Assembly: GCA_016219715.1 (NCBI GenBank) | Contig: JACRKX010000056.1 | Span: 1-45,998 of the forward strand | Direction: 5' to 3' | Length of the DNA stretch: 45,998 nt | Origin: Actinomycetota bacterium | GTDB lineage: Bacteria; Actinomycetota; Thermoleophilia; Solirubrobacterales; JACPNS01 | Part shown: piece by piece, positions 1 to 45,998 of the stretch | Layout of the letters: each line of letters starts with the position of its first letter | How positions within the stretch are numbered: the stretch's first letter is position 1 | Program-made: the position numbers and the translations under genes | Notes under the pieces: generated by a model | What the model was told of the DNA's origin: nothing | Seen by the model: the letters and a program-made list of their open reading frames with translations, nothing else | The model's database searches: none

Positions 1-1100
1 CCGGCGACGAGCACCGCCCCATCGAGCTTTGCCCGCTGCTCGGCTACCTCACGAGCGTCGTAGCGTGGATCGCCCTCCTGCTTGTAGGAGGCGTCGTGCT
101 CCTCGTCGACGATCAGCAGTCCAAGTCGATCGATCGGGGCAAACACCGCACTGCGAGGGCCGACGCAGATGTCTGCCTCGCCGCGACGCAGGCGCAGCCA
201 CTCGTCATGGCGTTCGCCGGGCGAGAGTCGCGAGTGCAGAACGGCCACACGATCGCCGAAGCGTGCGATGAAGCGAGTGACGATCTGCGGGGTGAGAGCG
301 ATCTCGGGAACCATCACGATCACGCCCCGGCCGCCGGCCAGCGCCGCCTCGGCCGCGCCGAGATAGACCTCGGTCTTGCCGCTACCGGTGACCCCGTGGA
401 GCAGCAATTCGTCGTGGCCCTTCGCCAGCGCCGCCGTGATGTCGTCGAGCGCGAACTGCTGGGCGTCGGTCAGCGGCGGGCGCTCTGTGAGCTTGCCGAC
501 GGCCTGGTGGGTCGGAGCACGACGACTCTCGCGTGCGGCGAGCGAGACCAGGCCCCGCCCCTCGAGCCTGCGCAACGCGGCGGTGTCGGCTCCGGCGGCT
601 TCGGCGGCCTGGGCGGTTGACAGGCCGGCGTCTCCACGCTCGGCGAGTGCCTCGAGGATCATGCGTTGACGAGCGTTGAGCCGCACGGTCTCGCTCGTCA
701 GCGCGGCCGCGCCATCGCCGGTCAGCGTGGCGACCAGCTCGGTACGGGCCTTCATGCTGCGGCCGGCGGCCCCGGTGCCGGTTCCCGGCGCCGTCACGAG
801 CGAGAGTCCGCGCGCCGGTGTCGAGCAATACTGCTCGGCCACCCAGAGGCCAAGCTCTACCAGTCGAGGCGGAACGCCCGACTCAAGCGCCTTGATCGGC
901 TGCGCGAGCTTCTCGGACGGCACATCGCTGGTAGCGGCCATCGCCGTTACGACGCCGAGCACCTTGCGCCTGGCGAACGGAACCAGCAGCACCGAACCAA
1001 CATCGACGCTCGCCTGCTGCTCCGGTGACAACCGGTAATCGAACGGCCCACGCAACGCGCGGGCCGTGGTCAGCGGCTCTACTTTGGCGATTTCGGGCAC
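1..1100 (-). CDS. priA: Primosomal protein N' (PriA helicase), N-terminal part, cut by window edge
   Basis: PriA is the SF2 DNA helicase that reloads the replisome at stalled forks. The gene runs off the left edge, so about 366 N-terminal residues are visible out of the usual 650-750. A GTG at 1098-1100 is taken as the start because an in-frame TGA lies just upstream. The N-terminal 3'-DNA-binding region (ALRGPFDYRL, then VLLVPFARRKVLGVV) is followed by a winged-helix stretch. The helicase core then shows Walker A GVTGSGKTEVYL (Lys about 242) and the DEEH box (about 332-335), followed by DASYKQEG. The C-terminal helicase lobe and zinc-binding Cys cluster lie outside the window. The gene sits downstream of metK but is separated from it by a strong terminator. 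Confidence 0.95.
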   Translation of the reverse strand, partial: MPEIAKVEPLTTARALRGPFDYRLSPEQQASVDVGSVLLVPFARRKVLGVVTAMAATSDVPSEKLAQPIKALESGVPPRLVELGLWVAEQYCSTPARGLSLVTAPGTGTGAAGRSMKARTELVATLTGDGAAALTSETVRLNARQRMILEALAERGDAGLSTAQAAEAAGADTAALRRLEGRGLVSLAARESRRAPTHQAVGKLTERPPLTDAQQFALDDITAALAKGHDELLLHGVTGSGKTEVYLGAAEAALAGGRGVIVMVPEIALTPQIVTRFIARFGDRVAVLHSRLSPGERHDEWLRLRRGEADICVGPRSAVFAPIDRLGLLIVDEEHDASYKQEGDPRYDAREVAEQRAKLDGAVLVA

Positions 1101-1147
1101 AGGTCGAGCGTAGGCCAGTCACAGGACGCGCCAACTTGCCACGAAAC

Positions 1148-1175
1148 GACAAAGGCGCCCGAAGGCGCCCCTGTC
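1148..1175 (-). terminator. Rho-independent-type terminator hairpin after metK
   Basis: Read on the minus strand, this is a 12-bp stem closing on a UUCG tetraloop: GACA, then GG pairing with UU, then GGCGCC pairing with GGCGCC, then UGUC. It begins about 22 bases after the metK stop. The following T-run is short (TTTCG). The exceptionally stable cUUCGg loop makes a real terminator very likely. Confidence 0.85.
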
Positions 1176-1197
1176 AAACAATGGCTATGGCGAGGCG

Positions 1198-2430
1198 CTA
1201 GACCGCGGCGCCCACGCCGGCCTTCTCGCGCAGAAGGTCGGCCTTGTCGGTTGCCTCCCACGTGAAGTCGGCGTCGTCGCGGCCGAAGTGGCCGTAGGCG
1301 GCGGTCTTCTTGTAGATCGGGCGGTGCAGGTCGAGGTACTGGCGAAATGCGCCGGGGCGCAGGTCGAAGTTCTCGACGACCAGGTCGTGCAGCTGGGCGC
1401 GGCCGATGCGCTCGGTGCCGAAGGTCTCGATCATCACGCTGACGGGTTCGGCCTTGCCGATCGCGTAGGCGACCTGAACCTCAGCGCGCTCGGCGAGGCC
1501 GGCGGCGACGATGTTCTTGGCCACGTAGCGGGCCGCGTATGCGGCCGAGCGGTCGACCTTGCTCGGGTCCTTGCCGCTGAAGGCGCCGCCGCCGTGGCGG
1601 CCCATGCCGCCGTAGGTGTCGACGATGATCTTGCGGCCGGTCAGACCGGCGTCGCCCATCGGGCCGCCGATCACGAACTTGCCCGTCGGATTGACGAGGA
1701 AGCGCGAGAGCAGGTCGCTCTCGTCGTAGAGGTCACCCGGCAGGATCGGCTTGACGACGTGCTCCCATAGGTCGGCCTTGATCGTTTCTACGGTCTTGCC
1801 CTCTTCGTGCTGCGTGCTGATCAGCAGCTGCTCGATCGCGACCGGCTTGCCGTCGCGGTAACGCACGGAAACCTGGGTCTTGGCGTCGGGGCGGAAGTAC
1901 GGCACGGTGCCGTCTTTACGGACCTGCGCGTGGCGCTCGGCGAGGCGGTGGGCCAGCGAAATCGGCAGCGGCATCAGCGACTCGGTCTCTTCGGTCGCGT
2001 AGCCGAACATCATGCCCTGGTCACCGGCTCCGGCCACGCCGTGGTCGTCGGTCTGGCCCTCGCCCTCGCGCACCTCGTGCGAGGTGTCAACACCCTGCGC
2101 AATGTCGGGCGACTGCTTGTCGAGCGTGACCATCACGGCGCAGGTGTCGCAGTCGAAGCCCTTGTCGGAGTGGTCGTAGCCGATCTCGCGCACGGTTTCG
2201 CGAGCGATCTCCTGGACGTCGAGGTTGGCGCTGGTGCTGATCTCGCCACCGACCACGATCAGTCCGGTCGTGACGAAGGTCTCACAGGCGACGCGACCGA
2301 ACGGGTCCTGGCGCAGGACCTCGTCGAGGACGGCGTCGGAAATCTGGTCGGCGATCTTGTCGGGGTGCCCCTCGGACACGCTCTCCGACGTAAACAGGTA
2401 CTCGTTGTCTGCAAATCCGGTGATGCTCAT
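1198..2430 (-). CDS. metK: S-adenosylmethionine synthetase
   Basis: This enzyme makes S-adenosylmethionine from methionine and ATP in the cytoplasm. The protein is 410 residues, the usual family length. Visible hallmarks are the N-terminal [15 protein letters not shown] motif (ATP/Mg site), [12 protein letters not shown] in the middle, and the P-loop-like [16 protein letters not shown] near residue 270. The ATG at 2430 matches the conserved family start. A gap of about 96 bases separates it from the upstream permease gene, and a UUCG terminator follows, so it may be its own transcription unit. I saw no SAM riboswitch in the leader. Confidence 0.98.
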
Positions 2431-2508
2431 CTGTGCTGGAAACTCCGCTTTGTCGCTGTCTGAACTGCCTATGGGGAAGCACGAAGCCTAGCCGCACGGC
2501 ACGGCCCA

Positions 2509-2523
2509 GCCGGCCGCGCCGGC
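2509..2523 (-). terminator. Possible terminator hairpin after the ABC-2 permease
   Basis: GCCGGC-CGC-GCCGGC forms a 6-bp GC stem just past the permease stop. No T-run follows, so termination here is only a possibility. The alternative is a GC-rich spacer with chance symmetry. Confidence 0.3.
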
Positions 2524-2526
2524 CGC

Positions 2527-3306
2527 TCAGCGGCCCTCGTGCGGTTCCCAGTCGAAGCGCAGAGCGGCGAAGACCAGCCCGAACAGGCCCCAGGCGATGA
2601 CGATCGCCAGATCGGCGAGCGGCAGGCCGATGCCCGTGGCGTCGGGGCTGAACGTCTCGAACAGGCAGGCTCCAAGGTGCGAGATCGGGAAGAACTCGCC
2701 GACGGCGGCAAGCCCTTCGGGCAGGTCGTCGACCGAGCCGAACACGCCCGAAACGAAGTAGAGCGGCAGCACGATCATGTTCGTTATCGCCGTCGCGGCA
2801 GCCTGGCTGGGGATCACCACGGTAACCGCGAAGCCAAGCGCCGAGAACGAAACCGCCCCGACAACCGTGGCGATCGCCATGCCCGCGAGCCGGGTCGCGG
2901 TCACGTCGACGCCGTACGCGACCTTGCCGGCCACCAGGATCACCGTGGCGATCAGCGCGGCGTTGACGACGGCGGTGACCGTGCGCGCCCCGACCAGCGC
3001 CCAGGTCGGAAGCGGCGTTCCGCGCAGGCGCTTGAGCACGCCCATCTCGCGGTTGTAGGTCACGACCATCGCGATGTTCACAAACGTCGCACTGACGATG
3101 CCGAGCGTCATGATCGCCGGCACCAGATACTCGTCGGCGAGCAGGCCGTACTTCTCGTCGCGCTCGGCGGCGTCGCCGAACACGGCGCCGAGCAGGAACA
3201 GAAAGACCAGCGGCAGCGCGACCGAGAAGAAGACCGTCGGCGGGCTGCGCCAGAAGAGCTTCTGGTCGAACTTGAACTGGTGCAACAACAACTTGAAACC
3301 CGTCAC
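2527..3306 (-). CDS. ABC-2 type transporter permease
   Basis: This is the membrane half of an ABC exporter of the DrrB/ABC-2 class, which typically exports hydrophobic compounds. The protein is 259 residues. After a cytoplasmic N-terminus ([23 protein letters not shown]) come about six hydrophobic segments, including [14 protein letters not shown]. The family loop [20 protein letters not shown] follows the second segment. The start is GTG and overlaps the stop of the upstream ATPase by four bases (GTGA), so the two are translationally coupled. That upstream ATPase is fused to the Der GTPase, so this permease is the last cistron of a cmk-der-ABC unit. The substrate is unknown. Confidence 0.9.
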
Positions 3307-5492
3307 GGCGCGTCCGTCTCCCCTGTGAGCTGGAGGTAGATGTCTTCCAGCGAAGGACGCCGCACGGTGAGGTCGTCGAGCTTCACACCGCGTTCGATCG
3401 CCCAGGCTGTCAGATCGTTGAGCAACGCCGTCACGTCATGCGTATCGACGACGACGCCTGCTCCCGGCTGGCTGCTCGCCGCGCCCGCTCGCACCGCGGG
3501 CGGAAGGTCTGTCGCCGCGAACTGTGGCGGCAAGGTGAAGCTGACCCGGGTCGGCAGATCGGCACGGCCGCCGATCTCGTTGGGCGCGCCCTCGGCGACG
3601 ATCTCGCCGTGCGCGAAGACCGCGACTTGGTCGGCCAGCTCCTGGGCCTCCTCCATGTAGTGCGTGGTGAGGATGATCGTCTTGCCGAGCCCGCGCATCT
3701 TGTCGATCGCCGCCCAGGCCTCGCGCCTGGCCTCGGGATCGAAGCCGGTGGTCGGCTCGTCGAGGAAGATCAGCTCGGGATCGCCGATCAGCGATAGCGC
3801 AACGTCGAGCCGGCGTCGCTGACCACCGCTCAAGTGGGCGGCTCGGGTGTCGGCCTTTGCCTGGAGCCCGGTCAGCTCGATCGTCTCGTCGATCGGGCGC
3901 GGCCGGCGGTAGTACCCGGCGGTCATCGCCAACTGCTCGCGCACGGTCAGCTGCCCGAGCAGCTCGCAGTCCTGCAACACGATCCCGATGCGTTCGCGCC
4001 AAGCTCGCGTGGGGCCGGCCGGGTCGGCGCCGAGCACGCTGACCTCACCCCCGTCGCGCTGGCGGTAGCCCTCAAGGATCTCCACGGTCGTCGTCTTGCC
4101 TGCGCCGTTCGGTCCGAGAATCGCGAGCACCTCGCCGGTGCGGGCAACGAGATCGATGCCGCGAACGGCCTCGAAGTCGCCATAGCTCTTGCGCAGCCCG
4201 CGAATCTCGATGGCGCCGTCCTGGAACTGCGTCATGTAGTACATCTTCAGCCGCTTGCCGCGCACGTTGGGCGCCTGGCGTTGGGCCTGCACGTCGCTTA
4301 GGAACTTGTTCAGCTCGCGCGTCGGGATCCGCGCGCGCGAACGGTCCGCCAGCTCGATCGCCTCCTGCAGCACCTTCTTGGTGTTGCGGCCGTTGACTGC
4401 GCTCGTGGTGACGATCTTCGGGCGCAGCCGCAGCTTGCGGGCGACGCGAGCGCGCTCGTGTTTGAGATCGAGCTCCTCGTGCGGGAGGTCCCATTTATTG
4501 AGCACGATCAGGGTTGCGCAACCGGCCTTCATCGCCAGCTCGGCGATACGCAGATCCTCGCTGGTGACGCCGTCGGTCACGTCACAGACGACGATCGCGA
4601 CATCGGCCCGCTCGGCGGCCAGCTGACTGCGCAGCGAGCTGAAGTACTCGAGCTCGTCGGACATCTTGCTGCGGCGGCGCAGCCCAGCCGTGTCGATCAG
4701 CGTGACCGGGCGGCCATCGACTTCGATGCGCGTGTCGATCGCGTCACGTGTCGTGCCGCTGACCGGCGAGACGATCACGCGTTCCTCGCCCACGAAGGCG
4801 TTGACCAGCGACGACTTGCCGACGTTCGGCCGGCCGAGCACCGCCAGCTCGATCACGTTCGGGTCGGGCGCCGGACCCGCCGGCGGCGCCTCGGCCGTCA
4901 GGCGGTCCATCAGGTCTCCGGTGCCAAGACCCTGGGTGGCACTGATCGCTATCGGATCGCCGAAGCCAAGCCGCTGGAACTCCGCGGCCAACGGAATGTC
5001 CTTGGCGACGTCGACCTTGTTGACGGCCACGACGATCGGGGTATTGCCTTTGCGAAGGATCCGTGCGACGTCGTCGTCGCCGGGCCGATAGCCGGCCTTG
5101 CCGTCGACCACGAGCAGCGCTACGTCGGCTAGCTCCAGGGCGACCTCGGCCTGAAACTGGATCTGGCGCTGGATCTCGTCGGGGTCCTGCATGTCCACGC
5201 CGCCGGTGTCGATGAAGGTCAGGTCCACCCCGTTCCAGTCGGTGTGCAGGGCCTTGCGGTCGCGTGTGACGCCGGCTCGCTCGTGAACGACGGCCTCCTT
5301 GCTCTGCGTCAAACGGTTGATCAGGCTCGACTTGCCGACGTTCGGATAACCGACGATCGCGACCGTCGCGTGACGGCGCGGGCGCTCGTCGGTCTCGGCC
5401 TGCTCGTCGTCTCGCTGCGTGATGTCCTGATCCCAGTCGAAGTCGTCGTCGATCTCGATCTGGACGTCGTCGTTCTCGTTGAATTCGCTCAT
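3303..5492 (-). CDS. der: Fusion of GTPase Der (KH domain truncated) with ABC transporter ATPase
   Basis: This is one uninterrupted 729-residue frame. Residues 1-40 are acidic. Residues 43 to about 205 form G domain 1 ([17 protein letters not shown]) and about 216-385 form G domain 2 ([17 protein letters not shown]): the tandem GTPase Der/EngA, a 50S ribosome assembly factor. The KH-like domain starts normally ([22 protein letters not shown]) but stops at about residue 422. The conserved PPTF, YRRYLENRLR-like and GTPI-type tail is absent. The protein continues directly into a complete ABC ATPase: GPNGAGKTT Walker [16 protein letters not shown] signature, IFLDEPT Walker [10 protein letters not shown]-loop, ending about residue 729. 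ABC numbering could begin at the Met of MTQF (residue 420), which would be a possible internal start for a free ATPase. The start overlaps the cmk stop (ATGA) and the stop overlaps the permease start (GTGA). Both halves are certain. Whether the fusion is biological or a deletion or assembly product is open. Confidence 0.93.
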
Positions 5493-6112
5493 CGCGCCAC
5501 TGCCTTGCGCGCCAGCCCGACGATTCGGTCGACGACTTCGGGCAGCTCGAGGTCGGTCGTGTCGACCCGCACGGCGTCGGCGGCGGCGACCAGCGGCGAG
5601 TAGTCGCGGGTGGCGTCGCGACGATCGCGCTCGGCCTGGGCGCCCCGCACGTCTGCGGCATCGAGGCCGAGCTCGTGGGCGCGACGCCGGGCACGCTCCT
5701 CTTCGCTTGCGGTCAGAAAGATCTTCAGCTCGGCCTGCGGTGCGACGACCGTGCCGATGTCACGACCCTCGGCTACCCAGTCGCCACCGTCGTTCAGCAG
5801 CCCGCGCTGCTTCTCGACGAGCTCGGCCCGCACCTCGGGCAGCGCGGCGACCTCGCTTGCGCGTGCGGTCACTTCGGGCGCGCGAATCGCGGTCGTTACG
5901 TCTTCGCCGTTCGCGGTGACGGCCTCGCCGAGGCCGATCGTCGTCGCGCCGGCCACGGCAGCGGGGCCGGGAGCGCCATCGCGCATGCTCAGCAGCGCAA
6001 CGACGCGATACATCGCGCCGCTGTCGAGGTAGGTTGCGCCCATCGCCTCGGCGACGGCGCGGGCCACGGTGCTCTTGCCGGCGCCGGCAGGTCCGTCGAT
6101 GGCGATGATCAT
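5489..6112 (-). CDS. cmk: Cytidylate kinase
   Basis: This enzyme phosphorylates CMP and dCMP to the diphosphates. The protein is 207 residues, slightly shorter than the 220-230 common in the family. The P-loop [11 protein letters not shown] is at residues 7-17, followed by YLDSGAMYR (the typical CMP kinase substrate region). [15 protein letters not shown] is the conserved central motif, and the LID region has several Arg ([25 protein letters not shown]). It lies between aroA and der, the order common in actinobacteria and firmicutes, and overlaps der by ATGA. The spacing from aroA is about 45 bases, so co-transcription is likely. Confidence 0.97.
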
Positions 6113-6157
6113 GCCTGTGAGATTAGATCGGTGCGGTCGCGGACGACCGTCACGCCC

Positions 6158-7456
6158 TCAAGCGGCAAGCCGCGCGAGATCGGCTTGGAAGTCCGGATAG
6201 CTCACCGACGCGGCTCGCATGTTGACCACGTCGACGCCCTGCTCGCTTGCCAGGCCAGCAACGGCGCCGAGCATCGCAAGGCGGTGGTCGCCGAGCGAGT
6301 CGATCGTGCCGCCTCGCAGGCTGCCCGTGCCTTCGACGACGAAGCCGTCGTCGGTGCCTTCGATCTCTGCGCCGAGCCCGCGCAGCCCGTCGACCACGGC
6401 GGCGATGCGATCGGACTCCTTGAAACGCAGTTCTTCGGCGCCGGTGACGACCGTACGCCCCTCGGCAAAGCAGCCCAGCAGCGCAACCAGCGGAAGCTCG
6501 TCGATCGCCAGTGGCACCTCGTCGCCGCCAACGGTCGTGCCGACCAGGGTCGTAGAGGCGACATCCAGATCGCCGACGGGCTCGTGGTCGGGAATCTCGT
6601 TGCCGGGAACCTCGGGATCGGCCAGCACCACAGCGCCCATGCGCTCGAGGATGCTGAGAATGCCGATGCGGGTGCGATTCAGGCCAACGCCCTCCACGAC
6701 CAGGCGAGAGCCCCTAACCAGCACGCCGGCGACGATCATGAACGCCGCCGACGAAAGATCTCCCGGCACGTCGATCCCGCCCAGCTCGAGCTCGTCAACC
6801 AGACCGTCGACGACGATCGTGTCGCCCTCGCGCCGCAGCGGCAGGCCGGCGGCGGCGAGCATCCGCTCGGTGTGGTCACGGGTTACCAACGGTTCGCGGA
6901 TGCGCGTCGTGCCCGAAGCCGCCATGCCGGCGAGCAACAGACAGGACTTGACCTGGGCCGACGCGACCGGCAGCGTGTAGTCGATGCCGTGCAGCGCGGT
7001 GGCCTCGATCTCGATAGGCGCCGTGCCGTCGGGGCTGAGTTCGATCTTCGCGCCCATCTCGAGCAGCGGCGCGGCGACGCGTCGCATCGGCCGGCGGCGT
7101 ATCGACTCGTCGCCGTCGAGCCGCCAGTGGCCGCTGGGCTGCCCGCAAAGCCAACCTGGAAGCAGGCGGATCAACGTGCCGCTGTTGCCGACGTCGACGA
7201 TGCCGCCGGGCTCCAGCGCGCCACGCAGGCCGACGCCGCGCACCAGCACCTCGCCACCACGGTGCTCGACTGCCCCGCCGAGCAGCTTGACTGCGTCGAG
7301 CGTGGAGTTCGTGTCGTCGGAATCGAGGTAGTTGCGGATCGTCACCGGCGAGTCGCACATGCCGGCGATCAGCGCGGCCCGGTGCGAGATCGACTTGTCG
7401 GCAGGCGGCCGGATGCGGCCCCTGAGCGGGCCTGATGGAGCGAAGTGAGTCGGCAT
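6158..7456 (-). CDS. aroA: 3-phosphoshikimate 1-carboxyvinyltransferase (EPSP synthase)
   Basis: This enzyme joins phosphoenolpyruvate to shikimate 3-phosphate in the chorismate pathway. The protein is 432 residues, the normal length. Visible motifs are PPADKSISHRAALIA near the N-terminus (shikimate-3-phosphate Lys/Ser), DVGNSGTLIRLLPG near residue 90, QVKSCLLLAG in the middle, LRFKESDRI and LGDHRLAM near the C-terminus. It begins 11 bases after the tyrA stop, so it is in one operon with tyrA. The NSGTLIRLLPG region departs from the class I LPGNAGTAMRPL text; glyphosate sensitivity cannot be judged from sequence alone. Confidence 0.97.
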   Translation of the reverse strand: MPTHFAPSGPLRGRIRPPADKSISHRAALIAGMCDSPVTIRNYLDSDDTNSTLDAVKLLGGAVEHRGGEVLVRGVGLRGALEPGGIVDVGNSGTLIRLLPGWLCGQPSGHWRLDGDESIRRRPMRRVAAPLLEMGAKIELSPDGTAPIEIEATALHGIDYTLPVASAQVKSCLLLAGMAASGTTRIREPLVTRDHTERMLAAAGLPLRREGDTIVVDGLVDELELGGIDVPGDLSSAAFMIVAGVLVRGSRLVVEGVGLNRTRIGILSILERMGAVVLADPEVPGNEIPDHEPVGDLDVASTTLVGTTVGGDEVPLAIDELPLVALLGCFAEGRTVVTGAEELRFKESDRIAAVVDGLRGLGAEIEGTDDGFVVEGTGSLRGGTIDSLGDHRLAMLGAVAGLASEQGVDVVNMRAASVSYPDFQADLARLAA

Positions 7457-7467
7457 CGGAGTCGTGA

Positions 7468-8601
7468 TTATGCCCGGGCGACCGGAAACCCAAGGTTCTC
7501 GATCAGTGCGACGGCCCGCTCGGCCGACTCCTCGCCGGCCAGCCAGAGGCTGATCGCGCCGCTGCGCCGGTCGACCGCCGGAGCAAGCGCGAGGTCGACG
7601 ATGTTGATGCCGGCCTTGCCGAGTTCGAGCGTGAGCTTGGCCAGAACGCCGGGCTCGTTTTGAACGATCACGCGCAGTTCGACTGCCTCAGCGCCGACCA
7701 GCTCCTGCTCGAGCAAGGTCTTGCGATCCTCGCGCGCGGCCTCGTTGAGCCGCACGATCTCGTCGCCGTCACGGCGGTTGACCGCGTCGCGGAACTCGGT
7801 CAGCCTGCCGATCACCGAGTCGATCGCCGGCACGAGCGCGTCGTGGTTGCTGAGGTAGATGTCGCGCCAGATCTTGCTGTTGGCGCCGGCGACGCGGGTG
7901 GCGTCACGAAAGCTCGGACCGACGACGACGGCGCCCTCGCCGTGCTTCAGCGAATCCGCGGCCTGAGTGACGAGCGCGTTGGCGAGTACGTGCGGAAGGT
8001 GGCTGATGTCGGCGAGCAGACGATCGTGAGCGACGGCTTCGAGCGCGTGCGGCTGTGCGCCGAGCCCACGGATGAAGCGCATCAGGCGCTCGAGGCCGAC
8101 GCCGGTGGAGTTCTCGGTCGGAGTGACGAACCAGGTCGACTCTTCAAAGAGATCGGCGCGAGCGTGCTCGACGCCGCTGGTCTCGGCGCCGGCGATCGGG
8201 TGACCCCCGATGAAGCGCGGGTCGTCGATCGCGGCGACTATCTCGCGCTTGGTGGAGCCAACGTCGGTGACGACGGCATCGTGACGGGCCGCCGCCAGCG
8301 CCGACCTGGCATTGGAAACAAGCGTGCCGACGGGGCTGGCGAGCACGATCACGTCGGCATCGGCGGCCGCGTCTTCGACCGATGTGGCGGCGCGGGTGAT
8401 CGCGCCGAGCTTGACCGCTTCGTCGAGCACGCCGGGCGTGGGGTCGTAGCCGGCGATCTCGGTGGTCTCGGGCATTCGCGAGCGGGCGGCCAGGCCAACG
8501 GAGCCGCCGATCAGGCCAACACCGATCAGCGCGAGTCGCAGCGGTGGTGGTGAGAACTCGCCGGTCACGCCGGAAGGTGTATCGGACCCCGATCCATTCA
8601 T
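7468..8601 (-). CDS. tyrA: Prephenate dehydrogenase with C-terminal ACT domain
   Basis: This enzyme oxidises and decarboxylates prephenate to 4-hydroxyphenylpyruvate in tyrosine synthesis. The protein is 377 residues. The Rossmann fingerprint IGVGLIGGSVGLAAR is at about 26-40. The TyrA motifs GGHPIAGAETSG and DISHLPHVLANAL (catalytic His region) lie in the middle. About 300-377 is an ACT domain beginning VELRVIVQNEPGVLAKLTLELGKAGINIVDL, which in this family usually gives feedback control by tyrosine. It is followed by aroA after 11 bases. The 290-base upstream gap separates it from aroF and holds repeats and a long hairpin, so it may have its own promoter. Confidence 0.95.
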   Translation of the reverse strand: MNGSGSDTPSGVTGEFSPPPLRLALIGVGLIGGSVGLAARSRMPETTEIAGYDPTPGVLDEAVKLGAITRAATSVEDAAADADVIVLASPVGTLVSNARSALAAARHDAVVTDVGSTKREIVAAIDDPRFIGGHPIAGAETSGVEHARADLFEESTWFVTPTENSTGVGLERLMRFIRGLGAQPHALEAVAHDRLLADISHLPHVLANALVTQAADSLKHGEGAVVVGPSFRDATRVAGANSKIWRDIYLSNHDALVPAIDSVIGRLTEFRDAVNRRDGDEIVRLNEAAREDRKTLLEQELVGAEAVELRVIVQNEPGVLAKLTLELGKAGINIVDLALAPAVDRRSGAISLWLAGEESAERAVALIENLGFPVARA

Positions 8602-8661
8602 GGTCCCGCAGCCTACTCAGCCGGTGCGCCGGCTTGGCGGTGCCTGACGGCATCGGCGCGA

Positions 8662-8711
8662 GATCGGCGTCCGGTCGGCGTCCGGTCGGCTCCCAGTCGG
8701 CGTCCGATCGG
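8662..8711. repeat. Imperfect 11-bp tandem repeat upstream of tyrA
   Basis: Four or so copies of a GRTCGGCGTCC-like unit follow one another, with the third copy altered. The array lies 60-110 bases upstream of tyrA and ends in GATCGGCCGCGATC, itself a near-palindrome. A regulator array or simple slippage are both possible. Confidence 0.55.
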
Positions 8712-8746
8712 CCGCGATCGCAGTCCCAGCCTCGACCAGGCGTACG

Positions 8747-8780
8747 AGCAGAACCTACCCAAGCAGCAGTACCTACCCAA
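8747..8780. repeat. 16-bp direct repeat in the tyrA-aroF spacer
   Basis: AGCAGAACCTACCCAA is at 8747-8762 and AGCAGTACCTACCCAA at 8765-8780. They have one mismatch and an 18-bp period, between aroF and tyrA. Spacing near two helical turns would suit a dimeric regulator, but the function is unknown. Confidence 0.6.
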
Positions 8781-8796
8781 ACAAAGGTAGAAATAC

Positions 8797-8843
8797 CTCC
8801 AACCTCTCACGGTGATCCTCGGATCCCGTGAGAGATTGGAAGG
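8797..8843 (-). terminator. Long hairpin downstream of aroF, probable terminator
   Basis: On the minus strand TCCAATCTCTCACGG pairs with CCGTGAGAGGTTGGA, a 15-bp stem with one wobble pair, around a loop of about 13 bases that contains GATC on both sides. It starts about 50 bases past the aroF stop. The downstream tract is only loosely T-rich (TATTTCTACCTTTG), so it could also be a processing or regulatory stem. Confidence 0.6.
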
Positions 8844-8891
8844 AAATCTAACCCTTGTGGGCTACTTGCGCGGCCCCGACCGCGACGGCAA

Positions 8892-9929
8892 CTAGCCGAC
8901 CGCGACGACTTCCGGCGTCATCCCCGCCAGCTCGGCGGCGCGATTGACGCGCTCGGCGTAGGCGGCGAACTCGCTGGCGACGATCGCCTGCGGGCCGTCG
9001 CACACCGCGTTCTCGGGGTCAGGGTGCGTTTCGACGACGATGCCGTCGGCGCCGGCGGCTGCCGCGGCCATCGACATCGGCGGCACCAGGTCACGGCGGC
9101 CGGCCGCGTGCGACGGATCGACGATCACTGGCAGATGCGTCAACTGCTGAAGCACCGGCACGGCCAGCAAGTCGAGCGTGAAGCGGTAGCCCGTTTCAAA
9201 CGTTCGGATGCCGCGCTCGCAGAGGATCACGTCCTGATTGCCTTCCTTCAGGATGTACTCAGAGGCCATCAGCAGGTCCTCGAGCGTCGAGGCGAAGCCA
9301 CGCTTCAGCAGCGCAGGGCGGCCTGAGCGGCCGACCTCGGTCAACAGGTTGTAGTTCTGCATGTTGCGCGCGCCGATCTGGATGATGTCGGCGACCTCGA
9401 GTACGGCGTCCATGTCGCGAACGTCCATCAACTCGGTCGCGATCGGCATGTTGAACTCTTCCTTGGCCTCCGCGAGCAGGCGCAGACCCTCGACACCGAG
9501 CCCCTGGAACGAGTACGGCGAGGTGCGCGGCTTGTAGGCACCACCGCGCAGGAACGGCACACCGGCATCACGGCAGACCTCGGCCGCGGCGAACAGCTGC
9601 TCGCGGCTCTCGACCGTGCAGGGCCCGGCGATCAGGGCAAAGTGGCCGCCACCGAGCTTTCGCCCGGCGATCTCCACGACGGTGCGCTCGCCCTTCTTGA
9701 ACTGGAGCGAGCTCAGCTTGTAAGGCTTCATGATCGGCACGACGTGGTCGACGCCGTCGGCCAGCTCGAGCCCAGCTTCGTGCACCTGGCTGTCGGCGTC
9801 GCCGACGGCCCCGATAACCGTCACGAACTGGCCACGCGAAACGTGAGCGGTCGCGCCGGCCTTCTCGATGCGGTCCACAACCGACTGGATCTGGTCTTCG
9901 GTTGCGCCTTCTTGCATGACGATCATCAT
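8892..9929 (-). CDS. aroF: 3-deoxy-7-phosphoheptulonate (DAHP) synthase, type I-beta
   Basis: This enzyme catalyses the first step of aromatic synthesis, condensing PEP with erythrose 4-phosphate. The protein is 345 residues. Residues 1 to about 70 (MQEGATEDQIQSVVDRIEKAG...) form the ferredoxin-like regulatory domain typical of the Thermotoga/Bacillus-like enzymes, which in that group mediates feedback inhibition. The barrel then shows FALIAGPCTVESREQ, FLRGGAYKPRTSPYSFQG, LLKRGFASTLEDLL, ILCERGIRTFE and VIVDPSHAAGRRDLV. Two ATG codons open the frame (9929 and 9926). The first is used; GGTAGG lies about 10 bases upstream. It has its own upstream region with a sigma70-type promoter and a leader, so it is separate from hisC. 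Confidence 0.96.
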   Translation of the reverse strand: MMIVMQEGATEDQIQSVVDRIEKAGATAHVSRGQFVTVIGAVGDADSQVHEAGLELADGVDHVVPIMKPYKLSSLQFKKGERTVVEIAGRKLGGGHFALIAGPCTVESREQLFAAAEVCRDAGVPFLRGGAYKPRTSPYSFQGLGVEGLRLLAEAKEEFNMPIATELMDVRDMDAVLEVADIIQIGARNMQNYNLLTEVGRSGRPALLKRGFASTLEDLLMASEYILKEGNQDVILCERGIRTFETGYRFTLDLLAVPVLQQLTHLPVIVDPSHAAGRRDLVPPMSMAAAAAGADGIVVETHPDPENAVCDGPQAIVASEFAAYAERVNRAAELAGMTPEVVAVG

Positions 9930-10123
9930 TTTGTGCTGCCTACCTGTTCGGTTTTGAGTCTTTACGATTCCGAGCGCCGCGACGGGGCGACGATCGCACC
10001 AAAGTTCTTGACTGCCAACTTCTTTGGTGTCTGTTTACGCCATCGAAGCGGAAATTCCGCCGGGCGTTGTGAATATTCGGCAAAAGACGGAAAAACGTGC
10101 AAATTCCGCGATCGCTGGAAACA

Positions 10124-10153
10124 AGAGTAGGCGGCCGCGATGGAAGTTGTCAA
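10124..10153 (-). promoter_or_regulatory. Candidate promoter for aroF
   Basis: A perfect -35 TTGACA (minus strand, 10153-10148) is followed after 18 bases by TACTCT (10129-10124). This would give a leader of roughly 190 bases before aroF. The leader contains an 8-bp perfect stem (CACCAAAG/CTTTGGTG, around 9999-10031). Confidence 0.5.
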
Positions 10154-10179
10154 ACGTGGCCGCTATTGGCAGTACGCAG

Positions 10180-10198
10180 CCTCGGTCGCGCGCCGAGG
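10180..10198 (-). terminator. Possible hisC terminator hairpin
   Basis: CCTCGG and CCGAGG form a 6-bp stem around a 7-base loop immediately after the hisC stop. No clear T-run follows, so confidence is low. Confidence 0.35.
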
Positions 10199-10199
10199 A

Positions 10200-11276
10200 T
10201 CAGCCAAGTAGGCCGGCCAGCGCCGCTACGAAGCGTTCGTTCTCTTCGTGATGCCCATAACTGACGCGGATGAACCCTTCCGCCCCCAGCGCCCTGCCGG
10301 CGCGCACGATGATGCCCTGCTTCGCAAGCCCGTCGACGATTGCGTCTTCGTCGCGCCCGCCGAGGTCGATCCAGCTGAAGTTCGCCTCGGTGTCGGCCGT
10401 AGCCAGACCGAGCGTGCGAACCTCGGTCTCGACCCAGTCGCGCTCCGCCCAGGTCGTGAGCACCCGCTGAGTAACGTCGTCAACGTGCGCGAGCGCCTCG
10501 GCCGCCGCGGCCTGGGCCACGAGGTTGACGCTAAACGGCTGCCGCGCAACTTCGACGGCTTGCCGGAAGCGCAATGGAGCAAAGGCATAACCCACGCGCA
10601 GGCCAGCCAATCCGTAGACCTTCGCGAAGGTGCGGGTGACGACGACGTTGTCCTTGTCGATGACCAGCGGCAGCAGCCTGTCGCGCACCGCGTCCTTGAC
10701 GAACTCGATGTACGCCTCGTCGACGATCAGCAGAACGTCGTTGGGCAGGTCGCGCGCGAAGGCCTCGATGTCGGCGTGGTCGATGAAAGTGGCCGTCGGG
10801 TTGTTGGGGTTGCAGAGCACGACGATGCGGGTGTTCGAGTTGACCGCGGCGGCCATCGCCGGCAGATCGTGCCTGTGATCGGCCGTCAGCGGCACTTCGA
10901 CCGCAGTGGCGCCGGTCATCGCCGCGAGGTGCGGGTACATCGAGAACGACGGCCACGCGTAGACGATCTCGTCACCCGGCTCGAGCATCGCCTGAGCCGC
11001 ACCGAGCAAGATCTCGCATGAGCCATTACCGAGCATCACCTGCTCGACGGCCATGTCGTGCTTGGCGGCAAGCTTCTCGCGCAGCGCCGTTCCGGCGGGA
11101 TCGGGATAGCGATTGACGTTGCGGCCCGCCGCCGCGATCGCCTCGGCGACTGCCGGGTGCGGCGCATAGGGCGACTCGTTGCTGGCGAGCTTCGCCAGCG
11201 GCCCGCCGAACGCGTACGTGCTGGCGGCCGGATAGACCGGGATCGCGGCGATCGCTTCGTTGATCTTGATCGGCAT
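10200..11276 (-). CDS. hisC: Histidinol-phosphate aminotransferase family protein (HisC-like, possibly aromatic aminotransferase)
   Basis: This is a PLP-dependent class I/II aminotransferase of 358 residues. The ATG at 11276 (MPIKINEAIAAIPVY) is chosen over an upstream extension because it fits the family N-terminus and sits 17 bases after aroH. Motifs are KLASNESPYAPHP, NRYPDPAG, CNPNNPTATFI, IVDEAYIEFV and the PLP lysine in RTFAKVYGLAGLRVGYAFAP. The HisC fold acts on histidinol phosphate. However, the gene sits between aroH and aroF/tyrA with no other his gene in view, so conversion of phenylpyruvate, hydroxyphenylpyruvate or prephenate is a reasonable alternative or additional role, as known for Bacillus HisC. 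It cannot be decided from sequence here. Confidence 0.9.
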   Translation of the reverse strand: MPIKINEAIAAIPVYPAASTYAFGGPLAKLASNESPYAPHPAVAEAIAAAGRNVNRYPDPAGTALREKLAAKHDMAVEQVMLGNGSCEILLGAAQAMLEPGDEIVYAWPSFSMYPHLAAMTGATAVEVPLTADHRHDLPAMAAAVNSNTRIVVLCNPNNPTATFIDHADIEAFARDLPNDVLLIVDEAYIEFVKDAVRDRLLPLVIDKDNVVVTRTFAKVYGLAGLRVGYAFAPLRFRQAVEVARQPFSVNLVAQAAAAEALAHVDDVTQRVLTTWAERDWVETEVRTLGLATADTEANFSWIDLGGRDEDAIVDGLAKQGIIVRAGRALGAEGFIRVSYGHHEENERFVAALAGLLG

Positions 11277-11293
11277 GGCTCGCGCCGCGGCGG

Positions 11294-11722
11294 CTACTGC
11301 GCGGCCGTCAGGTCGGTGCGCAACGTGACCGCGTCGCGCAGGTAGACGTGGCTGGGAACGTGATCGGCCGGCGCGTAGTAGTGCAGCATCAATCGAATCG
11401 CGCGCGGCAGCGCCCCGGGCACGTCGATCTCGCGCGCGCACAGCAGTGGCACCGAGTTCAGACCGATACGGCGCGCCGCGACGGCCGGAAACTGATCGTT
11501 CAGGTCATCGGTGCAGGTGAAGATGCAGCTGACAAGGGCGTTCGGCGTGAGATCGTTGCGCTTGAGCACCTCGACGACAAGCTCCTCGGTTACGGCGAGG
11601 ATCTCGTCTTCGGTGTTGGCCACGGCGGTCGTAGCCCCACGCAGGGCAAACAGGCGCAGCCCGCTGGACCAGGCGGGCTGGTCGTCGCTGGATTCTGCGG
11701 CTGTGCTGCTCTTCTCGATCAT
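11294..11722 (-). CDS. aroH: Chorismate mutase, AroH (monofunctional) type
   Basis: This enzyme rearranges chorismate to prephenate. The protein is 142 residues, near the 127 of the Bacillus-type trimeric enzyme, with about 15 extra N-terminal residues. FALRGATTAVANTEDEI holds the N-terminal active-site Arg, IFTCTDDLNDQFPAVAARRIG follows, CAREIDVPGALPRAIRLMLHYY carries the conserved Glu and Arg, and VYLRDAVTLRTDL closes the fold. The ATG at 11722 overlaps the rluB stop as ATGA, so it is translationally coupled to rluB. Upstream in-frame sequence belongs to the rluB region and was rejected as N-terminus. Confidence 0.95.
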   Translation of the reverse strand: MIEKSSTAAESSDDQPAWSSGLRLFALRGATTAVANTEDEILAVTEELVVEVLKRNDLTPNALVSCIFTCTDDLNDQFPAVAARRIGLNSVPLLCAREIDVPGALPRAIRLMLHYYAPADHVPSHVYLRDAVTLRTDLTAAQ

Positions 11723-12528
11723 TTCTTGTTTGGCTTGCGCGATTGCGATGACTTGGCGGCCGGTCTCCGGCCGCCGGTCTCCTTCGCGCCGGCCGGGCGC
11801 TTGCGCTTCGGTGAGCGCATCCGCACCGGCTCCTCGACATTCTGCCAAAGCCGTTCGACCTCCTCGGGCGAAAGCCGGCGCGCCGTGCCGAGCTTCAGCC
11901 GGCCGAGCTCAAGCGAACCGAAGGCAATCCGCTGCAGCTCGCCGACGTCACGGCCGATCGCCTCGCACATCCGGCGGATCTGCCGGTTGCGACCTTCCTT
12001 GATCGTGATCAGGAACTCCCGGGTCGCCGTCTTGGCCACCTCGGCGCGGCGAGTCTTGCCATCGTCGAGTTCGACGCCACGCGCGAGGCGCTCGAGTTCG
12101 GCATCGGTCAGTGGCGCGCCGCGGCGCACGCGCACGCGATAGGTCTTGGGCACGCCATAGCTCGGGTGGCTGAGCTTGTTGGCGAGCTCGCCGTCGTTGG
12201 TGACCAGCATCAGACCGCTGCTGTTGGCGTCGAGCCGCCCTACGGGATACAGACGCTTCTCGCTGCCGATCAGGTCGACAACCGTCTGGCGGCCCTCGGG
12301 GTCGGATGCCGTCGAGATCACGCCCAGTGGCTTGTTTACCGCATAGACAACGGTGCCCTCAACTGCGACACGGTCGCCGTCGACGGTGATCTCGTTGCGG
12401 TCGGAGACGTCTTTCGCGGGATCGGTGACGGTCTTGCCGTCGACCGTCACACGGCCGTCGAAGATCAGCTGCTCGGCCGCCCGGCGCGAGGCGACTCCGG
12501 CGTGGGCGATGTATTTGGCGAGGCGCAT
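11719..12528 (-). CDS. rluB: 23S rRNA pseudouridine synthase, RluB/RsuA family
   Basis: This enzyme isomerises a uridine to pseudouridine in rRNA. The protein is 269 residues from ATG 12528 (MRLAKYIAHAGVASRRAAEQL), which is the canonical start; an extension of 10 residues upstream is not supported. Residues 1-60 are an S4 RNA-binding domain. The catalytic motif LYPVGRLDANSSGLMLVTNDGEL (catalytic Asp) is near 100-122, and LTIKEGRNRQIRRMCEAIG is the conserved helix. The C-terminus is a basic Lys/Arg/Ser tail (about 235-269) likely to touch RNA. It is coupled to aroH by ATGA. In many genomes scpB-rluB-cmk-der are neighbours; here rlmN is interposed on the other strand. Confidence 0.95.
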   Translation of the reverse strand: MRLAKYIAHAGVASRRAAEQLIFDGRVTVDGKTVTDPAKDVSDRNEITVDGDRVAVEGTVVYAVNKPLGVISTASDPEGRQTVVDLIGSEKRLYPVGRLDANSSGLMLVTNDGELANKLSHPSYGVPKTYRVRVRRGAPLTDAELERLARGVELDDGKTRRAEVAKTATREFLITIKEGRNRQIRRMCEAIGRDVGELQRIAFGSLELGRLKLGTARRLSPEEVERLWQNVEEPVRMRSPKRKRPAGAKETGGRRPAAKSSQSRKPNKK

Positions 12529-12559
12529 GGAACCCGTAAGCCTAGGTGCGAGCACCACC

Positions 12560-12565
12560 TACCGT
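12560..12565 (+). promoter_or_regulatory. Leaderless-type -10 element before rlmN
   Basis: TACCGT ends eight bases before the rlmN ATG. There is no Shine-Dalgarno sequence. A TANNNT box at this distance would start the transcript at or next to the ATG. Confidence 0.4.
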
Positions 12566-12573
12566 TAGCGGGG

Positions 12574-13575
12574 ATGGATCTCGACCTGCTGAAAGACACC
12601 CTCGCCGAGCTGGGCGAACCCGCCTACCGTGCCGGCCAGGTGTGGGAGTGGACGGCACGTGGCGCCGGTGGCTACGCCGACATGACCAACCTGCCGGCAG
12701 GCCTGCGCGCGCAGCTAGAAGAGCGCGTCCCGTTCAGCACGCTCGAACTGGTCGATCAGGCCGAGTCGCGAGACGGCACCGTGAAGGCCCTCTTTCACAC
12801 CGCCGACGGGCGCCCCGTCGAAGCCGTGTTGATGCGGTACCAAGACGGCCGCCGATCGATCTGCGTGTCGAGCCAGTGCGGCTGCCCGCTGACCTGCACG
12901 TTCTGCGCGACAGGCACGATGGCGTTCGGCCGCAATCTCACGACCAGCGAGATTCTCGACCAGGCACTGTTCTTCCGCCGCATCGAACCGATCGACCACT
13001 GCGTGTTCATGGGCATGGGAGAGCCGATGATGAACATCGAGAACGTTCTGGCCGCCTGCGAGAAGCTGCCCGACGTCGGCGTGACCAACCGCCGTACCAC
13101 GATCTCCACTGTCGGGTGGATCCCCGGCATGAAACAGTTCCTCGCCCAGGATCGCCCGATCCGGCTGGCCCTCTCGCTGCACGCGGCCGACCCCGAGCTG
13201 CGGTCGCGGATCATGCCGGTCAACGACCGCTACCCGTTGCCCGACGTGCTCGAACTGTGCGTCAAGCACTGGCGCGAGACCAATCGCAAAGTTTTCATCG
13301 AGTACGTGATGTTGGCCGGCGTCAACGACCACACCAAGCACGCCCAGCAGCTGGCCGCCGCGCTCACGCCGCACGAGGCGTTCAAGGTCAACCTGATCCC
13401 GTACAACCCCACCGGCACGGGCTACGAAGGATCGGGCCGCACCACGATCGGCGCGTTTCGCGACGCCCTGCAACGGGCCGGGGTGCCGGCGACCGTGCGC
13501 CTGACGCGCGGCCGCGACATCGCCGCGGCCTGCGGCCAGCTAGTGGCCGATCGCGAAACGACCAGCGCTGCCTAG
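12574..13575 (+). CDS. rlmN: Dual-specificity 23S rRNA A2503 / tRNA A37 methyltransferase RlmN
   Basis: This radical-SAM methyltransferase acts on C2 of adenosine. The protein is 333 residues from ATG 12574, which fits the family start (MDLDLLKDTLAELGEPAYRAGQVWEW). The iron-sulfur motif CGCPLTCTFCATG (CxxxCxxC) is at about 107-119, followed by GRNLTTSEILDQ, FMGMGEPMMNIENV, ISTVGWIPGM and RLALSLHAADPELR. A C-terminal AACGQL carries the second catalytic Cys. It is divergent from rluB (45 bases between starts) and convergent with scpB. A 17-bp direct repeat begins on its stop codon. Confidence 0.98.
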   Translation: MDLDLLKDTLAELGEPAYRAGQVWEWTARGAGGYADMTNLPAGLRAQLEERVPFSTLELVDQAESRDGTVKALFHTADGRPVEAVLMRYQDGRRSICVSSQCGCPLTCTFCATGTMAFGRNLTTSEILDQALFFRRIEPIDHCVFMGMGEPMMNIENVLAACEKLPDVGVTNRRTTISTVGWIPGMKQFLAQDRPIRLALSLHAADPELRSRIMPVNDRYPLPDVLELCVKHWRETNRKVFIEYVMLAGVNDHTKHAQQLAAALTPHEAFKVNLIPYNPTGTGYEGSGRTTIGAFRDALQRAGVPATVRLTRGRDIAAACGQLVADRETTSAA

Positions 13576-13607
13576 TACTTCAGGAACGACTAGTACCTCG
13601 GGAACGA
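13573..13607. repeat. 17-bp direct repeat overlapping the rlmN stop
   Basis: TAGTACTTCAGGAACGA (13573-13589) and TAGTACCTCGGGAACGA (13591-13607) differ at two positions with an 18-bp period. The first copy includes the rlmN stop codon. Confidence 0.65.
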
Positions 13608-13609
13608 AA

Positions 13610-13638
13610 CGACCCCCAACCAGTCCGGCCAGGGGTCG
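13610..13638. terminator. Possible bidirectional terminator hairpin after rlmN
   Basis: CGACCCC pairs with GGGGTCG (7 bp) around a 15-base loop, 35 bases after the rlmN stop. On the minus strand it is followed by TTTCG. It could serve rlmN or block read-through from scpB. Confidence 0.4.
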
Positions 13639-13653
13639 AATCGCATACGACCA

Positions 13654-13695
13654 GTTCGCGAGGGGGGAATATCCGGCATCCTTGCCGGCGCGAAC
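13654..13695. other. Two-part stem-loop in the rlmN-scpB spacer
   Basis: GTTCGCG (13654-13660) pairs with CGCGAAC (13689-13695). Inside, CCGGC (13673-13677) pairs with GCCGG (13684-13688). The 3' arms are contiguous and the 5' arms are separated by a 12-base purine-rich bulge. This gives 12 bp with a 6-base loop. It may be part of an RNA, but the strand is unknown. Confidence 0.4.
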
Positions 13696-13929
13696 AAGCC
13701 AGCTTTGCTGAGTCCTGCGGCGCAGCTTGCATGAGAGGCTCTTGGCTCAATCACTCGCGGTCGCGCCCGCTGTCTCAAAAACTCGAAACTGCCTCTTGTC
13801 CCATCCATTTACTTCCGGAGGACCGAGTGTGTTCCGAAATCCTTCACAAGGTTTATCGACTACCAGCATGCCCAACTGATCCCCATTTCGAGGTAAATAC
13901 GGACATTCGTTCGAGGGGCCACCACCGCA

Positions 13930-13947
13930 CCCCGGAAGGGAGCGGGG
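13930..13947 (-). terminator. Possible scpB terminator hairpin
   Basis: A CCCCG/CGGGG stem (5 bp) with an 8-base loop lies about 35 bases past the scpB stop. The T-run is absent. Confidence 0.3.
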
Positions 13948-13981
13948 CCTGCTGCGCCGGCCCTGGCCGACGCGGATCGAA

Positions 13982-14791
13982 TCAGCCTTGCGGCTGCGGG
14001 CTCGCTGCTTCGCGCTGCTCGCCGGCTTTGAGAAGCCGTTCGCGCAGGTCTCGCTCGTCGTCGGGCGACGGGTCGAACGCGCCGACGTCGGGCAGCGCGT
14101 CTAGGCCTTCAAGCCCGAAGAGACGGTCGAAGAGCTCGGTGGTCTTGAACGCGCCGACGTCGGGCAGCGCGTCTAGGCCTTCAAGCCCGAAGAGACGGTC
14201 GAAGAGCTCGGTGGTCTTGAAGATCACGGCGCCGAACTGCGAGCGGCCGGCATCGGCGATCAGGCCTCGCTCGAGCAGGGTGCCGAGCGCGCTTTCGCTG
14301 CTGACACCGCGAATCCGCGCTATCTCGGGGCGGCTTACGGGCTGTAGGTACGCGATCACCGCCAGGCACTCGGCCTGAGCCTGGGTGAGCGGCGGCGTGC
14401 GCGGCTTCGCGAACAGGCAGCGCGCGGCAGCATCGCTGCCGGGGGCGCTTGCCAGCGTGTAACCGCCCGAGATACGGCGCAGGACCACGCCGCGCTGGCC
14501 GGCTTGGCAGTCTTCTTCGAGTGCCGAGAGCGCCTGCTCGACCTGGGATTCGCTGGATTCGCAGGCTTCGACGAGCTGCGCGACCGTGAGCGGATCGGGC
14601 GACAGGAAAAGCAGCGCTTCGATCTTCGCCGGCAGGGCGAGACGGTGGGTCTCGGGGACGCCGGCGACTGGGTCGGGTACCTCGGGACGCGGGTCTGCCG
14701 GCACGCGCTCGGCGTCTCGCTCGGCACCGCCCTCGGCGAAGACCTCCGCGGCGCCCTCAGCACCGCCCTCTACGACCAACTCGTCGCTCAT
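13982..14791 (-). CDS. scpB: Segregation and condensation protein B (ScpB), with internal 24-residue duplication
   Basis: ScpB is the winged-helix partner of ScpA in the bacterial condensin complex with SMC. The protein is 269 residues, longer than the common 180-220. After a Glu/Ala-rich N-terminus (1-45), PAKIEALLFLSPDPLTVAQLVEA opens winged helix 1. LTQAQAECLAVIAYLQPVSRPEIARIRGV is the classic ScpB motif of winged helix 2. The C-terminal segment KTTELFDRLFGLEGLDALPDVGAF occurs twice in tandem, at 192-215 and 216-239, encoded by an exact 72-bp repeat. Normally it occurs once and ends the domain. Its ATG overlaps the scpA stop (ATGA). Confidence 0.95.
   Translation of the reverse strand: MSDELVVEGGAEGAAEVFAEGGAERDAERVPADPRPEVPDPVAGVPETHRLALPAKIEALLFLSPDPLTVAQLVEACESSESQVEQALSALEEDCQAGQRGVVLRRISGGYTLASAPGSDAAARCLFAKPRTPPLTQAQAECLAVIAYLQPVSRPEIARIRGVSSESALGTLLERGLIADAGRSQFGAVIFKTTELFDRLFGLEGLDALPDVGAFKTTELFDRLFGLEGLDALPDVGAFDPSPDDERDLRERLLKAGEQREAASPQPQG
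14075..14218. repeat. Exact 72-bp tandem duplication inside scpB
   Basis: Bases 14075-14146 and 14147-14218 are identical, and the first three bases of the unit recur at 14219-14221. The unit is a whole number of codons (24), so the frame is kept. Zero divergence points to a recent event or to an assembly artefact. Confidence 0.95.
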
Positions 14792-15843
14792 GCGGCGGCC
14801 CTGCCGCCGGCCGAGAAGACGTCGATCGGACCGAATGCCTCTGGCTGGCTCCAGTCGGCTTCGCCGAGCTTGTATAGCTCGAGCAGCGCCCAGACCGTGA
14901 GCGCCTCGGTGAGGCGGTCGGCGCCCTCGACGGCGTCGTCGAAGTCGAAGTGGCTCGCTCGCTTGAGAAGGGTGCGGATGTGCGTTAGCCGTTGCTCGAG
15001 CGTGACCCGCGCGGCTCGCAGGTGCGGCGTGGTCAGCGGCTCGGGCTCGCGCAACAGATCGCCGATCGCGCGGGCGAGCGACTCGGCGTTGTAGACCTGA
15101 CCGACGTTCTCGTAGCTGATCGTGCGTAACTTGCGCGGCAACGGAGCGCTGCGGTAGCGGAACGGCAGCTCGGCGTGGTAGCGCTCGCGCAGCCAGCCCG
15201 CGAGCTTGTTGTAGCGGTGGTACTCGAGCATGCGGGCGAGCAGCTCTTCGGCGGCCTCTTCGGGGCCGAGGTCGAGCTCGAGCCCGCCCTCTTCGTCGCG
15301 CGGCAACATCAGGCGGCTCTTCAGCTCGAGCAGGGCAGCGATCAGCACGACGAACTCGGTGACTGGCTCGAGCTCGATCTCACCGCGCGCCTCGAGAATC
15401 TCGACGTAGCCGAGCACGATCTGCGCCAGGTCTACTTCGAGCAGGTCGATCTCTTCGCGCATGACCAGCTCGAGCAACAGATCGAACGGGCCGTGAAAGA
15501 CCTCGAGGTCGAGTTGCAGCGCGTCGAAGCGCGGGGTGCCCTCGCCGATCGCGCTGACCGCGTGGTCTGGCTCGACACCGGCGGGACCGTCTGGCTCGAC
15601 GGGGGCAGGTGCTTCAGACTCGGGCGCCTGGGCGGCCTCTGGCTGGTCCGTCGCCGGCCCAGCTGCGCCGGTGCTCGCGGGAGCGCCCTCGATCAAACCG
15701 GCGTCGCGCGCGATCGCCTCGTCGACATCGAGCGGGCCGTGGACCGGCGGCTCGGCGATCGAAGCGACATCGTTGTCAATGGAACCGGCGGCGATGGCGT
15801 CGTTTCCGGGCAGGCCGGCAGTCGGGGCGTCGAATTCGCTCAC
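14788..15843 (-). CDS. scpA: Segregation and condensation protein A (ScpA) with long acidic N-terminal extension
   Basis: ScpA is the kleisin subunit that bridges the SMC heads. The protein is 351 residues, about 90-100 longer than usual. Residues 1 to about 100 are rich in Ala, Pro, Glu and Asp with no recognisable fold. The kleisin N-domain then starts at LEVFHGPFDLLLELVMREEIDLLEVDLAQIVLGY (conserved FDLLL motif), continues with ALLELKSRLMLPRDE, and ends in a winged-helix C-domain (VTLEQRLTHIRTLLKR, ALLELYKLGEADWSQ). The start is GTG at 15843. It follows trpS by four bases and overlaps scpB by ATGA. Confidence 0.93.
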   Translation of the reverse strand: MSEFDAPTAGLPGNDAIAAGSIDNDVASIAEPPVHGPLDVDEAIARDAGLIEGAPASTGAAGPATDQPEAAQAPESEAPAPVEPDGPAGVEPDHAVSAIGEGTPRFDALQLDLEVFHGPFDLLLELVMREEIDLLEVDLAQIVLGYVEILEARGEIELEPVTEFVVLIAALLELKSRLMLPRDEEGGLELDLGPEEAAEELLARMLEYHRYNKLAGWLRERYHAELPFRYRSAPLPRKLRTISYENVGQVYNAESLARAIGDLLREPEPLTTPHLRAARVTLEQRLTHIRTLLKRASHFDFDDAVEGADRLTEALTVWALLELYKLGEADWSQPEAFGPIDVFSAGGRAAA

Positions 15844-15847
15844 GCGA

Positions 15848-16843
15848 TCAAACTACAGGCCGCCCAAGACCCATTTTGTCGCGCGCCCGGGCCACGATCG
15901 GCTGCGCGATCGCGCTTGCCTTGGCGGCTCCGGCCGCGAGAACTGCCTCGAGATTCGCCTCGTCTGCCCGCAGCTCGGTGTATTTCTCCTGCACAGGGGC
16001 TAAATACTCGATCACCGCGTCGGCAACGGCCTGTTTGAACTCGCCGTACCGCGAGTCGGCGAACTCAGATTCGACGGCTTCCATCGTCACACCACGAACA
16101 ACCGCGTAGATCTCGATCAGGTTGGAAATTCCGGGTTTTTCTTTGTCGCGCACGACGTCGGAGCCGCTGTCGGTGACGGCGCTCTTGAACTTCTTCTCAA
16201 TCGCCTTGGGCTCGTCGAGCACGTAGATCGTGCCGGCCTCGCTGCTCGAAGTCGTCGACATCTTGTTCTCTGGAGCCTGCAGGTCCATGATCCGCGCGCC
16301 GACGTCGGGGATCGTGAACTCCGGCACGACGAACGTCTCGCCGAAGCGGCTGTTGAATTTGTTGGCGATCTCACGGGCGAGCTCTAGGTGCTGGCGCTGG
16401 TCGTCGCCGACGGGCACGAGGTCGGTGTTGTAGGCGAGAATGTCCGCCGCCATCAGCACCGGGTAGAAGAACAGACCGGCGCTGACCAGCTCGCGCTGGG
16501 CGATGGCCTTGTCCTTGAATTGGTGCATGCGATTGAGATCGCCGTGCGCCGTGGAGGTCGCCGCGAGCATCCAGGTCAGCTCGGTGTGCTCGGCCACGTC
16601 GCTCTGGCGGAACAGGATGCAGCGTTCCGGATCGAGGCCGCTGGCCAGCAGGATCGCCGTCGTGTCGTAGAGCCGGTCGCGCAGTTCGGCCGGGTCGTAG
16701 TTAACGGTGATCGCGTGGAGATCAACCACGCAGTAGATCGCGGGATCGCCCTCGTCTTGAAGGCGCACGTACTGGCTGATCGCCCCGATGTAGTTACCGA
16801 GGTGCTTACGGCCCGTGGGCTGGATTCCGGAAAAGATTCTCAT
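15848..16843 (-). CDS. trpS: Tryptophanyl-tRNA synthetase
   Basis: This enzyme charges tRNA-Trp and is a class I synthetase of 331 residues, the usual length. RIFSGIQPTGRKHLGNYIGAI opens the protein and HLGN is its HIGH-type signature. DLHAITV and HGDLNRMHQFKDK follow, and NKMSTTSSSEAGTIYVLDEP contains the KMSxS-type loop (here KMSTT). The C-terminal helical domain ends near KASAIAQPIVARARDKMG. The ATG at 16843 is the conserved start. It is divergent from greA, with a TAGGAT -10-like box at 16889-16884, and is followed by scpA after four bases. Confidence 0.97.
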   Translation of the reverse strand: MRIFSGIQPTGRKHLGNYIGAISQYVRLQDEGDPAIYCVVDLHAITVNYDPAELRDRLYDTTAILLASGLDPERCILFRQSDVAEHTELTWMLAATSTAHGDLNRMHQFKDKAIAQRELVSAGLFFYPVLMAADILAYNTDLVPVGDDQRQHLELAREIANKFNSRFGETFVVPEFTIPDVGARIMDLQAPENKMSTTSSSEAGTIYVLDEPKAIEKKFKSAVTDSGSDVVRDKEKPGISNLIEIYAVVRGVTMEAVESEFADSRYGEFKQAVADAVIEYLAPVQEKYTELRADEANLEAVLAAGAAKASAIAQPIVARARDKMGLGRPVV

Positions 16844-16920
16844 CGTCGAAAACCGCTGCCCGTCAAGGCCTGCGGTCGGCGCGATCCTAGTGCCTGGTGA
16901 AGTCGCGGTCCGTTCTGCCC

Positions 16921-16926
16921 TAGGCT
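16921..16926 (+). promoter_or_regulatory. Leaderless-type -10 element before greA
   Basis: TAGGCT ends seven bases before the greA ATG, so transcription would begin at the start codon. No Shine-Dalgarno sequence is present. The 90-base divergent spacer (16844-16933) also holds TAGGAT for trpS on the other strand. Confidence 0.45.
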
Positions 16927-16933
16927 TACGCTC

Positions 16934-17404
16934 ATGTCAACCGACCACGTAGAGATGTCACGCGCCGCTTACGAGGCGCTCGAGGCCGAGATCGAGAAGC
17001 TCGAGACCGTCGATCGCCCGGCAATCGCCGCAAAGATTCAGGCAGCCCGCGAAGACGGCGACCTCAAGGAAAACGCCGAATACCACGCCGCGAAGAACGA
17101 CCAGTCGTTCCTCGAGACGAAGATCCTCAAGCTGCGAGACCAGCGCCAGCGCGCCGCGATCGTCGAGACCATCAGCAGCGGAACCGTGATGCACGGCTCG
17201 AAGGTGCGCCTGAAGCACGTAGACGCCGGCAAAGAGGTCGAGTACACGATCGTCGCCCCGCACGAAGCCGATGCCGGCGCTGGCCGCATCTCGAGCGTGT
17301 CGCCCGTCGCCGAGGCACTGCTCGGATCGAAGAGCGGCGAGACCGTCAAGGTCAGCCTGCCCAACGGCAAGAACGCCAGCTTCGAGATCCTCACGATCAG
17401 CTAG
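16934..17404 (+). CDS. greA: Transcription elongation factor GreA
   Basis: GreA enters the RNA polymerase secondary channel and stimulates cleavage of backtracked RNA. The protein is 156 residues, the normal length. The N-terminal coiled coil spans about 10-75, with the acidic tip in AREDGDLKENAEYHAAK (the two conserved acidic residues in GDLKENAEY). The C-terminal FKBP-like domain starts at GSKVRLKHVDAGKEVEYTIVAP and ends FEILTIS. The start is ATG with an apparent leaderless promoter. Its TAG stop shares the palindrome CTAG with the stop of the converging lipoprotein gene. Confidence 0.97.
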   Translation: MSTDHVEMSRAAYEALEAEIEKLETVDRPAIAAKIQAAREDGDLKENAEYHAAKNDQSFLETKILKLRDQRQRAAIVETISSGTVMHGSKVRLKHVDAGKEVEYTIVAPHEADAGAGRISSVSPVAEALLGSKSGETVKVSLPNGKNASFEILTIS

Positions 17405-18150
17405 CCCGCTTCGAAGCTGACGAGCTCCTCGCGGTCGCCCGTAGGCACGTCGATCGTCAGCACCGGACCGACGCCCTTCGCGTAGTACTTGTTCTCGAGC
17501 ACGTCGGGATCAAGTGGCGTGAAGTCGCGCGTCATCAGGCAGTTCTCGTATGCGTCCAGCGGCACGCGAATGCGTTCGTCGAGCGAGAGCACGCGGGCAG
17601 CGTCCTCGGCCTGGCCCGCCAGGTATTCCTGGCGATACTCGTCGCCGGCCTGAGGATCCGCAAGCACGATTACGCCGGCTTGTGCCCCATCGACTCCGGC
17701 CTCCCACGAACCCTTGGTCGTAGTCGGCTTACCGTTCTCGTACTCCTGCGTGGCTTCGCCCAGGTACCAGACATTGCCGTGCTTGTCCTGCGCGTACCAG
17801 TCGTCGGTGACCTCGACCGGCCGTTTCGTCCGCTCGTCGCTCACCACGTCGTGGACTACTCGGGCCTCGATGCCGTCGACGATCTTCGTCTTGTCGGTGA
17901 CCGTGATCTCGACGCGCAGCGAGCGGCCTTTCTCGCCGGGCTCCCGGTAAACCCATCGACTACCCGGACGCATCGGCCAGTAGGGGTTGTCGATTTCGGT
18001 TGTGAAGTCGGCCGGGTCGAGCTTGACCTGTTCGCTGCCGACCGGTGGCGTGAATGCCGCTTCGGAGTTGCCTGAGTCGCCACAGGCGGCAAGTCCGGAC
18101 AATGACAACAGAACGGCGAGTGCGGCTAGGTGAAAATGCGTGAACTTCAT
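17401..18150 (-). CDS. Predicted lipoprotein of unknown function
   Basis: This is a 249-residue protein with a lipoprotein signal: a short basic N-terminus (MKFTHFH), a hydrophobic core, and lipobox LSGLAAC with the lipidated Cys at about 23. The mature part is soluble and rich in acidic residues and aromatics (NPYWPMRPGSRWVYRE, DDWYAQDKHGNVWYLGEATQEY). It has a beta-rich pattern and one further Cys at about 204. No enzyme motif is visible. The text resembles uncharacterised actinobacterial secreted lipoproteins, but I cannot name a family with certainty. It converges on greA, with stop codons overlapping in CTAG, and probably has its own promoter in the 87-base gap upstream. Confidence 0.85.
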   Translation of the reverse strand: MKFTHFHLAALAVLLSLSGLAACGDSGNSEAAFTPPVGSEQVKLDPADFTTEIDNPYWPMRPGSRWVYREPGEKGRSLRVEITVTDKTKIVDGIEARVVHDVVSDERTKRPVEVTDDWYAQDKHGNVWYLGEATQEYENGKPTTTKGSWEAGVDGAQAGVIVLADPQAGDEYRQEYLAGQAEDAARVLSLDERIRVPLDAYENCLMTRDFTPLDPDVLENKYYAKGVGPVLTIDVPTGDREELVSFEAG

Positions 18151-18237
18151 GGAGCCAGCATCTCAGAAACGATGCAACGAGCTCGACAAGCGAGGGTAAA
18201 AAGTTGGTAAAGCCTGCGCAGTCGCGCCGGCGAGCGC

Positions 18238-19773
18238 TCAGGCGAGCGCGTCGAGATCCTGCGTGACCACGGGATTACGCGCCGCGGCGGCTTCGTCGAG
18301 CCGGCGTACGGGCGTCGTGTATGGCGCGTTCTGCACGAACTCGGGATCGCGCTCGGCCTCTTCGAGGATCTTGTCGAGCGCTTCGATGAAGCCGTCGAGC
18401 GTCTCGACGGTCTCGGTCTCGGTCGGCTCGATCATCATCGCTTCGTCGACCAGCAACGGGAAGTAGATCGTCGGCGGGTGGTAGCCGAAGTCGAGCAGGC
18501 GCTTGGCGATGTCGAGCGCCTTGACGTTCAGCTCCTTCTTTGCCGGCGCCGCCGACAGCACGTACTCGTGCTTGCAGGTGCGATCGAACTCGACCGGCAG
18601 GTACTTGCCGACCCGCCCCTCCCTGCCCTTGGCAAGCATGTAGTTCGCGTTCAGCACGGCGGTTTCACTGGCTGCCTTGAGCCCCTCGGCGCCGAGCGAG
18701 CAGATGTAGGCGTAGCTGCGCACGAAGACGCCGAAGTTGCCCTGGAAGCCGCGCATGCGGCCGATGCTCTTGGGCTCGTCGGTGTTGAGTTCGAAGCGAC
18801 CGTCCTTCTGTGCGATGCGCGGGACCGGCAGGTAAGGAGCGATCCGGTCGCTGACCGCGATCGGCCCACTGCCCGGGCCGCCGCCCCCGTGCGGCTGCGT
18901 GAAGCTCTTGTGCAGGTTGACGTGGACGATGTCGAAGCCCATGTCTCCGGGGCGCGAGACACCCATCACGGCGTTCAGATTGGCGCCGTCGTAGTAGAGC
19001 GTTGCGCCCACTCCGTGCATGATCGAGGCAATCTCTTCGATGTTCTCGTCGAACAGGCCGAGCGTGTTGGGGTTGGTGAGCATCAGGCAGGCGACGCTGT
19101 CGTCGGCCTTCGCGCGCAGATCGTCGATGTCGACACCGCCGCGCTCGTTGGTGGCGACCTTGACGGTCTCGTAGCCGGCCATCGTCACGCTGGCGGGGTT
19201 GGTGCCGTGTGAGGTGTCGGGAGCGAGCACCTTGGTGCGGTGCTCGCCGCGGTCCTCGTGGTATGCCTTGGTGAGCAGCAGACCCGAGAGTTCGCCGTGT
19301 GAGCCGGCGCTCGGCTGCAGGCAGACGTGCGGCAGACCGCAGATCTCGGACAGCGAGCGCTCAAGGTTCCACATCAGTTCAAGGGCACCCTGGGCGCGCT
19401 CGGCAGGCTGCAACGGGTGCAGCCGGCTGAATCCGGGCAGCGCGGCAGCACGCTCGTGCAGTTTCGGGTTGTGCTTCATCGTGCACGAGCCGAGCGGGTA
19501 GAAGCCGCTGTCGAGGTCGAAGTTGCGGCGCGAGAGACGGTTGTAGTGGCGCACGATCTCGGGCTCGGCGATCTCTGGCATGCGCGGGCCGCGAGCGCGA
19601 GCGGCTCCGGCCGGCAGCAGTTCACTCACGTCGCGGTCGGGCACATCGAGCGCGGGCAGCGCGGCGGCCCGGCGGCCGGGGTGCGATTTCTCGAAGATCG
19701 TGGTCGCGCGCTCGGCCTGCATCGGCGTTTCGGTGACGTGCGCGCCGGTCACCTTCTGGGCGTCGGGATTCAT
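18238..19773 (-). CDS. gcvPB: Glycine dehydrogenase (decarboxylating) subunit 2
   Basis: This is the PLP-carrying half of the split P-protein of the glycine cleavage system. It decarboxylates glycine and passes the aminomethyl group to lipoyl-GcvH. The protein is 511 residues. FYPLGSCTMKHNPK, LQPSAGSHGELSGLL, HGTNPASVTMAGY and the PLP lysine in NLHKSFTQPHGGGGPGSGP (Lys289) are all present, as are the C-terminal HPPTIYFPLLVDEAMMIEPTE residues. The start is ATG and overlaps the gcvPA stop (ATGA). It is the last gene of the gcv operon. Confidence 0.97.
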   Translation of the reverse strand: MNPDAQKVTGAHVTETPMQAERATTIFEKSHPGRRAAALPALDVPDRDVSELLPAGAARARGPRMPEIAEPEIVRHYNRLSRRNFDLDSGFYPLGSCTMKHNPKLHERAAALPGFSRLHPLQPAERAQGALELMWNLERSLSEICGLPHVCLQPSAGSHGELSGLLLTKAYHEDRGEHRTKVLAPDTSHGTNPASVTMAGYETVKVATNERGGVDIDDLRAKADDSVACLMLTNPNTLGLFDENIEEIASIMHGVGATLYYDGANLNAVMGVSRPGDMGFDIVHVNLHKSFTQPHGGGGPGSGPIAVSDRIAPYLPVPRIAQKDGRFELNTDEPKSIGRMRGFQGNFGVFVRSYAYICSLGAEGLKAASETAVLNANYMLAKGREGRVGKYLPVEFDRTCKHEYVLSAAPAKKELNVKALDIAKRLLDFGYHPPTIYFPLLVDEAMMIEPTETETVETLDGFIEALDKILEEAERDPEFVQNAPYTTPVRRLDEAAAARNPVVTQDLDALA

Positions 19774-21146
19774 GCCTCGGCCCCCACCGTTTCACGCGCG
19801 GCGGCCACCGCCGCACCAAGGCGCTCAGCCAGCAGGTCGATCTGCGCGCGCGAGCGCCGCTCGGTGATCGCGACCAGCAGGCCGTGCTCATGCTCGGGAT
19901 AGTCGGTGCCGAGCGGGTATCCGCCGTTGATGCCGTCGAGCGCGAGCTGGTCGAGCACTGTCTGGACCGGCGCGTCGAGCTTGATCGCGAACTCGCGCAC
20001 GACTGGAGCGTCAAACAGAAGCTCCACCCCTTCCACGGCCGCAAGCGTCTCGCGGGCGTAGGCGGTGCGCTTGATCATCAGCTCGCCGATCTCGACGATG
20101 CCGGCTCGGCCGAGCCACGACAGGTAGATCATGCCGGCAAGCGCATTGAGCGCCTGGCTGGTGCAGATGTTGCTGGTCGCCTTCTCGCGCCGGATGTGCT
20201 GCTCGCGGGTTTGAAGCGTGAGCACCCATCCGCGACGGCCATCGGCGTCGGTCGTCTCGCCGGCGATGCGGCCGGGCATGCGGCGGATCAGCTTCTGGGT
20301 GGCGGCGAAGAATCCAAAAGAGGGCCCGCCGAAGTCGAGGCGGTTGCCAAGCGTCTGGCCCTCGCCGACGCAGATGTCCACACCGAAGTCGCCCGGCGGC
20401 GCGAGGATGCCGAGCGTCAGCGGATCGGCAACGCAGACCACCAGCGCGCCCTTGGCGTGGGCGGCCTCGACGAGCGCGGCGAGGTCCTCGACCGCGCCGA
20501 AGAAGTTGGGGTTCTGCAGGAAGACGGCGGCCGTGTCGTCGTCGATCGCGGCAGCCAGCGTGGCCGGGTCGGTGAGCCCTTCAGCGGCCGGAACCTCGAT
20601 CACCGACGAGCCGTAGCCATAGGCGTTGGTCTTGAGCGTGGCCCGGTACTGCGGGTTGACCGCGGCGCTAACGACAAAGCGGCTGCGACCGGTCTCGAGC
20701 TTCGCCAGGTAGGCGGCTGCGGCCATCGCGCTCGGCCCCTCGTAGACGGACGCGTTGGAGACGTCCATGCCCGTCAGCTCCGCGATCGCCGTCTGGTACT
20801 CGAACATCACCTGCAGGCCACCCTGTGAGACCTCTGGCTGATAGGGCGTGTAGGGAGTCAGGAACTCGCTGCGCGAGAGGATTGAGTCGACGATCGCCGG
20901 CTGGTAGTGGTCGTACATTCCGGCGCCGAGGAAGCTGATCTCGCTGTCTGCGTGCACGTTCTTGCCGGCAAGCTCGGCGAGATGCGTGTAGACCTCGTCT
21001 TCGGTCTTGCCGGCAGGCAGTTTCAGCGGTCCCTGAAGTCGCACCCCGTCGGGTACGTCGTTGAAAAGATCGTCTACGGAGCCGACGCCGATTGCGTCGA
21101 GCATCCGCTGACGGTCATCCGGTGTATCTGAGGTGTAAGTGCTCAA
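19770..21146 (-). CDS. gcvPA: Glycine dehydrogenase (decarboxylating) subunit 1
   Basis: This is the partner of GcvPB in the heterotetrameric P-protein. The protein is 458 residues, the usual length. Typical text includes FLGAGMYDHYQPAIVDSILSRSEFLTPYTPYQPEVSQG, MDVSNASVYEGPSAMAAAAYLA and GEGQTLGNRLDFGGPSFGFFAA, and IRREKATSNICTSQALNALAG lies in the C-terminal part. The start is TTG at 21146 (LSTYTSDTPDDRQRML); no ATG or GTG is available before the conserved region. Spacing from gcvH is 30 bases and it overlaps gcvPB by four. Confidence 0.96.
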   Translation of the reverse strand: MSTYTSDTPDDRQRMLDAIGVGSVDDLFNDVPDGVRLQGPLKLPAGKTEDEVYTHLAELAGKNVHADSEISFLGAGMYDHYQPAIVDSILSRSEFLTPYTPYQPEVSQGGLQVMFEYQTAIAELTGMDVSNASVYEGPSAMAAAAYLAKLETGRSRFVVSAAVNPQYRATLKTNAYGYGSSVIEVPAAEGLTDPATLAAAIDDDTAAVFLQNPNFFGAVEDLAALVEAAHAKGALVVCVADPLTLGILAPPGDFGVDICVGEGQTLGNRLDFGGPSFGFFAATQKLIRRMPGRIAGETTDADGRRGWVLTLQTREQHIRREKATSNICTSQALNALAGMIYLSWLGRAGIVEIGELMIKRTAYARETLAAVEGVELLFDAPVVREFAIKLDAPVQTVLDQLALDGINGGYPLGTDYPEHEHGLLVAITERRSRAQIDLLAERLGAAVAAARETVGAEA

Positions 21147-21176
21147 TCGTGTGCGAAGAGGTGGGGGCGCGTCGTC

Positions 21177-21572
21177 CTAGACGCCCTCTTCCAGATGTTG
21201 ACGATAGGCGGTGACGTCGAGCAGGCCGTCGGCCTCGCCGGGATCGGCGAGCTTGATCTTGACCATCCAGCCCTCTCCGTAGGGATCGTCGTTGATCGTC
21301 TCAGGGGCGTCGCCGAGCGCGCCGTTGGCCTCGATGACCTCGCCAGAGAGCGGGGCGATGACCTCGCTTACGGCCTTGACCGACTCGACCTCGGCGTAAG
21401 CGCTGTCCTTGATGAGCTGCGTTCCGACTGCGGGCGGCTCGAAGAAGACGATCTCACCCAGGGCGTCCTGCGCAAACCATGTGATTCCAAGCGTGGCGGC
21501 GTCGCCTTCGACGCGAGCCCAGTCGTGCTCGGGGTGGTACTTCAGGTCTTCTGGGTAGTGCTCTTCGGCCAC
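21177..21572 (-). CDS. gcvH: Glycine cleavage system H protein
   Basis: This is the lipoyl-carrying shuttle protein of the glycine cleavage system, 131 residues. YHPEHDWARVEGDAATLGITWFAQDALGEIVFFE opens the fold, and the lipoylation site is the Lys in AEVESVKAVSEVIAPLSGEV (about 65). LLDVTAYRQHLEEGV closes it. The start is GTG at 21572, with GAAAGG about 9 bases upstream. It lies between gcvT and gcvPA in the operon. Confidence 0.97.
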   Translation of the reverse strand: MAEEHYPEDLKYHPEHDWARVEGDAATLGITWFAQDALGEIVFFEPPAVGTQLIKDSAYAEVESVKAVSEVIAPLSGEVIEANGALGDAPETINDDPYGEGWMVKIKLADPGEADGLLDVTAYRQHLEEGV

Positions 21573-21638
21573 GCTCGCGCCTTTCGGAAATGGGTTTTCT
21601 TGAAGACCGGCGCCGCCGGGGCCGGTCAGCCGCGCATC

Positions 21639-22733
21639 CTACTGCGCGGGCTTGTACAGGGGCTTGCCGCGGACCTCGGCTGAGCGGGGCTTGCCGCGGA
21701 CATCGACATCGATCGCCGTGCCGGGCTCGGCGAGCGCGGCGTCGACATAGGCCATGCCGGCCCCGACCTGAAGCGAGGGCGACATCGTGCCGCTGGTGAC
21801 CTCGCCGGCCTCGGCGCCGTCCTTCAGAACGAGGTTGCCCTGGCGCGGGATGCCCGGTCCGGTAAAGACGAACGGGGCGAGCTTCCTGGCCGGGCCATCG
21901 GCCTTGATCTCACGAAGCGCCGCGGCGCCGATGAATTCTGTCTCCAGCGCGCAGGCCCAGCCGAGACCTGCACTGATCGGATCGACGTCGAGCGAGAGGT
22001 CGTTGCCGTAGAGCGGGAAGCAGACCTCGAGCCGCAGCGTGTCGCGCGCTCCGAGGCCTGCGGGCTTGGCGCCGGCCGCGATCAGCGCGTCCCAGACGTG
22101 CGGCGCGTCTTCTGGCGCGAGCATGATCTCGACGCCGTCCTCGCCGGTGTAGCCGGTGCCGGCGACCAGCGCGACACGGCCGGCGACGGTCGTCTGCTCG
22201 ATCTTCATGCGCTCGGGCTCCATGCCGTCGATGACCTGCGCCAGAACATCACGCGCCGCCGGCCCCTGGAGCGCGAGCATCGCGTACTCGTTGGCGCGAT
22301 CGATCACGTCGACGTCGTGATTGCCCGCGTTCTGGGCGAACCACTCGAAGTCGGTCTGATGATTTGAGGCGTTGGTCACCGTGAGATAGCGACTCTCGCC
22401 CATCCGGTACGTGAACAGGTCGTCGATCACGCCGCCATCGTCGCGACAGATCAGCGCATACTGCGCGCCGCCGACGGGGATCCTGGTGACGTCGTTGGTG
22501 AAGATGCTCTGCAGGAACTCGGTCGCCTGCGGGCCCGTCGTCTCGATCTGACCCATGTGCGACACGTCGAACAGGCCGGCGGCAGAGCGCACGTTGATGT
22601 GCTCGGCCTTGATGCCCTCGGCGTACTGCACGGGCATCTCCCAGCCGGCGAAGGGAACGAGCTTCGCGCCGGCGGCAACATGGGCGTCGTAGAGGCTTGT
22701 GCGGCGCAGGGTCTCAGCGGAGGGATTCGACAT
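21639..22733 (-). CDS. gcvT: Aminomethyltransferase, glycine cleavage T protein
   Basis: This enzyme moves the aminomethyl carbon from GcvH to tetrahydrofolate and releases ammonia. The protein is 364 residues. [24 protein letters not shown] and [13 protein letters not shown] at the start, [36 protein letters not shown] and [20 protein letters not shown] (conserved folate-site region) are clear, and [12 protein letters not shown] is near the C-terminus. The ATG at 22733 follows the kinase gene after 42 bases. No glycine riboswitch fits in that gap. Confidence 0.97.
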
Positions 22734-22775
22734 CGGCCGGGCAGCCTAGCGCGGGTGTCGCTCGGGCTGCCGGCG

Positions 22776-23663
22776 TCAGCGAACGCCGCGGGCAGGGCGG
22801 CGCCAGCGGCCGCCGAGCAGGCGCTTGATGTCGCGCTCGTACGTGCCGGCCCACAACGTCCAGTCGTTTCCGGCGAACCACGACCACAGCTCGATCGCGT
22901 GCAGCAACGTGTAGAGCTCAAAGCGCGGCCGCCAGTCGTCGGGCAGTCCGCCGTGGCCGGCGATCAGCGCGGCCAGCGTGGCGCGACTACCACGGCGCGC
23001 CATGTAGTGCGTCTTCGCGATGTCGCAGACCGGGTCGCCGGCCGCGGCGCTGCCGAAATCGATCAGGCCAGCGAAGTGCACGCCGTCCTCGGCCCGGTGA
23101 ACGGCCACATTGGTTTCGTGACAGTCCATGTGGCAGAACACAGGGCGCTCGCACTCGTCGAGCAGGCCGTCACGCTCGGCGACGTAGCGGCGCACCCTCG
23201 CGGCCAGGTCGGCGTCGCCGCCGCGGCCGGTGAACTTGTCCAGAGCCACGTCGAAGCGGGAGAGCACGTAGTCGCGATTGCTGGCGAACTCGCCGTCGGA
23301 AGTCGCGGTCACCTGACCGAATCGCTCTAGTGGAATCTCGTGCAGCGCGCGCAGACCGGCCCCAAGCTGGCTGGCGAAGCGCACCAGCTCGGCGCGCGTC
23401 ATCTCGTCCTCGCATTCAGGAGTGAGCGTATGGCCGAGATCTTCGAGCACCGCGCAGGCCCAGGGAAGCGTTTCGCGCGAGTCATCGACACCGATAACCG
23501 CCGGCGTCGGCACCTCGGCGCGCGCGGCGATTTCCAGTGCTCGCACATCGTCGAACAGGCGGTCTTCGCGTTCCGGCCGCTGAAGCTTGAGCGCGACGGT
23601 GTCGCCCTGGTCAAGTCGAAGCCGGAAGACGGTGCAGTGCTGACCCTCGCTACGCGCGTCCAC
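22776..23663 (-). CDS. Aminoglycoside phosphotransferase-family kinase (APH fold)
   Basis: This is a protein-kinase-like small-molecule kinase whose substrate is unknown. With the first standard start (GTG 23663) it has 295 residues. The catalytic loop VFCHMDCHETNVAVHR (His-x-Asp-x-x-x-x-Asn) and the Mg motif FAGLIDFGSAAAGDPVCDIAKTHYM (Asp of IDFG) are intact. VALKLQRPERED holds the ATP Lys. Upstream of the GTG the same frame stays open and coding-like for 33 more codons (LALAERPDAIDLDSAQALL...) up to a CTG that overlaps the ftsZ stop as CTGA (23762). The true N-terminus is therefore probably longer, about 328 residues, with a CTG start. It lies between ftsZ and gcvT, tightly spaced. I see no reason to call it a resistance gene. 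Confidence 0.88.
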   Translation of the reverse strand: MDARSEGQHCTVFRLRLDQGDTVALKLQRPEREDRLFDDVRALEIAARAEVPTPAVIGVDDSRETLPWACAVLEDLGHTLTPECEDEMTRAELVRFASQLGAGLRALHEIPLERFGQVTATSDGEFASNRDYVLSRFDVALDKFTGRGGDADLAARVRRYVAERDGLLDECERPVFCHMDCHETNVAVHRAEDGVHFAGLIDFGSAAAGDPVCDIAKTHYMARRGSRATLAALIAGHGGLPDDWRPRFELYTLLHAIELWSWFAGNDWTLWAGTYERDIKRLLGGRWRRPARGVR

Positions 23664-23758
23664 GGCAGCTACCCGTGCATCGGGCCGGAACCGGCGCAGC
23701 AGGGCCTGCGCTGAGTCGAGGTCGATCGCGTCGGGCCGCTCGGCGAGCGCCAGAGCGA

Positions 23759-24898
23759 TCAGTCCTTCAGGAAGTCGGGAACGTCGATCTCGTCGTCGCT
23801 CAGTTCGAGCGAGGCGCTCGCCACGTCGCGAGGTCCGACGTCGCGGCGTGGGCGGCGCTCGGAGCGCTCACGGCCGAAGTCGGCGCCACGTGAAGCGGCA
23901 CGGCCCTTGTCGAAGCCGGTCGCGATCACGGTCACGCGCACTTCGTCGCCCATCGACTCGTCGATTACGGCGCCGAAGATGATGTTGGCGTTCTGGTCGG
24001 CGGCGCTGCTGACGATCTCGGCAGCCTCGTTGACCTCGAAGAGTCCGAGCTCGCGGCCGCCGGTGATGTTCAGCAGGATGCCGGTGGCGCCCTCGACGCT
24101 CTCTTCAAGCAACGGCGAGCTGATCGCGTTCTTGGCGCTCTCGCCGGCGCGCTGCTCGCCCGACGCGCTGCCGATGCCCATCAGGGCGCTGCCGGCGTCG
24201 TGCATGATCGTGCGGACGTCGGCGAAGTCGAGGTTGATCAGACCGGGTGTGGTGATCAGGTCGGTGATGCCCTGGACACCCTGGCGCAGCACGTTGTCGG
24301 CGTCGCGGAAGGCGTCGAGGATCGAGGTGCGGCGCTCGACGGTGGAGAGCAGGCGCTCGTTCGGAATCACAATCAATGTGTCGACCTGCTCGCGCAGGCG
24401 GTGGATGCCCTCTTCGGCCTGCTTGGCGCGCTGTGAGCCCTCGAAGGCGAACGGTCGCGTGACCACACCCACCGTCAGCGCGCCGACCTCTTGCTTGGCG
24501 ATCTCAGCGATTACGGGAGCGGCGCCGGTACCGGTGCCACCGCCCTCGCCGGCGGTCACGAACACGAGATCCGCGCCCTTCAGAGCTTCTTTGATGTCGT
24601 CACGGCTCTCGGCGGCCGCGCCCGCGCCGATGCTCGGGTCCGCACCCGCGCCAAGACCCTTGGTCAGGTGCGAGCCGATGTTGAGCTTGACGTCGGCGTC
24701 ACACATCTGTAGCGCTTGCGCGTCGGTGTTGACGGCGATGAATTCGACGCCCTTGAGCCCGGCGTCGACCATGCGGTTGACGGCGTTCGTACCACCGCCG
24801 CCCACGCCGACCACCTTGATGACGGCGAGATAGCTACCTGCGTCGTGGCCGTGGCCCGCGCCCTGCGATGTGTAATCAAAGTCGTTCATTGCCGCCAA
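23759..24898 (-). CDS. ftsZ: Cell division protein FtsZ
   Basis: FtsZ is the tubulin-like GTPase that forms the Z ring. The protein is 379 residues. [17 protein letters not shown] starts the Rossmann part; [17 protein letters not shown] is the tubulin signature (T4 loop). [22 protein letters not shown] is the T7 loop with the catalytic Asp. A linker rich in Arg and Asp leads to the conserved C-terminal tail [12 protein letters not shown], which fits binding to partners such as SepF. The start is TTG at 24898, supported by GGGAGG eight bases upstream; the alternative ATG at 24889 has no site at good spacing. No ftsA is present, as usual in actinobacteria. Confidence 0.97.
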
Positions 24899-24951
24899 TG
24901 TAACGGCCTCCCAGCCGCGAAATAAAGCTCTACAAGGATTCTTGCATCCCG

Positions 24952-24976
24952 AACTCTCAACTAGTAGTTGAGAGTT
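24952..24976. repeat. 11-bp perfect inverted repeat upstream of ftsZ
   Basis: AACTCTCAACT and AGTTGAGAGTT flank a 3-base centre, about 55-80 bases before the ftsZ start. It could be an operator or an RNA hairpin in the ftsZ leader. Confidence 0.7.
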
Positions 24977-24989
24977 AGCCCATTCTCAA
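24961..24989 (-). promoter_or_regulatory. Candidate ftsZ promoter
   Basis: On the minus strand TTGAGA (24989-24984) and TACTAG (24966-24961) are separated by 17 bases within the AT-richer ftsQ-ftsZ spacer (24899-25066). The -10 overlaps the inverted repeat, which would suit repression. The hexamer match is moderate. Confidence 0.35.
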
Positions 24990-24997
24990 GTACAGGT

Positions 24998-25021
24998 TGA
25001 GGGTTGGATCGATGAGGGTTG
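24998..25021. repeat. 9-bp direct repeats upstream of ftsZ
   Basis: TGAGGGTTG is at 24998-25006 and again at 25013-25021, 15 bases apart, with further TTGAG-like words nearby (24984-24989 and the inverted repeat). All lie between ftsQ and ftsZ. Confidence 0.5.
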
Positions 25022-25066
25022 AGTACAGAGTTATACATGGTTTTGTGCGATTAGAGGCATGGTGCG

Positions 25067-26044
25067 TCACGGAGTGGTTGGCGTCTGCTGCACTGGCGTC
25101 TGCTGGGGTGCCGGTTGCGCGACAGGCGGAGCCTGCGTTGCTGGAGCTTGCGTAACCGGTCCCGTCGCGCCCATCGCCACCGTCGATCCGGCGTTTGCCG
25201 CCGGGTCGTTCTGCAACGACTCTTCGAGCGCGGGCTTCTGGGTGACAGGCGCGGAGCCAAGTCCGCCGACCGCCGGACGATCGGGTACGCGCAGGTCGAT
25301 GTACCCGGCGCCCTTGGACGCCGGAGAGGCCAGCACCGCCGCCGCGGCCACCCACTTCGCCGCGGAGTCCGCGGCGGTTCCGAAGCGCAGCTTCACGCCT
25401 TTCTCGAGCGTCAGCACGAGGCCGCGCTTCTGCCACTCGACCTTCTTTACGCGCCGCAGCAATACGTCGGGCGCCGCACCAAGCACGCTGAGCGCCTGTT
25501 TGGTCTTTACGTCGGTGATGTGATCGCCGCTGATCAGTCCGCCCGCGTCGATGCGTGGAAGCGAGCTGAGTTGGCGAGAGCTTTCGAGCACGAGCCCATC
25601 CCCGGTCACCGCGACCACTCGCGCGCCGGCCTTCACCGCCGCGACCGGGCGGCGAACGTCGACGAAGACGGTCAGCGCATGCGGGTAGTCGGCCTCCACA
25701 CGCAGGCCGGCGACGTCGAGGTACTGCCCGACGGCCGCCGCCAAGTCCTCCTCGGAGGCGTTCATCGTCGTCATCGTCCTGGCTTCCGCGACAACGGCCT
25801 TGCGCGCGCCCTTGTCGTAGTAGCCGTCGAGACCGACGACGCGCACCTGCTCGACGGCCACGAGACCGGAGTTGCGCACCAGCATCCATGCGCCGGCCAG
25901 CATCAAGACCACGCCCAGCGCGATCAGGGCGATCGTCGACCGGCTCGGACGCCACTTGCGGACGTTCGCAACCTTCACCGCCCCGCGCAGCGTGAACGAA
26001 CTCGTCGAGCGCGCAAACGCCCCTGTGACGCCTGCCAGCTCCAT
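25067..26044 (-). CDS. ftsQ: Cell division protein FtsQ/DivIB
   Basis: FtsQ is a bitopic membrane protein that recruits FtsL/FtsB to the divisome. The protein is 325 residues from ATG 26044, chosen because it overlaps the murB stop as TGATG. A basic cytoplasmic tail (about 1-40) precedes one transmembrane helix (STIALIALGVVLMLAGAWML, about 38-57). A POTRA domain follows (VEQVRVVGLDGYYDKGARKAVV), then the beta domain (LEKGVKLRFGTAADSAAKW). The last 75 residues are Pro/Gln/Thr/Ala-rich and probably disordered. A 168-base spacer to ftsZ follows. Confidence 0.92.
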   Translation of the reverse strand: MELAGVTGAFARSTSSFTLRGAVKVANVRKWRPSRSTIALIALGVVLMLAGAWMLVRNSGLVAVEQVRVVGLDGYYDKGARKAVVAEARTMTTMNASEEDLAAAVGQYLDVAGLRVEADYPHALTVFVDVRRPVAAVKAGARVVAVTGDGLVLESSRQLSSLPRIDAGGLISGDHITDVKTKQALSVLGAAPDVLLRRVKKVEWQKRGLVLTLEKGVKLRFGTAADSAAKWVAAAAVLASPASKGAGYIDLRVPDRPAVGGLGSAPVTQKPALEESLQNDPAANAGSTVAMGATGPVTQAPATQAPPVAQPAPQQTPVQQTPTTP

Positions 26045-26964
26045 CAGACAGCGCCCCACAGCGACTGATCGACTTCGCCTAGCACCTGAACCTCCGTCTC
26101 GAGCACGATGCCGGTCAGATCGCCAACGCGGCGACGACCCTCGGCGATCAGTCCGACAACGTCGGCGGTGGTCGCCGCGCCACGGTTCTCGACGAAGTTG
26201 GCGTGCTTGGGTGAGAAGCGGGCACCGCCGTGCTCTAGCCCCTTGCAGCCGGCGGCCTCCAGCAACTGGCCGGCCGTGCGCCCCTCAGCGCGCGGGTCGT
26301 CGGGGTTTTTGAACGTGGAACCGAAAGTCTTGATGCCAGAGGGCTGCGCGGCCTTGCGCCGGTCACGCATCGAAGCGAGATTCGCCTTGATCGCACCGCT
26401 GTCGCCCGGCCGCAGGCCGAACTGTGCACGCGTAACGACCTGGTAGCCCGCCACGTTGCTTCTGCGGTAGGCGAACTCGAACCGCTCGGGTGCCCGACGT
26501 TCGACGCCGTCTGGCGTGGCGACCTCGCCCCATTCGAGCACGCTCGCGAGCTCGCCGCCGTATGCGTTGGCATTCATGCGGATCGCGCCACCGACGGTCC
26601 CGGGGATGTTCACACCGAACTCGAGACCGGCCAGTCCCGCTTCGGCGCTGCGAGCGGCGACCCGTGGCAGGCGCGCGCCGCCGCCGCAGAGCAGCGTGGA
26701 GCCGTCGAAGTGAAGTTCGGTGAGGTGTCCGTCGAGTTTGATGGCCAATCCCTTGAAGCCGGTGTCAGCTATCAGTAGGTTCGATCCCGAGCCGATCACC
26801 CCTACCGGCAGACTGGCCGATTGCGCCCAGGCGAGCAGCTCGACGACCCTGCCGGCCGATCGCGGGCGGGCGAAGTAGTCGGCCGACCCGCCGGTGCGAA
26901 TCGTCGTCAGACGCGCGAGGGGAGCATCGCGCTCGACACCATCGGGAGGCCGCGCCGTGCTCAC
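26044..26964 (-). CDS. murB: UDP-N-acetylenolpyruvoylglucosamine reductase
   Basis: This flavoenzyme reduces the enolpyruvyl group to make UDP-MurNAc. The protein is 306 residues. LTTIRTGGSADYFARP opens it, VGVIGSGSNLLIADTGF is the FAD-binding motif, and LEFGVNIPGTVGGAIRMNANAYG is the active-site loop. GSTFKNPDDPRAEGRTAGQLLEAAG has the catalytic Ser region and HANFVENRGAATTADV the C-terminal motif. The start is GTG, overlapping the murC stop as GTGA. ftsQ follows with a TGATG overlap. Confidence 0.97.
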   Translation of the reverse strand: MSTARPPDGVERDAPLARLTTIRTGGSADYFARPRSAGRVVELLAWAQSASLPVGVIGSGSNLLIADTGFKGLAIKLDGHLTELHFDGSTLLCGGGARLPRVAARSAEAGLAGLEFGVNIPGTVGGAIRMNANAYGGELASVLEWGEVATPDGVERRAPERFEFAYRRSNVAGYQVVTRAQFGLRPGDSGAIKANLASMRDRRKAAQPSGIKTFGSTFKNPDDPRAEGRTAGQLLEAAGCKGLEHGGARFSPKHANFVENRGAATTADVVGLIAEGRRRVGDLTGIVLETEVQVLGEVDQSLWGAV

Positions 26965-28358
26965 TTCGCCACCAGTCCGCGACCGAGCGATGTGATGTCG
27001 CCCGCTCCGATCGTGATGCAGAGATCTCCGGCGGCAAGCTCGCGCTGAAGCGCGGCGGCCGCGTCGGCGTGCGATGGCTGCCAGAGCACGCGCATGCCCG
27101 GACGGGCGTCCGCCGTGGCAGTGGCAACCATCCAGCCGCTTACGCCGGGGTAGTCGTGTCCCGACTCGCGCGCTGCGTACACGTCCATCACGATCGCGAC
27201 ATCGGCCAGTGCCAGGGCTTCGCCGAAGCGCCGTGCCAGCGACTGCGTGCGCGAATAGAGATGCGGCTGGAAGACCGCGACAACCCGCCCGCCCGCGGCG
27301 GCCTCTCGCGCGGTCTTCAGCGCCGCCTCGACCTCGGTCGGGTGATGCGCGTAGTCGTCATATAGAGCCGCGCCGTGCGACGTGAGCCCGAGCGCTTCGA
27401 AACGGCGAGCGACACCCTTGAAGCTCGCGAGCGCGGAGACGGCCGCAGGCAGCTCGACGCCGCATGCCATGAGCGCGGCGAGTGCCGCCAGGGCGTTCAA
27501 GACGTTGTGGTCGCCACGCACGCCAAGCGCGACCGGCACAGTTCCACCAGGATGGCGAAGAGTGAATGAGGTGCCAGCCGCCGGGTCGGCAGGGGTTCGC
27601 AGGTCGCTTGCCACGAGGTCGCCCGGCGCGGCTTCGCCGGCGCCCTCGATCGCGAAACCGGTCGCACGAGCAGGAACCGTCAGCTCCGCAAGGCGTGGCT
27701 GCCCGCGCCAGATCACGACGTGACCGGCCGGGGCGGTGAACTGCGAAAACGCCGCAAACAGCTCGTCGATTCCGCCTCCCCAGGTGCTGTGATGGTCGAG
27801 TTCGACGTTGGTGACCACCGCGACCTCCGGCGAGAGCTTCAGGAACGACCCGTCCGACTCGTCGGCCTCGACCACGACGATCTCACCGGCACCCCAGCGC
27901 GCGTTCGTGACCTCGCCGCCGACGTTCACCTCGCCGCCGACGAAGAACGATGGCTCGCCACCGGTCTCGGCGAGCATGTGGGCGATCATCGCCGTCGTGG
28001 TCGTCTTGCCGTGCGTGCCGGCCACAGCGATGCAGTGCGGCTTGACGGCCACCAGTTCGCCGAGCAGGTCGCTGCGGTGGCTCACCGTCAAGCCAAGCTC
28101 GCGGGCGCGGAGCAGCTCAGGGTTGGAGTCTTCGATCGCGGTCGATACGACCACTTCGACCCCGGCGGGAAGGTTCGCGCCGTCATGGCCGATCGCAACG
28201 CTCACCCCGGCGGCCGCGAGCCGATCGGTGTAGGTGGAGCTCGCGCGGTCTGAACCGCTGACGGCGGCGCCCAGCTCGTGCGCGACCAGCGCCAGCCCGC
28301 TCATGCCGGCGCCACCGATCCCGATCAAGTGGATCTTGCGGCCTTCGAAAGGACTCAT
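26961..28358 (-). CDS. murC: UDP-N-acetylmuramate--L-alanine ligase
   Basis: This ATP-dependent enzyme adds L-Ala to UDP-MurNAc. The protein is 465 residues. IHLIGIGGAGMSGLALVA is the UDP-binding N-domain and VAGTHGKTTTTAMIAHML the ATP loop. VVEADESDGSFLKL and TNVELDHHSTWGG are typical, and YDDYAHHPTEVEAALKTAR is the C-terminal domain motif. The start is ATG, overlapping the murG stop (ATGA). murB follows with GTGA. Confidence 0.97.
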   Translation of the reverse strand: MSPFEGRKIHLIGIGGAGMSGLALVAHELGAAVSGSDRASSTYTDRLAAAGVSVAIGHDGANLPAGVEVVVSTAIEDSNPELLRARELGLTVSHRSDLLGELVAVKPHCIAVAGTHGKTTTTAMIAHMLAETGGEPSFFVGGEVNVGGEVTNARWGAGEIVVVEADESDGSFLKLSPEVAVVTNVELDHHSTWGGGIDELFAAFSQFTAPAGHVVIWRGQPRLAELTVPARATGFAIEGAGEAAPGDLVASDLRTPADPAAGTSFTLRHPGGTVPVALGVRGDHNVLNALAALAALMACGVELPAAVSALASFKGVARRFEALGLTSHGAALYDDYAHHPTEVEAALKTAREAAAGGRVVAVFQPHLYSRTQSLARRFGEALALADVAIVMDVYAARESGHDYPGVSGWMVATATADARPGMRVLWQPSHADAAAALQRELAAGDLCITIGAGDITSLGRGLVAK

Positions 28359-29455
28359 GCCGCCTCCCCCGCCGCGTCCGCCAGCTCGTCGGCGATCCGT
28401 TCGGCGGCGTCGGGCATTGCCAATCGCAGGGCCGCCTCGCGCATCGCCGCAAGGCGCCCGGGATCGGCGATCAGTTCGTCGACCTGCCCGCGCAGGCGCT
28501 CGCCGGTCAGCTCTTCATCGCGCAACATCAGCGCGGCCCCGCCATCGACCAGCCAGGCGGCGTTCTTGGCCTGGTGGTCGGCCGTGGCGTACGGATAGGG
28601 CACGAGGATCGACGGCAGCCCGGCGGCCGCCAGCTCGAAGATCGAACCCCCGGCGCGACAGAAGGACAGGTCGGCCGCCGCCAGCGCGATGTCGAAATCG
28701 TTGGTGTAGTCGAACAGCCTGAAGCGCGCATGGGCGGCGGCGTCGGCGAGCGCCGGCTTGGAGTCGAGGATCTCGCGCGTCGCCGAGAAGTCGCCGCGCC
28801 CGGTCAGGTGCATCACGCAAAGCCCTTCCGGCACACCGCTCTGAAACGCATCGAGCGTGGCGCGGTTCAGCGATCGGGCGCCGAGCGAACCGCCGAAGAC
28901 CAGCAGGCAGAGCCCTTCGGCCGGCAGACCGAAGTGCGCGCGTGCCGCGGCGCGATCGATTCCGGAACGCCGTGGGGCGATCGGGCGCCCGGTCACCAGG
29001 TACTTCGGAGCGTCGTGATCCGGAATCGCGAACGCCAGGCAGACGCGCCGCGCAAGCGGCGCGAGCATGCGGTTGGCAACGCCGAGGTGAGCGTCCGCCT
29101 CGGTGACGACCAGCGGCAGGCGCAGCGTCCAGGCCGCAACGCCGGCCGGCCCCGAAACGTAGCCCCCGCCGGCCATCACCGCGTCGACGCCTTCGCGCTT
29201 GAGCAGCCGGCGCGCGGCACCGACGCCGCGCAGCGCCAGCCACACGGCGCGCAGCGCCTTCAAGGGGTTCTTGCGGTCGAGGCCCGCCAGTTTCAACTGA
29301 TGGAACTCGAAACCCGCGGCGGGCACGAGTTCGGCCTCGGCCCGCTCGCCGCCGATGAAGATCACCTCGGCGCCGCGTTTGCGCAGCGCCTCAGCGACTG
29401 CCAGAGCCGGGACGGCGTGTCCTGCCGTTCCCCCCGCCGCGATTGCGACTCTCAT
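28355..29455 (-). CDS. murG: Undecaprenyldiphospho-muramoylpentapeptide beta-N-acetylglucosaminyltransferase
   Basis: MurG adds GlcNAc to lipid I to form lipid II at the inner membrane face. The protein is 366 residues from ATG 29455, which gives the canonical MRVAIAAGGTAGHAVPALAVAEAL. The upstream extension lies in the ftsW tail and was rejected. GGYVSGPAGVAAWTLRLPLVVTEADAHLGVANRML carries the acceptor region (DAHLG replaces the common QNAVPG-like text). FGGSLGARSLN and CRAGGSIFELAAAGLPSILVPYPYATADHQAKNA bind UDP-GlcNAc. It overlaps ftsW by 65 bases and murC by four. Confidence 0.95.
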   Translation of the reverse strand: MRVAIAAGGTAGHAVPALAVAEALRKRGAEVIFIGGERAEAELVPAAGFEFHQLKLAGLDRKNPLKALRAVWLALRGVGAARRLLKREGVDAVMAGGGYVSGPAGVAAWTLRLPLVVTEADAHLGVANRMLAPLARRVCLAFAIPDHDAPKYLVTGRPIAPRRSGIDRAAARAHFGLPAEGLCLLVFGGSLGARSLNRATLDAFQSGVPEGLCVMHLTGRGDFSATREILDSKPALADAAAHARFRLFDYTNDFDIALAAADLSFCRAGGSIFELAAAGLPSILVPYPYATADHQAKNAAWLVDGGAALMLRDEELTGERLRGQVDELIADPGRLAAMREAALRLAMPDAAERIADELADAAGEAA

Positions 29456-30785
29456 AGTGACCCCGCGATCGTCGCGCAGTGATTTCGGGCGCGGAGCCGG
29501 CGCCTCCGGCCGCGGCGGCCCGCTCGGCTTCGTGCCGGCGCCGCCGGTGCTCGGCCTGCGCTCCGCCATCGATCACACGCACGCGTGCCGTGTGCCGGCC
29601 GCTCGCGACGTTGACCAGCAGACCCATCGCCGCGAGCATCACGACGAGGTTGCTGGCGCCATAAGAGATGAATGGCAGCGGCACGCCCGTCAGCGGCGCC
29701 ATCCCGAGCACGGCGAAGAAGTTCAGCAGCGCCTGGCACGCGACCAGCGACGAAACGCCGATCGCCAGCAGACGCGCGTATGCGTCGCGGCTGTTGCGCG
29801 CTGCCCGCAGTCCCGTCATGATCAGGGCGAAGTAGAGCGCCGCCAGTCCGGCGATGCCCATCAACCCGAGTTCCTCGCCGATCACCGCAAGAATCATGTC
29901 GGTGTGGGCTTCGGGCAGGTAGAACACCTTCTGAACCGATTCGCCCAGCCCGACGCCAAAGAATCCACCCGATCCGAACGCCATCCGCGCCTGTTCGGTC
30001 TGAAAACCGATGCCCGTCGGGTCGTGCCCCGGGTTGAGGAAAGCCGTCAGCCGCGCCACCCGGTATGGCTCGATCAAGCTGAAGATCAGCACCAGGACGG
30101 CAAGCGCACCGGCGACCTTCGCCAGGTCCTTGATCTGCGCGCCCGAGGCCACGAGGATCGTGCCGATCGTCGCGCAGATCACCAGGTCGGTGCCCAGGTC
30201 GGGCTGAAGCGCGATCAGCAGCGCCGCCGCGCCAACCACGTAGAACAGCGGGTTGGCCATCGACTTGAGGTTCCGCACGCGATTCGGATCGGAGGCGACG
30301 AGCATCGCCACATACAAAACCAGCGCGAACTTCATCACTTCGGAGGGCTGGAAGCGAGCGATGCCCGGCCCGATCCAGCGGCGCGCGCCGTTGACCTCGG
30401 CACCGATCCCGGGCAGCAGCACGAGCAGAAGCAGCACGAACGAACCGCCGACCAGCGCCGGCGTCAGCCGGCGCAGCTGATTGAGGTCGATGCGCGACGT
30501 GAAGCGCATCGCGACCAGGCCGAGCGCGCCAAGCACCAGATAGCGCTTCAGGTAACCGAGCGGATCGCCGTCGGTCGATAGCGCCGAGGTCGCGGAGCTC
30601 GCCGAGTAGACCATCACCGCGCCGGCCGCGAAGAGCGCGATCGTCACGGTCCAGATCAGCGACTGTTCGGGGGTCTGGCCGGCTGAGCTTCCACGCCGCG
30701 AGTCGCGCGCGGAATCGCGCTTCGAGCTTGCTTCGGAGGCGCGCCGCGAGTCGCGTGAAAGTCGTGCGGGCCGGGAAATCTTCAT
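29391..30785 (-). CDS. ftsW: FtsW, septal peptidoglycan glycosyltransferase (SEDS)
   Basis: FtsW is the SEDS polymerase that works with FtsI at the septum. The protein is 464 residues. Residues 1-40 are Arg/Ser-rich and cytoplasmic. About ten transmembrane segments follow, with NGARRWIGPGIARFQPSEVMKFALVLYVA, IALQPDLGTDLVI, PEAHTDMILAVIGEELG and TGVPLPFISYGASNLVVMLAAMGLLVNVAS, all hallmarks of the family. After the last segment a basic tail of about 60 residues rich in Arg, Gly and Ala extends into the first 65 bases of murG. The overlap is longer than any other here. Confidence 0.96.
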   Translation of the reverse strand: MKISRPARLSRDSRRASEASSKRDSARDSRRGSSAGQTPEQSLIWTVTIALFAAGAVMVYSASSATSALSTDGDPLGYLKRYLVLGALGLVAMRFTSRIDLNQLRRLTPALVGGSFVLLLLVLLPGIGAEVNGARRWIGPGIARFQPSEVMKFALVLYVAMLVASDPNRVRNLKSMANPLFYVVGAAALLIALQPDLGTDLVICATIGTILVASGAQIKDLAKVAGALAVLVLIFSLIEPYRVARLTAFLNPGHDPTGIGFQTEQARMAFGSGGFFGVGLGESVQKVFYLPEAHTDMILAVIGEELGLMGIAGLAALYFALIMTGLRAARNSRDAYARLLAIGVSSLVACQALLNFFAVLGMAPLTGVPLPFISYGASNLVVMLAAMGLLVNVASGRHTARVRVIDGGAQAEHRRRRHEAERAAAAGGAGSAPEITARRSRGHYESRNRGGGNGRTRRPGSGSR

Positions 30786-30806
30786 CCCGGCTGATTTCGA
30801 CGGCCA

Positions 30807-32078
30807 TCAGCTCTGACCTGCGCGCACCAGCTCTTTGAAACGGTGTCCACGCGCCTCGTAGTCGCTGAACTGGTCGAAACTGGCGCAAGCGGGAACGAGC
30901 ATCACGGTGTCGCCGGGCGCGGCGGCGGCCCGGGCCGCCTCGAAGGCCGCTTCGAGCGTGCCGCAGTCGTGCAGCGGCGGCCCCGCGCCGGCAAGGTCTT
31001 CGGCCAGCTGCGGGGCCGATTGGCCGATCAAGTACAGGCCGGCGCACGCGCCGGCGACGGCCGGCCGCAATGCGGTGAAGCGCTCACCCTTGAGGCTGCC
31101 GCCGAGAATCGCGTGCACGCCCCCCGAAAACGAACGCAGCGCCACTTGCGCGGCGGCGACGTTGGTGGCCTTGGAGTCGTTTATGTATTCGACGCCTCCG
31201 ATCCTGGCCACGTCTTCCATGCGGTGCTCGACACCTGTGAAATCCGCCAGCGCACGGTCGATCGCGTCTCTGGCCACCCCCATCGCAAGCGCGGCCGCGG
31301 TCGCGGCGGCTGCGTTCTCGCGATTGTGCTCGCCGCGCATCGCCAGTGAGGCGGGATCGATCGCGGCTGGGTCGGCCATCACGCGGTCTGCCGCCCCGGG
31401 AACGTCGAAGTCGATCGTCGGACCGATCACCGCCGTATCGCCAGGCTGTTGACGGGAGAACATCGCCAGCTTGGCGTCGCGATACGCCTCGAGGGTGCCG
31501 TGGCGGTCGATGTGGTCGGGCGCGAGATTCAGCAACACCGCGCACTCAGGCCGGAACTCGATCGTGTCCTCGATCTGAAAGCTCGATGCCTCACAAACGA
31601 CGATCGTGTCGGTGCCGATGTTCCCGACCAGCTCACAGACGGGCGTGCCGACGTTGCCGGCGGTCGCTACCGGCTCGCCGGCTGCGCGAAAGATCGCGCC
31701 CAGCAGCTCGGTGGTGGTGGTCTTGCCGTTCGTGCCGGTCACGGCTATGAAGCGGTTCGGCAGGAACCGCCAGCCCAGCTCCAGCTCACCGAGCACGGTC
31801 TTGCCGGCGGCACGCGCGGCGGCGATCACCGGCGCTTCACTAGGCACGCCCGGACTCTTCACCACCACGGCCGCCGCGTGGAGCAGATCCAGGCCATCGC
31901 TGCCGAGCCGCGCGTCGACGCCGAAGTCGCCAAGCGTGTCGGCGCCGTCGGGATGACCGGAGTCGACACCGACCACCGCATAGCCTCGGCTCGCGAGCAG
32001 CTTCGCGGCCGCCTGGCCCGAGCGCGCGAGGCCGACGACGAGGTACGGTCCGTCGGGAATTTGCGGGCGCACGATCAT
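30807..32078 (-). CDS. murD: UDP-N-acetylmuramoylalanine--D-glutamate ligase
   Basis: This enzyme adds D-Glu to UDP-MurNAc-L-Ala. The protein is 423 residues. YLVVGLARSGQAAAKLLASRG is the N-domain, AVTGTNGKTTTTELLGAIFRAAG the ATP loop and LNLAPDHIDRHGTLEAYRDAKL the central motif. VEYINDSKATNVAAAQVAL and LVPACASFDQFSDYEARGHRF are C-terminal signatures. The start is ATG at 32078. A TAGCGT box at 32093-32088, nine bases before the ATG, may be a -10 giving a nearly leaderless transcript. It is the first gene of the second half of the dcw cluster, divergent from the cotH-like gene, and so needs its own promoter. Confidence 0.97.
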   Translation of the reverse strand: MIVRPQIPDGPYLVVGLARSGQAAAKLLASRGYAVVGVDSGHPDGADTLGDFGVDARLGSDGLDLLHAAAVVVKSPGVPSEAPVIAAARAAGKTVLGELELGWRFLPNRFIAVTGTNGKTTTTELLGAIFRAAGEPVATAGNVGTPVCELVGNIGTDTIVVCEASSFQIEDTIEFRPECAVLLNLAPDHIDRHGTLEAYRDAKLAMFSRQQPGDTAVIGPTIDFDVPGAADRVMADPAAIDPASLAMRGEHNRENAAAATAAALAMGVARDAIDRALADFTGVEHRMEDVARIGGVEYINDSKATNVAAAQVALRSFSGGVHAILGGSLKGERFTALRPAVAGACAGLYLIGQSAPQLAEDLAGAGPPLHDCGTLEAAFEAARAAAAPGDTVMLVPACASFDQFSDYEARGHRFKELVRAGQS

Positions 32079-32119
32079 GCCGGTGCAACGCTAGCCGAGG
32101 GGGCGCCGCGACGGACTCC

Positions 32120-32148
32120 TTGCCAAGCTTCCCCGCCGAACGTATGCT
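32120..32148 (+). promoter_or_regulatory. Promoter of the cotH-like gene
   Basis: TTGCCA (32120-32125), 17 bases, TATGCT (32143-32148), then 12 bases to the ATG. No Shine-Dalgarno sequence is present, so the transcript would be leaderless or have a few leader bases. Confidence 0.6.
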
Positions 32149-32160
32149 TGAAGCCTCGGC

Positions 32161-33738
32161 ATGATCAAGCTCGTCGCCCCCACAACACTGGCCATCCTGG
32201 CCCTGCTCGCGCCTGCCGCGTCGGCAGAGCCATCCGTTCAGGAGCAGGTCTTCGACCCGTCATGCGTCTCGCAGATCGAGCTGACCGCCCCACAGACCTC
32301 GATCGACAATCTGTACGCCGATCCGAAGGGCGCCTATCAACCGGCGACCATGAGCTTCGACATCTGCGGCGCAGGCACTCAGGTATTCGGACCGCTGAAC
32401 GTGACCTTCCGGCTGAAGGGCTCGGGTTCGTTCCGCTCACTCGACGGAAAGGCCGCCTTCAAGGTCAAGATGCCGAGCGGCCAGCGGATCGACGGCCTCA
32501 AGAGCCTGACGCTCAACAACATGGTCCAAGACGACTCGGCGGTCCACGAGATGCTCGCCTATGAGGCATACGGGGCAGCCGGAGTGCCCGGACCGCGCGC
32601 CGGCTACGCAAACGTATCGCTCAACGGAGCCGACTACGGGCTGCACGCCAACGTCGAGACCATCGACGACCGCTTCCTGGCAGCGCACTTCGCCAGCACG
32701 CAGCACCTCTACGAGGCGCCCGACCACCTCTCGGGGCACGTCTCCGCGATCAGCCGTGACGTCGCACCCGACGCCGTCGAGAACTTCCAGGTCGAGCAAG
32801 GCGACGACGACGAGATATCCGACCTCGAGACGCTCGCAGCGGCCACGACGATCGCCGGCGACGACGAGTGGTGGCAGACCTTCCAGCAGCGCTACAACGT
32901 CGACGACGTGCTGAAGTTCTGGGCCACCGCCACGTATCTGGGCGACTCCGACTCGTACGTCAGCTTCGTCAACAACTTCTTCCTGCACAGCGACGCGGGC
33001 TCCGTGTTCACCTTCCTGCCCTGGGGCACGGACAGGTCGTTTGAACAAGACGTGCCGCTCGACCCGCCGCCGGGGGTGCCCACCGACAACGTCGAGGGCA
33101 CGGTCTTCAAGCGCTGCATCGCGCACCCCGGCTGCCGCGCGGCTTACGCCGACGCCCGAGACGACGTGGTCGAGGGCACGATCGCACTAGACCTGGTCGG
33201 CCGCGCCCACCAGCACTACGCGACGATCGCCAGCGCGATCGCGCTTGACCCGCGCAAGGAGATGACGCTCGGCGAACACTGCCACGCCGTCGACGCGACG
33301 ATCGCATTCCTGATCTGGCGCGAGCAGGTTTGGGACGAGGAACTCCGCCGCCCCGGCGCGCCCCCTTCGGCGCAGTCGTCGCAGCGGCTGGATTGCTCGC
33401 AGTACGACCCGCCGGCGCCCGGGCCGGCATCGCCGGACTCGCCGGCTGCCGACGTCACCGCTCCGAAGCTGAAGTCGGTGAGCGTACGGCGCGCCGTGCG
33501 CGCGGGCAGGAAGCGCCGTTACACGCTAAACGTGCGGGCCACCGACGACCACGGCGCCGTCGCCGTGCAGATACGCACGTTCGGTTCGCGAATCCACCGC
33601 CGGCAGATCGACGCCGGTGGACGGGTGACGCTGATCACGGCCGCCACATCGATCCGGCTGCGAGTCGTCGACGGCGCCGGCAACGCCGGCGCATGGACGG
33701 CGATCCGGCTTGACCGTCGAACAACGCCGGTCCGCTGA
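32161..33738 (+). CDS. Secreted CotH-like kinase-fold protein with C-terminal Ig-like domain
   Basis: The protein is 525 residues with a Sec signal peptide (IKLVAPTTLAILALLAPAA, cleavage after ASA about 22). Residues 30 to about 400 match the CotH family, whose Bacillus member is an atypical protein kinase of the spore coat: NVTFRLKGSGSFRSLDGKAAFKVKM, LTLNNMVQDDSAVHEMLAYEAYGAAGVPGPRAGYANVSLNG, YGLHANVETIDDRFL, and FTFLPWGTDRSFEQD. The last is the metal-binding DWD-like box, here WGTD with the first Asp as Gly. A Pro-rich linker leads to a basic beta-sandwich-like domain (APKLKSVSVRRAVRAGRKRRYTL, about 435-525). It is on the opposite strand to the dcw genes around it. Substrate and kinase activity are unknown; it may be a surface or wall protein. 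Confidence 0.85.
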   Translation: MIKLVAPTTLAILALLAPAASAEPSVQEQVFDPSCVSQIELTAPQTSIDNLYADPKGAYQPATMSFDICGAGTQVFGPLNVTFRLKGSGSFRSLDGKAAFKVKMPSGQRIDGLKSLTLNNMVQDDSAVHEMLAYEAYGAAGVPGPRAGYANVSLNGADYGLHANVETIDDRFLAAHFASTQHLYEAPDHLSGHVSAISRDVAPDAVENFQVEQGDDDEISDLETLAAATTIAGDDEWWQTFQQRYNVDDVLKFWATATYLGDSDSYVSFVNNFFLHSDAGSVFTFLPWGTDRSFEQDVPLDPPPGVPTDNVEGTVFKRCIAHPGCRAAYADARDDVVEGTIALDLVGRAHQHYATIASAIALDPRKEMTLGEHCHAVDATIAFLIWREQVWDEELRRPGAPPSAQSSQRLDCSQYDPPAPGPASPDSPAADVTAPKLKSVSVRRAVRAGRKRRYTLNVRATDDHGAVAVQIRTFGSRIHRRQIDAGGRVTLITAATSIRLRVVDGAGNAGAWTAIRLDRRTTPVR

Positions 33739-33833
33739 CCGCCTTCACCTGACGAACCCGAGGCTGAGCGGATCGAGGGCGCGCGAGCAAGAACCGCGGC
33801 ACGATGGCGCGCGCTAGTTGCCAGCGCTGACCT

Positions 33834-35039
33834 TCACCGATGAGCGACCGCCTCGCCCTCGATCTCTTCAAGCAGGTCAAGCAGGTCGACAGCTTCGAAC
33901 AAGCGGTTGCGACGGCTGGCCGAAGTCGAGATCAACACCCCAGCCGCTGTCAGGTGTTCGAATGCCTGAGCCACCGCGGGTCGCGTTCTGCCGGTCGCGG
34001 CGATCGCGATCGCTATCGAAATCAACGGATACGCCGGCAACACCTCGATCACTTTCCAGACGGCAGCGTCCGCGCGGGGTGTCGCCGATCCGACCAGCAG
34101 AGCTCGCCAGCGATCCTGGAGTTCGGAGACGCGGTCGAGGTAGGCGGTGGCCAGATCTGCCGCACGGGCCGTCGACACGGCGAACTGCTCGATCCATTCT
34201 GAGACAGACCCATTTCGATACGCCACCAACCCGTCGATATAGCGCTTGCGATTGGCGGCCAGGACGACGCTAATCGGCGGTACGTAGTTCGGCGTGACAT
34301 CTCGACGCCGTAGAAGAACGTGTATCAGCGCCCGTCCAGTGCGTCCGTTGCCATCGACAAACGGATGGATCGTCTCGAACTGCGCGTGAGCGATCGCCGC
34401 CTGCACAACCGGGGGTACGTTTGACTCGCAGCAGAACCGCATCAAGTCATGGAGCCCCTCACCAACGCGCTCCGGCGGCGGCGGAACGAAATCGGCGCCA
34501 CACGGGTTGTAGTCGTTGCCGCCGATCCAATTCTGTTCGACGCGAACGCGACCCGCGTGCGTGGCCTGCATCGGCACGTTCCGCATCAATGCACGATGAA
34601 TGCGACACAGCCGTTCGACGCTCAGCCGGTGTGAAACGGAGACATCTTCAACGGCGAGCTGCATGGCGTCGATATTCGCCAGCACTTCCGCGACCTCGCG
34701 CCCTACGGACCCGCCAACCCCCTGACGCGCCTCAGCGCGGGCGACGCCGCGCACGTCGGCCTGCATTCCTTCGATCTTCGACGAGGCGATCGATTCCGTG
34801 CGAAGGAGAAGTCGCGCAAGCGGTTGAAGCGCGCTCGACGAACGACTGTTGAGCGATTGAAGCCGCTTCTCAGCGTCCAGGACAACCATCGCCAGATCGC
34901 CCTCCAGCGTTGGCTGCCATCCCGCGATCGGGCCGGGAACAAACGCTTGGTACTTGCACGCACGCCGGTAGCGCGGCGGCGCGTTCTGCGCCGGATCGGC
35001 CTTCCAGATGAGTTTGAGATACTTTCCTTGCCGTTCCAC
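33834..35039 (-). CDS. Fic/DOC-family AMP-transferase (class II, self-inhibited)
   Basis: The protein is 401 residues. The Fic core motif HPFVDGNGRTGR is complete (His225), so it is predicted to transfer AMP or another nucleotide moiety to a protein. The alpha-inhibitory motif SSKIEG (residues 86-91, Glu90) lies N-terminal to the core, as in class II Fic proteins, and would hold the enzyme inactive without a separate antitoxin. An N-terminal Fic_N-type region (1-110) precedes the core. A C-terminal winged-helix-like part (ATGRTRPAVAQAFEHLTAAGVL, about 345-366) may bind DNA. The start is GTG at 35039; the conserved N-terminal text rules out the internal ATG. It lies 66 bases after mraY and converges on the cotH-like gene. 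No small antitoxin frame is seen. Confidence 0.93.
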   Translation of the reverse strand: MERQGKYLKLIWKADPAQNAPPRYRRACKYQAFVPGPIAGWQPTLEGDLAMVVLDAEKRLQSLNSRSSSALQPLARLLLRTESIASSKIEGMQADVRGVARAEARQGVGGSVGREVAEVLANIDAMQLAVEDVSVSHRLSVERLCRIHRALMRNVPMQATHAGRVRVEQNWIGGNDYNPCGADFVPPPPERVGEGLHDLMRFCCESNVPPVVQAAIAHAQFETIHPFVDGNGRTGRALIHVLLRRRDVTPNYVPPISVVLAANRKRYIDGLVAYRNGSVSEWIEQFAVSTARAADLATAYLDRVSELQDRWRALLVGSATPRADAAVWKVIEVLPAYPLISIAIAIAATGRTRPAVAQAFEHLTAAGVLISTSASRRNRLFEAVDLLDLLEEIEGEAVAHR

Positions 35040-35066
35040 TTAAGTAAGCTTAAGCGATTTCCTATA
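35039..35066 (-). promoter_or_regulatory. Candidate fic promoter and CTTAAG repeat
   Basis: Two CTTAAG palindromes (35039-35044 and 35049-35054) are separated by TAAG and lie directly before the fic GTG. TATAGG (35066-35061) just upstream is a plausible -10. The region is AT-rich compared with its surroundings. The palindromes could be an operator, perhaps for the protein's own winged helix. Confidence 0.4.
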
Positions 35067-35105
35067 GCATGGTGAAACGGCGGGAAAGTTTCTTTTTTCG
35101 TCGCG

Positions 35106-36071
35106 CTAGAGCGGATTCAGGAACAGCACGAACCCCGTAGCCGCTAGCCCCGCGGCCACGATCCAGAACCGCAGGATGATCTTCGTCTCGCTCCAGCCGC
35201 GCATCTCGAAGTCGTGGTGGATCGGCGCCATCAGGAACACACGGCGGCGAAAGGTCTTGAACGCGAACACCTGAATCGCGACCGACAGCGCCTCGATCAC
35301 GAAGATGCCGCCGATCAGCACGAGCAGCATCTCGGTGTCGGTCATCACGGCCAGCGCGGCGATCGCTCCACCGAGCCCCAGCGACCCGGTGTCGCCCATG
35401 AAGATCGCCGCCGGAAAGCTGTTGAACCAGAGAAAGCCGATACAGGCGCCGGCCAGACAGGCGGCGATCAACGTCAGGTCGCCCTGGTTCGTGTTGCCGG
35501 TCATGAACGTGTAGGTCATGAAGACGATCGCGGCGCAGCCGGCCGCGAGACCGTCGAGCCCATCGGTCAGATTGACGCCGTTGGTCGATCCCGCCAGCAC
35601 GAGGAAGATGAAGACGGGAAAGAAGTAGCCGAGGTCGATCGAGGCGTCGATGAAGCGCATCTGGACCACTTCGTTGAGGCCCGCTCGTTCGGTCGCCACG
35701 TACCACAGGCCGACGGCGATCGCCGCCTGCCAGAGAATCTTCCAGCGACCCGAGAGCCCGAGCGAACGCTTGCGCACGATCTTGATCCAGTCGTCAGCAA
35801 ACCCGATCGCCGCGCAGGCGAGCATCGTCCCGATCACCGCGGCGTTGGGAGCGCGCGTTATGTCGGTCAGCACGAGCACCGGCACGAGCACTCCGGCAAA
35901 GATGATGATCCCGCCCATCGTGGGAGTGCCGGCCTTCGTGTGGTGCTCGCGTGGACCCTCGTCGCGAATGTGCTGGCCGAACTCCTGCTTGCGCAGGAAG
36001 CGAATGAACTGCGGCCCAAGGAAGATCGAAATGAGCAGAGCGGACATGCCGCCGATCAAAACCTCGCCCAT
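35106..36071 (-). CDS. mraY: Phospho-N-acetylmuramoyl-pentapeptide-transferase
   Basis: MraY makes lipid I from UDP-MurNAc-pentapeptide and undecaprenyl phosphate. The protein is 321 residues with about ten transmembrane segments, near the actinobacterial length. KAGTPTMGGIIIFAGV near the start, FADDWIKIVRKRS (catalytic Asp pair), NLTDGLDGLAAGCAAIVF and FMGDTGSLGLGGAIAAL are all present, and RRVFLMAPIHHDFEMRGWSETKI is the C-terminal motif. It overlaps the murF stop by one base (TGATG). The next wall gene, murD, is displaced by fic and cotH. Confidence 0.97.
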   Translation of the reverse strand: MGEVLIGGMSALLISIFLGPQFIRFLRKQEFGQHIRDEGPREHHTKAGTPTMGGIIIFAGVLVPVLVLTDITRAPNAAVIGTMLACAAIGFADDWIKIVRKRSLGLSGRWKILWQAAIAVGLWYVATERAGLNEVVQMRFIDASIDLGYFFPVFIFLVLAGSTNGVNLTDGLDGLAAGCAAIVFMTYTFMTGNTNQGDLTLIAACLAGACIGFLWFNSFPAAIFMGDTGSLGLGGAIAALAVMTDTEMLLVLIGGIFVIEALSVAIQVFAFKTFRRRVFLMAPIHHDFEMRGWSETKIILRFWIVAAGLAATGFVLFLNPL

Positions 36072-37480
36072 CAGCGCTCTCCCCCGTCACGGCCGGCGGC
36101 GGCCGTCTCTCCGGCTTCGAGGATCTCGGCGATCTTCTCAAGGCCGACCGAACGCGAGCCTTTGATCAGCACGGTGTCGCCGGGTCGCGCAACCTTGCGC
36201 AGTACATAGGCCGCGGCTTCAGGCGAGGCGACGTGCTCGATCGCACCGACGTAGCGATCGCCGTAAGCCCCGCCCAGGTCGCCGACCGTGATCAGCATCT
36301 CTACCCCGGCCTCTGCCGCCAGGCCGGCCACCTCGGCGTGGAAGGCATCTGAGCCCTCGCCAAGTTCTGCCATGCCGCCGAGCACCGCAAGCCGGCGGCC
36401 ACGCGCACGTGAGAGGTTGCCAAGCGCGGCGCGCATCGACAGCGGGTTTGCGTTGTAACAGTCGTTGATCACGGTGACTCCACCCAGCAGCTCCAAAAGC
36501 TCTCCGCGCAGCGCACTGAAGCGCACGTCGAGCGGACCTTCGACCGGCGCGCCGATCGCCTGCGCACAGGCGACTGCCGCGAGCAAGTTGCGCACGAGAT
36601 ACTCCTCGCCGAAAGACGGCGCGACGGCCACCTCTCCGTGGGGCGTCACGATGCGCAGCTGCCGGTCTCCGGTCTGCTGATCGAGCATTTCTGAGTTCGC
36701 GGAATCTTCGTCGGCAAGGCGGACGTCGCCGCCCTCCCCGAAAGCGACGATCGTCACATCGTCGCGCAGGTACGGCGCAAGCAGGTGCTCGCCGGCCGGG
36801 ACGACCGCGGTCGAACCGGGTGCCAGGCCGGAGATCAGCTCGGCCTTCGCGGCTGCGACCGCCTCGACACTTCCCAGAAGTTCAAGGTGCACCGGACCGA
36901 CGTTGACGATGCAGCCAACGTCGGGGTCCGCGATCTCCGCCAGCTCGGCGATCTGCCCCGGCCCGCGCATCCCCATCTCGAGCACCAGGACCTCGGTGCC
37001 GGCCGGCGCGCCGAGGATCGTTAGGGGCAGGCCGATCTCGGTATTGAGGTTGGCCGGAGTGGCGACGATGTTGCGCGTCTTGCCGATCAGCGCGGCAAGG
37101 ATGTCCTTCGTGGAAGTCTTGCCCGTGGAGCCGGTTACGCCGATCACCTTCGCGGCCAGTTCGTGCCGCCAGCGATTCGCGAGGGCGCCCAGCGCCACGA
37201 CGGGGTCGTCGACGGCAAACACCGACTGACCCGTTCCGGCCGCGGCGGCCGCGGCGGCCGCGTGCTCGCGGGCGACGACCACTCCCCACGCGCCGGCCGC
37301 GAGCGCCGCCGGCGCGTGAGCGCCGCCGTCGTGGTTCTCGCCGGGCAGACCGAAGAAGAGGTCGCCGGGGCCGGCCTCGCGAGAATCGATCACCGCCCGG
37401 CCAGCCGGCGCGCCGGCGCCGTCACCGTGCAGCGTCGCACCGAGCGCCGCGGCCGTCGCACTCGGGTCGAGGGCGATCAT
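36071..37480 (-). CDS. murF: UDP-N-acetylmuramoyl-tripeptide--D-alanyl-D-alanine ligase
   Basis: This enzyme adds D-Ala-D-Ala to the UDP-MurNAc tripeptide. The protein is 469 residues. The N-domain has VIDSREAGPGDLFFGLPGENHDGG, the ATP loop is VIGVTGSTGKTSTKDILAAL, and ATPANLNTEIGLPLTIL, VLEMGMRGPGQIAELAEIADPDVG and VINDCYNANPLSMRAAL are all characteristic. DTVLIKGSRSVGLEKIAEIL closes the protein. The start is ATG, overlapping the murE stop (ATGA). Confidence 0.97.
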   Translation of the reverse strand: MIALDPSATAAALGATLHGDGAGAPAGRAVIDSREAGPGDLFFGLPGENHDGGAHAPAALAAGAWGVVVAREHAAAAAAAAGTGQSVFAVDDPVVALGALANRWRHELAAKVIGVTGSTGKTSTKDILAALIGKTRNIVATPANLNTEIGLPLTILGAPAGTEVLVLEMGMRGPGQIAELAEIADPDVGCIVNVGPVHLELLGSVEAVAAAKAELISGLAPGSTAVVPAGEHLLAPYLRDDVTIVAFGEGGDVRLADEDSANSEMLDQQTGDRQLRIVTPHGEVAVAPSFGEEYLVRNLLAAVACAQAIGAPVEGPLDVRFSALRGELLELLGGVTVINDCYNANPLSMRAALGNLSRARGRRLAVLGGMAELGEGSDAFHAEVAGLAAEAGVEMLITVGDLGGAYGDRYVGAIEHVASPEAAAYVLRKVARPGDTVLIKGSRSVGLEKIAEILEAGETAAAGRDGGER

Positions 37481-38934
37481 CGCGCCTTCTGGCCGGCGCT
37501 GGCGGCCGCCAGCGCCTCACGGGCGACGGTGGCGTCGTCGAACGGGATCTTGCGGCCGTCGGCAAACTCCTGGCCCTGCTCGTGACCCTTGCCGGCGATT
37601 ACGACGATGTCGCCGGGACCTGCCTCGGCCACGGCCCGCTCGATCGCTTCGCGGCGGTCGACCTCGACCTCGACCCTGGATCCCGATCGCGACGCCGCTT
37701 GCTGGGCACCGCCCAAGACCTCTTCGACGATCACCGAGGGGTCCTCGCTGCGTGGGTTGTCGGAAGTTACGTAGACGACATCGGCGTTCCCCGCGCCGGC
37801 CGCGCCCATCAGCGGGCGTTTTGCCCGGTCGCGGTCGCCGCCGGCCCCGAACACGGCGATCAACCGTTCGTGCGGTAATCCAGCCGCGGCCGACAGCACG
37901 TTCTCGAGCGAATCGGGCGTGTGCGCGTAGTCGACGACGACGGTGAACTCCTGACCCTCGTCGACGAGTTCGAAGCGGCCCGGAGCACCGGTCGCGGCCG
38001 CCAGCGCTTCGACGGCGACCCGCGCGTCGATGCCGACGCTGACTGCCGCCGCCAGCGCGGCGAGCGCGTTGGCCACGTTGTAGGCCGCCGGCAGGCGGAT
38101 CGAGACCGGCAGCTCACCGGCGTCGGTTACGCAGGTGAAGCGCGTGCCCGTCGCGTCGTATTCGATGCCGCTGGCGCGGTAGTCGGCCTCCGCCCCGGCC
38201 GCGGAGTAGGTGACGCACTCGAACTCAGCGGCCAGGCTGCGACCGTACCCGTCGTCGACATTGACGATCGCCGTGCGCGGGCGACCCGCGAACAGCCGGC
38301 GTTTGGCGGCGAAGTAGTCGTCCATCGTCGGGTGGAAGTCGAGATGGTCCTGTGTGAGATTGGTGAAGATCGCCGTGGCGAACTCGACGTGCTCGGCGCG
38401 ACCGAGCTGAAGCGCATGCGACGAGACCTCGATCGCGCATGCTCGCTCGCCGGCGTCGGCCATCTTGCGCAGGGCGCGCTGCAGATCGATCGCCTCGGGC
38501 GTGGTGCGGGCCGCTGGCTCGGCTTCGCCGGCGACGATCCACTCGACGGTTCCGATCAAGCCGCAGCGGCGGCCGGCGTGCTGCATGATCTGGCGAACGA
38601 GATACGCGACCGTCGTCTTGCCGTTCGTTCCCGTCACTCCGATCACGTCGATCTCGCGGCTCGGGTTGCCGAAGAACTCGGCGGCGATGCGCGGCATCTC
38701 GGCCCGTGCATCGGTTACGAGGTACTCCGGCACGCCAAGCCCCAACGGCCGCTCGCAGACCAGGGCAGCCGCGCCGCCCACCACCGCGTCGGCCGCGAAG
38801 TCGTGACCGTCGCTGGCGAACCCCCGCACGCAGAAGAACAGGCTGCCCGGCCCGGCATCCCTGCTGGAATAGGCGAGGTCAGAGATTTCGGTGCCCGCAA
38901 GCGCGGGATCTCCGGTCAGTTGGCCGAGATCCAT
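37477..38934 (-). CDS. murE: UDP-N-acetylmuramoyl-tripeptide synthetase (meso-diaminopimelate type)
   Basis: This enzyme adds the third amino acid to UDP-MurNAc-L-Ala-D-Glu. The protein is 485 residues. ISDLAYSSRDAGPGSLFFCVRG opens it, IGVTGTNGKTTVAYLVRQIM is the ATP loop and FTNLTQDHLDFHPTMDDYFAAK the central motif. The specificity box VTSDNPRSEDP contains DNPR, which in this family goes with meso-diaminopimelate rather than lysine. The start is ATG at 38934, 52 bases after the ftsI stop, and the stop overlaps murF. Confidence 0.97.
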   Translation of the reverse strand: MDLGQLTGDPALAGTEISDLAYSSRDAGPGSLFFCVRGFASDGHDFAADAVVGGAAALVCERPLGLGVPEYLVTDARAEMPRIAAEFFGNPSREIDVIGVTGTNGKTTVAYLVRQIMQHAGRRCGLIGTVEWIVAGEAEPAARTTPEAIDLQRALRKMADAGERACAIEVSSHALQLGRAEHVEFATAIFTNLTQDHLDFHPTMDDYFAAKRRLFAGRPRTAIVNVDDGYGRSLAAEFECVTYSAAGAEADYRASGIEYDATGTRFTCVTDAGELPVSIRLPAAYNVANALAALAAAVSVGIDARVAVEALAAATGAPGRFELVDEGQEFTVVVDYAHTPDSLENVLSAAAGLPHERLIAVFGAGGDRDRAKRPLMGAAGAGNADVVYVTSDNPRSEDPSVIVEEVLGGAQQAASRSGSRVEVEVDRREAIERAVAEAGPGDIVVIAGKGHEQGQEFADGRKIPFDDATVAREALAAASAGQKAR

Positions 38935-38987
38935 CGCGATTCAGCATAACCCCGGCGCTTGCGGCAGCAGCCGCGGACGCGTCCGTG

Positions 38988-40649
38988 TCAGTTCGGCGGG
39001 ATCCGCATGTAGGGCAGCGCGAAGTTGAGGATCTCCTGAAAGGCCGGAGCAGCGACCTCGCCGCCGTAGTAACCGTTGCGCGGCTCGTCGACCATCACCG
39101 CCACCAGCAGCTTCGGCTTGCTGGCCGGCGCGAAGCCGATGAACGACGCCACGTAGTTGCTCTTCGAGTACTCGCCGGTCTGCGGATCGATCTTTTGAGC
39201 GGTTCCGGTCTTGCCGGCAAGGTCATATCCGGGGATCGCGGCCTCCGCGGCCGTTCCGCCCGCTCCCACCACGCCCTCAAGCATCTTGCGCAGGCTCGCC
39301 GCCGTCTTGCCCGAGATGATCCGCTCGCCACGCGGTTGCTCGGCCGGCTCGTCGCCGACCTGCTTGACGACACGCGGCGGGCGCAGCACGCCGCCGTTGG
39401 CGATCGCCGAATAGGCGGCGGCCATCTGGATCGGCGTGACGGCGATGCCCTGGCCGATCGGCAGGTTGCCCATCGAGGAACCTGAGTACTCCTGGTGACG
39501 CAGCACCAGGCCCTGCTCTTCACCGGCGAGGTCGATGCCGGTCGGCTTGCCAAAGCCAAACCGGCGAACCCAGCTGTCGAACTTCTCGGCGCCGAGCTCC
39601 AGTCCGATCTTTACCGAGCCGACGTTGCTCGACTGGGCAAGGATCTGGGAGACGCTCAGCGATATCGCGCCGCGGTCGTGCGACTCCTTGATCACGCGGT
39701 CGGCAACCTGAAGCGTCGGAGGCAGGCCGAAGATCGTTTCGGGCGTCACCTTCTTCTCTTGCAGCGCACCCGCGACGGTGACGGCCTTGAAAGTCGACCC
39801 GGGCTCGTAGGTGAAACCGAGCGCGCGGTTCTGCTGTGCCTCGGGCGTGGCGCTGGTCGGATCGTTGGCGTCGAGCTTGGGCCAGTTAGCCAGCGCGAGC
39901 ACCTCGCCGTTCTGCGGGTTCATCACGATCGCCGTGCTGCCCTTCGGCTGGAACTTCGTGCCGACACGCGCGAGCACGCTCTCTGCCTGGAGCTGCATCT
40001 GGCTGTCGATCGTCAGGCGCAGGTCGCTGCCCGGTTGCACCTGCTGCGTCGTGATCGTCTGGATCGGATCGCCGGCGCCGTCCTTGACGATGCGGCGGCG
40101 GCCGTCGGTGCCGTGCAACTGCTTCTCCCACGCGTACTCGAGACCGCTTAGCCCCTTTCCTTCGGTGCCGACGAAGCCGAGCATCTGTGCCGCGACCGTC
40201 TTCGACGGATAGAAACGCTGCGTCGTCGGCATCACGTCGATGCCCGCAAGTTCGAGCTTGCGAATCTTCTGCGCCGAACGACCGTCGACGCCGCGCGCCA
40301 GGTATGCGAAGCCGCTCTCGCGGTCGGAGAGCTTGGCCGCGATCTCGTCTGCGTCCTTGCCGATCAGCGGAGCAAGCTTCTGCGCGACCGCGGGCGGACT
40401 GTCGATCAAATATGGAGTCGCCGAGACGTCGGCGGCGTCGGTGCTGACGGCGAACTGCTCGCCGTTGCGGTCGAGGATCGCTCCACGCGGCGCGGCCACT
40501 ACCTGGTCGCCCACCTGCTGACCTGTGGCGCGTTCTTTGAGGCTGGCGTGGTCGAGCACCATCAGCTTGCCGGCGCGTCCGATCGCCAGCACGAAGAGGC
40601 AGAGGAAGATCGCCGAGAGCAGCCCGATGCGGCGCTCGATCAGGCCCAT
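38988..40649 (-). CDS. ftsI: Septal penicillin-binding transpeptidase FtsI (PBP3/PBP2b-like)
   Basis: This is a class B PBP that cross-links septal peptidoglycan with FtsW. The protein is 553 residues. One N-terminal transmembrane helix (LLSAIFLCLFVLAIGRAG) precedes RGAILDRNGEQFA, the pedestal domain start. In the transpeptidase domain the active-site Ser is in PGSTFK (Ser285), the SxN motif is QSSN, and KTGT follows (Lys480). The protein ends without PASTA domains. The start is ATG and abuts the stop of the ftsL-like gene with no gap. Confidence 0.96.
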   Translation of the reverse strand: MGLIERRIGLLSAIFLCLFVLAIGRAGKLMVLDHASLKERATGQQVGDQVVAAPRGAILDRNGEQFAVSTDAADVSATPYLIDSPPAVAQKLAPLIGKDADEIAAKLSDRESGFAYLARGVDGRSAQKIRKLELAGIDVMPTTQRFYPSKTVAAQMLGFVGTEGKGLSGLEYAWEKQLHGTDGRRRIVKDGAGDPIQTITTQQVQPGSDLRLTIDSQMQLQAESVLARVGTKFQPKGSTAIVMNPQNGEVLALANWPKLDANDPTSATPEAQQNRALGFTYEPGSTFKAVTVAGALQEKKVTPETIFGLPPTLQVADRVIKESHDRGAISLSVSQILAQSSNVGSVKIGLELGAEKFDSWVRRFGFGKPTGIDLAGEEQGLVLRHQEYSGSSMGNLPIGQGIAVTPIQMAAAYSAIANGGVLRPPRVVKQVGDEPAEQPRGERIISGKTAASLRKMLEGVVGAGGTAAEAAIPGYDLAGKTGTAQKIDPQTGEYSKSNYVASFIGFAPASKPKLLVAVMVDEPRNGYYGGEVAAPAFQEILNFALPYMRIPPN

Positions 40650-41819
40650 TCAGTTACCGCCCACGGCGGGCGCTCCTGTGCCGGCTCCGGGCGTCGCGGC
40701 CCCAGGCGTGGTCACGCCCGGCCCTGTGGCTCCGGGCGTACTGACGGGCTGCTGTACCTGCGGCGCGGTCGGCTGAGGCTGCTGCACGACCGGCGCCGCG
40801 GCGCCGGTGTCTGGCACGGTGGATGGCGGCGTGGCCTGCGGCTGCGCGGCCGCGGGCTGCTCTGCGACCGGGGTGGGCGCCGTGTAAGTGCGTATCGCGC
40901 GCGCCGGATCGCCGCCGCGCGTACTCAGATACTTGAACTGCTCGGGCTGGGGCATGACCATTCCTAGTTTCTTCGCCAGGCGCGCGATTCTTTCCGAGGA
41001 TTCGAGCTGCGCCACCTTGCTGCGGATGATCGTGTTCTCACGCTGCAACTCCAGCGAACGCTGCGCGTAGCGGCCGTAGCCGTCGCCGGCCTCGAGTTTG
41101 CCGACGTTGATGTAGATCAACCCCGCGGCCAGCAGGCCGGCGACGACGATCAAGATCCGGCCACGCGCGGCGGCCTGCGCGCCCTGTCCGGCCGGCAGCC
41201 GATCGAGCCCACCGGTGACGACGCGTAGAACCGGTTTGGCGACTGCCGCTGCCGGACGCGCGACGTCGACCATTGCCTTGCCGACAGTGAGCGCGGCTGC
41301 ACCCCCGGCGCTGGCGACTGCACGCCCGCCGTACGGACTGCCGCCCAGCGACGGCGAACGATTGGCGCTGGAACGCACCGTCGCCGCACGTCCGCGCGCG
41401 ATGTTCTGGTCGAGCGCACGCAGCGACTCGCGGCGCGTGGCGGCCGAGCGATCACGTGTGGTGGCCGCCGAGCGATCACGTGTGGTGGCCGCCGAGCGAT
41501 CGCGGGTGGTGGCGGCCGGGCGCGTGACAGGACGCTTGGCACGGCTCCCGGCCGTGCGTGCGATCGGACGCTTGGCACGAGTTCCGGCCGTACGCGCTGA
41601 GCCGCGCCGACCATCGCCGCGAGAGGCACGGATCTCGGTCTCTTCACGCGAGGCACGGACCCCGGCGTCTCCGCGAGACGCGCGGATTTCGGCGCCGCGC
41701 AGCTCGCCGAGGTACTCGCGCACGGCCGGCGTGGCGCCGCCGCGAAAGCTCTGGTTGACGGCGCTCGAGCGCACCGGCGCCGGGCGTTTTGCCCGCGAGG
41801 TAGTGCCGAAGCGCCTCAC
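40650..41819 (-). CDS. ftsL: FtsL-like divisome protein with long repetitive basic N-terminus
   Basis: The protein is 389 residues from a GTG at 41819 that overlaps the rsmH stop as GTGA; the longer frame into rsmH was rejected. Position between rsmH and ftsI and the topology support FtsL: a transmembrane helix (ILIVVAGLLAAGLIYINV, about 223-241) followed by a coiled coil (RSLELQRENTIIRSKVAQLESSERIARLAKKLGM) ending before a Pro-rich tail. It is about three times the usual 90-130 residues. The cytoplasmic N-terminus (1-220) is Arg/Ala/Thr-rich with repeats such as ATTRDRSA (three times), GTRAKRP/GSRAKRP and IRASRGD. The C-terminus (about 310-389) is Pro/Gln/Ala/Gly-rich. FtsL is small and poorly conserved, so identity rests mainly on place and shape. 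Confidence 0.8.
   Translation of the reverse strand: MRRFGTTSRAKRPAPVRSSAVNQSFRGGATPAVREYLGELRGAEIRASRGDAGVRASREETEIRASRGDGRRGSARTAGTRAKRPIARTAGSRAKRPVTRPAATTRDRSAATTRDRSAATTRDRSAATRRESLRALDQNIARGRAATVRSSANRSPSLGGSPYGGRAVASAGGAAALTVGKAMVDVARPAAAVAKPVLRVVTGGLDRLPAGQGAQAAARGRILIVVAGLLAAGLIYINVGKLEAGDGYGRYAQRSLELQRENTIIRSKVAQLESSERIARLAKKLGMVMPQPEQFKYLSTRGGDPARAIRTYTAPTPVAEQPAAAQPQATPPSTVPDTGAAAPVVQQPQPTAPQVQQPVSTPGATGPGVTTPGAATPGAGTGAPAVGGN
41437..41508. repeat. 24-bp tandem repeat (three copies) in the ftsL-like gene
   Basis: Units at 41437-41460, 41461-41484 and 41485-41508 are nearly identical, with a degenerate fourth copy after them. Each encodes eight residues of the form ATTRDRSA, so copy number can change without loss of frame. 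Confidence 0.9.
41530..41601. repeat. 36-bp tandem repeat (two copies) in the ftsL-like gene
   Basis: GGACGCTTGGCACG-type units at 41530-41565 and 41566-41601 differ at a few positions and encode twelve-residue repeats containing SRAKRP/TRAKRP. Confidence 0.7.
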
Positions 41820-42805
41820 AGCCCGATCTCTCCTGGGTCCGGGATGCGGTCGGCCGCGATCTTGCGGGCAACGCGGAGCTTGCCGCTCTTGGCACGCGGG
41901 TTGTGCGCGATCTCGCCGGGCGTCGGCGCGATCGCGCGACGGCTGACGAGCTCGGCCTGCGGCGTGCGACCGCAGGTGCAGATCGGAAACTCCGGCGGAC
42001 ACACACAACCGCGAGCAAGATCGGCGAAGTAGCGCTTCACCGCGCGGTCTTCGAGCGAATGAAAGCTGATCACGGCGAGCCGGCCTCCGATCGAGAGTGC
42101 CTCCCACGCCAGCGGCAGGGCGCGTTCGAGCTGGCCGAGCTCGTCGTTGACCGCGATGCGAATCGCCTGGAAAACGCGCTTGGCCGGATGGCCGCCGGCA
42201 AATCGAGCCGGCACGGGCACCGCCGCGACGATCGCGTCGACAAGCTGCTGAGTGGTCGTGATCGGCCGCTCATCGCGGCGGCGGACGATCTCGCGCGCGA
42301 TCTGCCTTGAATAGCGCTCCTCGCCATACCTGTCGAAGGTGTTCGACATGCGGCGCTCATCCCATCCATTGACGAGATCGGCGGCGCTGAACTCCTGGCC
42401 AGGGTCCATGCGCATGTCGAGCGGCGCGTCGTATACGTAGGAGAAGCCGCGGTCGAGCGCGTCGATCTGGAACGACGACACGCCGAGGTCGAGCAGGATC
42501 ATGTCCGCGTGCGTTCCCTCAGCGACCAGCTCGGCGAGCGCCGCGCCGAAGTCGGCCTGCACGAAGCGCGTCTCGCACCTGGCCTCGGCGGCGAACTCCT
42601 CGAAGCGCGAGCGTGCGGCCGGATCGCGGTCGATGCCGATCACGGTGCCGTCAGGGCTCACGCGATCGGCGAGCAGGCGTGCGTGACCGCCACCGCCGAA
42701 CGTGCAGTCGACGACCGTCTCGCCGGGCCGCGGATCGGTCAGCTCGATCACCTCACCGGCCAGCACTGGTACGTGCTCGCGCGTCATCTCAAGCAGGATT
42801 GACAT
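41816..42805 (-). CDS. rsmH: 16S rRNA (cytosine1402-N4)-methyltransferase
   Basis: RsmH (MraW) methylates N4 of C1402 of 16S rRNA using S-adenosylmethionine. The protein is 329 residues. HVPVLAGEVIELTDPRPGETVVDCTFGGGGHARLLAD contains the SAM-binding motif; LLDLGVSSFQIDALDRGFSYVYDAPLDMRMDP and ALPLAWEALSIGGRLAVISFHSLEDRAVKRYF are family signatures, and NPRAKSGKLRVARKI closes it. Two starts are possible: ATG 42805 (GGAG ten bases upstream, overlapping mraZ by 17) or ATG 42787. The first is used. Confidence 0.96.
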   Translation of the reverse strand: MSILLEMTREHVPVLAGEVIELTDPRPGETVVDCTFGGGGHARLLADRVSPDGTVIGIDRDPAARSRFEEFAAEARCETRFVQADFGAALAELVAEGTHADMILLDLGVSSFQIDALDRGFSYVYDAPLDMRMDPGQEFSAADLVNGWDERRMSNTFDRYGEERYSRQIAREIVRRRDERPITTTQQLVDAIVAAVPVPARFAGGHPAKRVFQAIRIAVNDELGQLERALPLAWEALSIGGRLAVISFHSLEDRAVKRYFADLARGCVCPPEFPICTCGRTPQAELVSRRAIAPTPGEIAHNPRAKSGKLRVARKIAADRIPDPGEIGL

Positions 42806-43172
42806 TGACGATTCGCTCCACCGTGTCGGCGACGTTCTCGATCAGGTCGGACTCGTACTTCGCCCATGCGGCCGGTTCCCACAGTTCGAGGTGGTCGTCA
42901 TTTCCGACGATTACGACCTCTTTGCTCAGTCCGGCGTAGCCGAGCAGCGGCGCCGGCACCATCACTCGGCCGGCCGAATCGAGTTCGCCGTCGAACGACC
43001 CGGCATTGAAGAAGCGCGACAGGCGGCGGGCTTCCTGGCTGAGCGGGTTGAGGTCCTTGAGAAAGCTGTGCGTGAAACGCTCGAAGGCCTCTGTCGTCCA
43101 GATCGCGGCGCACGGCTCGAGCGCCTGGGCGATCACCACCCCTGAGTGTTCGTAGTTTCCGCGGAAGGCCAT
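42789..43172 (-). CDS. mraZ: Transcriptional regulator MraZ lacking its first DxxxR half
   Basis: MraZ is the AbrB-like regulator of the dcw cluster. The protein has 127 residues where about 143 is usual. It starts FRGNYEH, as expected, but then jumps straight to SGVVIAQALEPCAAIWTTEAFERF. The stretch with the first DxxxR motif (normally LDxKxRxxIPxxFR) is missing, about 20 residues. The second half is intact, with ELDSAGRVMVPAPLLGYAGLSKEVVIVG (DSAGR). No frame offers the missing part, since the flanking codons are contiguous. The operator upstream is recognisable. It is coupled to rsmH by a 17-base overlap. Confidence 0.92.
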   Translation of the reverse strand: MAFRGNYEHSGVVIAQALEPCAAIWTTEAFERFTHSFLKDLNPLSQEARRLSRFFNAGSFDGELDSAGRVMVPAPLLGYAGLSKEVVIVGNDDHLELWEPAAWAKYESDLIENVADTVERIVNVNPA

Positions 43173-43227
43173 CTTGAGAATCCTTGGGCGACCGCCGAGT
43201 CGGCTGGCCGGTCAGAAGCGTTTGCGC

Positions 43228-43270
43228 GGACCGAGGAGGTTGAGCGGGAGGAACTCCACCTCCCCGGTCC
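43228..43270 (-). other. Hairpin in the mraZ leader
   Basis: On the minus strand GGACCGGGGAGGT pairs with ACCTCCTCGGTCC, a 13-bp stem with one G-U pair, around a 17-base loop. It would sit at the start of the mraZ leader, about 55 bases before the ATG. It could be an attenuator, a stability element or a protein site. Confidence 0.6.
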
Positions 43271-43283
43271 ACGAAGCGATTGA

Positions 43284-43306
43284 CACTTTACCCCACATCG
43301 TCCCAT
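43284..43306 (-). promoter_or_regulatory. MraZ operator (TGGG repeats)
   Basis: On the minus strand TGGGA-N5-TGGGG-N5-(A)AGTG: two clear and one degenerate TGGGN boxes at a 10-base period. This is the known arrangement of MraZ-binding boxes in front of dcw clusters. They overlap the promoter spacer. Confidence 0.7.
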
Positions 43307-43313
43307 TTTTCAA
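43285..43313 (-). promoter_or_regulatory. Promoter of the dcw cluster (mraZ)
   Basis: TTGAAA (43313-43308), 17 bases, TAAAGT (43290-43285) on the minus strand. The MraZ boxes lie inside the spacer, as expected for autorepression. The predicted start gives a leader of about 105 bases. Confidence 0.65.
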
Positions 43314-43365
43314 CACACTTGAACATTCTGCACGGCGTCCTGTCCCACCGGGAACTGGTCGGTCA

Positions 43366-43424
43366 GCCAGCTTGGTACCCTGGGCCGCAGAGGAATCGGG
43401 TTTTTCGTGTCGAGCCAAGCTGGC
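43366..43424. repeat. 10-bp inverted repeat with 39-base spacer
   Basis: GCCAGCTTGG (43366-43375) and CCAAGCTGGC (43415-43424) are exact complements. The spacer includes a T5 run. The function is unknown; it could be two half-sites for a looping regulator or a large stem. Confidence 0.55.
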
Positions 43425-43567
43425 GGCGCACGCGGAAGTCGATCCTGCCGGAGGCCGCCATACGCAACCGGCATTGCAGTCTCTCGTTGCTCACGACCAT
43501 TTCGGCCTACCGCGGACGAGGGGTCATTAGCAACAAAAACAAGTAGAATGAACGCCAACTTATACAG

Positions 43568-43617
43568 GTCGCCTAATTTGTCTCATCCGCTTGAATCGCG
43601 GATGACGAGCAGGCGAC
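43568..43617. promoter_or_regulatory. Nested inverted repeat upstream of tetR, candidate operator or leader structure
   Basis: The outer arms GTCGCCT/AGGCGAC (43568-43574, 43611-43617) enclose the inner arms TCATCCGC/GCGGATGA (43583-43590, 43598-43605) with a 7-base centre. TTTGTC (43577-43582) and GACAAA (43615-43620) offer a competing pairing. It lies 50-100 bases before the tetR GTG, where a TetR operator is expected. Confidence 0.5.
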
Positions 43618-43666
43618 AAAGCGACACTCAGGGACGGCTGCGCGCGCCCGGAGAGGACACCCCCCA

Positions 43667-44329
43667 GTGCCCACACAACTCAACGAGACCGCGCCCCGCG
43701 TAAGACTTCCGCGCCGCGTGCGAGAACGCCAGATGATCGACGTTGCCACGGCGGTCTTCGGACGCAATGGCTACCACGCAGCATCGATGGACCAGATCGC
43801 CGACGAGGCGAGCATCTCGAAACCGATGCTCTACGCGTACTTCAACTCGAAAGAAGGCCTTTACTCAGCGTGCATGCGTTGCGCGGGTCAGGCGCTGATC
43901 GAGACCGTCCACCGCTCCTACAGCACCGAGCGCTCCGTCGAGCAACGCCTGTGGGATGGCTTCCTCGCCTACTTCACCTTCGTCGGCGAGCGCACCGAGG
44001 CGTGGCGGCTGATCTGCTTCGACGCCTTCCCGGCGATGCCGGAGTTCCGCGACATCGAACTCGAGGTCCAGGAGTCGCTGCACAGCGAAGTCGCCGAGCT
44101 CGCACGCCTCGCCTCGAGCGAGACGGCGGCCGACCCGATGGCCGACCCCGAGCGGCGAGCGGCCTTCGCCAGCGCGATGTTCGGCGCGGCCGAAGCGATA
44201 GCCGTCGGCTGGCTGGAAGGCGAGGACCGCTCCCCCGAGGTTCCTTGCAGGCACCTGATGAACTTCTTCTGGCTCGGCGGTGAGAGCCTGATCGCCGGCC
44301 GCGAGTGGAGCGAGGCCCGGCTGCGCTAA
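43667..44329 (+). CDS. TetR-family transcriptional regulator
   Basis: The protein is 220 residues. The N-terminal helix-turn-helix is RQMIDVATAVFGRNGYHAASMDQIADEASISKPMLYAYFNSKEGLYSAC (about 22-70), the classic TetR DNA-binding domain. The all-helical ligand domain follows; it has Trp and Phe residues (LWDGFLAYFTFVGERTEAWRLICFDAF) that may line a pocket. The start is GTG at 43667, with GGAGAGGA upstream. It is divergent from mraZ and convergent with the Tad genes, so the target is not obvious. A nested inverted repeat just upstream suggests autoregulation. The ligand is unknown. Confidence 0.93.
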   Translation: MPTQLNETAPRVRLPRRVRERQMIDVATAVFGRNGYHAASMDQIADEASISKPMLYAYFNSKEGLYSACMRCAGQALIETVHRSYSTERSVEQRLWDGFLAYFTFVGERTEAWRLICFDAFPAMPEFRDIELEVQESLHSEVAELARLASSETAADPMADPERRAAFASAMFGAAEAIAVGWLEGEDRSPEVPCRHLMNFFWLGGESLIAGREWSEARLR

Positions 44330-44330
44330 C

Positions 44331-44352
44331 AACCGGCGCCGCGGCGCCGGTT
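44331..44352. terminator. Perfect 22-bp palindrome between tetR and the TadC-like gene, bidirectional terminator
   Basis: AACCGGCGCCG is followed directly by its own complement CGGCGCCGGTT. The palindrome fills the gap between the converging stop codons and touches the TadC-like stop. No T-run is present on either side. Confidence 0.65.
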
Positions 44353-45260
44353 CACACGAACTCGATGTCGCCCCGCGCAATCGCGGCGATCACAACCGCC
44401 GCCAGCGCGAGCAGCGCCGCCGGCACGATCGTCGTTGCGACGATCAGCTGAATCTTCGGTGCCGCCCGCGAACCGCTCTCGACGATCGCGCGGTCTCGCG
44501 CCCGGCGGACTTCGCCTGCCTGGGCCGCGATCACGGGACCAAGCGGCGAACCATGACGCTCGGCCTGCCGGATCGCGCCGACCAGCGCACGCAGCTCCGG
44601 TAACGGATTGCGTGCCACCAATCCGTCGAGAGCCACCGCCTGGGGAATCCCCAGCGCCGTCTCGGCCGCCACGCAGACCAGCTCGCCGGCGATCGGATCG
44701 GCGCAGTGATCGCCGGCCAGCAACAGCGACCTGCGCAACGGCAGCCCGGCCGCCAGGCAGGCGTGCAGCAGGTCGAGCGCGTCGGGCAGCGCGGCGCGCG
44801 TGGCCTCGGCGCGCCGGGCGGCCGAGCGGCGCAACCACCACAGCGGCGCCTCGGCGCCGGCCAGAACCCAGAGCGGCAACACCAGCGGCAGCATTCGACC
44901 CGGCAGAAACGCCGCCATCCGCGGCGCGAGCAGCACAGCCAGCACACCGCAGAGCACGCGCGCGGCAGCGACATCGCGCGGTGACACTTCGCCGCTGACA
45001 CCCGCCGCCGCGATCAGATCGCGCGCGTCGCGGCGACCGGCGCGATTCACCAACCCGGGCACGCCGCGTTGCAGCGCGGCCAGCAACGGACGCGCGGAGA
45101 CCGCTCGCGCCCCGACTTTCGACCCCCGGCGCTCACGCAGCCGGCCGGCGCGCGCCATCGCCCGGCCGGTGATCGACGCGCAGGCCGTCGCCGCGGCGAA
45201 TGCCGCCAGCGGCACGGCGAGCGGCGTAAGTGCCGCCGCCGGCAGACCGGTCGAACTCAT
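44352..45260 (-). CDS. TadC-like type II/IV secretion membrane protein (T2SSF domain)
   Basis: The protein is 302 residues and probably an inner-membrane platform of a Tad (Flp-type) pilus. It has an N-terminal hydrophobic segment (LAVPLAAFAAATACASI), two central ones (AARVLCGVLAVLLAPRM, MLPLVLPLWVLAGAEAPLWWL) and a C-terminal one (LIVATTIVPAALLALAAVVIAAIA). The cytoplasmic T2SSF domain lies between: LPDALDLLHACLAAGLPLRRSLLL and IRQAERHGSPLGPVIAAQAGEVRRAR are typical. The ATG at 45260 overlaps the upstream gene's stop (ATGA). The rest of the locus would lie to the right of the window. Confidence 0.85.
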   Translation of the reverse strand: MSSTGLPAAALTPLAVPLAAFAAATACASITGRAMARAGRLRERRGSKVGARAVSARPLLAALQRGVPGLVNRAGRRDARDLIAAAGVSGEVSPRDVAAARVLCGVLAVLLAPRMAAFLPGRMLPLVLPLWVLAGAEAPLWWLRRSAARRAEATRAALPDALDLLHACLAAGLPLRRSLLLAGDHCADPIAGELVCVAAETALGIPQAVALDGLVARNPLPELRALVGAIRQAERHGSPLGPVIAAQAGEVRRARDRAIVESGSRAAPKIQLIVATTIVPAALLALAAVVIAAIARGDIEFV

Positions 45261-45973
45261 ACGCGGCTCACCCGCAGACAGAGCAGCGCGCCGAGCAGCA
45301 TCAGGCCGCTGGCCACGAACATCAGCAGCGCCGTCGGAGCGAAGAGCAGCGCGCCCGAGACCGCGCCCGGCGCCGCAAGTTCGGCCAGAAGCCCCGCCGC
45401 CGGAGGGATCACGCCGACGATCAACGCCGTGAACCGCGCCTGGACGGTCGCCGAACGCGCGTCGGCGTGCGCGGCGTCTCGCGCGCGGAAGGCGTCGGCA
45501 AGCTCGCGCGCCAGCCGCGCGAGATCGGCACCACTTCGCCGATGCAGCTCGATCGCGCCGGTCAGAGCGTCGACACGGTCCGACGCCGTGCGGTCACGCA
45601 GAGCGGCCAGGGCGTCTTCGGTCGTGCGCCCGAGCGTCAGCTCGGCGGCTACCTTTGCCAGCTCTGTCGAAAGCGGATGCGGAACCGCCGTGTCGGCTTC
45701 GAGCAGTGCGGCGCGCACCGATCGCCCCGCCGACAGCGATGATGCGAGCGCCAGGGCGAGCTCGGCCGCGCCGGCATCGATCCGCGCGGCGTAGCGGGCA
45801 CGGCGCGCCCGCAGGAGCAACCCTACGGCCGGCGGCGCGAACACAGCGCCCAGCAGTGCCCCGCCCAAGCCAAGCAGCGCCAGACCGATCGCCGCGCCGG
45901 CAAGCGATGCCGCCACTTTCAGCCTTGCACCCGCCCCCGGTGGCAGCCGTCCGTCGGCGCCGGCGGAGCGCAC
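45257..45973 (-). CDS. TadB-like type II/IV secretion membrane protein, 5' end uncertain
   Basis: At least 238 residues are visible from a GTG at 45973. The frame stays open to the window edge without a stop, so the true start may lie beyond it. Two N-terminal hydrophobic segments (AASLAGAAIGLALLGLGGALLG, AVFAPPAVGLLLRARRARY) precede the T2SSF domain (AAELALALASSLSAGRSVRAALLEA, LTGAIELHRRSGADLARLARELADAFRARDAAHADARSATVQARFTA). Two C-terminal segments follow. It pairs with the TadC-like gene by a four-base overlap. It is shorter than the usual TadB of about 280-320 residues, in keeping with a missing start. Confidence 0.82.
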   Translation of the reverse strand: MRSAGADGRLPPGAGARLKVAASLAGAAIGLALLGLGGALLGAVFAPPAVGLLLRARRARYAARIDAGAAELALALASSLSAGRSVRAALLEADTAVPHPLSTELAKVAAELTLGRTTEDALAALRDRTASDRVDALTGAIELHRRSGADLARLARELADAFRARDAAHADARSATVQARFTALIVGVIPPAAGLLAELAAPGAVSGALLFAPTALLMFVASGLMLLGALLCLRVSRV

Positions 45974-45998
45974 GATCCCGCGCCAGCCCGCGAGCGTC

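What the first reader, a model, noticed from the sequence alone, without database searches (positions are those of the whole stretch)
14075..14218. Exact 72-bp in-frame duplication in the ScpB C-terminal winged helix
The segment that normally closes ScpB is present twice with no base difference. It either adds a second copy of the terminal helix and changes contact with ScpA/SMC, or it is very recent or an assembly error.
Basis: seen in the sequence. Interest (0 to 1): 0.5.

Follow-up and report, generated by a model that had tools for sequence, protein, structure and literature searches.

The report
Recent private duplication inside ScpB gene
One uncultured bacterium's assembled genome carries an exact, in-frame 24-amino-acid repeat near the end of its chromosome-segregation protein ScpB; none of the relatives that were read has it, so it looks like an ordinary recent DNA copying accident and not a new kind of protein.

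Summary
Window 14075-14146 and 14147-14218 are identical 72-bp tandem copies (exact match 75 bp) inside an open scpB frame (13982-14791, minus strand; PF04079). They add a second KTTELFDRLFGLEGLDALPDVGAF.

A tail conserved in relatives (consensus DPSPEEEGELRERLLKAGEQR) follows, here 24 residues further out.

All 37 distinct relatives readable at this place have one unit, including 4 of 4 same-genus genomes. The nearest differs from this unit at 12 of 72 bases; the two copies differ at 0. The event looks private and young.

A plain assembler error is unlikely: no 76-base word repeats here, and two of five contig ends searched overlap another contig exactly, by 141 and 133 bp, suggesting a k-mer graph with k above 75. 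Reads were not available, so chimeric reads or a mixed population remain possible.

Best account: slippage or illegitimate recombination between 3-bp TTC repeats, in frame, probably near-neutral. The structural effect is untested; both AlphaFold models were too poor.

The parts
13982..14791 (-). scpB, 269 aa, intact open frame containing the duplication
   Evidence: PF04079 148.2 bits, TIGR00281 104 bits; matches chains named ScpB, 3w6j_B and 4i98_B
14147..14218 (-). first copy in protein order, residues 192-215 KTTELFDRLFGLEGLDALPDVGAF; follows the native upstream sequence GAVIF
14075..14146 (-). second copy in protein order, residues 216-239, identical DNA; precedes the tail DPSPDDERD
14147..14149 (-). 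3-bp TTC (GAA on +) at the junction between the copies; the same triplet stands at 14075-14077 and 14219-14221, so the exact match is 75 and not 72 bp
   Evidence: TRF array 14075-14221; 75-bp run; sequence
13985..14074 (-). C-terminal tail, residues 240-269; the first 21 residues hold 9 columns invariant in 19 aligned sequences
   Evidence: also seen
14788..15843 (-). upstream neighbour, ScpA-like ORF whose end overlaps the scpB start by 4 bp (named by eye from its sequence and position; not scanned against a family library)
   Evidence: ORF list

Best explanation
A recent, lineage-private, in-frame 72-bp tandem duplication in scpB of an uncultured bacterium, probably of the Thermoleophilia. 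Most likely a replication slippage or illegitimate recombination event joined two places that share TTC and so copied the 24 codons that end the second winged-helix domain (shown: the duplication, its frame and its 3-bp end homology; inferred: the mutational route; the domain parts are named from general knowledge of ScpB). The first copy keeps the native upstream context and probably closes the domain as usual, so that the second copy and the conserved tail hang further out (inferred, untested). With no base difference between the copies and no relative seen that shares it, the simplest view is a near-neutral or mildly harmful variant that is too young to have diverged and could be lost again by recombination between the copies.
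For: Exact two copies, in frame, no stop. One unit in 37 of 37 distinct relatives readable at this place, 4 of 4 same-genus genomes among them. In one search, 59 of 61 genomes match (the own one included) and only the own match runs through both copies without a stop; one other row crosses both (G025:C35, 29% identity, E 8.6e-4, three stops) and I take it for noise. In a class survey 274 of 299 genomes match; of the rows printed (the list was cut) only the own one covers the whole query, and 9 of 9 fetched matches that ran past the first copy have one unit. Nearest relative: 60 of 72 bases alike, 9 of 13 comparable fourfold sites different, against 72 of 72 between the copies. Precedent for new short tandem duplications in bacteria, in frame in a ribosomal protein gene: PMC8758062 (passages read); in E. 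coli: PMC6954433 (passages read).
Against: Reads could not be seen, so the junction is not proven. The genome is a 125-contig assembly, 86.41% complete and 4.03% contaminated. The duplications given in the passages of PMC6954433 are 2-19 bp long, arise in topA mutants, are said not to depend on existing repeats and to be unlikely polymerase errors, and that paper calls longer insertions outside repeats much rarer; so slippage over 3 bp is a guess. A 3-bp end match also occurs by chance. Exact identity could also reflect gene conversion between older copies.
Confidence: 0.73

Rival explanations
1. Assembly or library artefact: the cells have one copy, and the second came from chimeric reads or an assembler error.
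For: Fragmented assembly; perfect identity; all 37 distinct relatives readable here have one copy.
Against: No word of 76, 79, 99, 119 or 141 bases occurs twice in 13901-14400, so a graph with k above 75 is not ambiguous here. The window's right end overlaps the start of contig C68 by exactly 141 bp, and the end of contig C6 overlaps the end of C61 by exactly 133 bp, which suggests a large k; 141 is the largest k in MEGAHIT's default list as given in PMC9784204 (passage read). Against this argument: only 2 of 5 ends searched gave an overlap, the two lengths differ, and 36 ends compared directly gave none. No other exact tandem copy in 205,037 sampled bases of the genome.
Confidence: 0.15
2. 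Real but polymorphic (a form of the best explanation, so the odds overlap): the copy is present in only part of the sampled population and the assembler took the commoner path.
For: Exact tandem copies are readily lost by recombination (general knowledge); a metagenome contig stands for a population.
Against: No direct evidence either way; a search of the whole genome found this stretch once only, with no single-copy version on another contig, and no second assembly of the species turned up (may leave out very near genomes).
Confidence: 0.25
3. A selected change: the extra copy and the displaced tail alter ScpA binding or regulation of SMC in this lineage.
For: It is in frame in a gene whose product is required for Smc loading onto DNA in B. 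subtilis (PMC4442127, passages read).
Against: In-frame is a one-in-three outcome; no relative seen shares it; no divergence between the copies; the models cannot be trusted.
Confidence: 0.07

Closest known systems
ScpB, PF04079 / TIGR00281 (kite subunit of Smc-ScpAB)
   Same: Scores well above both cut-offs; detectable similarity to solved chains named ScpB; lies beside a ScpA-like ORF.
   Different: The end of the second winged helix is present twice; the conserved tail seen in this group starts 24 residues later. It does not reach the cut-off of the 'long form' model NF001106 (59 against 300 bits).
Short tandem duplications in bacterial genes: rpmH in Neisseria elongata (PMC8758062), topA mutants of E. 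coli (PMC6954433); passages read
   Same: Head-to-tail exact copy; in frame in the rpmH cases.
   Different: Here 72 bp; those in the passages I read are shorter, and they were shown by sequencing evolved or mutant lines.

Membership tests
ScpB (PF04079, TIGR00281) | profile match above the curated cut-off | tested here: met
   148.2 against 27.4 bits; 104 against 89.2 bits
ScpB (PF04079, TIGR00281) | adjacent scpA | tested here: inconclusive
   ORF 14788-15843 minus overlaps the scpB start by 4 bp and reads like ScpA; it was not scanned against a family library
ScpB (PF04079, TIGR00281) | binds ScpA as a dimer | not testable with these tools
   No complex prediction; single-chain models of low confidence
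short tandem duplication | two head-to-tail copies, single copy in relatives | tested here: met
short tandem duplication | present in the DNA of the cells (reads span it) | not testable with these tools
   No reads on hand; indirect support from word uniqueness and contig-end overlaps

The most novel reading that the evidence does not exclude
A lineage-specific ScpB in which a doubled closing segment moves a conserved C-terminal tail 24 residues outward and so changes how ScpAB meets the SMC heads, a natural experiment in SMC regulation.
Probability: 0.05. Interest if true: 0.4.

Novelty: new member of a known kind. Interest (0 to 1): 0.1.

Why it matters
If real, it shows that the end of ScpB's second winged helix can take an exact 24-residue insertion in a living population: a small, testable point about tolerance in a conserved chromosome-segregation protein. 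It shows no new mechanism or family. The more useful by-product may be the conserved C-terminal tail of ScpB in this bacterial group.

Tried and rejected
Structure prediction: the two-copy ScpB (19-sequence alignment) gave mean pLDDT 47.5, below 50 throughout residues 117-250. The single-copy relative L032 (18 sequences) gave 59.4, also weak in the second winged helix. The aligner left nearly all of the first copy without partners in the other rows, so the comparison says nothing about the effect of the insertion. No fold search was run.

DNA hairpins at the duplication ends as a cause: of three short stretches folded as DNA, the one at the tail-side end folds slightly better than its shuffles (z -1.46, 12 of 200 shuffles as good) and the other two do not (z 1.09 and 0.93). 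Not convincing.

A recurrent, class-wide duplication: not supported. One search's table was cut, so further rows were not seen; several printed rows that run a few residues past the first copy were not fetched; a duplication too diverged to align in one piece would be missed.

An assembly full of false tandem copies: not supported, 0 in 205,037 readable bases from 20 sampled G000 contigs. For comparison, 316,161 readable bases from 20 stretches of the four same-genus genomes (two of the 20 wholly masked) held one exact tandem copy, 42 bp.

Literature: eight searches. Their listings showed no paper on a duplicated end of ScpB; I claim no more than that.

Full report
What is there. The repeat is real in the sequence: two identical 72-bp copies, 14075-14146 and 14147-14218, with an exact self-match of 75 bp. 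They lie in the minus-strand frame 13982-14791, 269 aa, which is ScpB by PF04079 and TIGR00281 and by similarity to solved chains named ScpB. The added residues are a second KTTELFDRLFGLEGLDALPDVGAF. Both profile matches end inside the first copy (residues 211 and 214).

Where it comes from. The window is one whole contig (C57, 45,998 bases) of a 2.23-Mb, 125-contig assembly. The scpB ends of three of the four same-genus genomes are identical to those of named records L032-L034, whose titles say Actinomycetota, Thermoleophilaceae and Solirubrobacterales, so I place it in the Thermoleophilia (inference from the titles).

Relatives. Of the 51 loci L002-L052, one (L002) is the window's own and one (L052) breaks off before this place. 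The remaining 49 include 12 whose 3' end repeats that of a locus already counted, leaving 37 distinct ones; all 37 have one unit followed directly by the tail. The four same-genus genomes (L003-L006) are among them. In one search, 59 of 61 genomes matched, the own one included; only the own match runs through both copies without a stop. One other row there crosses both copies (G025:C35, 29% identity, E 8.6e-4, three stops); I left it out as noise. In the class survey 274 of 299 genomes matched; the printed list was cut, and within it only the own match covered the whole query. I fetched nine others whose matches ran past the first copy, and 9 of 9 had one unit.

Age. The unit of the nearest relative (L003) shares 60 of 72 bases, with 9 of 13 comparable fourfold sites changed. 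The copies here share 72 of 72. Unless gene conversion has kept them alike, the event is much younger than the split of these species.

Artefact or not. The assembly is not rich in such copies: none in 205,037 readable bases of 20 sampled contigs, one of them wholly masked. In the window itself one other exact tandem array was found by the same scan, 24-bp units at 41443. Words of 76 bases or longer that I tried (76, 79, 99, 119, 141) do not repeat in 13901-14400. Of five contig ends searched, one overlapped the start of another contig by exactly 141 bp and one overlapped another contig's end by exactly 133 bp (contig lengths); 36 ends compared directly showed none. A largest k of 141 is in the MEGAHIT default list quoted in PMC9784204 (passage read). 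The two overlap lengths disagree, so the assembler is a guess, but both exceed 75. On such a graph a false second copy would need false reads. I had no reads.

How it arose and what it does. The junction triplet TTC also stands at both outer ends, so slippage or illegitimate recombination over 3 bp would do; a 3-bp match is weak evidence, and PMC6954433 (passages read) describes new tandem duplications that do not depend on repeats. The insertion lies between the second winged helix and a tail conserved in the relatives (D240, P241, P243, R250, R252, L253, A256, G257 and R260 invariant in 19 sequences). ScpB binds the middle of ScpA as two molecules and is needed for Smc loading in B. subtilis (PMC7055376 and PMC4442127, passages read). 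Whether the extra copy changes that is open; the models were too poor.

Verdict. A confirmed, apparently private, young, in-frame tandem duplication, most likely real and ordinary. Low interest.

Noticed in passing
window 13985-14074; relatives: ScpB of this bacterial group carries a conserved C-terminal tail (consensus DPSPEEEGELRERLLKAGEQR) after the winged helix; its role was not looked up.
   Followed up: partly
window 41437-41522: A 24-bp tandem array, 3.6 copies, within ORF 40650-42107 (minus), in an arginine-rich stretch.
   Followed up: no
L075:9394-9478: An exact 42-bp tandem copy in same-genus genome G002, just upstream of a 623-aa transporter-like ORF; each unit holds the inverted pair GCAGCGGAG/CTCCGCTGC. 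It is probably between genes, though mechanical ORFs overlap it.
   Followed up: no
L063:5403-5872: Two repeats of about 235 bp, 86% alike, in another contig of this genome; perhaps a repetitive surface-type protein gene (a guess).
   Followed up: no
window 11719-13575: An rlmN-like gene on the plus strand lies between scpB and an rluB-like gene on the minus strand (named by eye from the ORFs).
   Followed up: no
window 45858-45998: The right end of the contig overlaps the start of contig C68 by exactly 141 bp, so the two are probably neighbours.
   Followed up: partly
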